A model generated the notes under the pieces. It was not told the DNA's origin. It did no database searches and saw nothing but the letters and a program-made list of their open reading frames with translations. From Chaenocephalus aceratus (Eukaryota; Chordata; Actinopteri; Perciformes; Channichthyidae): a stretch of DNA of 64,000 nt. The position numbers were made by a program, and so were the translations under genes. The stretch is from contig CM043787.1 in NCBI GenBank assembly GCA_023974075.1, positions 36,545,691 to 36,609,690 on the forward strand, in the 5' to 3' direction. Positions 1-64,000 of the stretch are shown here, one piece after another. Position 1 is the first letter of the stretch, and each line of letters begins with the position of its first letter.

Positions 1-1593
1 CACCTTACACTCTGCATTCCTCTGACCTTCTTCTGCTGTTAGCTGCCCTCCTTAGCTTCCCCCAGTTGTCCAGCTTTTTTCTGAGACCTCCCCTGACACG
101 ATGCCGAGAGAGCGGAGCAGACACTCACAGAGCCAGGAGCCAGGCCACATCAATCAGCAGCAGAGTGTAGCATGTCAGATCGATGCATCACCCTTCAACT
201 GGTTGCATTCTGGGATTTATCGGGAACCCGCAACCAATGATGCAGAGCATGTTTTACCACTCGCATGCTACTCTGGTCTCAGGGCATCAACACATAGTGT
301 GGGTGTGTGAGAGGAAGTGTGTTTGTGTGTGTCCACCCCGCTTAGAGCCGCTGATGTAACCTTGTGTGACCTTTCAGCTCGCACAGCTTTCCCTAAGGGT
401 GTGAAACCACCCTTATCGAGGCTAACACTCTGACACAGAGCAGCCAAAGAGAAACACTAGTAAACACACAAACACAGCACCCATAGGGTGTGAGAGAGGA
501 CCAGATACATCAACAACCCCTCTGCCACCTTTGTGTTTGTTTGTTATTTTAAGAAAAGAAAAGTGAGGCATCGTTTCTGGAGCACATATTGTACGCGGGC
601 ACAATGTGCACGATTTATACTGATCTACAGCCACTATGCTATTTGTGGTCGCTGTGAGGTTTCCATAAACACAGAGTGATGGAGCGGTAATCCGGTGCCC
701 TCTCCTCATTACTCCTCCTCCCGAGGAAGTCATCTGACCGGCCAGGAGCCATCTATTCAGGTCACAGCCATCATCTATCATCCATCATGGAGTCATTCCC
801 TGTCTCTCCACCTCACATTCACTCACTCAGACACACACAATTTTCACCATGTGACGCTAATTTTAATAGGAGGTTTGAGACCCAGTGACTGATCACTCGC
901 CCCATGCCAAACCACTGTCTGAAAAAAACAGTGAAGGAGAGGAGGGAGTGAGCTAGGATATGGACGGAAGCGTGGGGGGGATGGAGAGAGTGGATGAATA
1001 AGGAGAGAGTGGATGAAAAAGGAGAGTGAGAGACCTTGCCTCCAGTCGTTTCCAGTATTTAACAGGATGTGATGAGCTCTCGCCATTCTCTTAATCTGTC
1101 TCCCATGATTCATTTCCATTTCCTGTGTGCCGAGAGGCTGGCAGCTCGGCACCAATCAAGGCACACAAACAAGCACTTGCACACACACAACCACACTGCA
1201 GGAACCTCTGCACAAACAGAAGAAGACAGAGGCTATTCATTCATTACACCAGTGAATGTGGTGGAGTCTCAGGTCATTCATGTGGTGCGGATGATAACTG
1301 AGACCTGCTAACCCTCTCTAACCAACCCCACCTCCCGCTGACACCCTGAGGTCTTGTCCGCTCATTAACTCCTCCAATACTCACATATTGAGCAGAGAGA
1401 AGCCCCCTGGTGACACAGGTATTTACAAACACTCCAGCACTCAGCCTCAACACTCTCTGTAGCCTGGAGACTGGCCGGGGGAGAGGAGTGGGACCACCAA
1501 ACCAGGAGAGCTTGTGAGCATGACAGGGTGCAGACAGAAAGCTGGAGGAACAATACTTATCTAAGAGAAAGGGGAAAATACCAAGCTTTAAAT
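1..1593. other. Unique sequence, no gene seen
   Basis: No coding exon, RNA gene or transposon end is recognisable. Short open frames occur on both strands but show no domain, no codon bias and no paired splice sites. Composition is mixed with short CA-rich stretches. Confidence 0.5.
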
Positions 1594-1925
1594 CAGGGGT
1601 GGGGAACCTTTTTCCTCTCAAGGGCCATTTCAATTTTTTCAACATCCTCCGAGGGCCGTACAAATGATTGACCTCTGCTAAAATCACAGCCCATTCATTT
1701 CGCCTTTCTTTCATGCTGTGCAAAGACAAAACAACCTCTTAATCCAGATACTCACGTATGCATGCACGTGCACGGTTGTGGCATGACCACCAAAACAGAA
1801 AGATATGGACACAAGATGTGGGCAAATGTATTTCGTTTCCTATCATGTGAACATGATTTAAGAGGGGGGGGGACCTAACCTCCTCTAGGGGGGTCCCCCG
1901 GGAAGATTTTTTTTTTTGAAATGTT
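1594..1925 (+). mobile_element. hAT-like DNA transposon, left-end fragment
   Basis: Starts with CAGGGGTGGGGAACC followed by CTCAAGGGCCATTT and GAGGGCCGTAC. This wording (CAGGGGTG, GGGAACC, repeated GGGCC) is typical of non-autonomous hAT ends in vertebrates (family knowledge). A G-run, then GGGGGGTCCCCCGGG and a T-run follow at 1862-1918. I find no matching right terminal inverted repeat and no 8-bp duplication, so this is probably a truncated or decayed copy. The right limit is approximate. Confidence 0.5.
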
Positions 1926-2434
1926 GAAGTTAAAAGCATCAATCTGGTGCACGTTGAGAGCAACATGAAGAGACCTATGGATACATCTCTCAACACCCAT
2001 ATGAAACAGAACTGTAAGCAGATTTTATTTTTCTTTATGGATATTATACAAAATCACTCCCCTTTCAAACTGTATTCTTGTTTATTAATAACAACTTTTT
2101 TTTACTGTCATATAGTATTTTATACCTGTTTACTTTATTATCTTGTTTTTTTATAACTATAATGATCATATAAAGATGTGCCTTTACCTCACTGGTTGTA
2201 GAAAAAAGCTTCTTATATTCGTTAGCATAGCTAGCTAACTAACCAGATGCTAATAACAACAAAGTTATTGACTGTATGATCAGTATGACAGATGAGCAGA
2301 TCGCCACTGGGCTTTCAACTAAAGACACAGCCACGCAAAAACTGCGGCATGTGAACGGCTCCTTAAGGGTACTACAATTTTCTTTACCCACCATGCGGGT
2401 GGCGTTAAAAGTGCAGGGAAAATGTTAGGATCAA

Positions 2435-2438
<4 letters not shown>
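1926..2438. other. AT-rich unique sequence
   Basis: AT-rich DNA with no gene or clear repeat. It could be the decayed interior of the hAT-like fragment to its left, but no right terminus is visible before the GT array. Confidence 0.4.
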
Positions 2439-2495
<57 letters not shown>

Positions 2496-2498
2496 TGT
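2439..2498 (+). repeat. (GT)n microsatellite
   Basis: About 26 uninterrupted GT units, then a short GCGC/GT end. Confidence 0.97.
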
Positions 2499-3360
<862 letters not shown>

Positions 3361-4084
3361 CAACATATAAGTGAGCTCACACACTCACTGCTAGCTCATT
3401 CCAAATGGGGTTCATGTCAGTTCACAGCGACTTAACGCACAAGAGCAGAGGTGAGTGTCCGTCATGATAGCCGAGTGTTTGACAAGCACTCCAAGTGTGA
3501 GACACAAGACCTGCCCACTGATATCCCTGCATACACACAGCTGTGACGAAACCGTTTTACCACCCCAATGCTGCCTGTATGTGCTTATGTGTGTGTGGTG
3601 CTGTCCACAGCCAGAGGAGCAGAACAAACAAACTCACATACCGCACAATGCACTACATAGCCAGCATTGCGTTTCCCTGTTGCCAACCTGACAGGACGAC
3701 CAGAGGGACCAGGCAGGGAGGAAGGGGGCTGACTGCAGTCCATAAATCATAGTTGTATGCTACTGTGATACCAGCGAAGACCCCATTACCCCCTGCACCT
3801 GTTAGTTTACAGAATGTCTGGTGGAAAAGTGTGTCACTCTGGGCGTTTTTTCTTCTTTTGTGTGTGTGCAGGTAAGTGTGTGTTAAGTGCATGAGAAACA
3901 AATGTCCCTGCCCAAATGAGAAGGGTAAAGGTTGTCCTTTTATGACTGGAATAGATTTTTGGAATATAATTATTAGCTTTCTTTCTGGGAGTTAGAAGAG
4001 AATATTTGTACTTTTATATATCTGTATTATTTAAATATATAGTCTAGTACTGTGGGACATATTCCTTAACCTTTAATTTAAGGG
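3361..4084. other. Unique sequence, no gene seen
   Basis: No exon, RNA gene or transposon end recognised. Becomes AT-rich after 3930. Confidence 0.45.
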
Positions 4085-4415
4085 ATTAAACAAGAAAGAT
4101 AACACACTTGTGAGTTTAAGTGGTGCTTGCAGGGCAGTTTATTTTACCTTTGGACGGAGTCAGCTAACTGTTTACCCCCTGCGTCTAGTTTTCATGCTAA
4201 GGTAATTGCCTGCTGGCTCTTGCTATATATTTAGCATACAGACGAGAGTGATATGCACTTCTCCTCTAACGCTCTGCAAGAAAAGCATATACACGCATTT
4301 CCCAAATTGATGTATTACAGAAATTGAGTCAGAACAGCCTACCTTAGCATAAAGATAAGAAGCAGGGGGAATGCTAAACTATTGTTTTAAGTGATGACGT
4401 TTAAGTAATGATTTG
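4085..4415. repeat. Degenerate DNA-transposon-like repeat with internal inverted repeat
   Basis: Positions 4173-4203 and 4341-4371 form an imperfect 31-bp inverted repeat built around CCCCCTGC and ATGCTAAGGT. The wording between them (ATTTAGCATACAGACG, GCATTTCCCAAA) matches a very common fish repeat that I recall as having TTAA-type ends. The outer ends are too decayed to assign. Boundaries are approximate. Confidence 0.45.
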
Positions 4416-4519
4416 TTTGAGGTTGTTGCCTTAAAGATAGGAAGGGTTTCTCACAAGTATAGTCATACAAAAATGTGAGTGTGTGTATTTCTGGAACCCC
4501 CCTGCCACTGTTACTGGCG

Positions 4520-4715
4520 GTGGCTCGTATCCAGAGAGGATCCGAGGCCACAGGTGTGCCGGGTCAGGGCTTAACAGCCGCGGGTTTTACGAGGTGGCTA
4601 ACGGGGAAGCCGGTGAGCCGTTCCATCGCCGACCTTTACCGTGACCGGTGCAGTGCCACCTGCGGACTGGCGTGGAACAGATGCCTCACCGAGAACGGGT
4701 CAGAGCTGTTTTAGT
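4520..4715. other. CpG-rich block with an open plus frame
   Basis: About 18 CpG dinucleotides occur in roughly 190 bp, against a CpG-poor background. A plus-strand frame of 79 codons (4475-4714) is open across the block and has non-repetitive composition, but I recognise no domain. Minus-strand donor-like sites such as CACG|GTAAAG are also present. It could be a first exon, a small CpG island, or old repeat DNA. Confidence 0.3.
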
Positions 4716-5244
4716 AAGGGCAGATCGAGGGAGAGAGAGTGGGAGAGAGAGGGTGAAGAGCTAGTAGTCCATCATTGTGACTGCTTTACTGCCGCTACTG
4801 CCATCTAATGACAGAGCTGTCAGAGCACATGGAGTGGGAGGGATGGAGGATAGAAGGGCCGAGGAGCAGACAGGGAGTAACATAGATGAATGAATACAAT
4901 GATCGAGTGAGCTGGGGGATAAAAGCACAGAGGGTGGAAGGAGAAAGATGGAGAGCCACATGATGCTGCTCGCATAAAGAGAGTAGTAGGTGAAGCGGGG
5001 AGATTTGTAGCAGTTGATCGAAGTAGATGGATTCAGCCAGGAACGCAGAGAAGGAAAGGGGAAAGATATTGTAATTAATTGGATATAATGATTACACTAC
5101 TGCACAGATAATTCCTGACACAGTGTGGACTCCTCTGCAGGTTTTTATCAATGAGTGCACTCCCTCGGCTAAGGTTACCAGTGTGTGACGGCTCAGCACA
5201 CACACAAGCAGACGCAACAATATGCACAATTATCAGAAAAAACA
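4716..5244. other. Purine-rich unique sequence
   Basis: GA-rich on the plus strand from 4716 to about 5060, then ordinary sequence. No gene or transposon seen. Confidence 0.4.
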
Positions 5245-5259
5245 CACGCACGCACGCCA

Positions 5260-5346
<87 letters not shown>

Positions 5347-5451
5347 CACCACACACACACACACACACACACCACACACACACACACCACACACACACAC
5401 AACACACACACACACCACAACACACACACACACACACACCACACACACACC
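5245..5451 (+). repeat. (ACGC)n then (CA)n compound microsatellite
   Basis: About 17 ACGC units (5245-5314) run into AC repeats with CCA and CAA interruptions to 5451. Alternating purine-pyrimidine DNA rich in CG steps has Z-DNA potential. Faces a GT array about 100 bp downstream. Confidence 0.97.
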
Positions 5452-5552
5452 TTCAAGTCTTCTAAACGCGTGCTTAGTGTATCTACCATGATTAGCCACA
5501 CTCTGATCAAGGGCTCAACACCAAGGGTTCCACACACACATATTGATTACCC

Positions 5553-5553
<1 letters not shown>

Positions 5554-5585
<32 letters not shown>

Positions 5586-5605
5586 GTGTGTGTGTGTGTG
5601 TGTGT

Positions 5606-5648
<43 letters not shown>

Positions 5649-5655
5649 TGTGTGT
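5554..5655 (+). repeat. (GT)n microsatellite with GG interruptions
   Basis: GT repeats with a TTG and three GGTG interruptions. In inverted orientation to the CA array ending at 5451. Confidence 0.97.
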
Positions 5656-6867
5656 CAGTAGGAAGGCTTTTTGTCTACGTCGTAGTTCTCTAGGAATTGA
5701 TTTTCAGAGAGTGCCATGGAGACAGAAAAAGGACAGAAGACCTTAGCAGTCACATGGTTTCATTATGAATTTGTTTGTGTTAGTTTTCAATTCAGTATAA
5801 TTTTAATTAATCTTCCCATTTATTTCAATCTGTCCGTTTCCACTCCTGACTAGTCAAATAATAAATATTATTATAAAATTAGTTGTCTGAAAAACGAATT
5901 TCAGCGAAGGGAAACACTGGTAAGCAATACCCGCCATTCCTTAGTATCTCCACCTGCAACACCAAAACCTCTGAGGCCTGTCATAAACAACACTACAGTC
6001 CTTCTTGCTCTCTACCCTCACTTCCCCTTTGTAACGCTTGCCTTTGTGGTTTGCGGTTTCTGCATCACTTCTTTCACAATCTTTTTTAAAAATGTTTACC
6101 TTGATCCCTGCCTCTCTATCTGTCCGTCCCACTTTCTCTCCTCGTCTTCCTCTTTGTCACCGTTACACCTTCAGGCTATAATCGCAGACAGGTTTTTTGG
6201 GGCGAAAACAACAGAGAGCGTTTTCTGTAGATTTGAGCAGTCAGCACACACACAGACATGAGTACAAGCACACACACTAAAAGGATATGCAGAAATATGC
6301 ACACAGGTATCACAAACAACAAAAAACACACACACAGGACAAGGTTTTATCTCTCTGAAATTACCTTGGAGAATAAAAAAAGAGAAGTATGGAGGATGAT
6401 TAATAGAAGGAGGAAGGATATAGACCGGTGTTACCAGGTGGGAGGGACAGATTCTAACAAGAATAAAAACAAGAAGTGTAAAAGTGAGGAGAAGGCATAT
6501 AAAGAAGGAGTGACCATGCTCCATTTTGAATTGGTTGCTCTTTGGCTCTGCTCCACCTCGGCTGTGATGTTAACGCAACCCAAGTTCAAGTGCTTCTGCT
6601 CTCCCTCTGTTCCTCTCTCTTAAACCATTTCTTTATACGCTTCCTCTGCTCTTTTTACCATGACCCACACACACATGAACCATACCTCTTTTCTTAAACC
6701 CAACCTTTTTTGTTGTCAAATAATAACGGAGAACTAGCATGTGTCAGACACCGTCTCCAAGGCAACGGCGGTTAAGACGGGAAGGCAGGCAGGGGCTTAT
6801 TCAGTGGCTGAATGAAAGAGGGGGGAAGAGAAGAAGCAACCCACAGTGCTGGGAATACACACACAGA
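5656..6867. other. Unique sequence, no gene seen
   Basis: AT-rich to 5900, then pyrimidine-rich. No exon or transposon end recognised. Open frames of about 120 codons near 6258-6623 have no recognisable domain. Confidence 0.45.
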
Positions 6868-7165
<298 letters not shown>

Positions 7166-7283
7166 CACACACACTGACCTCAACAGCTTTTGCCACTGTC
7201 ACAAAACAAGACCCCCCAATCTGTGGGGATGCCCTGCTGTGCACTAAGCTGGTGTGGGAGGTTTAGGGGTCAAAAGGAGCAAT

Positions 7284-9454
<2,171 letters not shown>

Positions 9455-9825
9455 ACTTGTTTTAATCGTGCCGGAAGCCGCCCTGTCCCGGATGACTTAA
9501 GGAGAGAGGCGATTTGCCCTCGCAGCCACCCAGAAACGAAGCTCTGTGTGAGGGGAGGCTGTGCTGGGACTCAGCCTGTCATCCCCGCTCTCTGGTCCTC
9601 GCTAACCAAGCGTGAGGCTGGGACCGCCCAGCCAGCTAGGACACACACATACACAAACACACAGACAGTCACACAGACACACACAGACAGAGAGGTGCAG
9701 GGGTCAACCCTTGAGCACGCCCCTGCTCTCGACCCCCTCGCTCTTGTCCGTGATCCCCGGGCAAAAGGGCCACACACTCGCTGTCCGTTTCCGAGCAGCA
9801 GGAAATAGTCTTTCTCAAAGCTCTT

Positions 9826-9865
<40 letters not shown>

Positions 9866-10470
9866 ACAGGGAGTCGGGACAGCCGGAAAAAAGATGTAAA
9901 AGCAAGCAGTCCAGCGCCAAGGAGAGGTGAAAGGAGGCAGGAGGGAGGATCAGATACAGGCTGGGTAAATCCTGCAGACGAGAGCGACGACTGAATCCTG
10001 GTACAGTCTTCTATCCCTCTATCCAAGAGAGATGATCAGAGGAGAGACGACTGTGATTCCTCCGCTACTGATGCCACTCTCTCTCTTTCTCGCTCTCTCA
10101 TTTTCTCACCCTCCCTTTTTTTTTCTTCCTCTCTTTCACTGATAGGAGGTGGAGGAGAGGAGGAGAGAAGGAGGGCAGAATGAATTCCCTCCAGGCAACA
10201 ACACAGCCGGATAGCGTGAAAGTGTGTGTGAGTGTGTGTTGGTGCGAGGGGGGTGGTGGCGTAGAGTGAAAAGAGATAGAAGAACCGAGGGTGCAGATGA
10301 GAGGGAAATACCGGCCAGTGCTGATGCTTCACCCGAGGAAGAGAGTGGTCAGAGTTCAGTTCAGAGTCACGGCGACAGCTGATTGGACAGCCCCAGTGAC
10401 GGCGAGAGGCCAACGACTATCAAGGGAGCATCTGTTCACACTGTATCAGATAGTAGGAACGCACCATCAG
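9455..10470. promoter_or_regulatory. CpG-rich block, possible promoter
   Basis: CpG density rises sharply at 9460-9800 (about 20 CpG in 350 bp) and stays moderate to 10470. This is unusual in a window where CpG is rare outside transposons. A CCAAT box read on the minus strand (ATTGG at 10382-10386, in the context CTGATTGGAC) lies in the right part. A donor-like CTGG|GTAAAT is at about 9961 on plus. A 38-bp CA tract sits at 9831-9868. No TATA box or recognisable first exon was found, and the direction is unknown. Confidence 0.3.
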
Positions 10471-10694
10471 TAGAGAGTGTAGATGGAGTGCAGAGGGTCT
10501 TCAAGGGCAGCTCACAATAGAACAGCTACGTGTTTGGAAGAGGATATTATAAAAGATCCCCCGCCTCCATTTCTCTTCTCTGAAAATAAGAGTCCTTGTC
10601 TGTGTCTGCGAGTGTGTGGGTGCGTTTGTGTGTCCGTCTAGGAACTTGGCTTGTGCAGCCTGGCGCACAGACTGCTCACCATGCTGCGCTGACA

Positions 10695-10941
<247 letters not shown>

Positions 10942-10943
<2 letters not shown>

Positions 10944-12565
10944 GTTGCTCCGCCGCCTGTTCTGCACACAAACCTGGTGGCACTAGGGGTGAGGAGTTAA
11001 CTCTCTTCTGGAGTGGTGCCGCCATGACAAACTAAAAAAACACAGGAGAACGAGATGATGGAGAAATACTCCAGCAGGACAGTTTGCCCTGAGGACGGAC
11101 TTGCTCTCAAAACCCATTCTATGACACTCACAGTGGGGGAGAAAGAAAGGGGGGGATGGCAGGAGTTTAGGGAGGAAGGCGGCTCTAACTGAAAGACTCT
11201 GATGGCAGGGAACACAACTCTTCAACACACATCCACAAACACAACCAGCACGGTGAGAGAGAGTGGGAGTGCAGAAGGCATGCTCACCGGCAAATAGGGC
11301 AAATAACAGCTAACCTGGGAGGATGATTGAGAGGAGGGAGGGGAGACAGACAGAAGGTGAGGGGAGTCCTATAGGTTGAGAGATGAAGGGAGGTAGAGCT
11401 GAGGGGGAGGGGGAGTTATTCTGGGAACAAAGCCCTTTTTATGAATCCAAAGATAGAAAATCGGTAAATGTTTAACTAAGAGAGTACACCGTGTGGATGG
11501 TGTGTATGTGTGTTCACTATAATATGAGCATGGATACATGAGACTGTGTTCACATTCACACAGCCTTTATGCTAATTGTGTGCATTGCTGAATGTGCACA
11601 CACAACACACATTACCATGGCTGGAAGACATGTGCACGCTGTTTTGCCTTAGGGGTGTGTGTGTTAGAGGTAGGTGTTGAAGTGTCCTCGCACCTTGTGA
11701 GACAGGTGGAGAGGTGACGTGTCCCCCTGAGGTGCCACACCACCAACCGACGACACATTGACAGACAGAGACGGACAGGTAACTAAAAATACAGCATCTA
11801 TTTTCTGTAGAGGGCGACAACATTAAGATATATTTGATTTAGTTTTAACAGGCATTCCAGGACAGAAGCATCCTGATTGCAACAATGGAAGGTGTCAGCT
11901 ATATACAGTTTATGTCAAAGTTCTGGGGAGGGCAAAATAAAAACAAGAGAGCACTTTTATTTCTCCAAGTAAATCAGTGTTGTTGAAAGAGTTTAAAAAT
12001 AGTTTAATGCTATTATAGATCTTTAATTCGCTTTTCTTTAGGTTGCGTTCTTTGGCAAAAAACATGTTTTTATATCAGACTCAGCAGATGTGAGAAAGCT
12101 AGTAGAAGGCATTCTTTTTGATAAATGCAAAAAAAATGTAAGGTTTCAAAATGAAACCCAGCACACAGTTTAGTGATAGAAGAGGAGATGGAAAATAATA
12201 AGTGTTTGTTTTTGTATGTTGCTTCTTATTAAGGGACAGGCAATGCTAGAGACTAGCTATCTTCCTCTGTTAAGGTAGGGTCATGAGTCACACTAGACAA
12301 GTGCACTGCAGAAGAACACACACACACACACATTCTCTGAAAGGCTATAAAAGCTCCCTGGGGAATGAGGGCAGTGTGTGTGACTGAAAACCCTGTGATC
12401 AAGGAGTAACAGGGAGAGGGAGAGGAGAAGGGAAGGGAAGAAGGGAAGAAGGGAAGAAAGAACAAAACAAGGGAAAAGGAGGTGTTAGGGGAAAAAGGAA
12501 TAAAGATGGACCGGGATGGGAGGGAGGGCACAGAGAGAGAGGATGATCTCCCTCCCTCCCACTAT
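10942..12565. other. Unique sequence, no gene seen
   Basis: Purine-rich near 11120-11430 and AT-rich at 11830-12240. GGGAAGAA-type units occur near 12420-12480. No exon or transposon end recognised. Confidence 0.45.
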
Positions 12566-12735
<170 letters not shown>

Positions 12736-12846
12736 GAACCTGCCATGCCCAACTTCCTGTCAACCCACTGCACACTTGTCTTTCCTATACCCCCCCCCCC
12801 TTGCATAACAATAATTACTCTCTCAATCGTAGTGGCGGTGTTGTGT

Positions 12847-12946
12847 NNNNNNNNNNNNNNNNNNNNNNNNNNNNNNNNNNNNNNNNNNNNNNNNNNNNNN
12901 NNNNNNNNNNNNNNNNNNNNNNNNNNNNNNNNNNNNNNNNNNNNNN
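12847..12946. other. Assembly gap (100 N)
   Basis: Exactly 100 ambiguous bases, a conventional placeholder for a gap of unknown length. The right edge runs straight into a CA array, so unresolved microsatellite is the likely cause. Frames crossing it are artefacts. Confidence 0.99.
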
Positions 12947-12947
12947 A

Positions 12948-12998
<51 letters not shown>
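12947..12998 (+). repeat. (CA)n microsatellite at gap edge
   Basis: About 50 bp of CA directly abutting the N run. Its true length is unknown because of the gap. Confidence 0.95.
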
Positions 12999-13001
<3 letters not shown>

Positions 13002-14473
13002 AGAGGTGCTTCTGAATGAGGTCAAGGAGTCAGTGCTGAACTGAGGAGTGGATCAATGGAGCTCCGAGTGTTTGGCACCTCTTGCCTCCCTCCCACATGG
13101 TCTATGCCTTTTTGAGATCTCTCCATATATCATTTTTCACTCTCTATTTTTCCCTTCTTTTTTCTCATAAACAAACCAGCCCTACTAGCACACATACGAC
13201 ATATCAGCAGCCATTACGACAGGGATCTGTAAACACCCATAATCTCCCACAAATGCACAGAAATGCAGTCACTGTCCCACTGCATCATCTCTCTGCTGTG
13301 TATAGCTGTCATCACGGCCTGAGTGTGTCTGGGCGTGTCCCAGAGGCTGTGTTCACTCTACTGTACGAGAGCTATGGCTGGCGACTCCAACTCCTTGGCA
13401 CCCCACTAGCAATAGCACGGATGTGATATGCAGATGAAAAGAGAACAAGGCGGTGACAGAACGACAAGCAGAGGAAAGGCAGAGAGAACATCTAAAAGGA
13501 CAAAATGCTTTCTTCCCTGGTTGGGAGCATCTCATTGTTTCTCATTAGGGGGAACTCATCTGAGCTCAGAGGATAAAAGGAGGACTGATAGCGGGTATTT
13601 CTCTCTTAATCCATCTCTACTCTCCCTCTTTTTCTCCCACTGTGCACATGCCACCTAATTAATTACACCCTACCATTGCTTTGCTACAACATCCACTGCC
13701 GGCTAATTAACGGCACGCCTCAATCATGACCCCCCTTCCAGGGTTCTGCATGTGTGTGTGTAGTAGTGAGATAGAGATAGAGATAGAGGAGAACAAGTGC
13801 ATGTGTGAAAAGCCATGGAAAGAAAGAAACAAGAAAGAAAAAAGGGAAATGAAAGAAACAAATGCATGAAATGTAGCGTATAATTATTGGGGTGAACTGG
13901 TGGTGAGGTCACAAAAAAAGGAATGCAGAAATTAGGAGCCTTTTGATTTGACACACAGATGCTCCAGAGAAGGGAGCGAGCCAGGAGATAGATGGAGCAC
14001 CTCCTCTCCACGCCCAGCTGGACTCCATCAGCCAGGCTGGAGCCAGAGAGGCTGGTGGGGAGTCCCAACTATGGGGTGTCTCACCCTGGACACGTCACTT
14101 CCAATCCCCCCCCGAGCCTGGCTGAGCCTGGCCAGACCTCAGAGCTGCTACAGCCAGGCTCCACGGCTCCTGCTGCCCCAAACACAGTCATGCTGATCGT
14201 ATCAGAGAGAACGATGGAGCGAGGCAGAAAAACACACGGAGGCTGTACAAGCTGAAAACCACGTACACCACATGTAACAGCGTCATGGTTGAATTGAGAG
14301 CGAGAGAAATGAAGGGAGAGAGGCGGAGGGAGAGGGAGCTATAATTTGTTTAGTGTATATGATTGCATTAGTGTTAGGGTCATATTCTTTTTCAACCATG
14401 TCGCATCCACGGAGAGCTGAAGCCCAGTAGGGCCATCAAAACATTAATAGCGCTTGACTTGGCCTAGAGATAT

Positions 14474-14478
<5 letters not shown>
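12999..14478. other. Unique sequence, no confident gene
   Basis: A plus-strand frame of 87 codons at 13992-14255 has non-repetitive composition, but an in-frame stop lies just upstream and no domain is recognised. A CNE-like stretch at 13648-13732 is listed separately. Confidence 0.4.
13648..13732. promoter_or_regulatory. CNE-like stretch with homeodomain cores
   Basis: Contains CTAATTAATTAC and GGCTAATTAACGG, two TAATTA-type homeodomain cores about 45 bp apart in otherwise non-repetitive sequence. Conservation cannot be tested from one sequence. Confidence 0.2.

Positions 14479-14509
<31 letters not shown>
14479..14509 (+). repeat. (CA)n microsatellite, short
   Basis: About 15 CA units. 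Confidence 0.95.
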
Positions 14510-15573
<1,064 letters not shown>

Positions 15574-15666
15574 AACAGTGGCTTGTTCCTTTAAAGAACA
15601 GGCTCAGTATTGCCATCCTGTGGCTAGAACAAGACACTGTGTATGAGCCATTTCAATTGCTGTATA

Positions 15667-15667
<1 letters not shown>

Positions 15668-15709
<42 letters not shown>
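15668..15709 (+). repeat. (CA)n microsatellite
   Basis: 21 CA units, inverted relative to the GT array at 15465-15571. Confidence 0.97.
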
Positions 15710-15711
<2 letters not shown>

Positions 15712-16923
15712 TAATCATAAATGGGTTTCAATGAGTCTGAAAACACATGCATGCAAATAGTGTGCCAGCTCTAACCCTTAGATGCCCTTTGAGTGTAATG
15801 TGCAGTAACAAGCGTACACATCTACACAAACATACAAGCACAAACAGTGTGCGCAAATATAAAAAGTCAAGCAGGAACAGAGAGAACTGTTTTGAGTAGA
15901 GGAAGCTGATTTCCATGCAGCCTGCTGGTCTACTATGGAAAAGGGGAGGCTAGTTAGCAGCAGCAGCTGGGCAAACAATACAACCTCACCTTGAGTCATT
16001 TACATGGATTTTGTGCGTGTGTGCGCGTGTCTGTGTGTGTGTGCAGTTGGTTAGAGGGATGTCTCCTGTTGCTGCTCTTCTTCATCATGTTCCTGAAAGT
16101 GCCGTTGGCAAGGAAACCAAAGAGAGAGAGCAAGACATGAGAGACAAGTCAAGGAGCACAGTTTCGGGTAAGAGCAAGACGAAATGGGGAAGAAAGGGCA
16201 GACAAATGAGAGAGCAAAATAAAAGCCAAAGGATCTCGGAGTAGAGTGGCGTGGGGGTTGGCAGGAATGGGGGGGGGAGTTAACAGAGGGGAGACAAAGA
16301 ACATGTGACAGTGCGACCCATGCCTCCCACTGACAAGCTTTATTACAGTCCCTCCTGCAGCGAGACAGCAAAAAGCACTTAGCCTCAGCCAAGTCTCCTG
16401 ACAGTGGAGGACAGTTAGAGAGGAGGGAAGGAGAGAGGGATCGAAGAGCAGGAAGGAAGGAGGGAGAGATGGTGGAGGTGGAGACAGGGAGGCAAGGGTG
16501 GGAGGAAGGGATGATTAAAGTCATGGGGTTGCGGAGAGGGATGGAGAGAATAGGAGATATAAACCAAAAGGAAGTTGTGGGGAGGGAGAAGACAGAAGGA
16601 AAAACATAGAGCATAAGAAAAAGAAAAGAAAAGGAATAAACCAAATATAGAAGACACACAAACACACACAAGTTGGTATACTTACAGCACTGTTTTCATC
16701 CAAAAATGTTCCACTGCATAAAACCCATTCCCCCAAAAGGTATCGATCGCCCCTCTTTGGTTTGTGTTGATGCTGTATTACATTGTACGGTTTTAATATT
16801 TGTATCCATCTGCTGTAAATTGAAAGAGACAGATACACACCCCTAACACAAACCAGCCTTCTGCCAGCTCTAAGTGTGCAGGCAGTCAGGCTTAATCCTG
16901 CTTGAACACCTGTTTCCTTTGTG

Positions 16924-16936
16924 AGGTCAAAGGTCA
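16924..16936 (+). promoter_or_regulatory. Perfect DR1 nuclear-receptor motif
   Basis: AGGTCA-A-AGGTCA, the consensus direct repeat with 1-bp spacing bound by HNF4 and RXR heterodimers. A perfect 13-mer is uncommon but can occur by chance, and occupancy is unknown. Confidence 0.35.
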
Positions 16937-17159
16937 GAGTCTGGAGGTCTCTCACTAAGTGGTCATCTTTTTCAGGGCTACTGTCTGTAAGCTGACCTCG
17001 CGCCACTAAACTGAACATTAACCTCACATGGAGTGGCCTCACTATGGCCTAAATATAACTCCTCCCAATACCAAAAGAGGAATCATTCGGTCCACGTTGA
17101 GTTGTACTATATGTATAATGCAGGCAATAATCAGCCTTGAATAACATAACACGCTTTCA

Positions 17160-17335
17160 GATGCTCTTTGCTGTCATCATTTTGTGTAATTCATGCAACG
17201 CGTGAAAAGGAAATAATTAAGGGGATGAAATGGAGAGAGGTTTATTACTTCCTGAACGGCGACAGCTCGCATCTATTAGTCCTCCAGCCTGCTGATGTAT
17301 CTGCTGATGAGCTACGGCCAAGTAATGACGTGCTT
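17160..17335. promoter_or_regulatory. CNE-like stretch
   Basis: Non-repetitive, balanced composition with AAATAATTAAGG, a TTTATTAC core, and duplicated GCTGATG words. It has the texture of deeply conserved vertebrate enhancers, but conservation was not tested. Confidence 0.2.
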
Positions 17336-17855
17336 CGCTGGCTGTGAATCCATAGGTCTCTCCCTCAATCTACTCTTTCTGGCTCCCAGGCTCTGGGTGG
17401 AAAACCACAGTCAGTAAATCAAACCCATCGGGAGGATAGATGAGAGAAAGTGAGAGACGGGGGTGGGGGGGCTGACGGCCTGTTTCTCAGCCTTTGGGAG
17501 AGAGGAATGTGGTGGAAAGGGTACAAACCAACCAGAAGTGATTGCACAATAAGGTCAGTGTGACCAGAGGAGAATCCGGTCTCAAACGGTACACACGCAC
17601 AAACAAACACATTTAGCGCAAACATGCAAACACAGTGAGCGATTGAGTCGGGGCATAACCCCGTGCCCACCCTGTGAGTGGCTAATAACCGAGGCACAAG
17701 GCCAAACCCACTGTCTCCTGAATAATTCCCCCATGCCCGCCAGGACTGGCGCCGCACTGCAGAACAGAGCCGTGTTTCTCAAAGACCCTGTGATCATTAC
17801 GTTACTGAATCACTCAAATGGAGGAATGAACAAACAGCCACATGGGCAACATCGC

Positions 17856-18845
17856 AAGAAGATATGCTGACCACTCCTAAAAAAGAGGAACTCAAATGTT
17901 TTTGTTGTAACTGTTCGATTAGGGTGTAAGATCCGCCTCAGACCTAATCTCATTCACTCTAGGGGTCTCTCTAGGGATGCATACCGGTATCCGGTATTAC
18001 CGAAATACCGGTTACTGGTGGCTACGGTATACCGTACCGAAATCAGATCCGGTTTCGATACTTTAAAAAAAAAAAAAAAAAAAAAAAATTCTTTTTTTTC
18101 TTTACATTTTTTTTTTCTTTTAAAGTGAGTCCGTGGCCCGTGATGGTGGGTGTTATAAATTAGATTGCATAATCGTTTTTCTTCATATTTTATGTATTTT
18201 TCATTGTTTGTTCAATACTAGAAAGGTAAAAGTCCCACAAATGAACTGTGATGGGATTTGTTTTCTCTCACCAGTGAAGGTAAATGTTGATTTTAAAGAT
18301 GAGATTTGTTTGTTTGTGCAATGCCGAGATCTCATGACCATTATTCTATTATGTATTTGTTGTCTAGTCGAATCTCAGGTTTAACATTAATTATAACGGT
18401 GCTATAACGGTCTGTTTGCATTGACAAGATGTGCTATTCACGCGGCACACCTGAAGATATTCCATAATCGGTTTTCTTCATATTTTTCATTGTTTGTTCA
18501 GTACTAAAAAAGTACTAAAAGGTCCAAAAAGTCCCACAATTGAATTTAATATTCATTTGACATGTTAACTATATCGTAAAGCGCTTCATGGGAGTAATTG
18601 TGGGATGATACATTTTCAAAGTATCACGATATGTATCGGTTGAGTATCGGTATCGTTCAGTGGTATCGGTATCGTAAAAAAGTCAACGATATGCATCCCT
18701 AGGTCTCTCCACTTCCTGTGCTGCCACAGCAAGCTCAGGAGGACAACTAACACAGGAAAAGGAAGCAGAGATAAGACGTTCCCTAAGTGTAGAGATGTGC
18801 GTTCAGAGGGCATGGCTTATTCTCAGTAGTGGGTGTAGGTTCATG
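17856..18845. repeat. Duplicated 247-bp segment, copy 1, split by a hAT element
   Basis: The outer parts (17856-17971 and 18702-18845) match 22699-22945 almost base for base, from AAGAAGATATGCTGACC to GTGTAGGTTCATG. Differences include a few substitutions and one short insertion (ATGGC) near 18811. The segment ends sharply on both sides, so it is either a dispersed repeat of unknown family or a local duplication. The intervening DNA is the hAT element. Confidence 0.9.
17972..18701. mobile_element. hAT-type non-autonomous DNA transposon (730 bp)
   Basis: Terminal inverted repeats begin TAGGGATGCATA at both ends. The flanking 8-bp target duplication GGTCTCTC sits at 17964-17971 and 18702-18709. 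The other copy of the host segment (22699-22945) has this 8-mer once, which confirms the insertion point. Eight-base duplications and TAGGGATG ends are hallmarks of hAT elements (family knowledge). The interior has no transposase frame; it holds a 24-A tract near 18065 and an imperfect direct repeat of about 80 bp (18167-18250 and 18463-18545). Subterminal GGTATCGGTATCG-type words cluster near both ends. It needs transposase from elsewhere. Confidence 0.92.
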
Positions 18846-19269
18846 CATTTTAATCACAGAAAAAAAAAACACACACACACACATACACTTCCATCTGCTG
18901 TGCTTCATGGGAGCAGTGGCAAGCTTGTCACTGTCATTCGAAGTTAGCCCACCCTCCTGCTATCCCTACTGAGGGGGACAAAAGAAAAGAGAGGGAACGG
19001 AGGGTGAGGGGTGAGGAGGATCAAGCAGTTGAATTCCTCTCCATGCCTCCTCTGTCACCTTCTGATCTCTCTCTCCAAACACATCTCTTGTCGTCTCTCC
19101 ATTCATTGTCCTCGTCTCTTTCTTCGCCATGCTCCCAATACCTTCGTTACCCACCTGCCAGCACGCTGTCAAACCTCCGCTCAATTCTTTCTGCACACGG
19201 CTACTATCATCCCTCCACCTGCTGCTCTGTTCATATGTAATCACCCTCTCATGGACAGACTGTTCCTCA

Positions 19270-19328
<59 letters not shown>

Positions 19329-20296
19329 CCCTTGTAACATGGCTGTTTATGGATTGAACCTCACTGCTGTGTTCTCCATGCAAGACTCTTAATTTCCAAT
19401 GTTAACCACAGCGGCTAGAGCAACACGCTCACAGACACCAACATTGATTCTCTTCCCCAGCAAAGGCGGGTTGCCAAATACTGTGAATTACCCCCCCTCT
19501 GTGCCTCAACCAGCACCCACACCCACTCTTCAGTGGTGCTCCGTGCCCCCACGGTGGGTAATTGTAATTGCATTGAATTGGCCAGCAGCCAAACGCATAA
19601 GACTGCCAAGTCTGCCAAGTCCAGCTGTGCCGCTCCAATCAAAACACACTCACAGCCTCTCTCGTGACAATCACATCATCAGTGTGTAATATGTAATTCC
19701 AAGACACACATATTATGAACACACATGTGCATATCTGTAAATGTATTTGCTCAAAATGACAATATTGGAGGCTGTGGAGAACACAATAAATCCAAACCAC
19801 TCATACAACTTGATGCCTCGTTGACATTGAAGGACATAATGGTCTATATTCCCTCGTCACATATTCTGCCCTTTGCAATGGTCCTGTGTGCCCCTCCCTC
19901 TTTTAAATGTCTATGCAGACAGGGAGGTTCAGCTTGTCCCTTCACCAATGACAGTGATGAATTGACTGTGTGCTTGTTTTGAGTGGCTGCTGATGTGAAG
20001 TGTTCACGGGTCCATGGGCCTGAAGTGGTCAGCCCATTTGTCACATTCCCCCCCCCTCCCCCCAAGCCTGATTCCTGTCTGATAGGGGCTCCTGTTGGCC
20101 ATGATGAGAAATTCGAATTGAGACATACTGTAGGGATACAAACAAAAAAGTATTGATCTGATTTGAATGAGAATTGTATTCTTGATCTTCTTAACTCAAA
20201 TACTGATATTGTTTAATATCACAGTGCAAGAAAAACCCACTGCTTCCCTCCCTCTGAATTGCACTGGTCAAAGCAAATTAGAGTTAAGACCATTAA
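18846..20296. other. Unique sequence, no gene seen
   Basis: Apart from a GT array (19274-19327) and short CA stretches, no exon or transposon end is recognised. Confidence 0.45.
19274..19327 (+). repeat. (GT)n microsatellite
   Basis: About 27 GT units. Confidence 0.97.
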
Positions 20297-21278
20297 GGCC
20301 CCGGCCACACGAGGACGAAAACGGTCGTTTGCGTTACTGTTTAGTGTCATATAGACCGTTCGGCCACACGAGGACGACCGAATACGGCACTAAACGACTA
20401 CGGAAACGATAACGGGTCCCAAGGTGGATAGAACGGCATACGTAATGCTCTGGGGGGGTCCAACGGCTCCGTGTGTACGCCCTATACGATCATTTTCTGA
20501 TAATGATGAGGCAATAGCCCCGCCTCTCCCCACCTCTGCTGCTCACCCCCGCGTCAAAGTAAACTGCACACTGAATTCAGATTATTTATCTTTCTCTCGA
20601 TATGGACTTAAACGCGAGTGAAGTCTAATCTGACAGGACGGAGACACGCAGCTCTGCTCACCTGCAGCTCCTCCCGCTGCAGCAAAACACACACTTCAAG
20701 TCAGATCATCACCCTTAGCTATTTTAATTACCTCTCAAACTACCTAAACTAGTTATAAATATGTTTATTTTTACTGTCGGCCGGGTCACTCATTACTGGA
20801 TCAGCTGCTGCATGAAACAGACACTGACGCTGTCCGAATAGAAGGAGGAAAAAGAGAGGCTCCGTGTATTTTATTATTATATTATATAGAGTTGTTATTC
20901 ATTTGTTTTAAAGCTCAATAAATAATAAGAAGACCTTTGACCGGCACTTTTATAATTTTGTCCGGAAGATTTAAACTTTAATACACGTTGACTGGCGAAA
21001 AACTCTGCCCGGTTCCCTCGGCCCCCACCGCGGAGAATAAACAGAAGGGCAACCATGACAACCATGCTTCTTCGCTGCTTTTGTGGAGGAAGTTACAGCG
21101 CCACGTACAGGCTCCTGCATATGTACTGCAGCTTCTCCAGCGGTTGGAGCTAAACGGAGCGGTCTCGTGTGGGCAGACACTATCCGGTGAATATTGCGTG
21201 TGGACGGAAGCTTGTTTGCGATTGCGTTTGCGTTAATCCTATGCGTTTAGCCGTTTTCGTCCTCGTGTGGCCGGGGCC
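20297..21278. mobile_element. PIF/Harbinger-like non-autonomous DNA transposon (982 bp)
   Basis: A 28-bp perfect terminal inverted repeat starts GGCCCCGGCCACACGAGG on the left; its complement ends the element on the right. The flanking triplet TAA occurs at 20294-20296 and 21279-21281, a 3-bp target duplication of the TWA type used by PIF/Harbinger (family knowledge). A second copy of CGGCCACACGAGGACGA lies at 20361-20377, 59 bp inside the left end. No transposase frame is visible. CpG content is much higher than in the flanks. Confidence 0.8.
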
Positions 21279-21281
21279 TAA

Positions 21282-22698
21282 GTCACTAAAGTTTCACATA
21301 CGGTCATCTGAAACCCTGACGGCAGCATGACTGTGCAACATCAACTGTCTCAAATCATAAGCCTCTCCCTTTGGCTTTACTCTAGCTGTAGCGTAGGGGC
21401 CCATTTAATGATTTAAACCTGACAGTATTAAGATCATGACAGATTGTGCACCTCTCTACTCTCTTCTGTGTGAACACCGCAAGCATGTCTCGTGTCACGT
21501 TTCTAGGCTGAGCGGAGGAAATGGGCCGTGTCATGTCAGCGTACACGCATGATGGAGGGCACTTAAATAACTCATGAAAACCCTGTTCTCAACCCACAGT
21601 AGGAGGAGCGTTCTGCGTGTACTTGTGTCTGTGGCCCTGTATGTCATGACTGTTTAACCAGGTGCCTTTCAGTGTGCTGTGGTTGAGCTAGTGTGACTGT
21701 CTGTGTGTGTGGGGGTTGTGATGAATTTCCGTAAACGACAGGGGGGCCCTCTCGGCCAAAACAGAAATAGCCTTAGAGAAAACAGAGAGAGTGGCCTAAG
21801 CTAGAGGAAGTGGTGAGCAGAGAGAAAGAGAACAGGGCGAGAGAAAGTGAAAAAAACGGAGGGTGGTGGGTTGAGAAAATTAGATTTAAGTGTAAACACT
21901 TGAGAAAAAAAATACTCGGTGGAAAGGCAGTCCAGCTACACTGATAAGGGGAGACAGCAGCACTTTCCACATAAACGCACTGAGCTCCAAAACCCACTGT
22001 AGTGAAGGCCTCCCTCGGGGCATTCTCACACACTTGCATGTCACTTTTTTTACACTTCTGCCCCTGCTTCATGATGACATCTCCCAACTCATCTCCCAGT
22101 CTAGTTTCATCACTATCATCCTTGTGTTTACCAGCATCCCAACAAATTGCTTACTCATCTATCTGGTTGAACTCTATAATACACATCAAGGAGATGGAAG
22201 TGAAATGACCCTGTAACCTATAATCCATTGCTCTGGGTCAAGGTTGGCAGCAATATCAGCTGACTGATCAGTGGTCAGAGAATAAAGCAACACATAAAAA
22301 AGAGTGACATGGTGTTAAGGATAAGCATTTGTGTGGGGACATAGACCAATGTCAGTGTTTGTTTGAGAGCCTTTGTTTGTACGTTTTGTGGGCAGGTCCT
22401 GTTTGCTGGTTTGCATTGTTGACATAAAAAGCAGTTGCTGTTAAACAATGCATTCAAAGGAGGCGAAGGGATCAGATCCCCACACATTTGCAAAACAAAA
22501 TGCAGGGAAATCTTTGTTATGTCCTACTGGTCTCACTCGGCAGCAGGAGAAGGTTGACAATTGTAATGACAACAGATGGAACACGAAACGTTTAGGTAAG
22601 GAAGTGACAGCTGGGAGGAATACCGTATAGAGATAATATACAGTGGTGGTGGTGAAATTGTGGGAATGCGATTGGAGTATTAGAATATGGTGAACCCT
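21282..22698. other. Unique sequence, no gene seen
   Basis: Mixed sequence, purine-rich at 21770-21910. No exon, RNA gene or transposon end recognised. Confidence 0.45.
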
Positions 22699-22945
22699 AA
22701 GAAGATATGCTGACCACTCCTAAAAAAGAGGAACTCAAATTGTTTTGTTGTAACCGTTCGATTCGGGTGTAAGATCCGCCTCAGACCTAATCTCATTCAC
22801 TCTAGGGGTCTCTCCACTTCCTGTGCTGCCACAGCAAGCTCAGGAGGACAACTAACACAGGAAAAGGAAGCAGAGATAAGACGTCCCCTAAGTGTAGAGA
22901 TGTGCGTTCAGAGGGCTTATTCTCAGTAGTGGGTGTAGGTTCATG
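22699..22945. repeat. Duplicated 247-bp segment, copy 2 (empty site)
   Basis: Uninterrupted counterpart of 17856-18845. It carries a single GGTCTCTC at the position where copy 1 holds the hAT element, so it shows the pre-insertion state. Confidence 0.9.
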
Positions 22946-23182
22946 TAAAAGGTTGTGGCCACACAGAGCAACAAGAACAAGAAATGCAACATGAAACATA
23001 ACAAATGTTTCAGTTTATCCCGTCAATGATAAAAGAATAGCCACACAGTCATTTATTGCAGTAAACATCTATTAAAAATCACATGGTGTGAAGCGGAAAG
23101 AGGTATAAAGATGAATCAAAGAAGAGTGGTAAAACCCTCTGAAGCAACAACATTGATGAGCGTTTGGGAGAGCTGTACTCAC

Positions 23183-23312
23183 TGGACAGTGGGCGCTCAG
23201 TGTTCTCTGTCTCGGTCACTTGGTGAGAAGGAGTGAGGTCACCTGCAGGCACCGAAGGCTTCGAGTCCACCTCCTTACTGGCTCCAGCCGCACTCTCAAT
23301 CACAGTACATGC
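23183..23312 (-). CDS. Candidate internal exon of an unidentified gene
   Basis: Read on minus, a 130-bp block is bounded by an acceptor (a pyrimidine-rich stretch ending CTTTTAG at 23313-23319) and a strong donor (CCA|GTGAGT, GT at 23182-23181). A branch-point-like TTAAT lies upstream of the acceptor. The frame is open through the whole block, phase 0 at entry and phase 1 at exit. It encodes about 43 residues rich in Ser, Glu, Thr and Pro (ACTVIESAAGASKEVD at the start), suggesting a disordered region. I do not recognise the protein. The composition is unlike the repeats around it, and this is the only block in the window with both good splice signals and a clean frame. It could still be chance. 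Confidence 0.4.
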
Positions 23313-24598
23313 CTAAAAGATGTAAAGACATAATTAACATACATGAAACAAATGAGACGTTTTGGAACCACAATGAGCTAAGCTGGGGTAGTTCATTAAA
23401 CATGATTCAATTCTACTAGATATAGATTCGAATTGTCTAATCTGTTGCACACTTATACTTAGATGTGCCGTGATGAGAACAAAAAGCCCCACTATTATTG
23501 GGGCTTTGACTGCAACATTGCCATAATAATAAAACACAAACATTATAAGACACTGATGGTGCAATTATATCACTTCTGATATAGCCCATAATTGGTGAAA
23601 CCATTTTTAGCTGCTGTCACAGCATTTAGATTTCTGCTATAAAAAGACAACAACTGAAGGGGATACAGCGCTGGGTGAAGAAGTGTCCCGTCCCTGAAGT
23701 GACAGAGCTGCAAAACAGATTCAGAAAACAGGCTGACAGAATCAAAGATGGAGAGAGAGAGAAAGAGTTGTCCTGACAGCCCGAGTCTGTTTGGATGTGC
23801 TCCACTCTGCTCCTCTCCACAGCTGAAAGAGGAAGGAGGGATGAGCCTTCAGGAGAGAGACAAGCTGACCATGAAAAGCAGGGGGAGAGGCAGAGGGTGG
23901 CTGTCAGCGAGGAGAGAGAGAGAAGTGGGGGAGAGTTTAAAAGAGGCTGTGATGGCTCCCTTCATTGACGAGCAATAGGGAGACAGGCAGAGGAGTTGCA
24001 GCGCATCTTAAGACAAAAAGGCACCCAGGGCTGATGAAATATACATAACTCTCAGCTGGAGACATGGCACGGAGCGACAGAGCCGAGGAGGGCCCTGAAG
24101 GCTGACGAGACTCCACAACCCCTCCTAAACACACACTAAAAATAAAAGACACAGACACACTCCTAATGACTTCTCATAAGGAGCCAGGGGGGAAGTTACT
24201 GCTTTTTTAAGTGGGCATATATGCACGCTCACACACACACACGCAGGTATTTGAGCATCAAAGTGCATCAATGCTTCCTGCTACAGTTACAGACTGAGTG
24301 GGCCAAACCACAATACCACAGTACCACAGTAATACCATACAAAAAAATAGTTTTGGCTGTTGGACAACAATCCACCAGCTGGTCAGGGGGATATTTTGGT
24401 TGGAAGTTTGTTTCAACTGCCTCTTTCAGACCTGCCCACCTGCCCGCCCTTCAAGCCCAGGCAGCTGCCTCCGCGACACCAGCAGTTAAAAAGCATTTAA
24501 ACAGCTCACTTAACAATAAACTCTCCCTTTGTTCAGGCTAACGATCCACCTCTCCCACGCACTCTCCCAATGGCTATGCCACTGAGGTATTGGGATTC

Positions 24599-24651
<53 letters not shown>

Positions 24652-25358
24652 CGTGCGTGTGTGTGTGTGTGTTACCAGACACTGGGTGTATTTACTTCTT
24701 GCTTTGTTGAGTTTCCCTACTTTTCCTATCCTCCTCATGAGACGTGTTGGGTGTGCCTCTCCAGTCTCAATCTTGACACATCAGGTGTAAGCAAATAATT
24801 TTGCAGGTAAATAGTCAGCTCTGAGCCCGGGGATTACCTCTCAAGAAAACATACACAACAGATTTCCTAACCTTTTCTGCCTCTCATTCTCTCGTTCAGC
24901 CTATTAACTGTCGTTATTTTCATACTCGCATTTTAAAAAACTACACACGTAAGGTTGTCACACTGTTTATGAAAATATGAAAGAGAAAGATAGATCGAGG
25001 AAACTAAGTGTCTGAATGGCTCCGTCAGGGCAGAAACATCAGCGTTTATAATTGAATCACTGAAATGTTGTTGCTTCGCTAGTGCACAAAACAGATGGTG
25101 GAAAGTAACACTCAACATACTGGCCTTAAAGAACAAGCTGTGATGCCAACGTTTTATGGTACCGGTTAGCTGTTGCCATCATTGCTCCCAAATGACTCAT
25201 CTATGCCCATATAGTTAGGGAGGGACATGATTACTTACAGTATGTCATGTTACATAACAGAGTGTTACTGTGGGCACAACCATTATATAGTTCTGAGCTT
25301 AACAAGTCTAGAGAGGGTTAGATGCTCTGGTCTAATATCCAAATCTCACGGGTAGCAA
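23313..25358. other. Unique sequence flanking the DIRS element
   Basis: No gene recognised besides the candidate exon at its left edge. A short perfect hairpin AAAGCCCC/GGGGCTTT is near 23484-23508. A GT array at 24600-24672 is listed separately. Confidence 0.4.
24600..24672 (+). repeat. (GT)n/(GC) microsatellite
   Basis: 20 GT units, then GCGCGCGCGTGCGTGC, then GT again. The alternating CG-rich part has Z-DNA potential. Confidence 0.96.
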
Positions 25359-25400
25359 AACGATAGTTACGGCTGTAACTACGGTCTATGAGTCCCGGAT

Positions 25401-25537
25401 GACCGCCAGAGGCGGTGCTTTAAGCACTGGATATGTCCATCGCGCGCATGCGCAGCTCGAGTACCAATAACAACAAAGTCACCTGTGACCCACGTGACAC
25501 CGGCTATATCAGCCGGTGTCATCAGAGGATCTGTTCC
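25401..25537 (-). repeat. DIRS inverted terminal repeat (3' side)
   Basis: 137 bp, inverted counterpart of 31841-31977 with three mismatches. Contains hairpins ACCGCC-AGA-GGCGGT near the outer edge and GACACCGGCT/AGCCGGTGTC at 25496-25520. A further 42 bp (25359-25400) extends outward to the 3' terminus. Confidence 0.93.
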
Positions 25538-25581
25538 CAGAATCTTCTCGCGAGCACACAAGAATTCTGAGTGACAGGGAA

Positions 25582-25683
25582 CTCTGGCGGTCATCCGGGA
25601 CTCATAGGACCGTAGTTACAGCCGTAACTATCGTTCTATTTCGTCCCTACTGACCGCCAGAGGCGGTGCTTTAAGCACTGGAT
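25582..25683 (-). repeat. DIRS internal complementary region
   Basis: The left half (25582-25635) is the complement of the 3' terminus 25359-25411 with one extra G. The right half (25633-25683) equals the first 51 bp of the 5' terminus. The two halves share one GTT at 25633-25635, so this region spells the sequence expected at a circle junction of the two ends. In DIRS1-type models it serves as the template or splint that joins the ends (established knowledge). Confidence 0.9.
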
Positions 25684-25686
25684 GAC

Positions 25687-26540
25687 TTATACCAACAATG
25701 TCATGAAGAATCCAAGCCCTTGCTCACCACTGGAAGCAGCGGAGCTCGGCAAAAGGACCACGCCCAAAGAATGGGGAGTGGCGACATTGACCTGATGACA
25801 ACTGGAGAATGTGCCAGAAGACGCCCACGACGCCGCGGCGCAGATGGTCTCCAGGGGCACCACCCTCAGGGCAGCCCAATATGTTGAGATGCTCCTTGTA
25901 GAGTGGCATCTCAGCCTGATGGCAGGGGGCGGCCACTGGCCCCGTAAGCACTGGTTAGAGGGCATAACCTCCTTTAGTGCCGCCAAGGCAAAATCTAGAG
26001 TTGCTCCTCCTGCCGTATACAGGCAGTAGCCTTGATATATTCCCTTTGGGCACCCCCAGGGCACAGCAACTTCGACGTGCCGTACTCCTGAATGTCAAAG
26101 CGTGCCAGCTGGGCAGGCTGATTGAAGTGGGTTTGAGGAAGGACCCCGGGCGGGAATGCCACATTTGCCCAAAGGGCAACGCCTGAGAGTCTCCCCTCGG
26201 GCATGTATTGTTTATGGAGAGGACATGCAACTCCCCGACTCGCTTCCCTGAGGCTAAGGCAAGCAGAAATGCTGCCTTTGTGGGCAGCCACCTAAGCCCC
26301 ACCTGGGCCAGGGGCTCGAAGGGAGGAGATGATACGGCATCCGGCAGCAGGGGCAGGTCCCAAGCCGGAGCCCTCGTGGTCAAGGGGGACGCTGCCGTAA
26401 AGCCCCTCTCATAAAGAGGGACACCGACCTGTGGCACCCCGCTGTGGCGCCGTCGACCCGAACATGTCGGGCAGAAATCGCAGCCACATAAATTCAGAGT
26501 GGAGTGAGAACGTCCACTATCTAGAAGGGACTGTTGTCTA
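25687..26540 (-). pseudogene. DIRS tyrosine recombinase, broken
   Basis: Remnant of the recombinase that would integrate the circular DNA. One minus frame gives SLLDSGRSHSTLN and, further on, ALASGKRVGELHVLSI, which carries the first catalytic Arg in the KRVGEL context. After a frameshift near 26010 another frame continues with HSTRSISTYWAALR, the H-x-x-R motif, followed by ICAAASWASSGTF and PHSLG. In family members I would expect a catalytic Tyr shortly after this AASW block (context like F-Y-R-L-D); here the residues are CHQVN, so the Tyr appears to be replaced by His. The N-terminal part is fused to truncated RNase H. Not functional. Confidence 0.85.
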
Positions 26541-27345
26541 AGCAACAACATACATGCTGTCCCCAAGGAACACGCACATTCTTGCCCCCCAGTTGGGGTA
26601 GAAAGTGTGTGAGTGCAAGCTGCACGGCCCGAAACTCTAGCACGTTGACCTGGCGCGCACTCTCCTGGGCAGACCGCTGACCCTGAACGGTCCTGCCCTG
26701 CCGCACTGCACCCCACCCTGAGAGACATGCACCTATGGTGATGGTCTCCTGGCGAGATGGGATGGCGCCCATGGGCACGCCTACCAGGAGATAGGCCCTG
26801 CCCCTCCGGCGTGACAGAGAGTGGAGGCAATGCTGCGACACCCTGACTTCCCTGTGCCTGTGCCACTTGGCTGTGAAGGCTGTTCAGCCACATCTGCATG
26901 GGGCGCAACGACAGCGGGCCTAAGGGCCCAGCGGCCGAGGTAGCTGCCAGTCTGCCCAAGGGCCGGAGGAAGTGAATATAAGGCACCCTCTTGCCCGGCC
27001 CACGTGGAAGTAGGCATCCCTCGGTTGAGAACCACTCCACCTGTGCATATGCAGTAGTCAGCATATAGAATAGCAGCACCTTCAGGAATCTGTTGATTCC
27101 TCTGAGGTCCAAGACCGGCGAAATCCGCCGACTTTCTTGCTCACGAGAAAGTACGCCGAGTAGAACCCCCTGGCTAAGCAGAGGGTCTTACTGGCTTGAT
27201 TGTGTCCTTGGACAGAAGGACGGACAACTCTTGGCCCAGAGCTACGGCCCCTGCCGGATCGCTGACGACTGTCAATTAGACCCAGCCGAAGGCTAGGGGC
27301 CGGAGCTGCGGTCCGTACCCCTGGGTTAAGGTGAAAACCACCCAA
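26541..27345 (-). pseudogene. DIRS reverse transcriptase-RNase H, broken
   Basis: Begins with FYSAYFLVSKKVGGFR, shifts frame near 27115, then LDLRGINRFLK, the conserved N-terminal RT block of DIRS elements. After MLTTA the sequence jumps directly to a block (HFLRPLGRLAATSA, LRPMQMWLNSLHS) that normally lies beyond the polymerase core. The catalytic palm with its Y-x-D-D motif is therefore deleted, an estimated several hundred bases. The RNase H part follows as WGAVRQGRTVQGQ, VNVLEFRAVQLALTHFLP and LGGKNVRV, and then decays. Polymerase activity is impossible from this copy. Assignment rests on recalled family motifs and fits the neighbouring recombinase and terminal structure. Confidence 0.85.
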
Positions 27346-28257
27346 GGGACGGAAGTACAGACCGCCCAGAAAGTGAGCTGCTGCTGGGAAAGCAGCCGCC
27401 GACCACCCCCGGGATTTCAGGGCCCAGCCCCCCGGACCCTGGAGCCTCTTGGGGGGCTCCGGTAAGGCTCTGGGGCACGAGGCCGCCTGGAAGGCGGGCG
27501 ACCTGGGGCACGAAAGTCATTGGGAGGCGGTTGAGTGGGCCGCTAAGACCTCTGCAGACCACCCCTGTAATCCGGCGGCTGAGTGCGGCTGCTAGAGCGG
27601 CCCCTGGGCCTGCTGGGAGTGGGCACAGGTCTGCGAGGACCCGAGTGCTGCTGCCTGGTCTGCCTAGCTTGGGCGGCACGCTCCAGTGCCTCCAGGGCAG
27701 CTGACCTAAACAGCTCCCCTGGCTCGACTGGTACGCTACGGAGGACTCTCCGTCAACCGAAGGAGGTGCGTCAGCCGAAGGAGGTGCGCCAACCGAAGGA
27801 GGTGCGCCAACCGAAGGAGGTGCGCCAACCGAAGGGGGGGGGGGGCATGACTTCATCATGCCCCTATTGGCAGCTAGCCGATCCACTTTAGAGGACAGCC
27901 TGTTTCTAGTCCTTCTATTGGGGGGAGCACACATAGCCATCGCTCCCTCAAGTCGCCGGGAACGGCCGAATTGATCTGGACAAGGAGAGGTGTCTGTTGG
28001 CTGCTGCCAGACGTTGCACCTCAGTGATTCGCCCGAGGCATGCAGCTACAGCTCATGCAGGCGTTTACCGTGAGAACCTCCCTCAGATGCTTGAATTTCG
28101 TCCCCACTGACCGCCAGAGGCGGCCGAGGTAGGAGGGGCAGCGGTCGTGGCCGTCCTCGGGCTCAAGAGAAGCCATACAGGCGCTACATGAATGAACCAT
28201 TCTGTAGGTAGCCAGATGCAGCGTAGCCGGGAGCGGGTGCGGGAACACAGCCTTCAC
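27326..28257 (-). pseudogene. DIRS Gag-like protein, broken
   Basis: The ATG at 28257 opens a 78-codon frame with CSACMASLEPEDGHDRC, a C-x2-C-x9-H-x2-C zinc-finger-like motif seen near the start of fish DIRS Gag proteins. It stops at 28021. A second frame (27940-27326) continues with a proline-rich tandem repeat (GAPPSV units) and runs to the RT region. The first residues (MKAVFPHPLPATLHLA) are encoded by the same 33-bp word that is reiterated in the 140-bp leader array, so the start codon lies at the edge of that array. Gag would package the element RNA. Too short and frameshifted to work. Confidence 0.65.
27758..27840 (-). repeat. 18-bp tandem repeat inside the Gag frame
   Basis: About five units related to CCGAAGGAGGTGCGCCAA, in frame, encoding the repeated hexapeptide PPSVGA on minus. 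It ends in a 9-bp G-run. Confidence 0.9.
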
Positions 28258-30020
28258 CAGCTACCTGCTTAATGGAAAGAGTAGAGCGTTGCTGCTACTC
28301 GCCGAACAGAAAGAGGGATGTAATTACACCCACGTTACCGGCAGAGGGAGCGGGAGCGAGAGCACTGCCTTCACCTGGCTGGATTAATAAACACGGCAGT
28401 TCAGCGTCTACCAGGAGCGGGGGCGAGAACTCTGCCGGCTGAGTTAGAGACGAATGCCAGATGCAGCATAACCCGGAGCGGGTGCGGGAACACAGCCTTC
28501 ACCAGCTACCTGCTTAACGGGAAAACAGGGCAGTTCCGCGTCTACCAGGAGCGGGGGCGAGAACACTACCTTCACTGGTTGAGTTAGAGACGAATGCCAG
28601 ATGCAGCGTAACCGGGAGCGGGTGCGGGAACACAGCCTTCACCAGCTACCTGCTTAACAGAGAAACAAGGCAGTTCCGCGTCTACCAGGAGCGGGGGCGA
28701 GAACACTGCCTTCACTGGTTGAGTTAGAAACTAATGCCAGATGCAGCGTAACCGGGAGCGGGTGCGGGAACACAGCCTTCACCAGCTACCTGCTTAACAG
28801 AGAAACAAGGCAGTTCCGCGTCTACCAGGAGCGGGGGCGAGAACACTGCCTTCACTGGTTGAGTTAGAAACGAATGCCAGATGCAGCGTAACCGGGAGCG
28901 GGTGCGGGAACACAGCCTTCACCAGCTACCTGCTTAACAGAGAAACAAGGCAGTTCCGCGTCTACCAGGAGCGGGGGCGAGAACACTGCCTTCACTGGTT
29001 GAGTTAGAAACGAATGCCAGATGCAGCGTAACCGGGAGCGGGTGCGGGAACACAGCCTTCACCAGCTACCTGCTGAACAGAAAAACAAGGCAGTTCAGCG
29101 TCTACCAGGAGCGGGGGCGAAAACACTGCCTTCACTGGTTGAGTTAGAGACAAATGCCAGATGCAGCGTAACCGGGAGCGGGTGCGGGAACACAGCCTTC
29201 ACCAGCTACCTGCTTAACGGAGAAACAAGGCAGTTCCGCGTCTACCAGGAGCGGGGGCGAGAACACTGCCTTCACTGGTTGAATTAGAGATGAATGCCAG
29301 ATGCAGCGTAACCGGGAGCGGGTGCGGGAACACAGACTTCACCAGCTACCTGCTTAACGGAGAAACAAGGCAGTTCCACGTCTACCAGGAGCGGGGGCGA
29401 AACACTGCCTTCACTGGTTGAGTTAGAGACGAATGCCAGATGCAGCGTAACCGGGAGCGGGTGCGGGAACACAGACTTCACCAGCTACCTGCTTAACGGA
29501 GAAACAAGGCAGTTCCACGTCTACCAGGAGCGGGGGCGAAACACTGCCTTCACTGGTTGAATTAGAGACGAATGCCAGATGCAGCGTAACCGGGAGCGGG
29601 TGCGGGAACACAGCCTTCACCAGCTACCTGCTTAATGGAAAAACGAGGCAGTTTGGCGTCTACCAGGAGTGGGGTCGAGAACTGCCTTCACTGGTTGAGT
29701 TAGAGACGAATGCCAGATGCAGTGTAACCGGGAGCGGGTGCGGGAACACAGCCTTCACCGGCTACCTGCTTAACGGAAAAACGAAGCCGTTTGGCGTCTA
29801 CCAGGAATGGGGGCGAGAACTGCCTTCACTGGTTGAGTTAGAGACGAACGCCAGATGCAGCGTAACCGGGAGCGGGTGCGGGAACACAGCCTTCACCAGC
29901 TACCTGCTGAACGGGAAGAGTAGAGCGGTGCTACTACTCGCCGAACAGAAAAAGGGATGTAGCTACATCCGCATTACCGGTAGAGGGAGCGGGAGCGAGA
30001 GCACTGCCTTCACCTAGCTG
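28211..30020 (-). repeat. 140-bp tandem array in the DIRS leader
   Basis: GCCAGATGCAGCGTAACCGG recurs at 28211, 28456, 28596, 28736, 28876, 29016, 29156, 29296, 29435, 29574, 29712 and 29850, giving units of 138-140 bp. Each unit is a dimer of diverged halves of about 70 bp (one around GGGAGCGGGTGCGGGAACAC, one around GGAGCGGGGGCGAGAACACT). The first and last intervals carry a distinct variant with ACTCGCCGAACAGAAA. Related single words recur at 30885, 31204, 31527 and 31597. On minus the array lies just upstream of, and includes, the Gag start. Confidence 0.95.
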
Positions 30021-30151
30021 GGTAAAATAAAAAAGCTTAACAGTATACGCAAGACGTTAGCCGAGCGGCTGCTGCTAACGATCAAGAGAGATCAAGTCAA
30101 ATAACACACATGTTTAAGACCAGATAACTAGCTTCTGAAGAAGAGAACAGC

Positions 30152-30700
30152 ACAGAGCCGTAGTTACAGCAGTAACCATGGCCAGGGCTCACACGGCATA
30201 TAACCGTAGTTACAGTAGTAACTATGGCCAGTACTTACACGGATTAGAACCGTAGTTACAGTCGTAACTATGGCCAGAACTTACACAGCATATAGCCGTA
30301 GTTACAGTAGTAACTCTGGCCAGTACTTGCACAGCTTGGGACCGTAGTTACAGTAGTAACTATGGCCAGTACTTACATGGCCTAGAACCGTAGTCACAGT
30401 AGTAACTATGGCCAGTACTTACACAGCATAGAGCCGTAGTTACGGTATTGACTATGGCCAGTACTTGCACGGCTTGGAACCGTAGTTACAGTAGTAACTA
30501 TGGCCAGTACTTACGGCTTAAACCCGTAGCTACAGTATTAACTATGGCCAGTATTTACACAGCCTAGAGCCGTAGTTACGGTATTGACTATGGCCAGTAC
30601 TTACACGGCTTGGAACCGTAGTTACAGTAGTAATTATGGCCAGTACTTACGGCTTAGAACCTTAGTTACAGTAGTAACTGTGGCCGGTGCCTAAAAGTGT
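30152..30700 (-). repeat. 46-bp palindromic tandem array in the DIRS leader
   Basis: Twelve units with CCGTAGTTACAG starts near 30158, 30204, 30250, 30296, 30342, 30388, 30433, 30480, 30524, 30570, 30616 and 30660. The core is TAGTTAC-N4-GTAACTA, in many units extended to imperfect 11-bp arms GCCGTAGTTAC and GTAACTATGGC. The same core lies at the element's 3' terminus (25364-25381) and internal complementary region (25613-25630). The remaining 20 bp (CCAGTACTTACACGGCTTA type) is shared among units, so this is a tandem repeat, not a repeat-spacer array. Confidence 0.93.
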
Positions 30701-30782
30701 CAGCCAAACGGCTGCCCACTAGACAATATAATATTGGGAGGATGAAATCCTCCTTAATGGCGATACACGCAGAGCACACACA

Positions 30783-31345
30783 GTGAAGATTGTTCTCTGC
30801 ATATCGTCCTAGTGCTAGGAGTCTAGTACTAGGAGCAGTAAATACAACGATATAGCGCTACTGCAACCATACCATGCGTTTACCGGGAGCGGGAGCGAGA
30901 GCACTGCCCTCACCGGCTGAGTTAAATAATGAAGCTTAACAGTACATGCAAAGTGTTAGCCAAGCGGCTGCTGCTAACAATCAAGCAACCAAGTCAGAAC
31001 ACAATGTTAAGACCAGATAATTAGCTTCTAAGAAAGAGAACAGCCCGCATAGAACCGTAGGCCATGGTTACAGTAGTAACCGCACATGCAGAGCACACAG
31101 CACCCGCAGTGAAGATGTTCTCTGTATATCATCCTAGTGCTAGGAGTCTAGTACTAGGAGCAGTAATACAACGATCTAGCGCTACTGCAATCAAACCCTA
31201 TGTTACCGGGAGCGGGAGCACTGCCCTGAGTTAATAGTTAAGCTCAACAGCAAGGTGTTAGCCAAGCGGCTGCTGCTAACAATCAAGCGACCAAGTCAGA
31301 ACACAAATGTTAAGACCAGAGATAGATAATAGCTTCTAAGAAATA
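30783..31345 (-). repeat. About 330-bp duplicated leader module
   Basis: 30783-31033 and 31112-31345 are diverged copies: CCTAGTGCTAGGAGTC, then TAGTACTAGGAGCAGTA, then an ACCGGGAGCGGGAG word, then CGGCTGCTGCTAAC, then TAGCTTCTAAGAAA. A third partial copy of the second half is at 30025-30150. The CTAGTGCTAG and CTAGTACTAG words are small palindromes. Confidence 0.85.
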
Positions 31346-31840
31346 GAAAGTACTTACCTTACTCTCTGCATCTAAATGAAAAACGGGTTTAAAGTATGAC
31401 ACTCTGGGCTTTCCATAGTAAATTGAATGAGGGACACAGCCAAAGTTGGGACTCAAATGCTAATGATAGCTCGGGCACAACGCCACAAGCAAAACTTTCA
31501 AAAGAGCATAAGGGCAACTTTATGGGAGAGGAAGCGGGAACACTGTCGTCACCAGAAAGTCTAAGCCACAAAAAATAAGACGGCAATCAGGACAACTTGG
31601 CTGGGAGAGGGTGCGGGAACACAGCCATCACCAGCAACAAGCTGACACAAACCTGTCTGTCGAGGCTCTGCACAGCGCACAGCCGGCCACAGCTCCTGGA
31701 GGACGCGTTAACGATCCGTAGCTCCGACTGTCAGTCGCGAAGCTGCACGCGGCCAGCTGCTTGCAGAGAAATCCCTCAGATCAAACGCTGTAGGCTAAAA
31801 AAAATTAGCCACGGTACCCTCGCGCAGCGAGAAGATGAAA

Positions 31841-31977
31841 GGAACAGATCCTCTGACGACACCGGCTGATATAGCAGGTGTCACGTGGGTCACAGGTGAC
31901 TTTGTTGTTATTGGTACTCGAGCTGCGCATGCACGCGATGGACATATCCAGTGCTTAAAGCACCGCCTCTGGCGGTC
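31841..31977 (-). repeat. DIRS inverted terminal repeat (5' side)
   Basis: Inverted counterpart of 25401-25537. The 5' terminus extends outward to 31996, ending in AAC (GTT when read as element sense). The likely promoter of the element should lie here or in the adjacent leader arrays (inference). Confidence 0.93.
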
Positions 31978-31996
31978 AGTAGGGACGAAATAGAAC

Positions 31997-32672
31997 ACGT
32001 GTCAGGTATGTTTCCGAAACGACAAGTCGGTTGCTGCAGGGCTATCAAATCAACAAAATATGTTTTCCTATAATTGAAGAAATTCGAATAATATTGCAAA
32101 ATAAAAGTCAGTCAAAGTTATAGCAATAAGATATTTGTTTCCAAATCAATCAGCCCTGATGATAAAATGCTGGAGCTTGAAGAGCTGGAACAGACCAATG
32201 ATATGTTAGATTCAGAGTAACGGGGTGAAATAAAGAGGATCTGGAGAGGTTGCGCTAATTAAGTTTCATTCCAGAGTTCAGCCTCATCTCCACTAATTGG
32301 TAAGGAAAAGGGTTGGTAATGAATGATGTTGCAGGACATGAAGAAAGCGTGCCAGCAGAAATCACAGAGCAGTGTGGAGTACTGTGTGCCCTCAAAGGAT
32401 CACAAGACATTAGCAGCTGAGTGCAGATCTTGATATGAAGCTGCAGATAAACAGAGTCTGTTGGGGCCCGGGGCGTGCACGGGGAAAAGTGTGAGAGCTT
32501 GTGAACGTGTGTGAGTGTGTTGTCGAGATAGAGGCTTGTCCATCAAGACAACCTCTCTTGTCATGAGCCTGTCTCACTCTCAACCTACATCTCACCTGTC
32601 AACCTCTTCACGCAGTGATGACAGTGTTTTACACAAACGCAGCCTACTCTGGACCTAATACCACTTCCTAGT
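31997..32672. other. Unique sequence between DIRS and LINE; CNE-like stretch
   Basis: No gene. Positions 32236-32345 have AATTAAG and CTAATTGG homeodomain-like cores in balanced sequence and could be conserved non-coding DNA. Nothing else recognised. Confidence 0.4.
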
Positions 32673-32882
32673 AAGGCAAGGCAAGGCAAGGCAAGTTTAT
32701 TTATATAGCACCTTTCAGCACCAGGCAATTCAAGGTGCTTTACAAAAATGAAAGACATTCAGACAAAGGCATTTAAAAACAGTAAAAGATAATAAAAGAA
32801 ACATTAAAAGAAAAACAAAAAATGAAAGACATTAAGAAAATGGCATTTAAAATCAGTCATTAAAAAGAAAAGCTAATAAAAT

Positions 32883-33373
32883 AAACATTAAAAGATAAAA
32901 GTTACAGTGCAGTCTAAGATATGAATAGTTCAATTCTTTCGGTTCTTGATTTTTAATTTATTCACAGAACCTCCCTTTGGAAATCCGAACATTTCCATCC
33001 CGATTGTTAATTTAGACTGATTGTTTTCACCATGTTATGCTCGCATGACATCCACAATCGGACCCTCAGGAGGGTGTACTAGCCCTCTACTCTGCTTTGC
33101 GTTCTATAACAAAGTCTTTAAGTGTTACCTGAACACCCCGTGTTACGAAAACACTATTTTTCACCCGTCGGTGATGTGATACTTGTTCCTCAGTACAAAT
33201 CACCCAAAAACTGATCGTAAACCCTGGCTACGACGGATATCCCAAATATCCTACTTTCGAGCAGTCCCTCTCATAAATGTCATGGAGTTTAATTACGTTT
33301 AAATTTAAAACATTAAAAGAAAAAATACATGGATAAAAGTTACAGTGCAGTCTAAGATATGAATAGTTCAATT
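32883..33373 (-). repeat. Disrupted LINE 3' UTR: 370-bp foreign block between direct repeats
   Basis: LINE sequence AAACATTAAAAG...GTTCAATT occurs twice, at 32883-32935 and 33308-33373. Both share variants (AGTCTAAGATATGAATAG) that differ from LINE copy 2. Between them lies about 370 bp (32936-33305) with no LINE similarity and no recognised identity. The first repeat lacks 13 bases present in the second. Confidence 0.8.
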
Positions 33374-36300
33374 AAAAGCAGCGACAAAAAGAAAAGTCTT
33401 CAGCCTGGATTTAAAAGTAGTCAGAGTTGCAGCGGACCTGCAGGTTTCTGGGAGTTTGTTCCATATATTTGGAGCATAATAACTGAACGCTGCTTTACCA
33501 TGTTTAGTTCTGACTCTGGGGACAGAAAGCTGACCAGTCCTTGAAGACCTGAGAGATCTGGATGGTTCATAATTTAGCAGGAGGTCAGAAATGTAATTTG
33601 GGCCTAAACCATTCAGTGCTTTATAAACCAGCAGCAGTATTTTGAAATCTATTATTTGACACACAGGAAGCCAGTGTAAAGACTGATGTGATCCACTTTC
33701 TTAGTGTTAGTGAGGACTCGAGCAGCGGCGTTCTGAATCAGCTGCAGCTTCCTAATAGATTTTTTAGTGAGACCTGTGAAGACACCATTGCAGTAGTCGA
33801 GTCTACTGAAGATAAAAGCATGGACAAGTTTTTCCAAATCCTGCTGTGACATTAGTCTTTTAATCCTAGATATATTCTTTAGGTGATAGTAGGCTGATTT
33901 AGTAACTGTTTTAATGTGACTGTTGAAACTCAGGTCAGAGTACATGACTACACCTAGATTTCTGGCTTTATCTGTTGTTTTGAACATTGCAGACTGAAGC
34001 TCAGCGCTCACTTGTATACGTTCTGACTTTGCTCCAAAAACCATTACCTCAGTTTTATCTTTGTTTAATTGGAGAAAGTTCTGACACATCCAATCATTGA
34101 TTTGTTCAATGCACTTACTCAGTGTTTGAATTGGAGCATAATCTCCTGGTGAAATTGTTACGTAGTTACGTGTGTCATCTGCATAGCTATGGTAACTTAT
34201 TTTGTTGTTTTTCATTATCTGAGCCAGTGGTAGCATGTAGATGTTAAAAAGAAGAGGCCCCAATATGGAGGAACCCCACATGTCATATTTGTCAACTCAG
34301 ATGTGTATGTACCTATAGAAACAAAGTTGTTTCTGTCCTTTAGGTAGGATTCAAACCAATTTAGAACTGTTTCCGAAAGTCCCACCCAGTTTTCCAGTCG
34401 GTCTAGTAATATGCTGTGTCAAACGCAGCACTGAGATCTAATAATACTAACACTGAAGTTCTGCCACTGTCTGTGTTTAAGTGTATGTCATTAAAGACCT
34501 TTACAAGAGCAGTCTCAGTGCTGTGGTTTGGACGAAAGCCTGACTGGAACACATCCAAACAGTTATTTAAATGCAAGAAATTACTCAACTGTTGAAAAAC
34601 AACTTTTTCAATGATTTTACCTAGAAATGGGAGGTTTGATATGGGCCTGTAATTGTTCATTACTGAAGCATCTAGATTATTCTTTTTTAAGAGAGGTTTA
34701 ATGACTGCAGTTTTCAGGGCCTGTGTAAAAATACCTGAGTGAAGAGATTTGTTTACTATATGAAGTAGATCTGAGGCCATGCAAGGCAAAACATCTTTGA
34801 AAAATCCTGTTGGAATAATATAATTAATAATAATTCCTTACATTTATTATAGCGCTTTTCCAGTGCTCAAAGCGCTTTACAGATACACATTACACATATT
34901 AATTGTATACATGCAATGGTCACTGTGGACAATACCCACAGGAGCAAGTTCAGGTGAAGCGTCTTGCCCAAGGACACAACGGCTGCAGGAGGAGGATTTC
35001 AGAAGTTGTATAATGTCCTCTAGGTTTTTATCATTAATCTGATGGAATTGTGTCATGGTGCTTGAATTGTTATTAGGTGGACACAGAGACAACACATTTG
35101 CTGTTCCTGATGCAGAGGCACTGACTGCTTGTCTGATTTTCTGAATGTTGTCAGTGAAGAAGGAGGCAAAATCATTGCACGCCCTGGTGGATAGAAATTC
35201 AGAGGCTACTGACACTGGGGGGTTAGTTAGTCTGTCGACGGTAGCAAACAAGGCACGTGCGTTGTTTTTGTTTTTGGTAATGATGTCAGAGAAGAACAAT
35301 TGTCGTGCGTTTTTCAATTCCAAATTATAAAGGCTAAGTCTCTCCTTATAGATTTCAAAGTGAACCTGGAGATTTGATTTTCGCCACCTGCGTTCAGCTT
35401 TTCGACATTCTCTTTTTTCTGTTTTCACGGTCATGGCCTTTCTCCATGGAGATATTTTCTTGCCAGACACTTCCTTTACCTTAGTTGGAGCAATGGCATC
35501 TATAACATTTTTAATTTTTTAATTAAAATGATCTACTAGCTCATTTACTGAGATGTTAGCAGGGGCAAGTGTGGAAGAAAAATTCTGAGTAAACATTTCC
35601 CTAGTATTTTCAGTTAAATATCGCTTTGTGTTTATCTCTTTTTGAACACTTGTGTGAACAGAAATAGAGCTCTCAAAGAAAACACAGGAATGGTCAGAGA
35701 GTGCAACATCAGTCACCACAACCTTAGAGATATTCAGACCCTTTGAGATAATTAAGTCCAGAGTGTGCCCCTTATTGTGCGTGGGCTCCGTCACATGCTG
35801 AGTCAGTCCATAGCTATCAAGAACACAAAACAGTTATTTTGCCCCTCTGTCTTGGGGGTTGTCAACATGGATGTTAAAATCACCAACAATGACTAGACGG
35901 TCAAAGTCAATACACACTATAGACAGCAGTTCAGTAAAGTCATCGTCGTCTATAGATATTTAGGAACAGAGCTCGAGAGGAGCATTTCAGCTGAAGGGCC
36001 ACATATTCAAAAGAATCAAAGTTTCCATATGATGTCTTCCTGCATTGAAGAGAATCATTGAACAGAATAGCAACTCCACCCCCTTTCTTATGCATTCTTT
36101 CCTGACTCATAAAACTAAAGTTGGGAGGGGTTGATTCGTTAAGAACAGCTGCACTGTTATTTTGTTCAATCCAAGTTTCTGTTAAAAACATAAAATCGAG
36201 ATTGTGCTCACTGCTCAGTGATAATATCATTGATTAAAAAGGTTTTTCTGCCAAAGACCTGACATTTAATAAAGCTAGTTTAAGTTTGTTAAACACACTA

Positions 36301-36521
36301 TCAGTCATGTTTTTTGTAACAAGCTGTGGCTGACATGGAATCAATGCTAAATTAGATAAACTCACACAAACGTTTGAGCGCTTCCCGTTTCTAAAATGAT
36401 TCACCGGTCTTAATCTATTACCCATCAACACAGATATCTGCAAAGCTATAGGCAGGCAGGGCCCCGGCATGTCCTGGAAAGAGTTGAGAGTGCCATACGC
36501 CCTTGAGCCTGGACCCAGCAC
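33368..36521 (-). pseudogene. LINE ORF2 (endonuclease-reverse transcriptase), copy 1
   Basis: The endonuclease part starts with LALLNVRSLAEKPF and breaks near 36240 (five T where six are needed). It continues with FMFLTETWIEQN and HKKGGGVAILF, and later TLDLIISKGL and ALSDHSCVFF, the C-terminal SDH motif. The RT part has [44 protein letters not shown] and [12 protein letters not shown] (motif A). An 11-base deletion follows just after AFDT near 34415. The GVPQGS motif is broken by a deletion near 34275. HSYADD (catalytic) follows near 34190. C-terminal LDYCNGVFTGL and QNAAARVLT are typical of this LINE group. Intact copies nick the target and prime reverse transcription there. This one cannot. 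Confidence 0.93.
34822..34984 (-). mobile_element. SINE 3' fragment nested in LINE copy 1
   Basis: 163 bp absent from LINE copy 2 at the same point (about 48684). Read on minus: GTGTCCTTGGGCAAGACGC, then GGGTATTGTCCACAGT, then AAAGCGCTATAATAAATG and an AATTATTA-rich tail. These match the SINE at 57841-58286. It is 5' truncated, with no tRNA-like head. About 7 bases of LINE sequence are missing at the junction. Confidence 0.9.
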
Positions 36522-37026
36522 ATATCAGTAAGAGTTTGTTGCGTTTTGTACACACACATCCTTATCAGGAGACTGGGGAGATGGTGCGGGGGTAAAGGAC
36601 ATGCTGCCAGGGGGGGGAGGTGCTTGACGTAGGCGCGGTGATGAAGACGGGGGAGATGGTGCGGAGATGGTGCGTGTCTCTGCGGTGATTTTGGTGGGCG
36701 TCGTTGAGGAGCGGGGGTAAAGGACATGCTGCCAGCCCTACGTATCGCCTTTGTTTGGTTATTGAAATCCAGGAAGGAATCGGTGCCAACCCTCTGTATC
36801 TCCTTCATGTGTTCAACGATCTCCAGGAGGGTGGGCGAGGGTGAAAGGGTGAACAGAGTATCCTCAAAGGCGTTAACAGGGGGGGGGGGGGGTGACGGGC
36901 AGTGGAGACTCCTCCATGTGTCTCATAGGTCTCCCATAATCAGAACATTCCTCAGGCGGGTGCAGTGATAATTCTTCAGGGTTTTCTGCGCGATGTGTTG
37001 TGTCTTTCTCCTGTTTTGATTCCTCT

Positions 37027-38190
37027 TGCCGCTTGTCCTTGGCAGAGGGAACAGATTGATGACGCAGGCAGTTGAATATGTTAGAGATAAACAATTTCAC
37101 TCCTAACTTGTTCAGGCAAACTCCATTTGCCTTGAAAAGATGTCTGCGATCCCAGAAAATTGTCAATAAAATGGACAGAATGGTCAGTACAAACAGTTGA
37201 AAGCCAGGTGTTCAGTGCAAACAATCTGCTGAATCTCTCCACTCCTCTTCTGACTGGCGGTAGAGGGCCACTGATGAACACCTCTGCATTTAGAGAGCTG
37301 GCAGTTTCCAACAAACATTTAAAGTCTTCTTTCAGCACTTCTGACTCTTGTTTCACAACATAATTTGTTCCAATGTGCAGTACCACATTCTTCACAGTCG
37401 GATGTTCAGCCCCAATATGCAGGATCTTCTCAGCCAAGTCAGAGACCACATCCTTGGGAAAACAGAGTACTTTGGTGTTGTTCTTATTACACAGACCTTT
37501 TACATCTCTTACAGCAGAGTCACCCACAATCAGAGTTTCAGGCCCAGTTGTTAGCTTTCCCTCTAGCCTTTTACTTTTGGAGTAGCTATTGGTCCTTACC
37601 CTGCTGTGTGAAGAGGACAGGTTATCCAGGTCATCAGAAAGGGATCTCCGGTTCTCGGTCAGCGGAGCGTATCTGTTCTGGATTGGCACACTTGGTGGTT
37701 TAGGAGGATTGTTTGTAATTCTCCCTTTAGCAGCTGTCCACGGCTGTTTCCTAGTATGAATAGGGGTTGAAGAGGTGCTCTTCCTGGGTGATAACAATGC
37801 AGGCCAGCCGGTCGCATCACAGATTTCAGAGCGCTGGGCTCTGCCTGTTATCCGTCCTCCCAAATCCCATGGAAATGATTTACTCTTAGGCTTTGCACCC
37901 AGAGAGGTCAAGGGAGGACTACCACTTGTAGATTTATTACCCAGTACACAGCCCTCCTGTTCCTTGGAATCCTTGTAGCTGCTAACTAGCTGTGAGTTAG
38001 CATACCCTTCTCCATTATTTTTCAACACTGGTAAAGTGGTGTCATTCCCACGACATAGTCCATTCACTTCCACGTTAACTTCCAACCGTTGCATTTTCAT
38101 TTCCAACACAGCTATCTTCTGTATAAGTTTGTTGAAGTCATCTAGTAGTGACACACAGCGGGTGATGGGGCGACACACACACACACACAT
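37027..38190 (-). pseudogene. LINE ORF1 with SGNH-esterase-like domain, copy 1
   Basis: About 370 codons in the main frame. N-terminal: a short coiled-coil-like helix (LIQKIAVLEMKMQRLEV), then a Ser/Pro-rich linker. The esterase-like domain starts with ETLIVGDSAVRDV (GDS block), then VVLHIGTNYV (usual form GTND; the Asp is Tyr here), then ISGPLPPVRRGVERFSRL, then VHFIDNF. A frameshift near 37150 moves the last block into another frame (KANGVCLNKLG), where family members have D-G-x-H-P; both the Asp and the His of the catalytic pair appear to be lost. ORF1 proteins of this type bind the element RNA. The esterase role is unclear. The start of the frame lies in a CA tract, so the true N-terminus is probably missing. 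Confidence 0.85.
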
Positions 38191-38730
38191 CTACTATCCC
38201 TTTCTTTCTCTCTCCCACTATCGGACACACACACACTGATTGTGACCTAATCCAGGCCTCTCCAGGGAAACACTCTTTTATCATCGCTGTTCCCGTCGAT
38301 ACTCAAGCTCTGCACAACATCTGCAGTTCAACACCTCCAAGATTCATTAAAGCGGAGGAAGGAGTGAGAAGCAGAAGGATACATCGATAAGCAGAGGGGC
38401 TGGTTGTGTGTGGTGTGGTGTGGGTGGGTGTCACCAGGGGCCAGGGGCATCCATAAACACTGCTGACAGTCTGGACAGGAAATACACTTCAGTTTGTCGA
38501 TAAGTTAGTCAGCAGGGGTGAGGAACGATCAATAGGAACACAGGCTGATGTCACTGGCTGCAGACTAGATGACCTGAGGCTACTACATATGAAGAGTTTT
38601 GCTATTCAATTCATTGTATTATCTCAAATGAGTTGTATTGTTTATTTATCGGGAGCTATGGAGGGAGCGGAACACCTTGGCAGAATTATAATTCATTAAT
38701 TTCTCTTAATTCCTAAACCAGACCTTTGAA
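38191..38730. other. Unique sequence; CNE-like right part
   Basis: CA tracts to 38237, then unique DNA. The AATTATAATTCATTAATTTC stretch at about 38685-38705 with neighbouring balanced DNA could be regulatory. No gene seen. Confidence 0.35.
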
Positions 38731-39345
38731 CAGCGGCGAACCGTCAGGGCCTTCAAGGTATTCAGAGAATACCCTGGAACACTCAGATAAAACAAACAAA
38801 AAATCTATGTAATTATATAAATAAAATGTAATAAAATGAATAAATGAGAATCGTATCTGTGTTGTTGATCTGTAATATTACAGTGTTACGTTGATTTGTT
38901 TGTCCTTCTCGGACCATGCACTACGCATTTCAGTGGTGTTGTGTTAGAAAAGAAAGCAACCAATCAGATCTTGTTCTGGGTCTCTGGGTAGAATATCCTT
39001 CAACAAAGGTATTCTACGTCCTTGATAGAATGCCCTGGTCGTTGCACTGAATGAGAGCGTACATTTAGACTGATAGTTTGATCAACCAATCATATATTGA
39101 CTTGTAGCCAATGGGCATATTCTTTCAGAGTTTCCCTCGGTTCAAGGGTACTCTAGAAGGCCCGCTAGTGAACTGGCTCGAGACAGAGGATCTAGAATGA
39201 ATGCGACGAAACAATTCATGCCGTGTTAGTGTTTTTAACGTTGAAATGGCAAGTGCAACAGGTGAACATGAAGTTGTTGCGGAATTCTTGTGAGTACCCT
39301 TTTCAAGACGACAATTCAGTGAAAAGACGGACATTATAATGCCGC
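38731..39345 (+). mobile_element. hAT element, 5' end with start of a TTF/ZMYM-type transposase
   Basis: The left end CAGCGGCGAACCGTCAGGG resembles hAT ends of the ZMYM-like transposase group. Downstream, an ATG at 39246 gives MASATGEHEVVAEFL, then an in-frame TGA (39291-39293), then VPFSRRQFSEKTDII. PFSR-x-x-FSEK is a recurring N-terminal phrase in fish transposases of this group (recalled). The frame then degenerates into GC-rich and GT-rich DNA. No zinc finger, catalytic domain or right end is found, so this is a truncated relic. Confidence 0.5.
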
Positions 39346-42300
39346 GGAGGGGGGCGGCGGCGGGGGGTGTGTGTGTCTACAGAAGGTCCAGTTGTGATAG
39401 ACACGGTTCGCCACTGCCTTTGAAAGACCCTGCTCCTCAGTCTCCTCTGGTGCCGTGTCCAGTTGTTGTCCTGCCTTCACCGCACTGGCATTACCAGTTG
39501 AATCACTATCGTGTTACATCATTTCATGTCAGATAGCTGCAAAGCAGATGTTTATTCATGTGAAAATGCCACGGATTATAGCTTCAACATTATTGGGAAC
39601 AAATACCTCCAGAGGCATATGATTCCCCCTAGAGATTTAGGAAAATGGAGATGACGCCGATTCCCCCCACAGGACGTGAATGCCCTATATCGCATTTGCC
39701 TTCTCTTGTAGTGGTGTTGAGCGCTTGTGTGTGTGCATGCTTGTCCAACGTGTGTTTGAGTGTGTTCTCAGCTTTACTGACATTTCCTCAATCGTGGTTG
39801 ACATTTCCAGGGGATTTGAAGATTTGATCCCTTCTATGTTTGAAGAGTTGTGTGCTGCCCTCCTCAAAACACCGGGGGAAACGCTGCAGCAGAGCCTTCG
39901 GGGGTCTTACTCTACAGCATTTGGAGCGGCCCGTTCTCACTCACCCGGAGTGTGATCAGGAGACGACCTTCACTATACATCGCCTGCCTCTTAGAGATGA
40001 CATGGTTCACTGCTTGGTCTTTTACTTAGTCTTCCTGTTTTCCCCTGAGCTGTGGAGTGGTTCTGCTTCTCTCAACTGCGGCAGAAAAGCTATCACCGAA
40101 AGATATGAGAGAGGAAAGTAGATAGAGATGGTGTGGGAGGGAGCGAAGGCAAGAAAGTGTGATAGAGAGGGAGGGAGAGATCTGTTTCTCCTGCTACAGG
40201 CTGGTTAGTGGAGCGAACTGACACAGACTGACATGCCTCTTCCACGGAGGCCGAGTTAAAAAGATCTCTCTCTCTCTCTCTCTCTCGACTCTGCAGCAGT
40301 CGTGTCCTAGCCGTGGGCTCAAATTACACCCCACCACCCTGTACGGGCCACACACACACACATACACACACAAGCCTATACAGTAGCCATGAGGAGGCCC
40401 AGGGCCCGAACACAGGTCAGGCTCGGGTCAGTCAAGGGCAGGAAGCCGGACAGAAACAAGCCTCGTGCTCATGCTGATCTGAGGGCAGCTGGATAGACAC
40501 AATAAGACAATGAGCACGAATAGATGCATACAGAGCAACTTTCCTTTAGCCATATTTAGCCAGTTCTCTTTTAATCTAGTCTGACACTTGTTGACGGAAT
40601 TAACTAAAAAGTTGACTGAAGACAATTAGGCAATTTCGCACACACTCAGCTGGAATACTAGTCCCACAAAGTATACAAATGTATCATGTAACATATTGCT
40701 CAGCCCGCACTGTTCACTTTACGCCATGCAAAGCCAAATCAAAGACATGTAACTGCAACACAAGCTGGAACTGATGCTGGACACGACCTTGGAGCTACCC
40801 AGAATTAGCTTCAGTCTGTTGTCCAAATGAATGCATCAGCAAACACAAGAGTTGCTAATAAGATTCAGACTGAATCAGCAGTAGGTGTCCAGTCCAGCCA
40901 CACCTCCCTGCTGCACCCACGAGCTTAAGCAAAGTCCCCAGCAGCACAGGATACTGGAGGACAGCAGATCAGCAGAAGTGGGCTGCTGATCTGACCTCTG
41001 TCATCCTGTCCTTCAAACGCCAGCGATGTTATGATTGTAAAACATGTGCATCCTGATGAAGCAGAGCTCTGAGGAGGGGAAGCAAAGCGTTTGATGTGTC
41101 ACAATAAACATGTGGCCACTTCCTGGGTTGGTTTGTCCCTGGGAACAGGATGCCTGGGAACAAGTGCTTTAATAACGGTGCGATACTTTATTGATCCCTG
41201 TAGGGTGCTCCACCCCCCCCCCATAAGGCAGGTCATAGTACACAGAGCAGTAGCAAGAACTACCACAGTGCCGCTGAATACATCTGCATGGATATGTGCA
41301 GTGTTTTTTTTACTTCTGGATGTTTTATTGTTTTACTTTCTCTTCAGAATTGTATTCAAGGTTATCAGACTACTATTTCAGAGTTATTTGAATTGAGAGT
41401 TGGATAGGTTAAACCTGCAGTTTGCTGCAGGGTGAGGGAAAGCTAGATGGATGTCAATAAATCAAGAGGAATGCTCCTTCATGGCACTACAGTGTGTCCT
41501 TGGACTAATGCTTCAAATACATAAATGCACTCTATCTTACTCAGCCTCAGACACAATGCTTTATACGCGATAAGTGTGTGCAGACAGGTATACTCACATG
41601 TACAGTATACACAAACATATACACACACGCACACACTGGTCAAGTATGCGTCTTTCTCCCTAGTCTGTTGGGAACGCTAACAGGAAGAGGGTAAGTGCTA
41701 TCGATTGGTTTCTTCCTGCTTGGCTCGGCTGTCAGAGCAAAAGCAAGTTGACCGTTTGACCGTCTGCTATTCAGTGCAGCACTAACTACATGTACACACA
41801 CACATACACACAGTGACACACACACCTCCAAGTTTCTCTATTATTTGAAGATACATCTGCAGAATTACAGTACCAAATCCTTTTATGTTTATGTGTTAGG
41901 TTAGGAGCCATAAAGAGAAGATTTGCACTAAAACATTGCACTCTTGTTTAATATAACTGTTATTAGCGGTAGTTGTAATTAACCCAGTTGGCCAACCTTG
42001 CAATTGAAATTACAATTGCCTTCAGGCCATGACCATATAAAACATGTGGCGGGTAAAGAAAATGAATAAATCAATTCCTTTTGCCTTTTATTTGGTTAGC
42101 TAAGAAGTGAACCTACTTTCACACATGCTATGTATTTGATCCATTACATGCTTCCAGAATGTTCCTAAAAATAACAGTATGTGTGTTATGTGTACTTGTT
42201 TCTTAGGGCTATAGCATGTAAAGCGAGTATAGCTGCTATACAGACTGACACGGGTCAATAAAGAGCACTCCTCTGGGCAGCACTGTGACATTATGTACAG

Positions 42301-43456
42301 AAATCTGCACTCGGCTCTCTTTGATGGCATTTAGATATGAGGCAGAGGAGAGATGGAGGGATACAAATCAGGAGGAGGGATAAGTGGATGGGCAGATAAA
42401 CAGACTGACGGAGACAGAGAGGCTGCTCGTTGCGGTTTAACAAATCAAAGGGAAGGATGGGAGAAGAAAACAGTAGCATGTGTGTGTATTTAGTGTGCAT
42501 CTGCACTACTGACACTCTTTGTTTCCATATATACATAAATGCCTACTTTAGCAGACATGAATGGACACCTTGATGTGCAGAAGTAAACAGATTTCTCTCC
42601 AACACAAGCACAAGTTGTGGCATAGTAGGAATGGTGTGGAACACCGTTTTGTATGCATGAAAGAGAATAAGAGACTTCCAACAAAGTCTTTAACCTTATT
42701 TCTTAACTAGGAACGGTCCTTACTAATAATACATGAAAACACGGTATGAAAAAATAACACGTATCCCTTAAGAGAAGTATGTATATTCTAACAAGGGAAA
42801 TAAATACAACCTTTCTTAGCTAACTCAACAAGCCAAGATACTTTTTGTACATTTGATGTACAGTTTTAATAAATATTTAACAGTCTAAGGAAAAAATATT
42901 TAAACAATCGATTCACTTTTTAGGGGAAATCCTGACACAAAGAAAAAAATCTACATTACTTTGGTGATACTAAATATTCTTTCCTCATAGTTTTGCGAAG
43001 TCGAACTACAAAGGGTTGTAAAGATCACCACCATTTTTGTTTCAATCATTTAGAACATCATATCATGTGTGCATTTTAAACACAAACATCTTCAACATTG
43101 TTGTATCAAAATGTCATTTTTTATGTCTGTCTTTATTGCTCCATTTACTGGTACATGTAAAAGGCTGGTGTCAGCCAAAGAACACTGCTGCTCTCATATA
43201 TCTGTAGAAAATATATACACTACAGTACAGGAGGTAATATATACAGCAGAGCGCAGCAAAACAACGCTATCCTCCAGAGGGAGAGGAAAGTGGGGAGACA
43301 GCGAGAACAAGATAGAGAGATACAGAGAGAAGGAAGGAGAGAGGGAGCACAAAGGGGATGTTTTCTGCTGGGTGGGTAAAGTGTGTCCAGGGGGCAGCTG
43401 AGTGAGCACACACAACACAAAGCCTGTCATTAGTCCTAGCTTTCTGCAGACACAAC

Positions 43457-43460
<4 letters not shown>
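39346..43460. other. Unique sequence, no gene seen
   Basis: 4 kb without a supported gene. Contains a (TC)n tract at 40265-40287, several short CA tracts and a LINE-tail-like fragment near 41183-41215. AT-rich at 42700-43080. Confidence 0.4.
41183..41216 (-). repeat. LINE-type 3' tail fragment
   Basis: On minus reads CTACAGGGATCAATAAAGTA, a phrase common at the 3' end of fish LINEs and their SINEs. Only a few tens of bases, with no upstream body visible. Confidence 0.3.
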
Positions 43461-43526
<66 letters not shown>

Positions 43527-43535
43527 CGTGCGTGC
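43461..43535 (+). repeat. (GT)n microsatellite
   Basis: About 31 GT units, then GCGTGCGTGCGTGC. Confidence 0.97.
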
Positions 43536-43654
43536 TTAATGTGTAGAATTTCAGACACTGACAAAAGCCTGTGTTGTTGTGCTTGTCTTCTTTGATCTAC
43601 AGCTCCTTAAGGATCAAAACCCTCTGCAGTCAATACTTGCCCTACCTGATTGCG

Positions 43655-43657
43655 TGC

Positions 43658-43712
<55 letters not shown>
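43655..43712 (+). repeat. (GT)n microsatellite
   Basis: GCGTGCGCG followed by 26 GT units. An inverted CA array lies 91 bp downstream. Confidence 0.97.
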
Positions 43713-43714
<2 letters not shown>

Positions 43715-43802
43715 AGATAAGTTGCAATGTATAGAACCCACCCACCCCTTTTCATTATTTCCTCTCTCTTCACGTCCGTCTGTCCTCCCTGTAGAATCCT
43801 CT

Positions 43803-43803
<1 letters not shown>

Positions 43804-43867
<64 letters not shown>
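43804..43867 (+). repeat. (CA)n microsatellite
   Basis: 32 CA units, inverted relative to the preceding GT array. Confidence 0.97.
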
Positions 43868-43869
<2 letters not shown>

Positions 43870-43969
43870 CCCCCTGTCTACCAGCTGCCACTTTGCAGCC
43901 ATTCATCAGAGCTATGATTAGTGAGTGGAGGAATGTCATGTAGCTACAGCCGAATCCTCACCCCGACCC

Positions 43970-43982
43970 TGACCTTTCACCT
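43970..43982 (-). promoter_or_regulatory. DR1-like nuclear-receptor motif
   Basis: On minus AGGTGA-A-AGGTCA, one mismatch from the DR1 consensus. Weak evidence on its own. Confidence 0.2.
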
Positions 43983-44485
43983 CTGGGTGACCCCGTGCGA
44001 CCCCGGGCCGCAGCAGCTGCTTTTACACTGTGCCAACACACTCCATTAGGTCCGACACCTGCTTCTACACACATCGAATCACTACGAAACACACTCACAC
44101 ACACACGTACACAGAAACACTTAGACACTCAAAGATGCAAAGGATGGCAGCATACGCAAGACTCAAACAGTCACTTATGCACAGGCACACACACACACAC
44201 ACACAAACGCACACAATGGCCTTTACACATGCTAATGCAGAAAGGCGGCCCTTTTATGAGATTACACAGTCATTACAGTGAGAGGGGTCACGAGGGGCAC
44301 CTGTAGCTGAGCAACTCCCGGGGCCTGTGTGTGGAAAAACACCACGAGATAAAAGAGTGTGACGTGTGACACACTGTTTTTGAAATTGAAGTATAAGCAG
44401 ACCTTGAGGAGTGATAGAACCAATACTAGAGCCTTTCAGTGGACACTGTGCATATGGTCGGTGTGCAATAAGACACTCTTTGTAT

Positions 44486-44487
<2 letters not shown>

Positions 44488-44573
<86 letters not shown>
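44488..44573 (+). repeat. (GT)n microsatellite
   Basis: About 42 pure GT units. Confidence 0.98.
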
Positions 44574-44574
<1 letters not shown>

Positions 44575-47549
44575 CCCCAGGCTGACTCTGACAGCTCAGT
44601 GCTAGCCATCTGCTGGCAGTCACACCAGGAGAAAGCAACCGCAGCCAAACAATGGAGAGCAATGACAAGCCAGGATTTGTGGGGACTTTTTTATGTGTAT
44701 GCATGTGCGTGCATTTCAGTGCGGTGTGCACGTTTTCCCTTCAAAAAGGTCCAAATGAGCCCCTCTCTATGAGCATGTGCAGAGGGGCGTGGCTGTTGTT
44801 GATAGGCTGTCTCTGTTACCAGGCGATAGATTAACAAGCCCAAATGGCCATCTGAGGAGGATAGATAGCATGGGCGAGTGTGGGCTCACATTTTTTCTCT
44901 TTCTGTGTGTCACTTGCTGTCTGACAACTGCATGTGTGTACGTCTGTCCACCCCCTTACTATTTTATCTTCTCCTTCCCTCTGGCTCTCTCTTTGTACGT
45001 TGAAATGAACATACAGTTGAAGGCTAGGAGCAAAACTGAGCTCTGGCTGGACAGCCTCTGTGTATATGCAGGCTTCTCTCTTTCCAACATACATTATAAT
45101 TGTCAACATCTCCCTATTTCTCTCTTGCCATCTGCAGGTAGAGTGCCATAGTGGATGCAGACAGATGGTCGCTGTTGCGAGGAAGTTGGCTTGCCTGGAT
45201 TTGACACACCAGTCTGACAGCGAGCATCATCCAGCTGGGTGGAGGCCTACACTGCCTCCTAGAAAGAACATGCCAGGTGGCCAAGAAACAGGCTGCTGGT
45301 CACCACACACATAACCCTCGAGTCACTATTCTGCTATTTCACCACCAAACACAACACAGGGCTGTTCCCCACAAAAGACATACACACAAATCAAGACCGC
45401 AAGCCAGAAGCAGAGGAAACCGGAAAGGAAAGGACACGATGCAAATGGCTGATTATGAAAATAATCCCTTTCCCTGCACTCCATTTGTGCATTTGCCTGT
45501 TTTGTGAGTGTGGCTTTGGCCATCCATGCCTTTGTATGGCAGCACTTCAAAGGCAGCCTTCAGTAAGTTTCTGCTCTTCCACCTCCTGCTGCTGCTGCTG
45601 CTGCTAGTTTGTGTGCATGTTTGTGAGTGTGTGCGTGTGGAGCAGTGTCTCCTGTAGCTGGGGGCTCTGGCTGATCACGACTACTGCAGCGAGGCTGGCA
45701 TAGCATGCCCGCTGGCGCACTTACAGGGCACACCTATTTGCACAGGCCCAGACTGAATGGCAGGCATTGTCTGGGTGAGAATGCAACATTTAAGCTCCTG
45801 ATTAAGGCAGAACAAAGCCCTGAGGGGCAAGAGGGATGAATGCATGGAGCAAGAAAGGGAGGGAGGGAGGAAGACATGAAGGGATGCAAGGAACGGAGGA
45901 TCTGTGAAGGGAAATCTCATCTGCTGTTGCTGCGGGAAGGCGAGATGGGAGGGCAAAACTGAGAGAGGAGGAATGGAAGAGAAGGAGGCAAACTGGCAGC
46001 GATGTAAGGGACCGGAATAGAGGCAGGTAAAGAAGTGAGGAGGAGATGAGGTAGGAAGTAAAGAAATTCGCAGGTCGCAGATGAAAAGAAAAGGTAGGGA
46101 AGGAACCAAGAGAGCAGCAGGGAGGAAAAGATGAGGTGGGGGATGAGAAGGGAAAGGCAGGCTTAGGAAGAGATAAAAAGGCAAGAGAGAGGGAGCCAAG
46201 CAGAGAGGCAAAGAGAGACAGAGAGGAGGGAGCCACTGTCGAGGTATCTTCACTGATAAGGAGGAAGTGATGCTTCACCATTTCAGCATGGAGGGAGATA
46301 GACAACTAGCGCCCTCTAATGGCACTAGCAATGTGTCCAGGGAGTAGACAGCAGACAAGAGGGAAGAGCCAATCACTGCCAACATTTCCAATGAATTAAA
46401 ATGTTAACACACTCATTGGGGCACTGCTATGAATCCCTGTTAATTAAAATTACATTTGACTTGTTAAGGATGAGCCCCAGCTGAAAAAAACAACTGTGTA
46501 CCACTGTAGGCAACATCAGTAGATTTACTGTGTTTATACAGGGCCACATGAAGTGTAGTATGTGTGTGTCTGTCTGTGTGTGTGCGAGTAGACTTTGTGA
46601 CACCTTGGCAGTGTATGGGCACAAACAGACTGTGTATGACAAGGGGTGAGCTACTCCCTGAGTATGTATGTATCCTAGCAACAAGACAGACGTAGAAGCA
46701 GTGCAGTGAGCAGCTGGTAGAATGGGACACAGAGACCATGATGATTTATCACAACATAAATGTGTGTGTGTGTTCAATTTAACAGCTGTGAGAGGTTTAG
46801 GTGTGTCTGCAAATGATATGCATCCATGCATGTTTAACGCTTAAACACTCATCAACGTGTCAAGCTGCCAATTGCAATGATAACCACCAATAGACAGCCA
46901 ACGACATCCCATCATCACAGTTTCACAGTTTCCATATATAAAACAAAAACCATTATCACTTGTCTGTCAATCGTCAAAACTAAATGAAATGTTGGTTGAT
47001 ATGGTGTGTTTGTTATGAGCATATTTGAAGGTTGACAGTATGAGCGAATGTAAATGTAGAATGGATATTGCATTTTAGACTGACTTGAATCTTGTACATT
47101 TGTACAGTTCATTGGTGTTCTGCTCTTACAACGGTCATTTACACTTACAAATTCATCTTTGACAGATAGGCTACATGGTATCAAGATGAATGCAACCCTC
47201 TAATCCACATGCCAACATATCAATGCTTCATTTAATATGTAATAACAAAATCATCTTTCGAAATTCATTTGAACCATCCTTCTAATTTCTATAGATTTAG
47301 AATTTAGAGACAAAATGGACACCCTGAGTGTGTCTCAAAACGACATGTTTAAAAATGAAAATCTGTGAGTTGGAAATTAAAAAGAGTTTGTTCCAGGTTT
47401 AAAAAAGAAAGAAGGATTAAAAAGAATGATATCTCTGACTCTGCAGCACTGATTGTGATGCTGTGTTACTCTTTAACATCCCTTATAAGTCAACAGCGTT
47501 GGGGGAATGCAATGTTACATGTATAGCATACTTGGAGTCATTTATAACT
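44574..47549. other. Unique sequence; polypurine block
   Basis: No supported gene. A (CTG)n tract of about 6.5 units lies at 45586-45605. Positions 45820-46230 are strongly purine-rich on plus. A pyrimidine tract ending CTGCAG at 45138 precedes an open stretch (45139-45270) that could be an exon but lacks a good donor. AT-rich from 46850. Confidence 0.4.
46307..46323 (-). promoter_or_regulatory. CTCF-like motif
   Basis: On minus GCCATTAGAGGGCGCTA, close to the vertebrate CTCF core (CCASYAGRGGGCRSTA) with one mismatch. It lies at the end of a long polypurine block. Motif match only. Confidence 0.35.
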
Positions 47550-47556
47550 CTACAAC

Positions 47557-50343
47557 GCATTATTCCATTCAATGCAGGAAGACATCTTATGGGAACTTTG
47601 CTTCTTTTGAATATGTGGCCCTTCAGCTGAAATGCTCCTCTCGAGCTCTGTTCCTAAATATCTACAGTATAGACCACCCAAATACTGTGCAAGCTTTTTT
47701 GATGACTTTACTGAACTGCTGTCTATAGTGTGTATTGACTTTGACCATCTAGTCATTGTTGGTGATTTTAACATCCATGTTGACAACCCCCAGGACAGAG
47801 AGGCTAAAGAACTGTTTTGTGTTCTTGATAGCTATGGACTGACTCAGAATGTGACGGAGCCCACACACAATAAAGGGCACACTCTGGACTTAATTATCTC
47901 AAAGGGTCTGACTATCTCTAAGGTTGTGGTGACTGATGTTGCACTCTCTGATCATTCCTGTGTTTTCTTTGAGAGCTCTATTTCTGTTCACAAAAATGTT
48001 CAAAAAGAGGTAACCACAAAGCGATATTTAACTGAAAATACTAGGGAAATGTTTACTCATAATTTTTCTTCCACACTTGCCCCTGCTAACATCTCAATAA
48101 ATGAGCTAGTAGATCATTTTAATTCAAAAATGAAAAATGTTATAGATGCCATTGCTCCAACTAAGGTAAAGGAAGTGACTGGCAAGAAAATATCTTCATG
48201 GAGAAAGGCCATGACCATGAGAGCAGAAAAAAGAGAGTGTCGAAAAGCTGAACGTAGGTGGCAAAAAAACAAATCTCCAGGTTCACTTTGAAATCTATAA
48301 AGAGAGACTTGGCCTTTATAATTTGGAATTAAAAAACGCATGACAGTCTTTCTTCTCTGACATCATTACCAAAAACAAAAACAATGCACGTGCCTTGTTT
48401 GCTACCGTCGACAGACTAACTAACCCCCCAGTGTCAGTAGCCTCTGAATTTCTATCCACCAGTGATCCATCCATCAGCAATGATTTTGCATCCTTCTTCA
48501 CTGAAAAAATTCAGAAAATCAGACAAGAAGTCAGTGCCTCTGCATCAGGTACAGCAAATGTGTTGTCTCTGTGTCCACCTAATATCAATTCAAACACCAT
48601 GACACAATTCCATCAGATCAATGATAAAAACCTAGAGGACATTATACAACTTCTGAAATCCTCCTCCTGCTGCCTTGATATTATTCCAACAGGATTTTTC
48701 AAAGATGTTTTTCGTTGCAAGGCCTCAGATCTACTTCATATAGTAAACAAATCTCTTCACTCAGGTATTTTTCCACAGGCCCTGAAAACTGCAGTCATTA
48801 AACCGCTCTTAAAAAAGAATAATCTAGATGCTTCAGTAATGAACAATTACAGGCCCATATCAAACCTGCCATTTCTAGGTAAAATCATTGAAAAAGTTGT
48901 TTTTCAACAGTTGAGTAATTTCTTGCATTTAAATAGCTGTTTGGATGTGTTCCAGTCAGGCTTGCGTCCAAACCACAGCACTGAGACTGCTCTTGTAAAG
49001 GTCTTCAATGACATCCACTTAAACACAGACATTGGCAGAACTTCAGTGTTAGTATTATTAGATCTCAGTGCTGCGTTTGACACTGTTGACCACAACATAT
49101 TACTCGACCGACTAGAAAACTGGGTGGGACTTTCGGAAACAGTTCTAAATTGGTTTGAATCCTACTTAAAGGACAGAAAAAAACGTTGTTTCTATAGGTA
49201 AATACACATCTGAGTTGACAAATATGACATGTGGGGTACCTCAAGGCTCCATCTTGGGGCCTATTCTCTTTAACATCTACATGCTACCACTGGCTCAGAT
49301 AATGAAAAACAACTAAATAAGTTACCATAGCTATGCGGATGACACACACATTTACATAACAATTTCACCAGGAGACTATGCTCCAATACAAACACTGAGT
49401 AAGTGCATTGAACAAATCAATGACTGGATGTGTCAGAACTTTCTCCAATTAAACAAAGATAAAACTGAGGTAATGGTTTTTGGAGCCAAGGCAGAACGTA
49501 TAAAAGTTAGCGCTGAGCTTCAGTCTGCAATGTTCAAAACAACAGATAAAGCCAGAAATCTAGGTGTAGTCATGGACTCTGACCTGAGTTTCAACAGTCA
49601 CATTAAAACAGTTAATAAATCAGGCTACTATCACCTAAAGAATATATCTAGGATTAAAATACTAATGTCACAGCATGGACTTGTCCATGCTTTTATCTTC
49701 AGTAGACTGGACTACTGTAATGGTGTCTTTACAGGTCTCACTAAAAAATATATTAGAAAGCTGCAGCTGATTCAGAACGCCGCTGCTCGAGTCCTCACTA
49801 ACACTAAGAAAGTGGATCACATCACTCCTGTTCTGAAGTCTTTACACTGGCTTCCTGTGTGTCAAAGAATAGATTTCAAAAATACTGCTGCTGGTTTATA
49901 AAGCTTTGAATGGTTTAGGCCCAAAATACATTTCTGACCTACTGCTAAATTATGAACCATCCAGATCTCTCAGGTCTTCAGGGACTGGTCAGCTTTCTGT
50001 CCCCAGAGTCAGAACTAAACATGGAAAAGCAGCGTTCAGTTATTATGCTCCAAATATCTGGAACAAACTCCCAGAAAACTGCAGGTCCGCTGCAACTCTG
50101 ACTACTTTTAAATCCAGGCTGAAGACTTTTCTTTTTGCCGCTGCTTTTAATTGAACTATTTACATCTTAAACTGCACTGTAACTTTTATCCATGTATTTT
50201 TTCTTTTAATGTTTATTTTATTATCTTTTCTTTTTAATGACTGATTTTAAACGCCATATTCTTAATGTCTTTTGTTTTTTGTAAAGCACTTTGAATTGCC
50301 TTGTGTTGAAAAGTGCTATATAAATAAACTTGCCTTGCCTTGC
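47557..50343 (+). mobile_element. L2-like LINE, copy 2, 5'-truncated
   Basis: Same family as copy 1, on plus. It starts within the endonuclease region and runs to the 3' end AAAAGTGCTATATAAATAAA with a CTTGCCTTGCCTTGCC tail. A 7-bp direct repeat CTACAAC flanks it (47550-47556 and 50344-50350), a plausible target duplication. The 5' truncation is typical of incomplete target-primed reverse transcription. The 3' untranslated region lacks the 370-bp block seen in copy 1. Confidence 0.93.
47570..50154 (+). pseudogene. LINE ORF2 (endonuclease-reverse transcriptase), copy 2
   Basis: The C-terminal half of the endonuclease is present: LVIVGDFNIHVDN (GDFN catalytic block), NKGHTLDLIISKG and ALSDHSCVFF (SDH block). 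After a broken linker near 48290-48395 the RT follows: [46 protein letters not shown] (motif A), CGVPQGSILGPILF, and HSYADD (codons 49332-49343). Lesions: a frameshift near 47680, a frameshift near 49190 in an A-run, and a TAA at 49314-49316, where copy 1 has AAA. The C-terminal region has LDYCNGVFTGL and QNAAARVLT, with a frameshift near 49890. Not functional. Confidence 0.93.
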
Positions 50344-50499
50344 CTACAACAAGACGAACATGTGTAATTCAGTATCTGATTCTGGCATATGAAACATGCT
50401 AAAACTCTTAGCATATATCTCATCATGGATCATCAGACATATTGAAGATCCATATGTTACACACGTCGTACACAGATTCAAAGAATAAAGACGATAGAT

Positions 50500-50550
50500 A
50501 GAGATGCCTTTCCCAAATTGGGATCAATAAAGTTCTATCTTATCTTATGT
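50500..50550 (+). repeat. LINE-type 3' tail fragment
   Basis: GGGATCAATAAAGTTCTATC followed by TTATCTTAT repeats, a phrase common at fish LINE 3' ends. The body is not recognisable. Confidence 0.35.
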
Positions 50551-50619
50551 GATCCTGCATCTCATCTTATCGACAGGGATATATGTTTGTCTCATAGACG
50601 TGATGCAGATGATTATACA

Positions 50620-51010
50620 CAGGGGTGCACATAACTGGTACGCAGGTACGCATGCGCGGCAACAATCTGAAATGCGTACCGTCACTTGTGTCACAAAGCG
50701 CATTTGCGTACTGACGTACTTGTGAAGCTTTTCCAGAAGGCGGTTAGATCACCGGACGACAGAGTCGGTCTCCGTGTGCACAGACAGGGCTGCTGTTAAC
50801 GTAGGTCTGTACAACGGAGTTGTGCCAAAACTACGCCAACCGGCTGCGGAGGGAGACTCCCCCCCTTCACTGGAGAACTGCGCTAAAACAGCTGATCACA
50901 ACGTTCACACTATGTGGTCACAAAGTACTCCACTAGCCCCCCCCCCGTACCAAACACTGACTCCAGGTACTCATCTGAGTACCTCACTGAGAAAGTTATG
51001 TGCACCCCTG
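50620..51010. mobile_element. hAT MITE (391 bp)
   Basis: A 17-bp perfect terminal inverted repeat CAGGGGTGCACATAACT at both ends. Flanked by the 8-bp target duplication ATTATACA (50612-50619 and 51011-51018). CAGGGGTG ends and 8-bp duplications are hAT hallmarks. The interior is GC-richer than the flanks, contains a C-run near 50938-50946, and has no transposase frame. Confidence 0.93.
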
Positions 51011-51018
51011 ATTATACA

Positions 51019-54000
51019 AACACAAGCCCGCATTGGCTGCAGCACCAGTACCAGTCCTTCATGGTGAGCAGGGGCAGCTTTCCAGACCTCAAGCCAGCTG
51101 GAGGGCCCCTAGCCTGGGCAGAACTCTGTCTCCGTGGGCCCCCTGCCTGCCAGACTCTGCTCCATGGAGGTGCATTGTGCTACAGCCAATCATCAAGTCA
51201 AAACCGCTTCTGGAGTGCAGAGCCAAGCCACAATAAGGGGAAAACACATTTCACTAACACTGCTGCAATCATCTGGCCTGGTACCAGATGTCCCCATGTC
51301 CTTTACGTCTGTCTTTAGATATTCATCTGAGGGTTTAAGAAGTCAGTGGAGAAGACTCACAGAACTAGATTTGGACATTAACCGATTCGGACACTTCATC
51401 TTGATTTGCACACATTATCTTCAGTTACATAAATAGAGTTTGTGCAGCACGTGTGGTATCAGTGTCATTTATGAAATGAATGTCATGGTTAAGCCTAACA
51501 TTCAAAGCATGCAGTAGATGTCTGTGTGCTCTTATGTGAAGAAGGCAAGGTGGATATATAACAGAAGAAAGAAAAGAGAAAAAAGTGATCTGCTTTGTTT
51601 CTATTTGATTCTCTGTGTGCGACGCTGTTGTATCCTCATCCACCCTCAGCCTCCACTACCCTTATCTCCCTCCTCTCTCTCTGTGTTCTCTGCAGGCTGC
51701 CTTGGGAAATGTGATGTTTTTTTAAACGGCGCCGGCTTCATGTGTTTTTATGTCTGCCCATAAAAAAGCAGCTTCCTTTAAAGGCTCAGCTCAACAATGG
51801 CTCGTGCTCTCGCTGTCACTTGATGACAAGCAGCACTGGGAAATGACAACAGAGAGCCTGAGAAACAGAGCGAGAGAGGGGGAGGGGGGGGGGGGGTAGA
51901 GTATGAAAAAAAAAAATGTAAAAAAGATATCTACTCAAGCTTTGATTCACTATTTTTTATTTAATAAGGAAAATTCCTTCCCTATTTTCCAAAGATGATC
52001 TGATTTCTAGCACTTCCATTCAAGGTAAGTTACTTTAAACTTCTCAAATTGGTTCATTTTACGTTAGACTTTTGAAACTGAGGTCGGACATTGTTTTGAA
52101 ATGTAATAAGTATATGAAAGATATGAAAACAAACAGCCATTTCTGTTACTTTCTAAAGAGGTATCCTGACAATAGGCGTTCTCCTCTCACTCACAATAGA
52201 CTGAAAGGCGTTTAGACCAAAACACAGCCTACTCATTTATTTGAGTGGGCACAGAGGATGCCAAAGCAGAGGCCTTGAGCAAAAAAACACAGAGTCATCA
52301 TCTGACACAAAGGTTGTACCTGGGTCTACACTTGCAACAAAATGCAACATTATACCTCTGCGGCGCACATTCCCATGAAAAGCACACTGTATCTCTACTG
52401 TTTACCTTGAGAATATTGCAACTCAAGGTAAAATAGCTGCCTATGTTATCAAGATACAGTAGTAAAAGCCTGTCCCTGAGTACTGTGACAAGTCTTCAAA
52501 TTCCCAGATCTGTTATACTCAAAGTGGACATTCAGTATTGTACTATGTAATGTGTTACGCCCCCACCAACGAAGCGCCATTTAGAAGCTGTGCTGTATTC
52601 AGACTGAATGCATGCTGAAGACACATAGCTCAGATAGCATGAACACATTTAGCTGGGCACATTGGTCCTCAAACTGGAGGTTAAGCGATCTACTAAGGGT
52701 AACGGTTGTTGCTAGATCTTTCCTTAAAAGGGTAGTGTGGTTAGCAGTAGAGTCAGCACACAAACGCATACATTGCACACACAGAGAGACACACTCTTAG
52801 CCACTTACATGCACACAGCTGGCTCACATGCAAGCCCCAAGAGGCAGATCTCAGCCTCACCATAAAATGCCCCCCCACACACAGCCACACATACATAACC
52901 TCCACAAGGCTTCATGCATCACTGCGCTGCCTCCATCTCAATCCCTCTCACCCCTACCCATCATCCCTTTCTCTCTCTCTGTACTCTATCACCCCCGCCC
53001 CCCCCGTTCACTCCTCTTTCTCTATTTTAGCCCACCTGGTATAGTGATCCCCATCTGGATCTGTTGAGGTGTGAGATGTGTTTTAAGGACACATTAATAG
53101 CTGCCCAGTGACCATATTAAGAAGCTACATCTCTTGATCACACACCTCAACCTTCCTTCTCTCGGTGTTTCTCTCTCTTATCGCTTTCTCCTTGCCCTCA
53201 CTCCATTCCTTTTTCCCTTTCTTCCAGTCCAGAGCATGTCCACGGGCTTAACAAGATCGATCGCTCCTAACTCCTTGTACTGCCTGCTAAATCAATGACT
53301 CTTTGTCTCGTTAAGCACTGGAAAGAACTCTTCCTGCCTTTTGTTTCTGTGCTGTGTCCGGGTGAATGTGTGTGTGTTAAGTGAGAAAGAGAAGCATTGG
53401 GGAATACATTAAGAGAGAGAAGGAGAGTTTGGTACTGTAGAGGTGCAATGCTCACTGCAGAACAACTTGAGGTGTATCCTGGGACACGGTGCGCACATTA
53501 AACCAAGATGTGAACTACTTCCTGGGTGGCAGGAAGGCAAGAGGGATAGCCTACTGTATGTAAAGCAAAAAGAGCACTTATGTGGACAGGTCAGTGGAGG
53601 AGAGAGAGGCATAAGGCACAAAGAAAGACAGACTGTGTGTGTGTCTGTATGTGTGCAAGAGTGTGTGTGCAGTGGTGCGAGAAGTGAGCCAAACCACACC
53701 GCTGACTTGGCCAGGGCCTCTGGAGCCAGAGAGAAAGCCCTGCAGACCACAAACTCTCTTTCTGTGTGTCTCTCTCACATACATACCCTCGCTGAAAGTG
53801 TCTCGCTGTGTGAATACGTCATTTCAAAGCATGTGTTTCTGGCCAGGAGAGCAAGGAAAGGAAGCTTGTGAAAGAGAGAGGGCCATAGAGGAAGAAAACG
53901 CCAGTGGCTGGGATAAATTGAGCGGAGAACAACGCAGCGATTCACTCTCATCCTGAGCAAAGCAAACAGGAAACACACTCTCTCGCTCCACTTGTGTTAC

Positions 54001-54860
54001 CCTCTCTCATCTGTTGCCCTCGCCACTCCACTGTATTGAAATTCCTGTCGCTGAAGCTCATTATATTTCCCAAATGCACAGGAGTAGGTGGTTGCATCGC
54101 TGCACTTTAAGTCAATAGCAGGACTGCAGAGCCATGAAAATGAATAAGGATAGGGGCTCTTCACACAGCAGCACTGAATAAAAAGGCCTGGGAGTGCTCA
54201 TCATCTACAGCACCGCTGCTCCCGGCCCCCCATTTGTATGTCACAGTGACACTACATTAGCTGCCCCTGGCTGAGCACACACTCTGCAAGCACTGCTTTG
54301 CATCACCCTGTGTGCAGCAGATATACAACAAACAGCAGAGTGTTTGGCTGGTGCAGTGCAACATATTGAGAAAAGAGAAAGAAGAAAACAATAGCACCCA
54401 AAGTACCCCTACGGAAAAAGAGAAAAAGATGGAGCAATAATGGGAAAAAGTTAAGCATACCAGATGGTGTAAAGGTCTCTCACCTCAAGCAGGTCAGTCT
54501 TTTTGGTCAGAGCAAGGCTGCCTGAACAGCCAGACAGCAGACAACACACACATCTAACCAAGTCTTCACCCTAAAATTAATGATTCCCCTCATGGGGACC
54601 TCCAATTTGTCCCCATAAGGGAGGCGAGTCCCCACACGTGACTGTGTAAACAGATTTAGGTCCCCACAAGTATAGTAATGCTAGGCCACACACACACGTC
54701 TGTGTCAACACAAACTTGTGGAGAGGTCGAGTCGTGTTGCTAAAGAGGGGTGGCTTTCTTTGGCCTGTTTGTTTATCTGGCTTTTTTTGCCTAACGCTGA
54801 AAATGTAGGCAATGCTACACAGAGTGTGTGTGAGGGTGTGTGTGAATGTGTATGTGCTAT
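51019..54860. other. Unique sequence, no gene seen
   Basis: Contains a G-run block at 51881-51896 and an A-run after 51906. Positions 54040-54320 are balanced and non-repetitive, resembling conserved non-coding DNA. No exon or RNA gene recognised. Confidence 0.4.

Positions 54861-54930
<70 letters not shown>
54861..54930 (+). repeat. (GT)n microsatellite
   Basis: GTGCGTGTGC then about 30 GT units. Confidence 0.97.
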
Positions 54931-57569
<2,639 letters not shown>

Positions 57570-57840
57570 GGCCTGCCATGCATACAGAGGCAGAACAACA
57601 GAGCCTGAACGTGAATGAAGCTGCTGCTGCCTTCATGTGTGTAAGTCTAGTAGGCTGAAGCCCAACACGCTCCACTTTCCCCGCTCGCCGTCTGTCTCCT
57701 CGAAAGACAAAACTTGGCCTTATTGCCCTCAGCTCATTAGCACTGGCAGAGAAAGACACAAACACATGTGCACGCATTCACACACTTGCTTTTTTTACGT
57801 GTCATGCTATTTGGCAGTTTAATGGCATTACAATAAATGT

Positions 57841-58286
57841 CATGGGACGGGTGGCGCAGTGGTCTGTGCATCCGATCATCAGATCAAGGGGTGGTGCTGG
57901 GGAACTCCAGTTCGAAACCCGCTCCTGCCGCCACTGCGTCAGGCCGTTGTGTCCTTGGGCAATACACTTCACCCGGATTTGCTACTGTGGGTATTGTCCA
58001 CAGTACATGTATGATACTAATGTGTACTTGTAAAAGCGCCTCGATGGACGATGTGGCGCAGTGCGCTGCGCAATGATCATCAGATCAAGGGGTGAAACCC
58101 GCCGCTACTGCGTCTTTAAAGCCGGTGTGTCCTTAGTGTCCTTGGGCAAGACACTTCACCTGAACTTGCTCCATATTGTCCACAGTATCTGACCATTGCA
58201 TATATGTGTAATGTGTGTATATGTAAAAGCGCTTTCAGTCATTGAAAAAGCGCTATAATAAATGTAAGGAATTATTAATTATTATT
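57841..58286 (+). mobile_element. tRNA-derived SINE, two units in tandem
   Basis: Unit 1 (57841-58045) has a tRNA-like head with A box and B box, then GTGTCCTTGGGCAATACAC, then GGGTATTGTCCACAGTAC, then TTGTAAAAGCGCC. Unit 2 (58046-58286) repeats the order with an eroded B box and ends in AAAGCGCTATAATAAATG plus an ATTATT-rich tail. The tail resembles the LINE 3' end (AAAGTGCTATATAAAT), which suggests mobilisation by an L2-like LINE. Unit 1 lacks its own AT-rich tail, so the dimer may have moved as one unit. Confidence 0.85.
57852..57919 (+). promoter_or_regulatory. RNA polymerase III type-2 promoter (A and B boxes) of the SINE
   Basis: A box TGGCGCAGTGG at 57852-57862 matches the tRNA consensus exactly. 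B box AGTTCGAAACC at 57909-57919 differs from GGTTCGANNCC at one base. Spacing of about 46 bp is normal. Confidence 0.75.
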
Positions 58287-59873
58287 CTGCAGTGGCTAAG
58301 TAAGCAACATACTGGTAAACACAGCATGGAAGAACAAATGCATATCGGACAAACTGTTGTCCCTTCACAAATGCAATGAAAAACTTTATTGGTAACATCA
58401 AACCTCCTGTGATACTGTGAGTGAACTACAATATGCATTTTTCTAACTGCCAGTCAGTAGCTTTACAGGGATTTCAGTCTGCCACCAGGGATTAGCCCAA
58501 TACTCAATTCTCCACTCAATCTCACTACCCCACACGCTATATAAAGGATCTGTATGTGCGTGACTGCGCATGCATGTGCCGCCTGGTGTTAATGCGTGCG
58601 TGTGGATACACTCAGGGGTGATATTAGTTAATCATAGCCTTCACTCAGCATAAATAAAGACCAATTACTGTGCTTCCCTATGGGCCCTTCACTATTAGCA
58701 CACTGAAGACCCCAAAGAGTGCTGCCCCACAGCTCATAATGCCTTGGTATAACATTCAGCCTGCTGAATCATGATGATAAGCACCACAGAGGGTAACAGA
58801 AGGACAACATGCACAACATCATAAAGACTGGGACTGGATAAGCTATATGTGCGCAAGGGTCGTTACAAAATTTAAATAATCAGGATAATTCATACCTTAT
58901 CATTAATGGATGAGCTTTGCTTCATTTACCAAGTCCGGAGGAATGTGTGTTGCCGACACTGATCAAACGTGATGCTGGGGGGGCACTGAGAGATGAACCA
59001 GGAAATAGACTAAACGTTCATTATTTATACAATGTACAGTTGCACAGTGTTCTATCCCATTGTGCACAACTATAGTGTGACATTATACATTCACCTTTAT
59101 ATCAATCCCAGGTCAGGAGTTCAAATGACTTCCTGTCTAAAGGGCTCAAACATCCCCACATACTGTAGGCTTATAGCAGACACAAAGAATACACACTCTC
59201 ACAAACACACGCATACCCATAATTGTGTCGAGATTGACCACAAGAAAGTAAGACGCTGTTGAAAATACTGTTACATTTTCATAGAAGGTGAACTATGTGT
59301 GTCATACAGTACGCAGAGTCCAGCCACACACTCATACAGCAATATGCTACAGAGGGAAATACAACAATGTAAGCCAAGATAGCATGCTCTTACAAAAAAG
59401 AAAGTGAGAAGGGCCCTTAAATGCAGAAACACATTTGAAAACAATGTTGTTTTACAAGAATGTGTTCACTTCTTAAATGTTGTTTGGGGTTTGCATTGAG
59501 TAGGTAACGATTAAACGAGTAGGTTTGTTCTTGCTTGACAGTCATCTAAAGACACACAGTACTAAGCCAGGGGATAGTATATGCTGACACGCTTTGATAA
59601 GCAGTTCCTGATAAGTTAAGTTTGGACTACTTCTCTTTATCTTTTATACAGCCAACTTTTGCCATGTGATATCTACCAAGATAAACATGCCGTAAATGAT
59701 GACACTAAGTATACCAAACACCGTGCCACAGGCTTCCTAGTGCCATCTTCCTGTGTCCTTTCTTTGGGTGAATGTCTACGTGCTGAAAAGTGACAGAGCA
59801 GCTGGAGACGTGTGCTTCACAGCTCATGCACAAATGCTAAAATACACACACTGAAATACACACACTGAAATTG

Positions 59874-59904
<31 letters not shown>

Positions 59905-60050
59905 TAAAGCAGACCCTTGCTGGCAGCCACTCATCACCCAGAGAGGCCAACCTAATTTGGAGGACAGGCTCCTCTCTGCCTGCTGGGGAGGCAGCAGGGA
60001 TTATGAGCCTTTACACACACTAATCTAGTTTAGCCACACTGGGAGAGGGA
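58287..60050. other. Unique sequence; CNE-like stretch
   Basis: No gene. Positions 58610-58790 have TTAGTTAATCAT, CAATTACTG and CATGATGATAAG cores in balanced sequence. A short CA tract lies at 59875-59902. Confidence 0.4.
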
Positions 60051-60260
<210 letters not shown>

Positions 60261-60311
60261 AAAGGAGTACATGAATGGTGTGCATAAGCATGCGTGTTTA
60301 TTATTCACTTT

Positions 60312-60313
<2 letters not shown>

Positions 60314-60364
<51 letters not shown>

Positions 60365-60424
60365 CGTGTGGTGTGCGTGTGTGTGTGTGTGTGTGCTTGT
60401 GCGCCTGTGTGGTGTGTGTGTGTT
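60314..60424 (+). repeat. (GT)n microsatellite, interrupted
   Basis: About 23 GT units, then GCGTGCGTGTGGTGTGCG-type interruptions and shorter GT runs. Confidence 0.95.
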
Positions 60425-61339
60425 TGTGCCCAGCAACCCAGTCTGTGTTTAGCAGAGATAGGGAGGCTCTCAAACTGGTTAGAGATGTGGCTTAGCCTCT
60501 TGTCCTCCTCCGACTGTTGGCAGTTACTACATAGGAACACACACACACACACACACACCTCCTGGCATGACTAAAAAAAACTGTTAAAAAAGTACATCTC
60601 AGATTGAGTGTTGGTGGGAAGAGAGGCTGGGGGGACTGTGTCGTATCTGTGTTAATATCAGAGGTCAAAGAAGCTTCTGGCAGCTATCTGTGTGGCTGGA
60701 CCAGACCAACAGCTGGTTTTCTGTTTACACACACACACACTGCTGACAGGACAATTTGAAAACCTGTCTGGTATGTGTTAGCTCCCTGTTTAAAACGTAT
60801 CCAAACAGAGTCATGTGTAATTGGCTGCTTGGCTGGGTCACGTTGGTCAGAGAATTCATTATGATACCTCATGAGAGTGAATTGGCTAGAAGCACCGACA
60901 CATTCCAAAACACAGGAGACAGATCTCATGGCCAAACCAGAGCTGGGACCACACTGGGAATCACAGAGGAAGACTTTACGGGGGAGAAAGGGAGAGAGAG
61001 AGTGGGGTGGGGGGACCACAGACTCGACAAGTTAACAGTGTGTATGAGCGTTGGCTTGAGTAATTACAGACTTGCCTGGTGTGTGGAGCCGAGAGTCTAC
61101 CACAACACAGCCCAAGTGATGACACCATACACCACACACAAGCATACATTCGCACACACATGCACGCACACACAACAGCAATTACTGTACAAAGCATTTA
61201 AACAGCTGCTTCATATCCCTTTTCCTCAAAACCCCGACATACATTTATGCAGACTTTCCAAGCCACCCAGAGGTGCAGGATGACTCGAACTGTTGCACAA
61301 GAATGATCCGTTTTGCACAAACAAATGAACATGTACAGT

Positions 61340-61385
<46 letters not shown>

Positions 61386-62353
61386 TCACACACATATGCA
61401 CTTACAAGCCCAGATAATCACTGCTTTAAATAGTAAACATGCCTTCCACTCCTGTCCTGTGTAGTTACTTTAGTCTACTTTCTTTTAATTATCAAAATTA
61501 GAGATTTCCACATCTGATTTTGTCCAGTAGAAACACCTGTCCTGAGTGGAGCACTGGCACCATCTGGTGGCTGATCATACTATTACACTTTCTGCACTAC
61601 ATATAGCCCTTTCACTGCCAAAAAGCCATCACATCCTATCATGACCACTAATGATATAACATGTCATACAAAAAAGATTGAAACAAATTCTGCTCATTCT
61701 TGCAGAAAAGAAGATGACTAGATAAGTCCAGAAAAATCATAAAGACAGACAAGAAATCTCCCCTAATCCAAACAAAGAATCTGTCCAGACAGCAGACATT
61801 GGAACACATTGTGGTTTTGGAGTCTGACACACGGTCCCAATCTATTCTCTAAATGGATATATGTCTGTCAGAGGGAATTTCCTGACACTCAAACTCTACA
61901 TACAACACAGAGACAGGGGAAGAGACACAGATGGCGAGACTGACTAAGAGTCTAAACTGTAAAATGTACAAAAGCATTGGCTACATAGACACGTGTCACA
62001 TTCAGCACTTAACCATTCATTTCAATACCCTGTGTTAGGGCCCTACAGTCATTTTACATTAAAACCAATTTAATATCTATTCAAATCTATCTTTTTAGAG
62101 GTTATACATGTTGTGAATATACAGTATATGTTGTACTTGTTTGTGGTTATGTAAATACTGCTGCAGAAATTGGCATAATTGGGTATGAATAGAGGCTGAA
62201 CTTATTATACTGTGTATAATGTTAATTATTGCTAACACCCGAGCTACTGCATTTGCCACTCAGCTCTCTCTATTAAAGTGTAATGTCGAGGTCTTTCTTC
62301 TGTTCAATGGATACACACAGAACACACACTTTGTCTTCCCTCACAAACACTGG
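60425..62353. other. Unique sequence, no gene seen
   Basis: Short CA tracts at 60538-60559 and 61341-61384. A CTCF-like word lies at 61555-61572. AT-rich from 61420. No exon recognised. Confidence 0.4.
61341..61384 (+). repeat. (CA)n microsatellite
   Basis: About 21 CA units. Confidence 0.96.
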
Positions 62354-63409
62354 GGCTGAAGTCGAATAGTCCATTTAGCTTAGGAACCTTCCTAAAGGAG
62401 TGAAATTACCCGGAAGTCCCTCAGTAGCAGCCATGATAAGTGCTGTTCGAATTCTCTAGAATGATGAGAATGATAGGAAAGGAGGTTTCAAACTTCCTTT
62501 ATAACCTCCTTTAGCTTAGGAACCACTGGACCTCCCTAACCGACAGGAGAAGCGAAAATGCTGCCCCATAATGCCTTGCAGCCGCAGCATCTGCCGTCAC
62601 TCAACAGTCGGCCGTTCACGGAAACAACCGATTATGACCGAGAAATGATATCATGAAAGTTACGGTGCTTATTAAGCATTTTAAAACATAGGTGGTAATT
62701 TGCCAAAGTGCTTTGTTTTGAACGTTCATCAGTATTATACTCAAAAAGAGAAATATGAACGCTAGTTTTCACTGAAATGATCAAATAAAGTCAACATTTC
62801 AGTCTTTACTGAGCTGTGTGGGGTTTGTTCAACTTTTAAAAGATGTTTGAATGGTGATATACACAGTGATAGATGTTAAGGACTAACGTTTATAATAAAT
62901 ACATTTGTATTGATTTTAAGACCTTTAGTTCATACAATCATACGTATTGGGATCATTGGTGTTAATGTGGACCGGAGGGAGAGGGTGACGAGCAGAAGTT
63001 TCACTTTCCTTTTTTATTTCAATTCCAACTTTGGTCCTGAAGAATATGTTTCTCTGTTGTCCACGTTCATAAAGCAAAGCAGCAGCATCAGAGCACGGTG
63101 CAGAGTCTCTAGATGAGTCCGTCGTTCTTATTAAACATCCATGTTGTAGTCCGCTATATAGAAAACTGTAGTTTCCATAGTTTCCCCACAGCAGCAGACG
63201 CACACAATGACGTCCGCTGGCGCATCATAAACACGTCGGATAGTGAAAGTGCATTCGGATTCTCTAAAGTACCGCAGTCTCTTCTCCTAAGTCCTTTTGA
63301 ATTCTCCTATCCACTATCCCTTAACCCCGTGACGTTTCACTCAGAGGTCAAGGAATAGACGATAGGGTTAGAACTTAGGAGCTGATCTTTGGACTATTCG
63401 ACTGCAGCC
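62354..63409. mobile_element. Non-autonomous DNA transposon-like element (1.06 kb), family unassigned
   Basis: Ends GGCTGAAGTCGAATAGTCCA on the left and, as reverse complement, GGCTGCAGTCGAATAGTCCA on the right: 20 bp with one mismatch. A possible 3-bp duplication TGG flanks it (62351-62353 and 63410-63412), too short to be sure. TTTAGCTTAGGAACC occurs twice near the left end (62374-62388 and 62510-62524). No transposase frame. GGACTATTC is repeated just outside the right end (63412-63420), so the exact boundary could differ. Confidence 0.7.
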
Positions 63410-63412
63410 TGG

Positions 63413-64000
63413 GACTATTCACTAAGTGGAGCCACATTGATGAGTCATGGTCTTCTCTCTCCTATTTGCACTCCTCGCATGCGGGTGATCTTCCTGTCCA
63501 CCCGCTGTGTGTCTGTTTCTTCACTTTCCTGATCTTCTACCATCTTCTCTCACCTCCTCACCTCTCGCACCTATAGTCCCAAACCTTTATCACAGCATTT
63601 CCCCTACCCATCGTTCACCCGTCCCCCCCCCTCTTACTCTTACACACCCACCTCCCTCTGTGAGTTATTACACCAACTCTTCTGGTATCAGTTCCATGTG
63701 GAATCTGCCTCGGAAAGACGTTTCCTACTGGACTGCACTATCAAGAGGACGGAGAGAAATGTTTGCTCAGATCAAAAAAGAGACTGAAAATAGACAGATG
63801 GATATCTCGCTAGATAAATAGTTGTACAGTGTTGTCTATTGCTCCAGCCCAATTCCACTAAGATCATTGAAGTCATTCAGTTGTTTCATTAAGACTAAGA
63901 CACAGACTGGCTGATAGAACGATCGGCAAAAGACAGACAAGGAAGGAGAGGTTGAAAAAACAGGCCATATATAACATTTACAAGGGGATTAGTGTACACT
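63413..64000. other. Unique sequence; pyrimidine-rich, then ordinary
   Basis: Pyrimidine-rich at 63440-63660. An open plus frame ends at 63821 with a Lys/Arg/Glu-rich tail after an acceptor-like TGGTATCAG, but no domain is recognised. Confidence 0.35.

Follow-up and report, generated by a model that had tools for sequence, protein, structure and literature searches.

We found that the leader of a DIRS1-type retrotransposon in the window, that is, in the whole stretch of 64,000 nucleotides of Chaenocephalus aceratus DNA analyzed in this study, contains a tandem array of the palindrome that stands at the 3' end of the same element. As judged from its sequence, this palindrome is the right extension of the element and the core of its circle junction. 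The explanation that we tentatively prefer is that the leader array represents the element's own circle-junction dyad, amplified in a trans-copied DIRS1 subfamily without the reverse-transcriptase core, and that the array may recruit or titrate the recombinase. We consider the mechanism as follows. The right extension and its flank would have been copied from a circle junction into the leader and then amplified in tandem. The DIRS tyrosine recombinase most likely binds the dyad at the junction of the joined cDNA-circle ends, and would cross over at the GTT of the junction with a GTT in the target. The dozen dyads in the leader might load more recombinase onto their own circle, or keep the recombinase from competing circles, and the extra recombinase might help the non-autonomous copy to integrate. 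We infer the recombinase binding, the recruitment effect and the mobilization in trans; as far as the available text of PMC5941688 states, the insertion mechanism of DIRS elements had received no experimental demonstration as of 2018.

The features of the element are listed in Table 1. The two terminal repeats were 94% complementary over 160 nt (31827-31986 against 25392-25551). The right extension of 27 bp lies outside the part that matches the left repeat and is 100% complementary to 25608-25635; as in DIRS1-like elements, it was found at one end and in the internal complementary region (ICR) alone. The right half of the ICR and the 3' end of the element shared 53 identities with no mismatch and one gap, and the two halves of the ICR share the GTT at 25633-25635, which is the 3-bp overlap at the circle junction known from DIRS1. 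We also examined the triplet flanking the right ends (R-ends) of related copies. Among 18 loci queried, two of which had no detectable R-end, the triplet was AAC in 12 of 16, ATC in three and AGC in one, in agreement with insertion at GTT/AAC.

Table 1. Positions of the element and its parts in the window
Feature	Position	Strand	Remarks
Complete DIRS1-type element	25359..31996	minus	6638 bp; inverted repeats I1, I2, I3, I5
Element ends			starts GTTCTATTTCG, terminates GTAACTATCGTT; sense is the minus strand
Left inverted terminal repeat (5' end of element)	31827..31996	minus	
Right inverted terminal repeat	25386..25551	minus	inverted repeats I1, I5
Right extension (terminal palindrome)	25359..25385	minus	AAC on outer edge; contains dyad 25364-25381
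ICR, right half (junction copy of 3' end)	25582..25635	minus	dyad 25613-25630
ICR, left half	25633..25683	minus	100% complementary to 31946-31996, 51 nt
Leader array	30152..30685	minus	12 units of 46 or 44 bp, one TAGTTAC-N4-GTAACTA-like dyad each
Separate leader dyad	31060..31081	minus	GGCCATGGTTAC-AGTA-GTAACC; family D8, repeat I16
Second leader tandem array	28389..29914	minus	140-bp unit, about 11 copies (Tandem Repeats Finder)
Remnant gag-like frames	27329..28260	minus	similar at the beginning to the gag-like start in L047
Remnant reverse-transcriptase start, RNase H-side and tyrosine-recombinase frames	25727..27187	minus	reverse-transcriptase core missing
Extra copy of left-terminus fragment	28095..28123	minus	inverted to left terminus; 97% (I4)

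The window element resembles the fish DIRS1 elements GaDIRS1, GaDIRS2 and TnDIRS1a in its inverted terminal repeats and in an ICR overlapping on AAC/GTT. According to Table 3 of the source, the right extensions of these three elements are 26-27 bp long with an AAC junction, and the 27 bp of the window extension fits this range; the window element shares with them the GTT at the start, and two of the three published elements also have GTT at the end (PMC3266345). In contrast to these published elements, as that source presents them, the window element carries a leader array of right-extension copies and lacks the reverse-transcriptase core. The available main text of PMC3266345 does not describe the right extension as a dyad, and the strings 'palindrom' and 'tandem' are absent from it. 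The element class itself is known; in the open-access literature, we came across no account of a right extension that forms a family-specific, covarying dyad, nor of one that is amplified in a leader.

When the window was searched for TAGTTAC-N4-GTAACTA with up to two mismatches, 14 matches were obtained, against 0.19 expected, and none of 100 shuffled sequences reached 14. A chance origin of the dyads is therefore excluded. One match lies in the right extension, one in the ICR and twelve at 30161-30680, where neighboring dyads are spaced by 46 bp nine times and by 44 bp twice. Tandem Repeats Finder detected 11.7 copies with a period of 46, together with a period of 138 at a higher order. The arms of the units are about 10-11 bp long with one fixed mismatch, and the CC/GG pair beyond this mismatch was complementary in all 12 units. 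These results agree with the preliminary description of this DNA, which had noted the palindrome at the 3' terminus, in the ICR and about 12 times in the leader, at 46-bp spacing and with imperfect arms of about 11 bp. The related copy that it had placed near 31063-31080 was found at 31061-31080, and the inverted-repeat structure bears out its view of a DIRS element with the palindrome at the 3' end and in the ICR and with the array in the leader.

Over 29 bp, the flanking letters included, the array unit and the ICR share 27 identities with two mismatches, as expected of a unit derived from the recombination site. The score of this alignment was 23, and no other part of the element scored above 15. 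Since the match extends over 29 bp of the junction, the unit was probably captured at the junction and then amplified.

The junction can be written as ATAGAAC-NN-TAGTTAC-N4-GTAACTA-NN-GTTCTAT, in which up to 14 of 16 arm positions are paired. We counted the forms of its dyad in the same genome (1.06 Gb). The exact 18-mer of the TA form (TAGTTAC-N4-GTAACTA) was found at 2078 places and its reversed pattern at 8, and the GG form (GGGTTAC-N5-GTAACCC) at 1778 places, against 4 for its reversed control. One mixed-arm form was found at 10 places (control, 2). The comparison of the two matched forms with the mixed one indicates that both arms changed together between the families, and such covariation would be expected if the site were recognized by a protein dimer or in a paired form. 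To see the dyad at its place, we fetched the 3' ends belonging to 16 recombinase matches selected out of 91. A pair of R-end and ICR was detected in 11 of these, and no pair in the other five. In all 11 pairs, the R-end, the ICR or both had a GTTAC-N4/5-GTAAC dyad at the corresponding position, with small lesions in one of the two dyads in L030, L033 and L034. The arms were TAGTTAC/GTAACTA or GGGTTAC/GTAACCC depending on the family; four of the 11 pairs had the latter form, with N5, and their recombinases were 47-51% identical to the query. In eight GGG-type pairs selected by the dyad, the identity between R-end and ICR stopped at AAC in seven and two letters further in one. The covarying junction dyad, present at thousands of genomic places, offers a concrete predicted recognition site.

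We then examined where arrays occur. The 50 listed places among the 2078 of the TA form correspond to 16 loci on contig C1, all of which were fetched. Arrays were present in 10 of them, every one within DIRS leader sequence, and in nine the terminal repeat was also found; in the tenth (L024), leader and gag similarity was present, and the 10 kb fetched contained no terminal repeat. The other six loci were L017, a deletion copy that has both ends and lacks an array; single ends or decayed pieces; and L021, a diverged leader with a single dyad where the array would sit. The main array consisted of 5 to 14 units per copy, with 3-4 in L024. The order of the units is mostly common to the array copies, less so in L012 and L020, and the array probably arose once, as this largely shared order suggests. 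The pattern of the first unit occurred at 341 places with up to two mismatches (control, 0). The 46-bp series was absent among the 50 listed of the 1778 GG-type places. With respect to the mobility of non-autonomous copies, the leader arrays provide a natural dosage series, with about 5-14 extra sites in most of the copies seen.

The preliminary description had named two findings that would speak against its reading: autonomous relatives without the palindrome at their ends, and an array that is an unrelated satellite occurring widely outside DIRS copies. Neither was seen: relatives with better-preserved genes carry the end dyad, and the inspected arrays sit in DIRS leaders. Among the 21 best recombinase matches, four 3' ends were fetched; three carried the palindrome, and the fourth had no R-end/ICR pair. 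The satellite was rejected, since none of the 10 inspected C1 arrays (of about 341 first-unit places) lay outside DIRS leader sequence. The description's interpretation stood as regards a DIRS element with the array inside it. Of the roles that it had suggested, recruitment or titration of the recombinase is possible, a promoter would be a candidate role, and a landing site was not supported. That is, the array as a preferred target for further DIRS insertions is extremely unlikely and was dropped, because in none of the 10 arrays was a nested element found. In the units, the AAC triplet (columns -5 to -3) is also poorly preserved, which stands against such a target and would fit binding without recombination.

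The count of leader copies in relatives with fuller gene sets came out differently from the ends. For 20 of the 21 best recombinase matches, we examined 1.8 kb of upstream leader each and found the dyad, with up to two mismatches, in none of them; five of these leaders span the left repeat to gag, and 18, that is, all except L051 and L056, include the part proximal to gag. No leader array was seen in L045, L047 and L048 either. In L046, which belongs to a family at 47%, the left repeat was not detected, and one GTTAC-N6-GTAAC was present. Many of the 20 recombinase matches had one or two stops inside the match and three had none. These relatives are better kept than the window copy, and not all of them are intact.

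The twenty-first match is a copy of family A on contig C22 (4317499 to about 4322876). It resembles the window element in the type of its terminal repeats and in its right-extension dyad, and the two are 78% and 75% identical on the two sides of the leader expansion. In contrast to the window element, the C22 copy has open frames at the recombinase match (972 aa) and at the reverse-transcriptase match (576 aa), and the dyad is absent from its first 1.5 kb. Its leader is about 950 bp long as compared to about 3.7 kb in the window element, with the 3-kb expansion lying between the matching sides. Since no array was seen in the relatives examined, the array looks like a trait of the subfamily without the reverse-transcriptase core.

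In this subfamily, the core was missing at the identical place in all seven array copies that retain the surrounding coding sequence. The missing part corresponds to residues about 203/226 to 331/358 of P0046 and includes YLDD; the loss in L012 was larger, and L016, L019 and L020 contribute no information on the core. Because the catalytic core of reverse transcriptase, which is characteristic of DIRS1, was absent in 7/7, we file the array subfamily as a non-autonomous deletion subfamily and not as full DIRS1. A protein of Champsocephalus gunnari (P0003) reads through the same joined sequence, so that the deletion also occurs outside this genome. At least 11 of the 53 best-scored recombinase matches, on contigs C1-C13, had an exact copy of the first unit at most 9 kb upstream. 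None of the 27 listed matches to a family-A-like reverse-transcriptase core had an exact first unit within 9 kb in the stretch covered, and one had it 16 kb away. These proximity counts were made with 100 of the 341 first-unit positions, all exact, and are lower bounds.

The tyrosine recombinase was recognized from 47 protein relatives, several of which are named Tyr recombinase domain-containing; the frame in the window is broken. The best named protein matches were from Dissostichus eleginoides and Champsocephalus gunnari, both Antarctic notothenioid fish. The YNoto DIRS1 families belong to the same fish group as these two; according to the available text of PMC5941688, the study worked with reverse-transcriptase/RNase H fragments about 1.25 kb long, and leaders and ends are not described there. 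In Pfam, the tested recombinases gave matches under the cut-off or none. The fold of a fish relative was predicted with low confidence (pLDDT 56.5 in the deeper model and 45 in the first), and among its 19 best Foldseek matches, none of which reached E <= 0.001 (TM about 0.3), 17 were Cre or its variants and one was the Tn1549 integrase. The search for sequence matches to solved structures gave one chance-level match alone (E 0.51). For L077 on contig C10, the data cover the recombinase frame and an upstream array. This frame runs through 314 residues without a stop and retains R, HSTR and Y. The dN/dS value between L077 and L012 was 0.31 over 220 codons. The other values (0.42-0.90) were not used as evidence, because broken copies shift the frame.

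The ICR and the termini of the window copy differ by one gap and no mismatch in 105 positions, and two or three mismatches were found in L010, L011 (with two gap positions), L014 and L017. If the ICR templates the ends, as presented in the available part of PMC3266345, this near-identity suggests a fairly recent insertion, and a recent insertion of a copy with broken frames points to mobilization of the array copies in trans. One may extend this to a parasite of a parasite, in which the reverse transcriptase was discarded, the recombinase frames were kept under selection, and the leader array gathers the recombinase in cis; in this full form we think it rather unlikely. If it were true, the retrotransposon would use the reverse transcriptase of its full-length relatives, and its selfish device would be the number of its recombination sites.

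A serious rival to the recruitment of recombinase is neutral expansion, which we regard as quite possible. That is, a stretch of the junction may have been captured once, grown by slippage or unequal exchange, and been inherited through source copies without any function. The neighboring 140-bp array makes this rival serious, because it indicates that the same leader expands easily. The largely common unit order, with a probable single origin and a widely varying number of units, is in line with neutral growth, as are the 20 leaders without the array and L017, which keeps both ends without it. In addition, relatives in which no array was seen have also spread, which weakens the case for recruitment. 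The presence of the first unit at 341 places argues in the opposite direction.

The divergence between units bears on the same choice. In each of the 10 arrays, the dyad block was about 2-3.7 times less diverged than the remainder, which speaks against neutral expansion, although the figures are biased because the units were located by their dyad. The divergence per site in the dyad and outside was 0.017 vs 0.072 between recent copies and 0.031 vs 0.090 between subfamilies. The contrast between recent copies is as strong as that between subfamilies; this is more in line with bias than with selection, and favors neutral expansion. In the two gap-free arrays (window and L014), 3 of 264 dyad positions and 11 of 264 outside positions differed (p = 0.054). 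The arms are unequally kept, with deviations at 11/693 positions on the left and 69/693 on the right; the least variable block of 22 columns begins at the first letter of the dyad and extends past it into TGGCC, and the dyad-centered block ranks sixth of 46 for low variability. The unequal arms and the shift towards TGGCC count against recruitment. In contrast, the separate leader dyad of L020 has 11 of 12 arm positions paired with changes on both sides as compared to the array units, which counts against neutral expansion. Selection on the array dyad is, from these alignments, not established.

A function of the dyads in RNA was also considered, in which hairpins of the leader RNA would serve as repeated packaging or translation signals favoring the trans-mobilized transcript. 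The sense RNA of the array folded better than shuffled sequences (z = -3.7, with 0/100 as good), but this score does not discriminate, since any amplified dyad folds well. Moreover, among the 76 non-Watson-Crick cells in 99 units, 14 were compatible with G-U pairing in the sense RNA, 32 in the antisense RNA alone and 30 in neither, and we think that such a function is improbable. Even less probable is an array that would tune leader transcripts through binding sites for a host factor or through recurring splice-donor-like sequences (sense-strand GTAAGTAC). GTAAGTAC is present in many units, a splice-donor-like AAG|GTAAGT occurs in the 5' part of the leader (sense strand at 31352-31360, minus), and GTTAC-N4-GTAAC is reminiscent of the vertebrate X-box. 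Against a host factor, the same dyad stands at the recombination end and its arms covary between DIRS families, which a shared factor would not require.

Non-autonomous DNA transposons of plants have subterminal arrays of motifs bound by transposase. Recruitment of recombinase by the leader array, as we prefer it, would be analogous, in that the predicted recognition motif of the mobilizing protein is repeated inside an element mobilized in trans. The plant elements differ in that they are DNA transposons with the motifs near their ends, whereas the window element is a retrotransposon with a junction-derived array in its leader alone. Outside the fish genome, blastn of the element against phages and plasmids found nothing. 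The dyad pattern matched five viral contigs of IMG/VR, once each, with similarity to the element of at most about 32 nt around the dyad, and 59 candidates among viral contigs all failed in an alignment-based scan.

Several other observations concern the array subfamily and its surroundings. The 29-bp copy of the left terminus at 28095-28123 lies in the remnant gag frame between CPSYLG and HLRE, and is absent from the corresponding gag position of the family-A copy. It was found in eight of the 10 fetched array-subfamily loci (L010, L011, L013-L017 and L019; not L012 and L020), in the opposite orientation in L016, and represents a second capture of terminal sequence by this subfamily. A 65-bp part of the 140-bp unit matches one stretch of the family-A leader (positions 882-946), so that this array, too, grew from leader sequence. 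The leader also repeats an imperfect dyad-like stretch (CCTAGTGCTAGGAGTCTAGTACTAGGA) at 30791-30841 and 31116-31166, and contains larger nested duplications with spacings of about 0.3 and 0.9 kb. At the R-end of L012 (locus position 96-171), left-type letters (TTCGTCC) stand in the right terminal repeat beside the right extension, as though both terminal repeats had swapped sequence. Finally, the minus strand of the window at 33368-36230 contains broken frames of a different reverse-transcriptase element (RVT_1, E 1e-9, 33652-34281).
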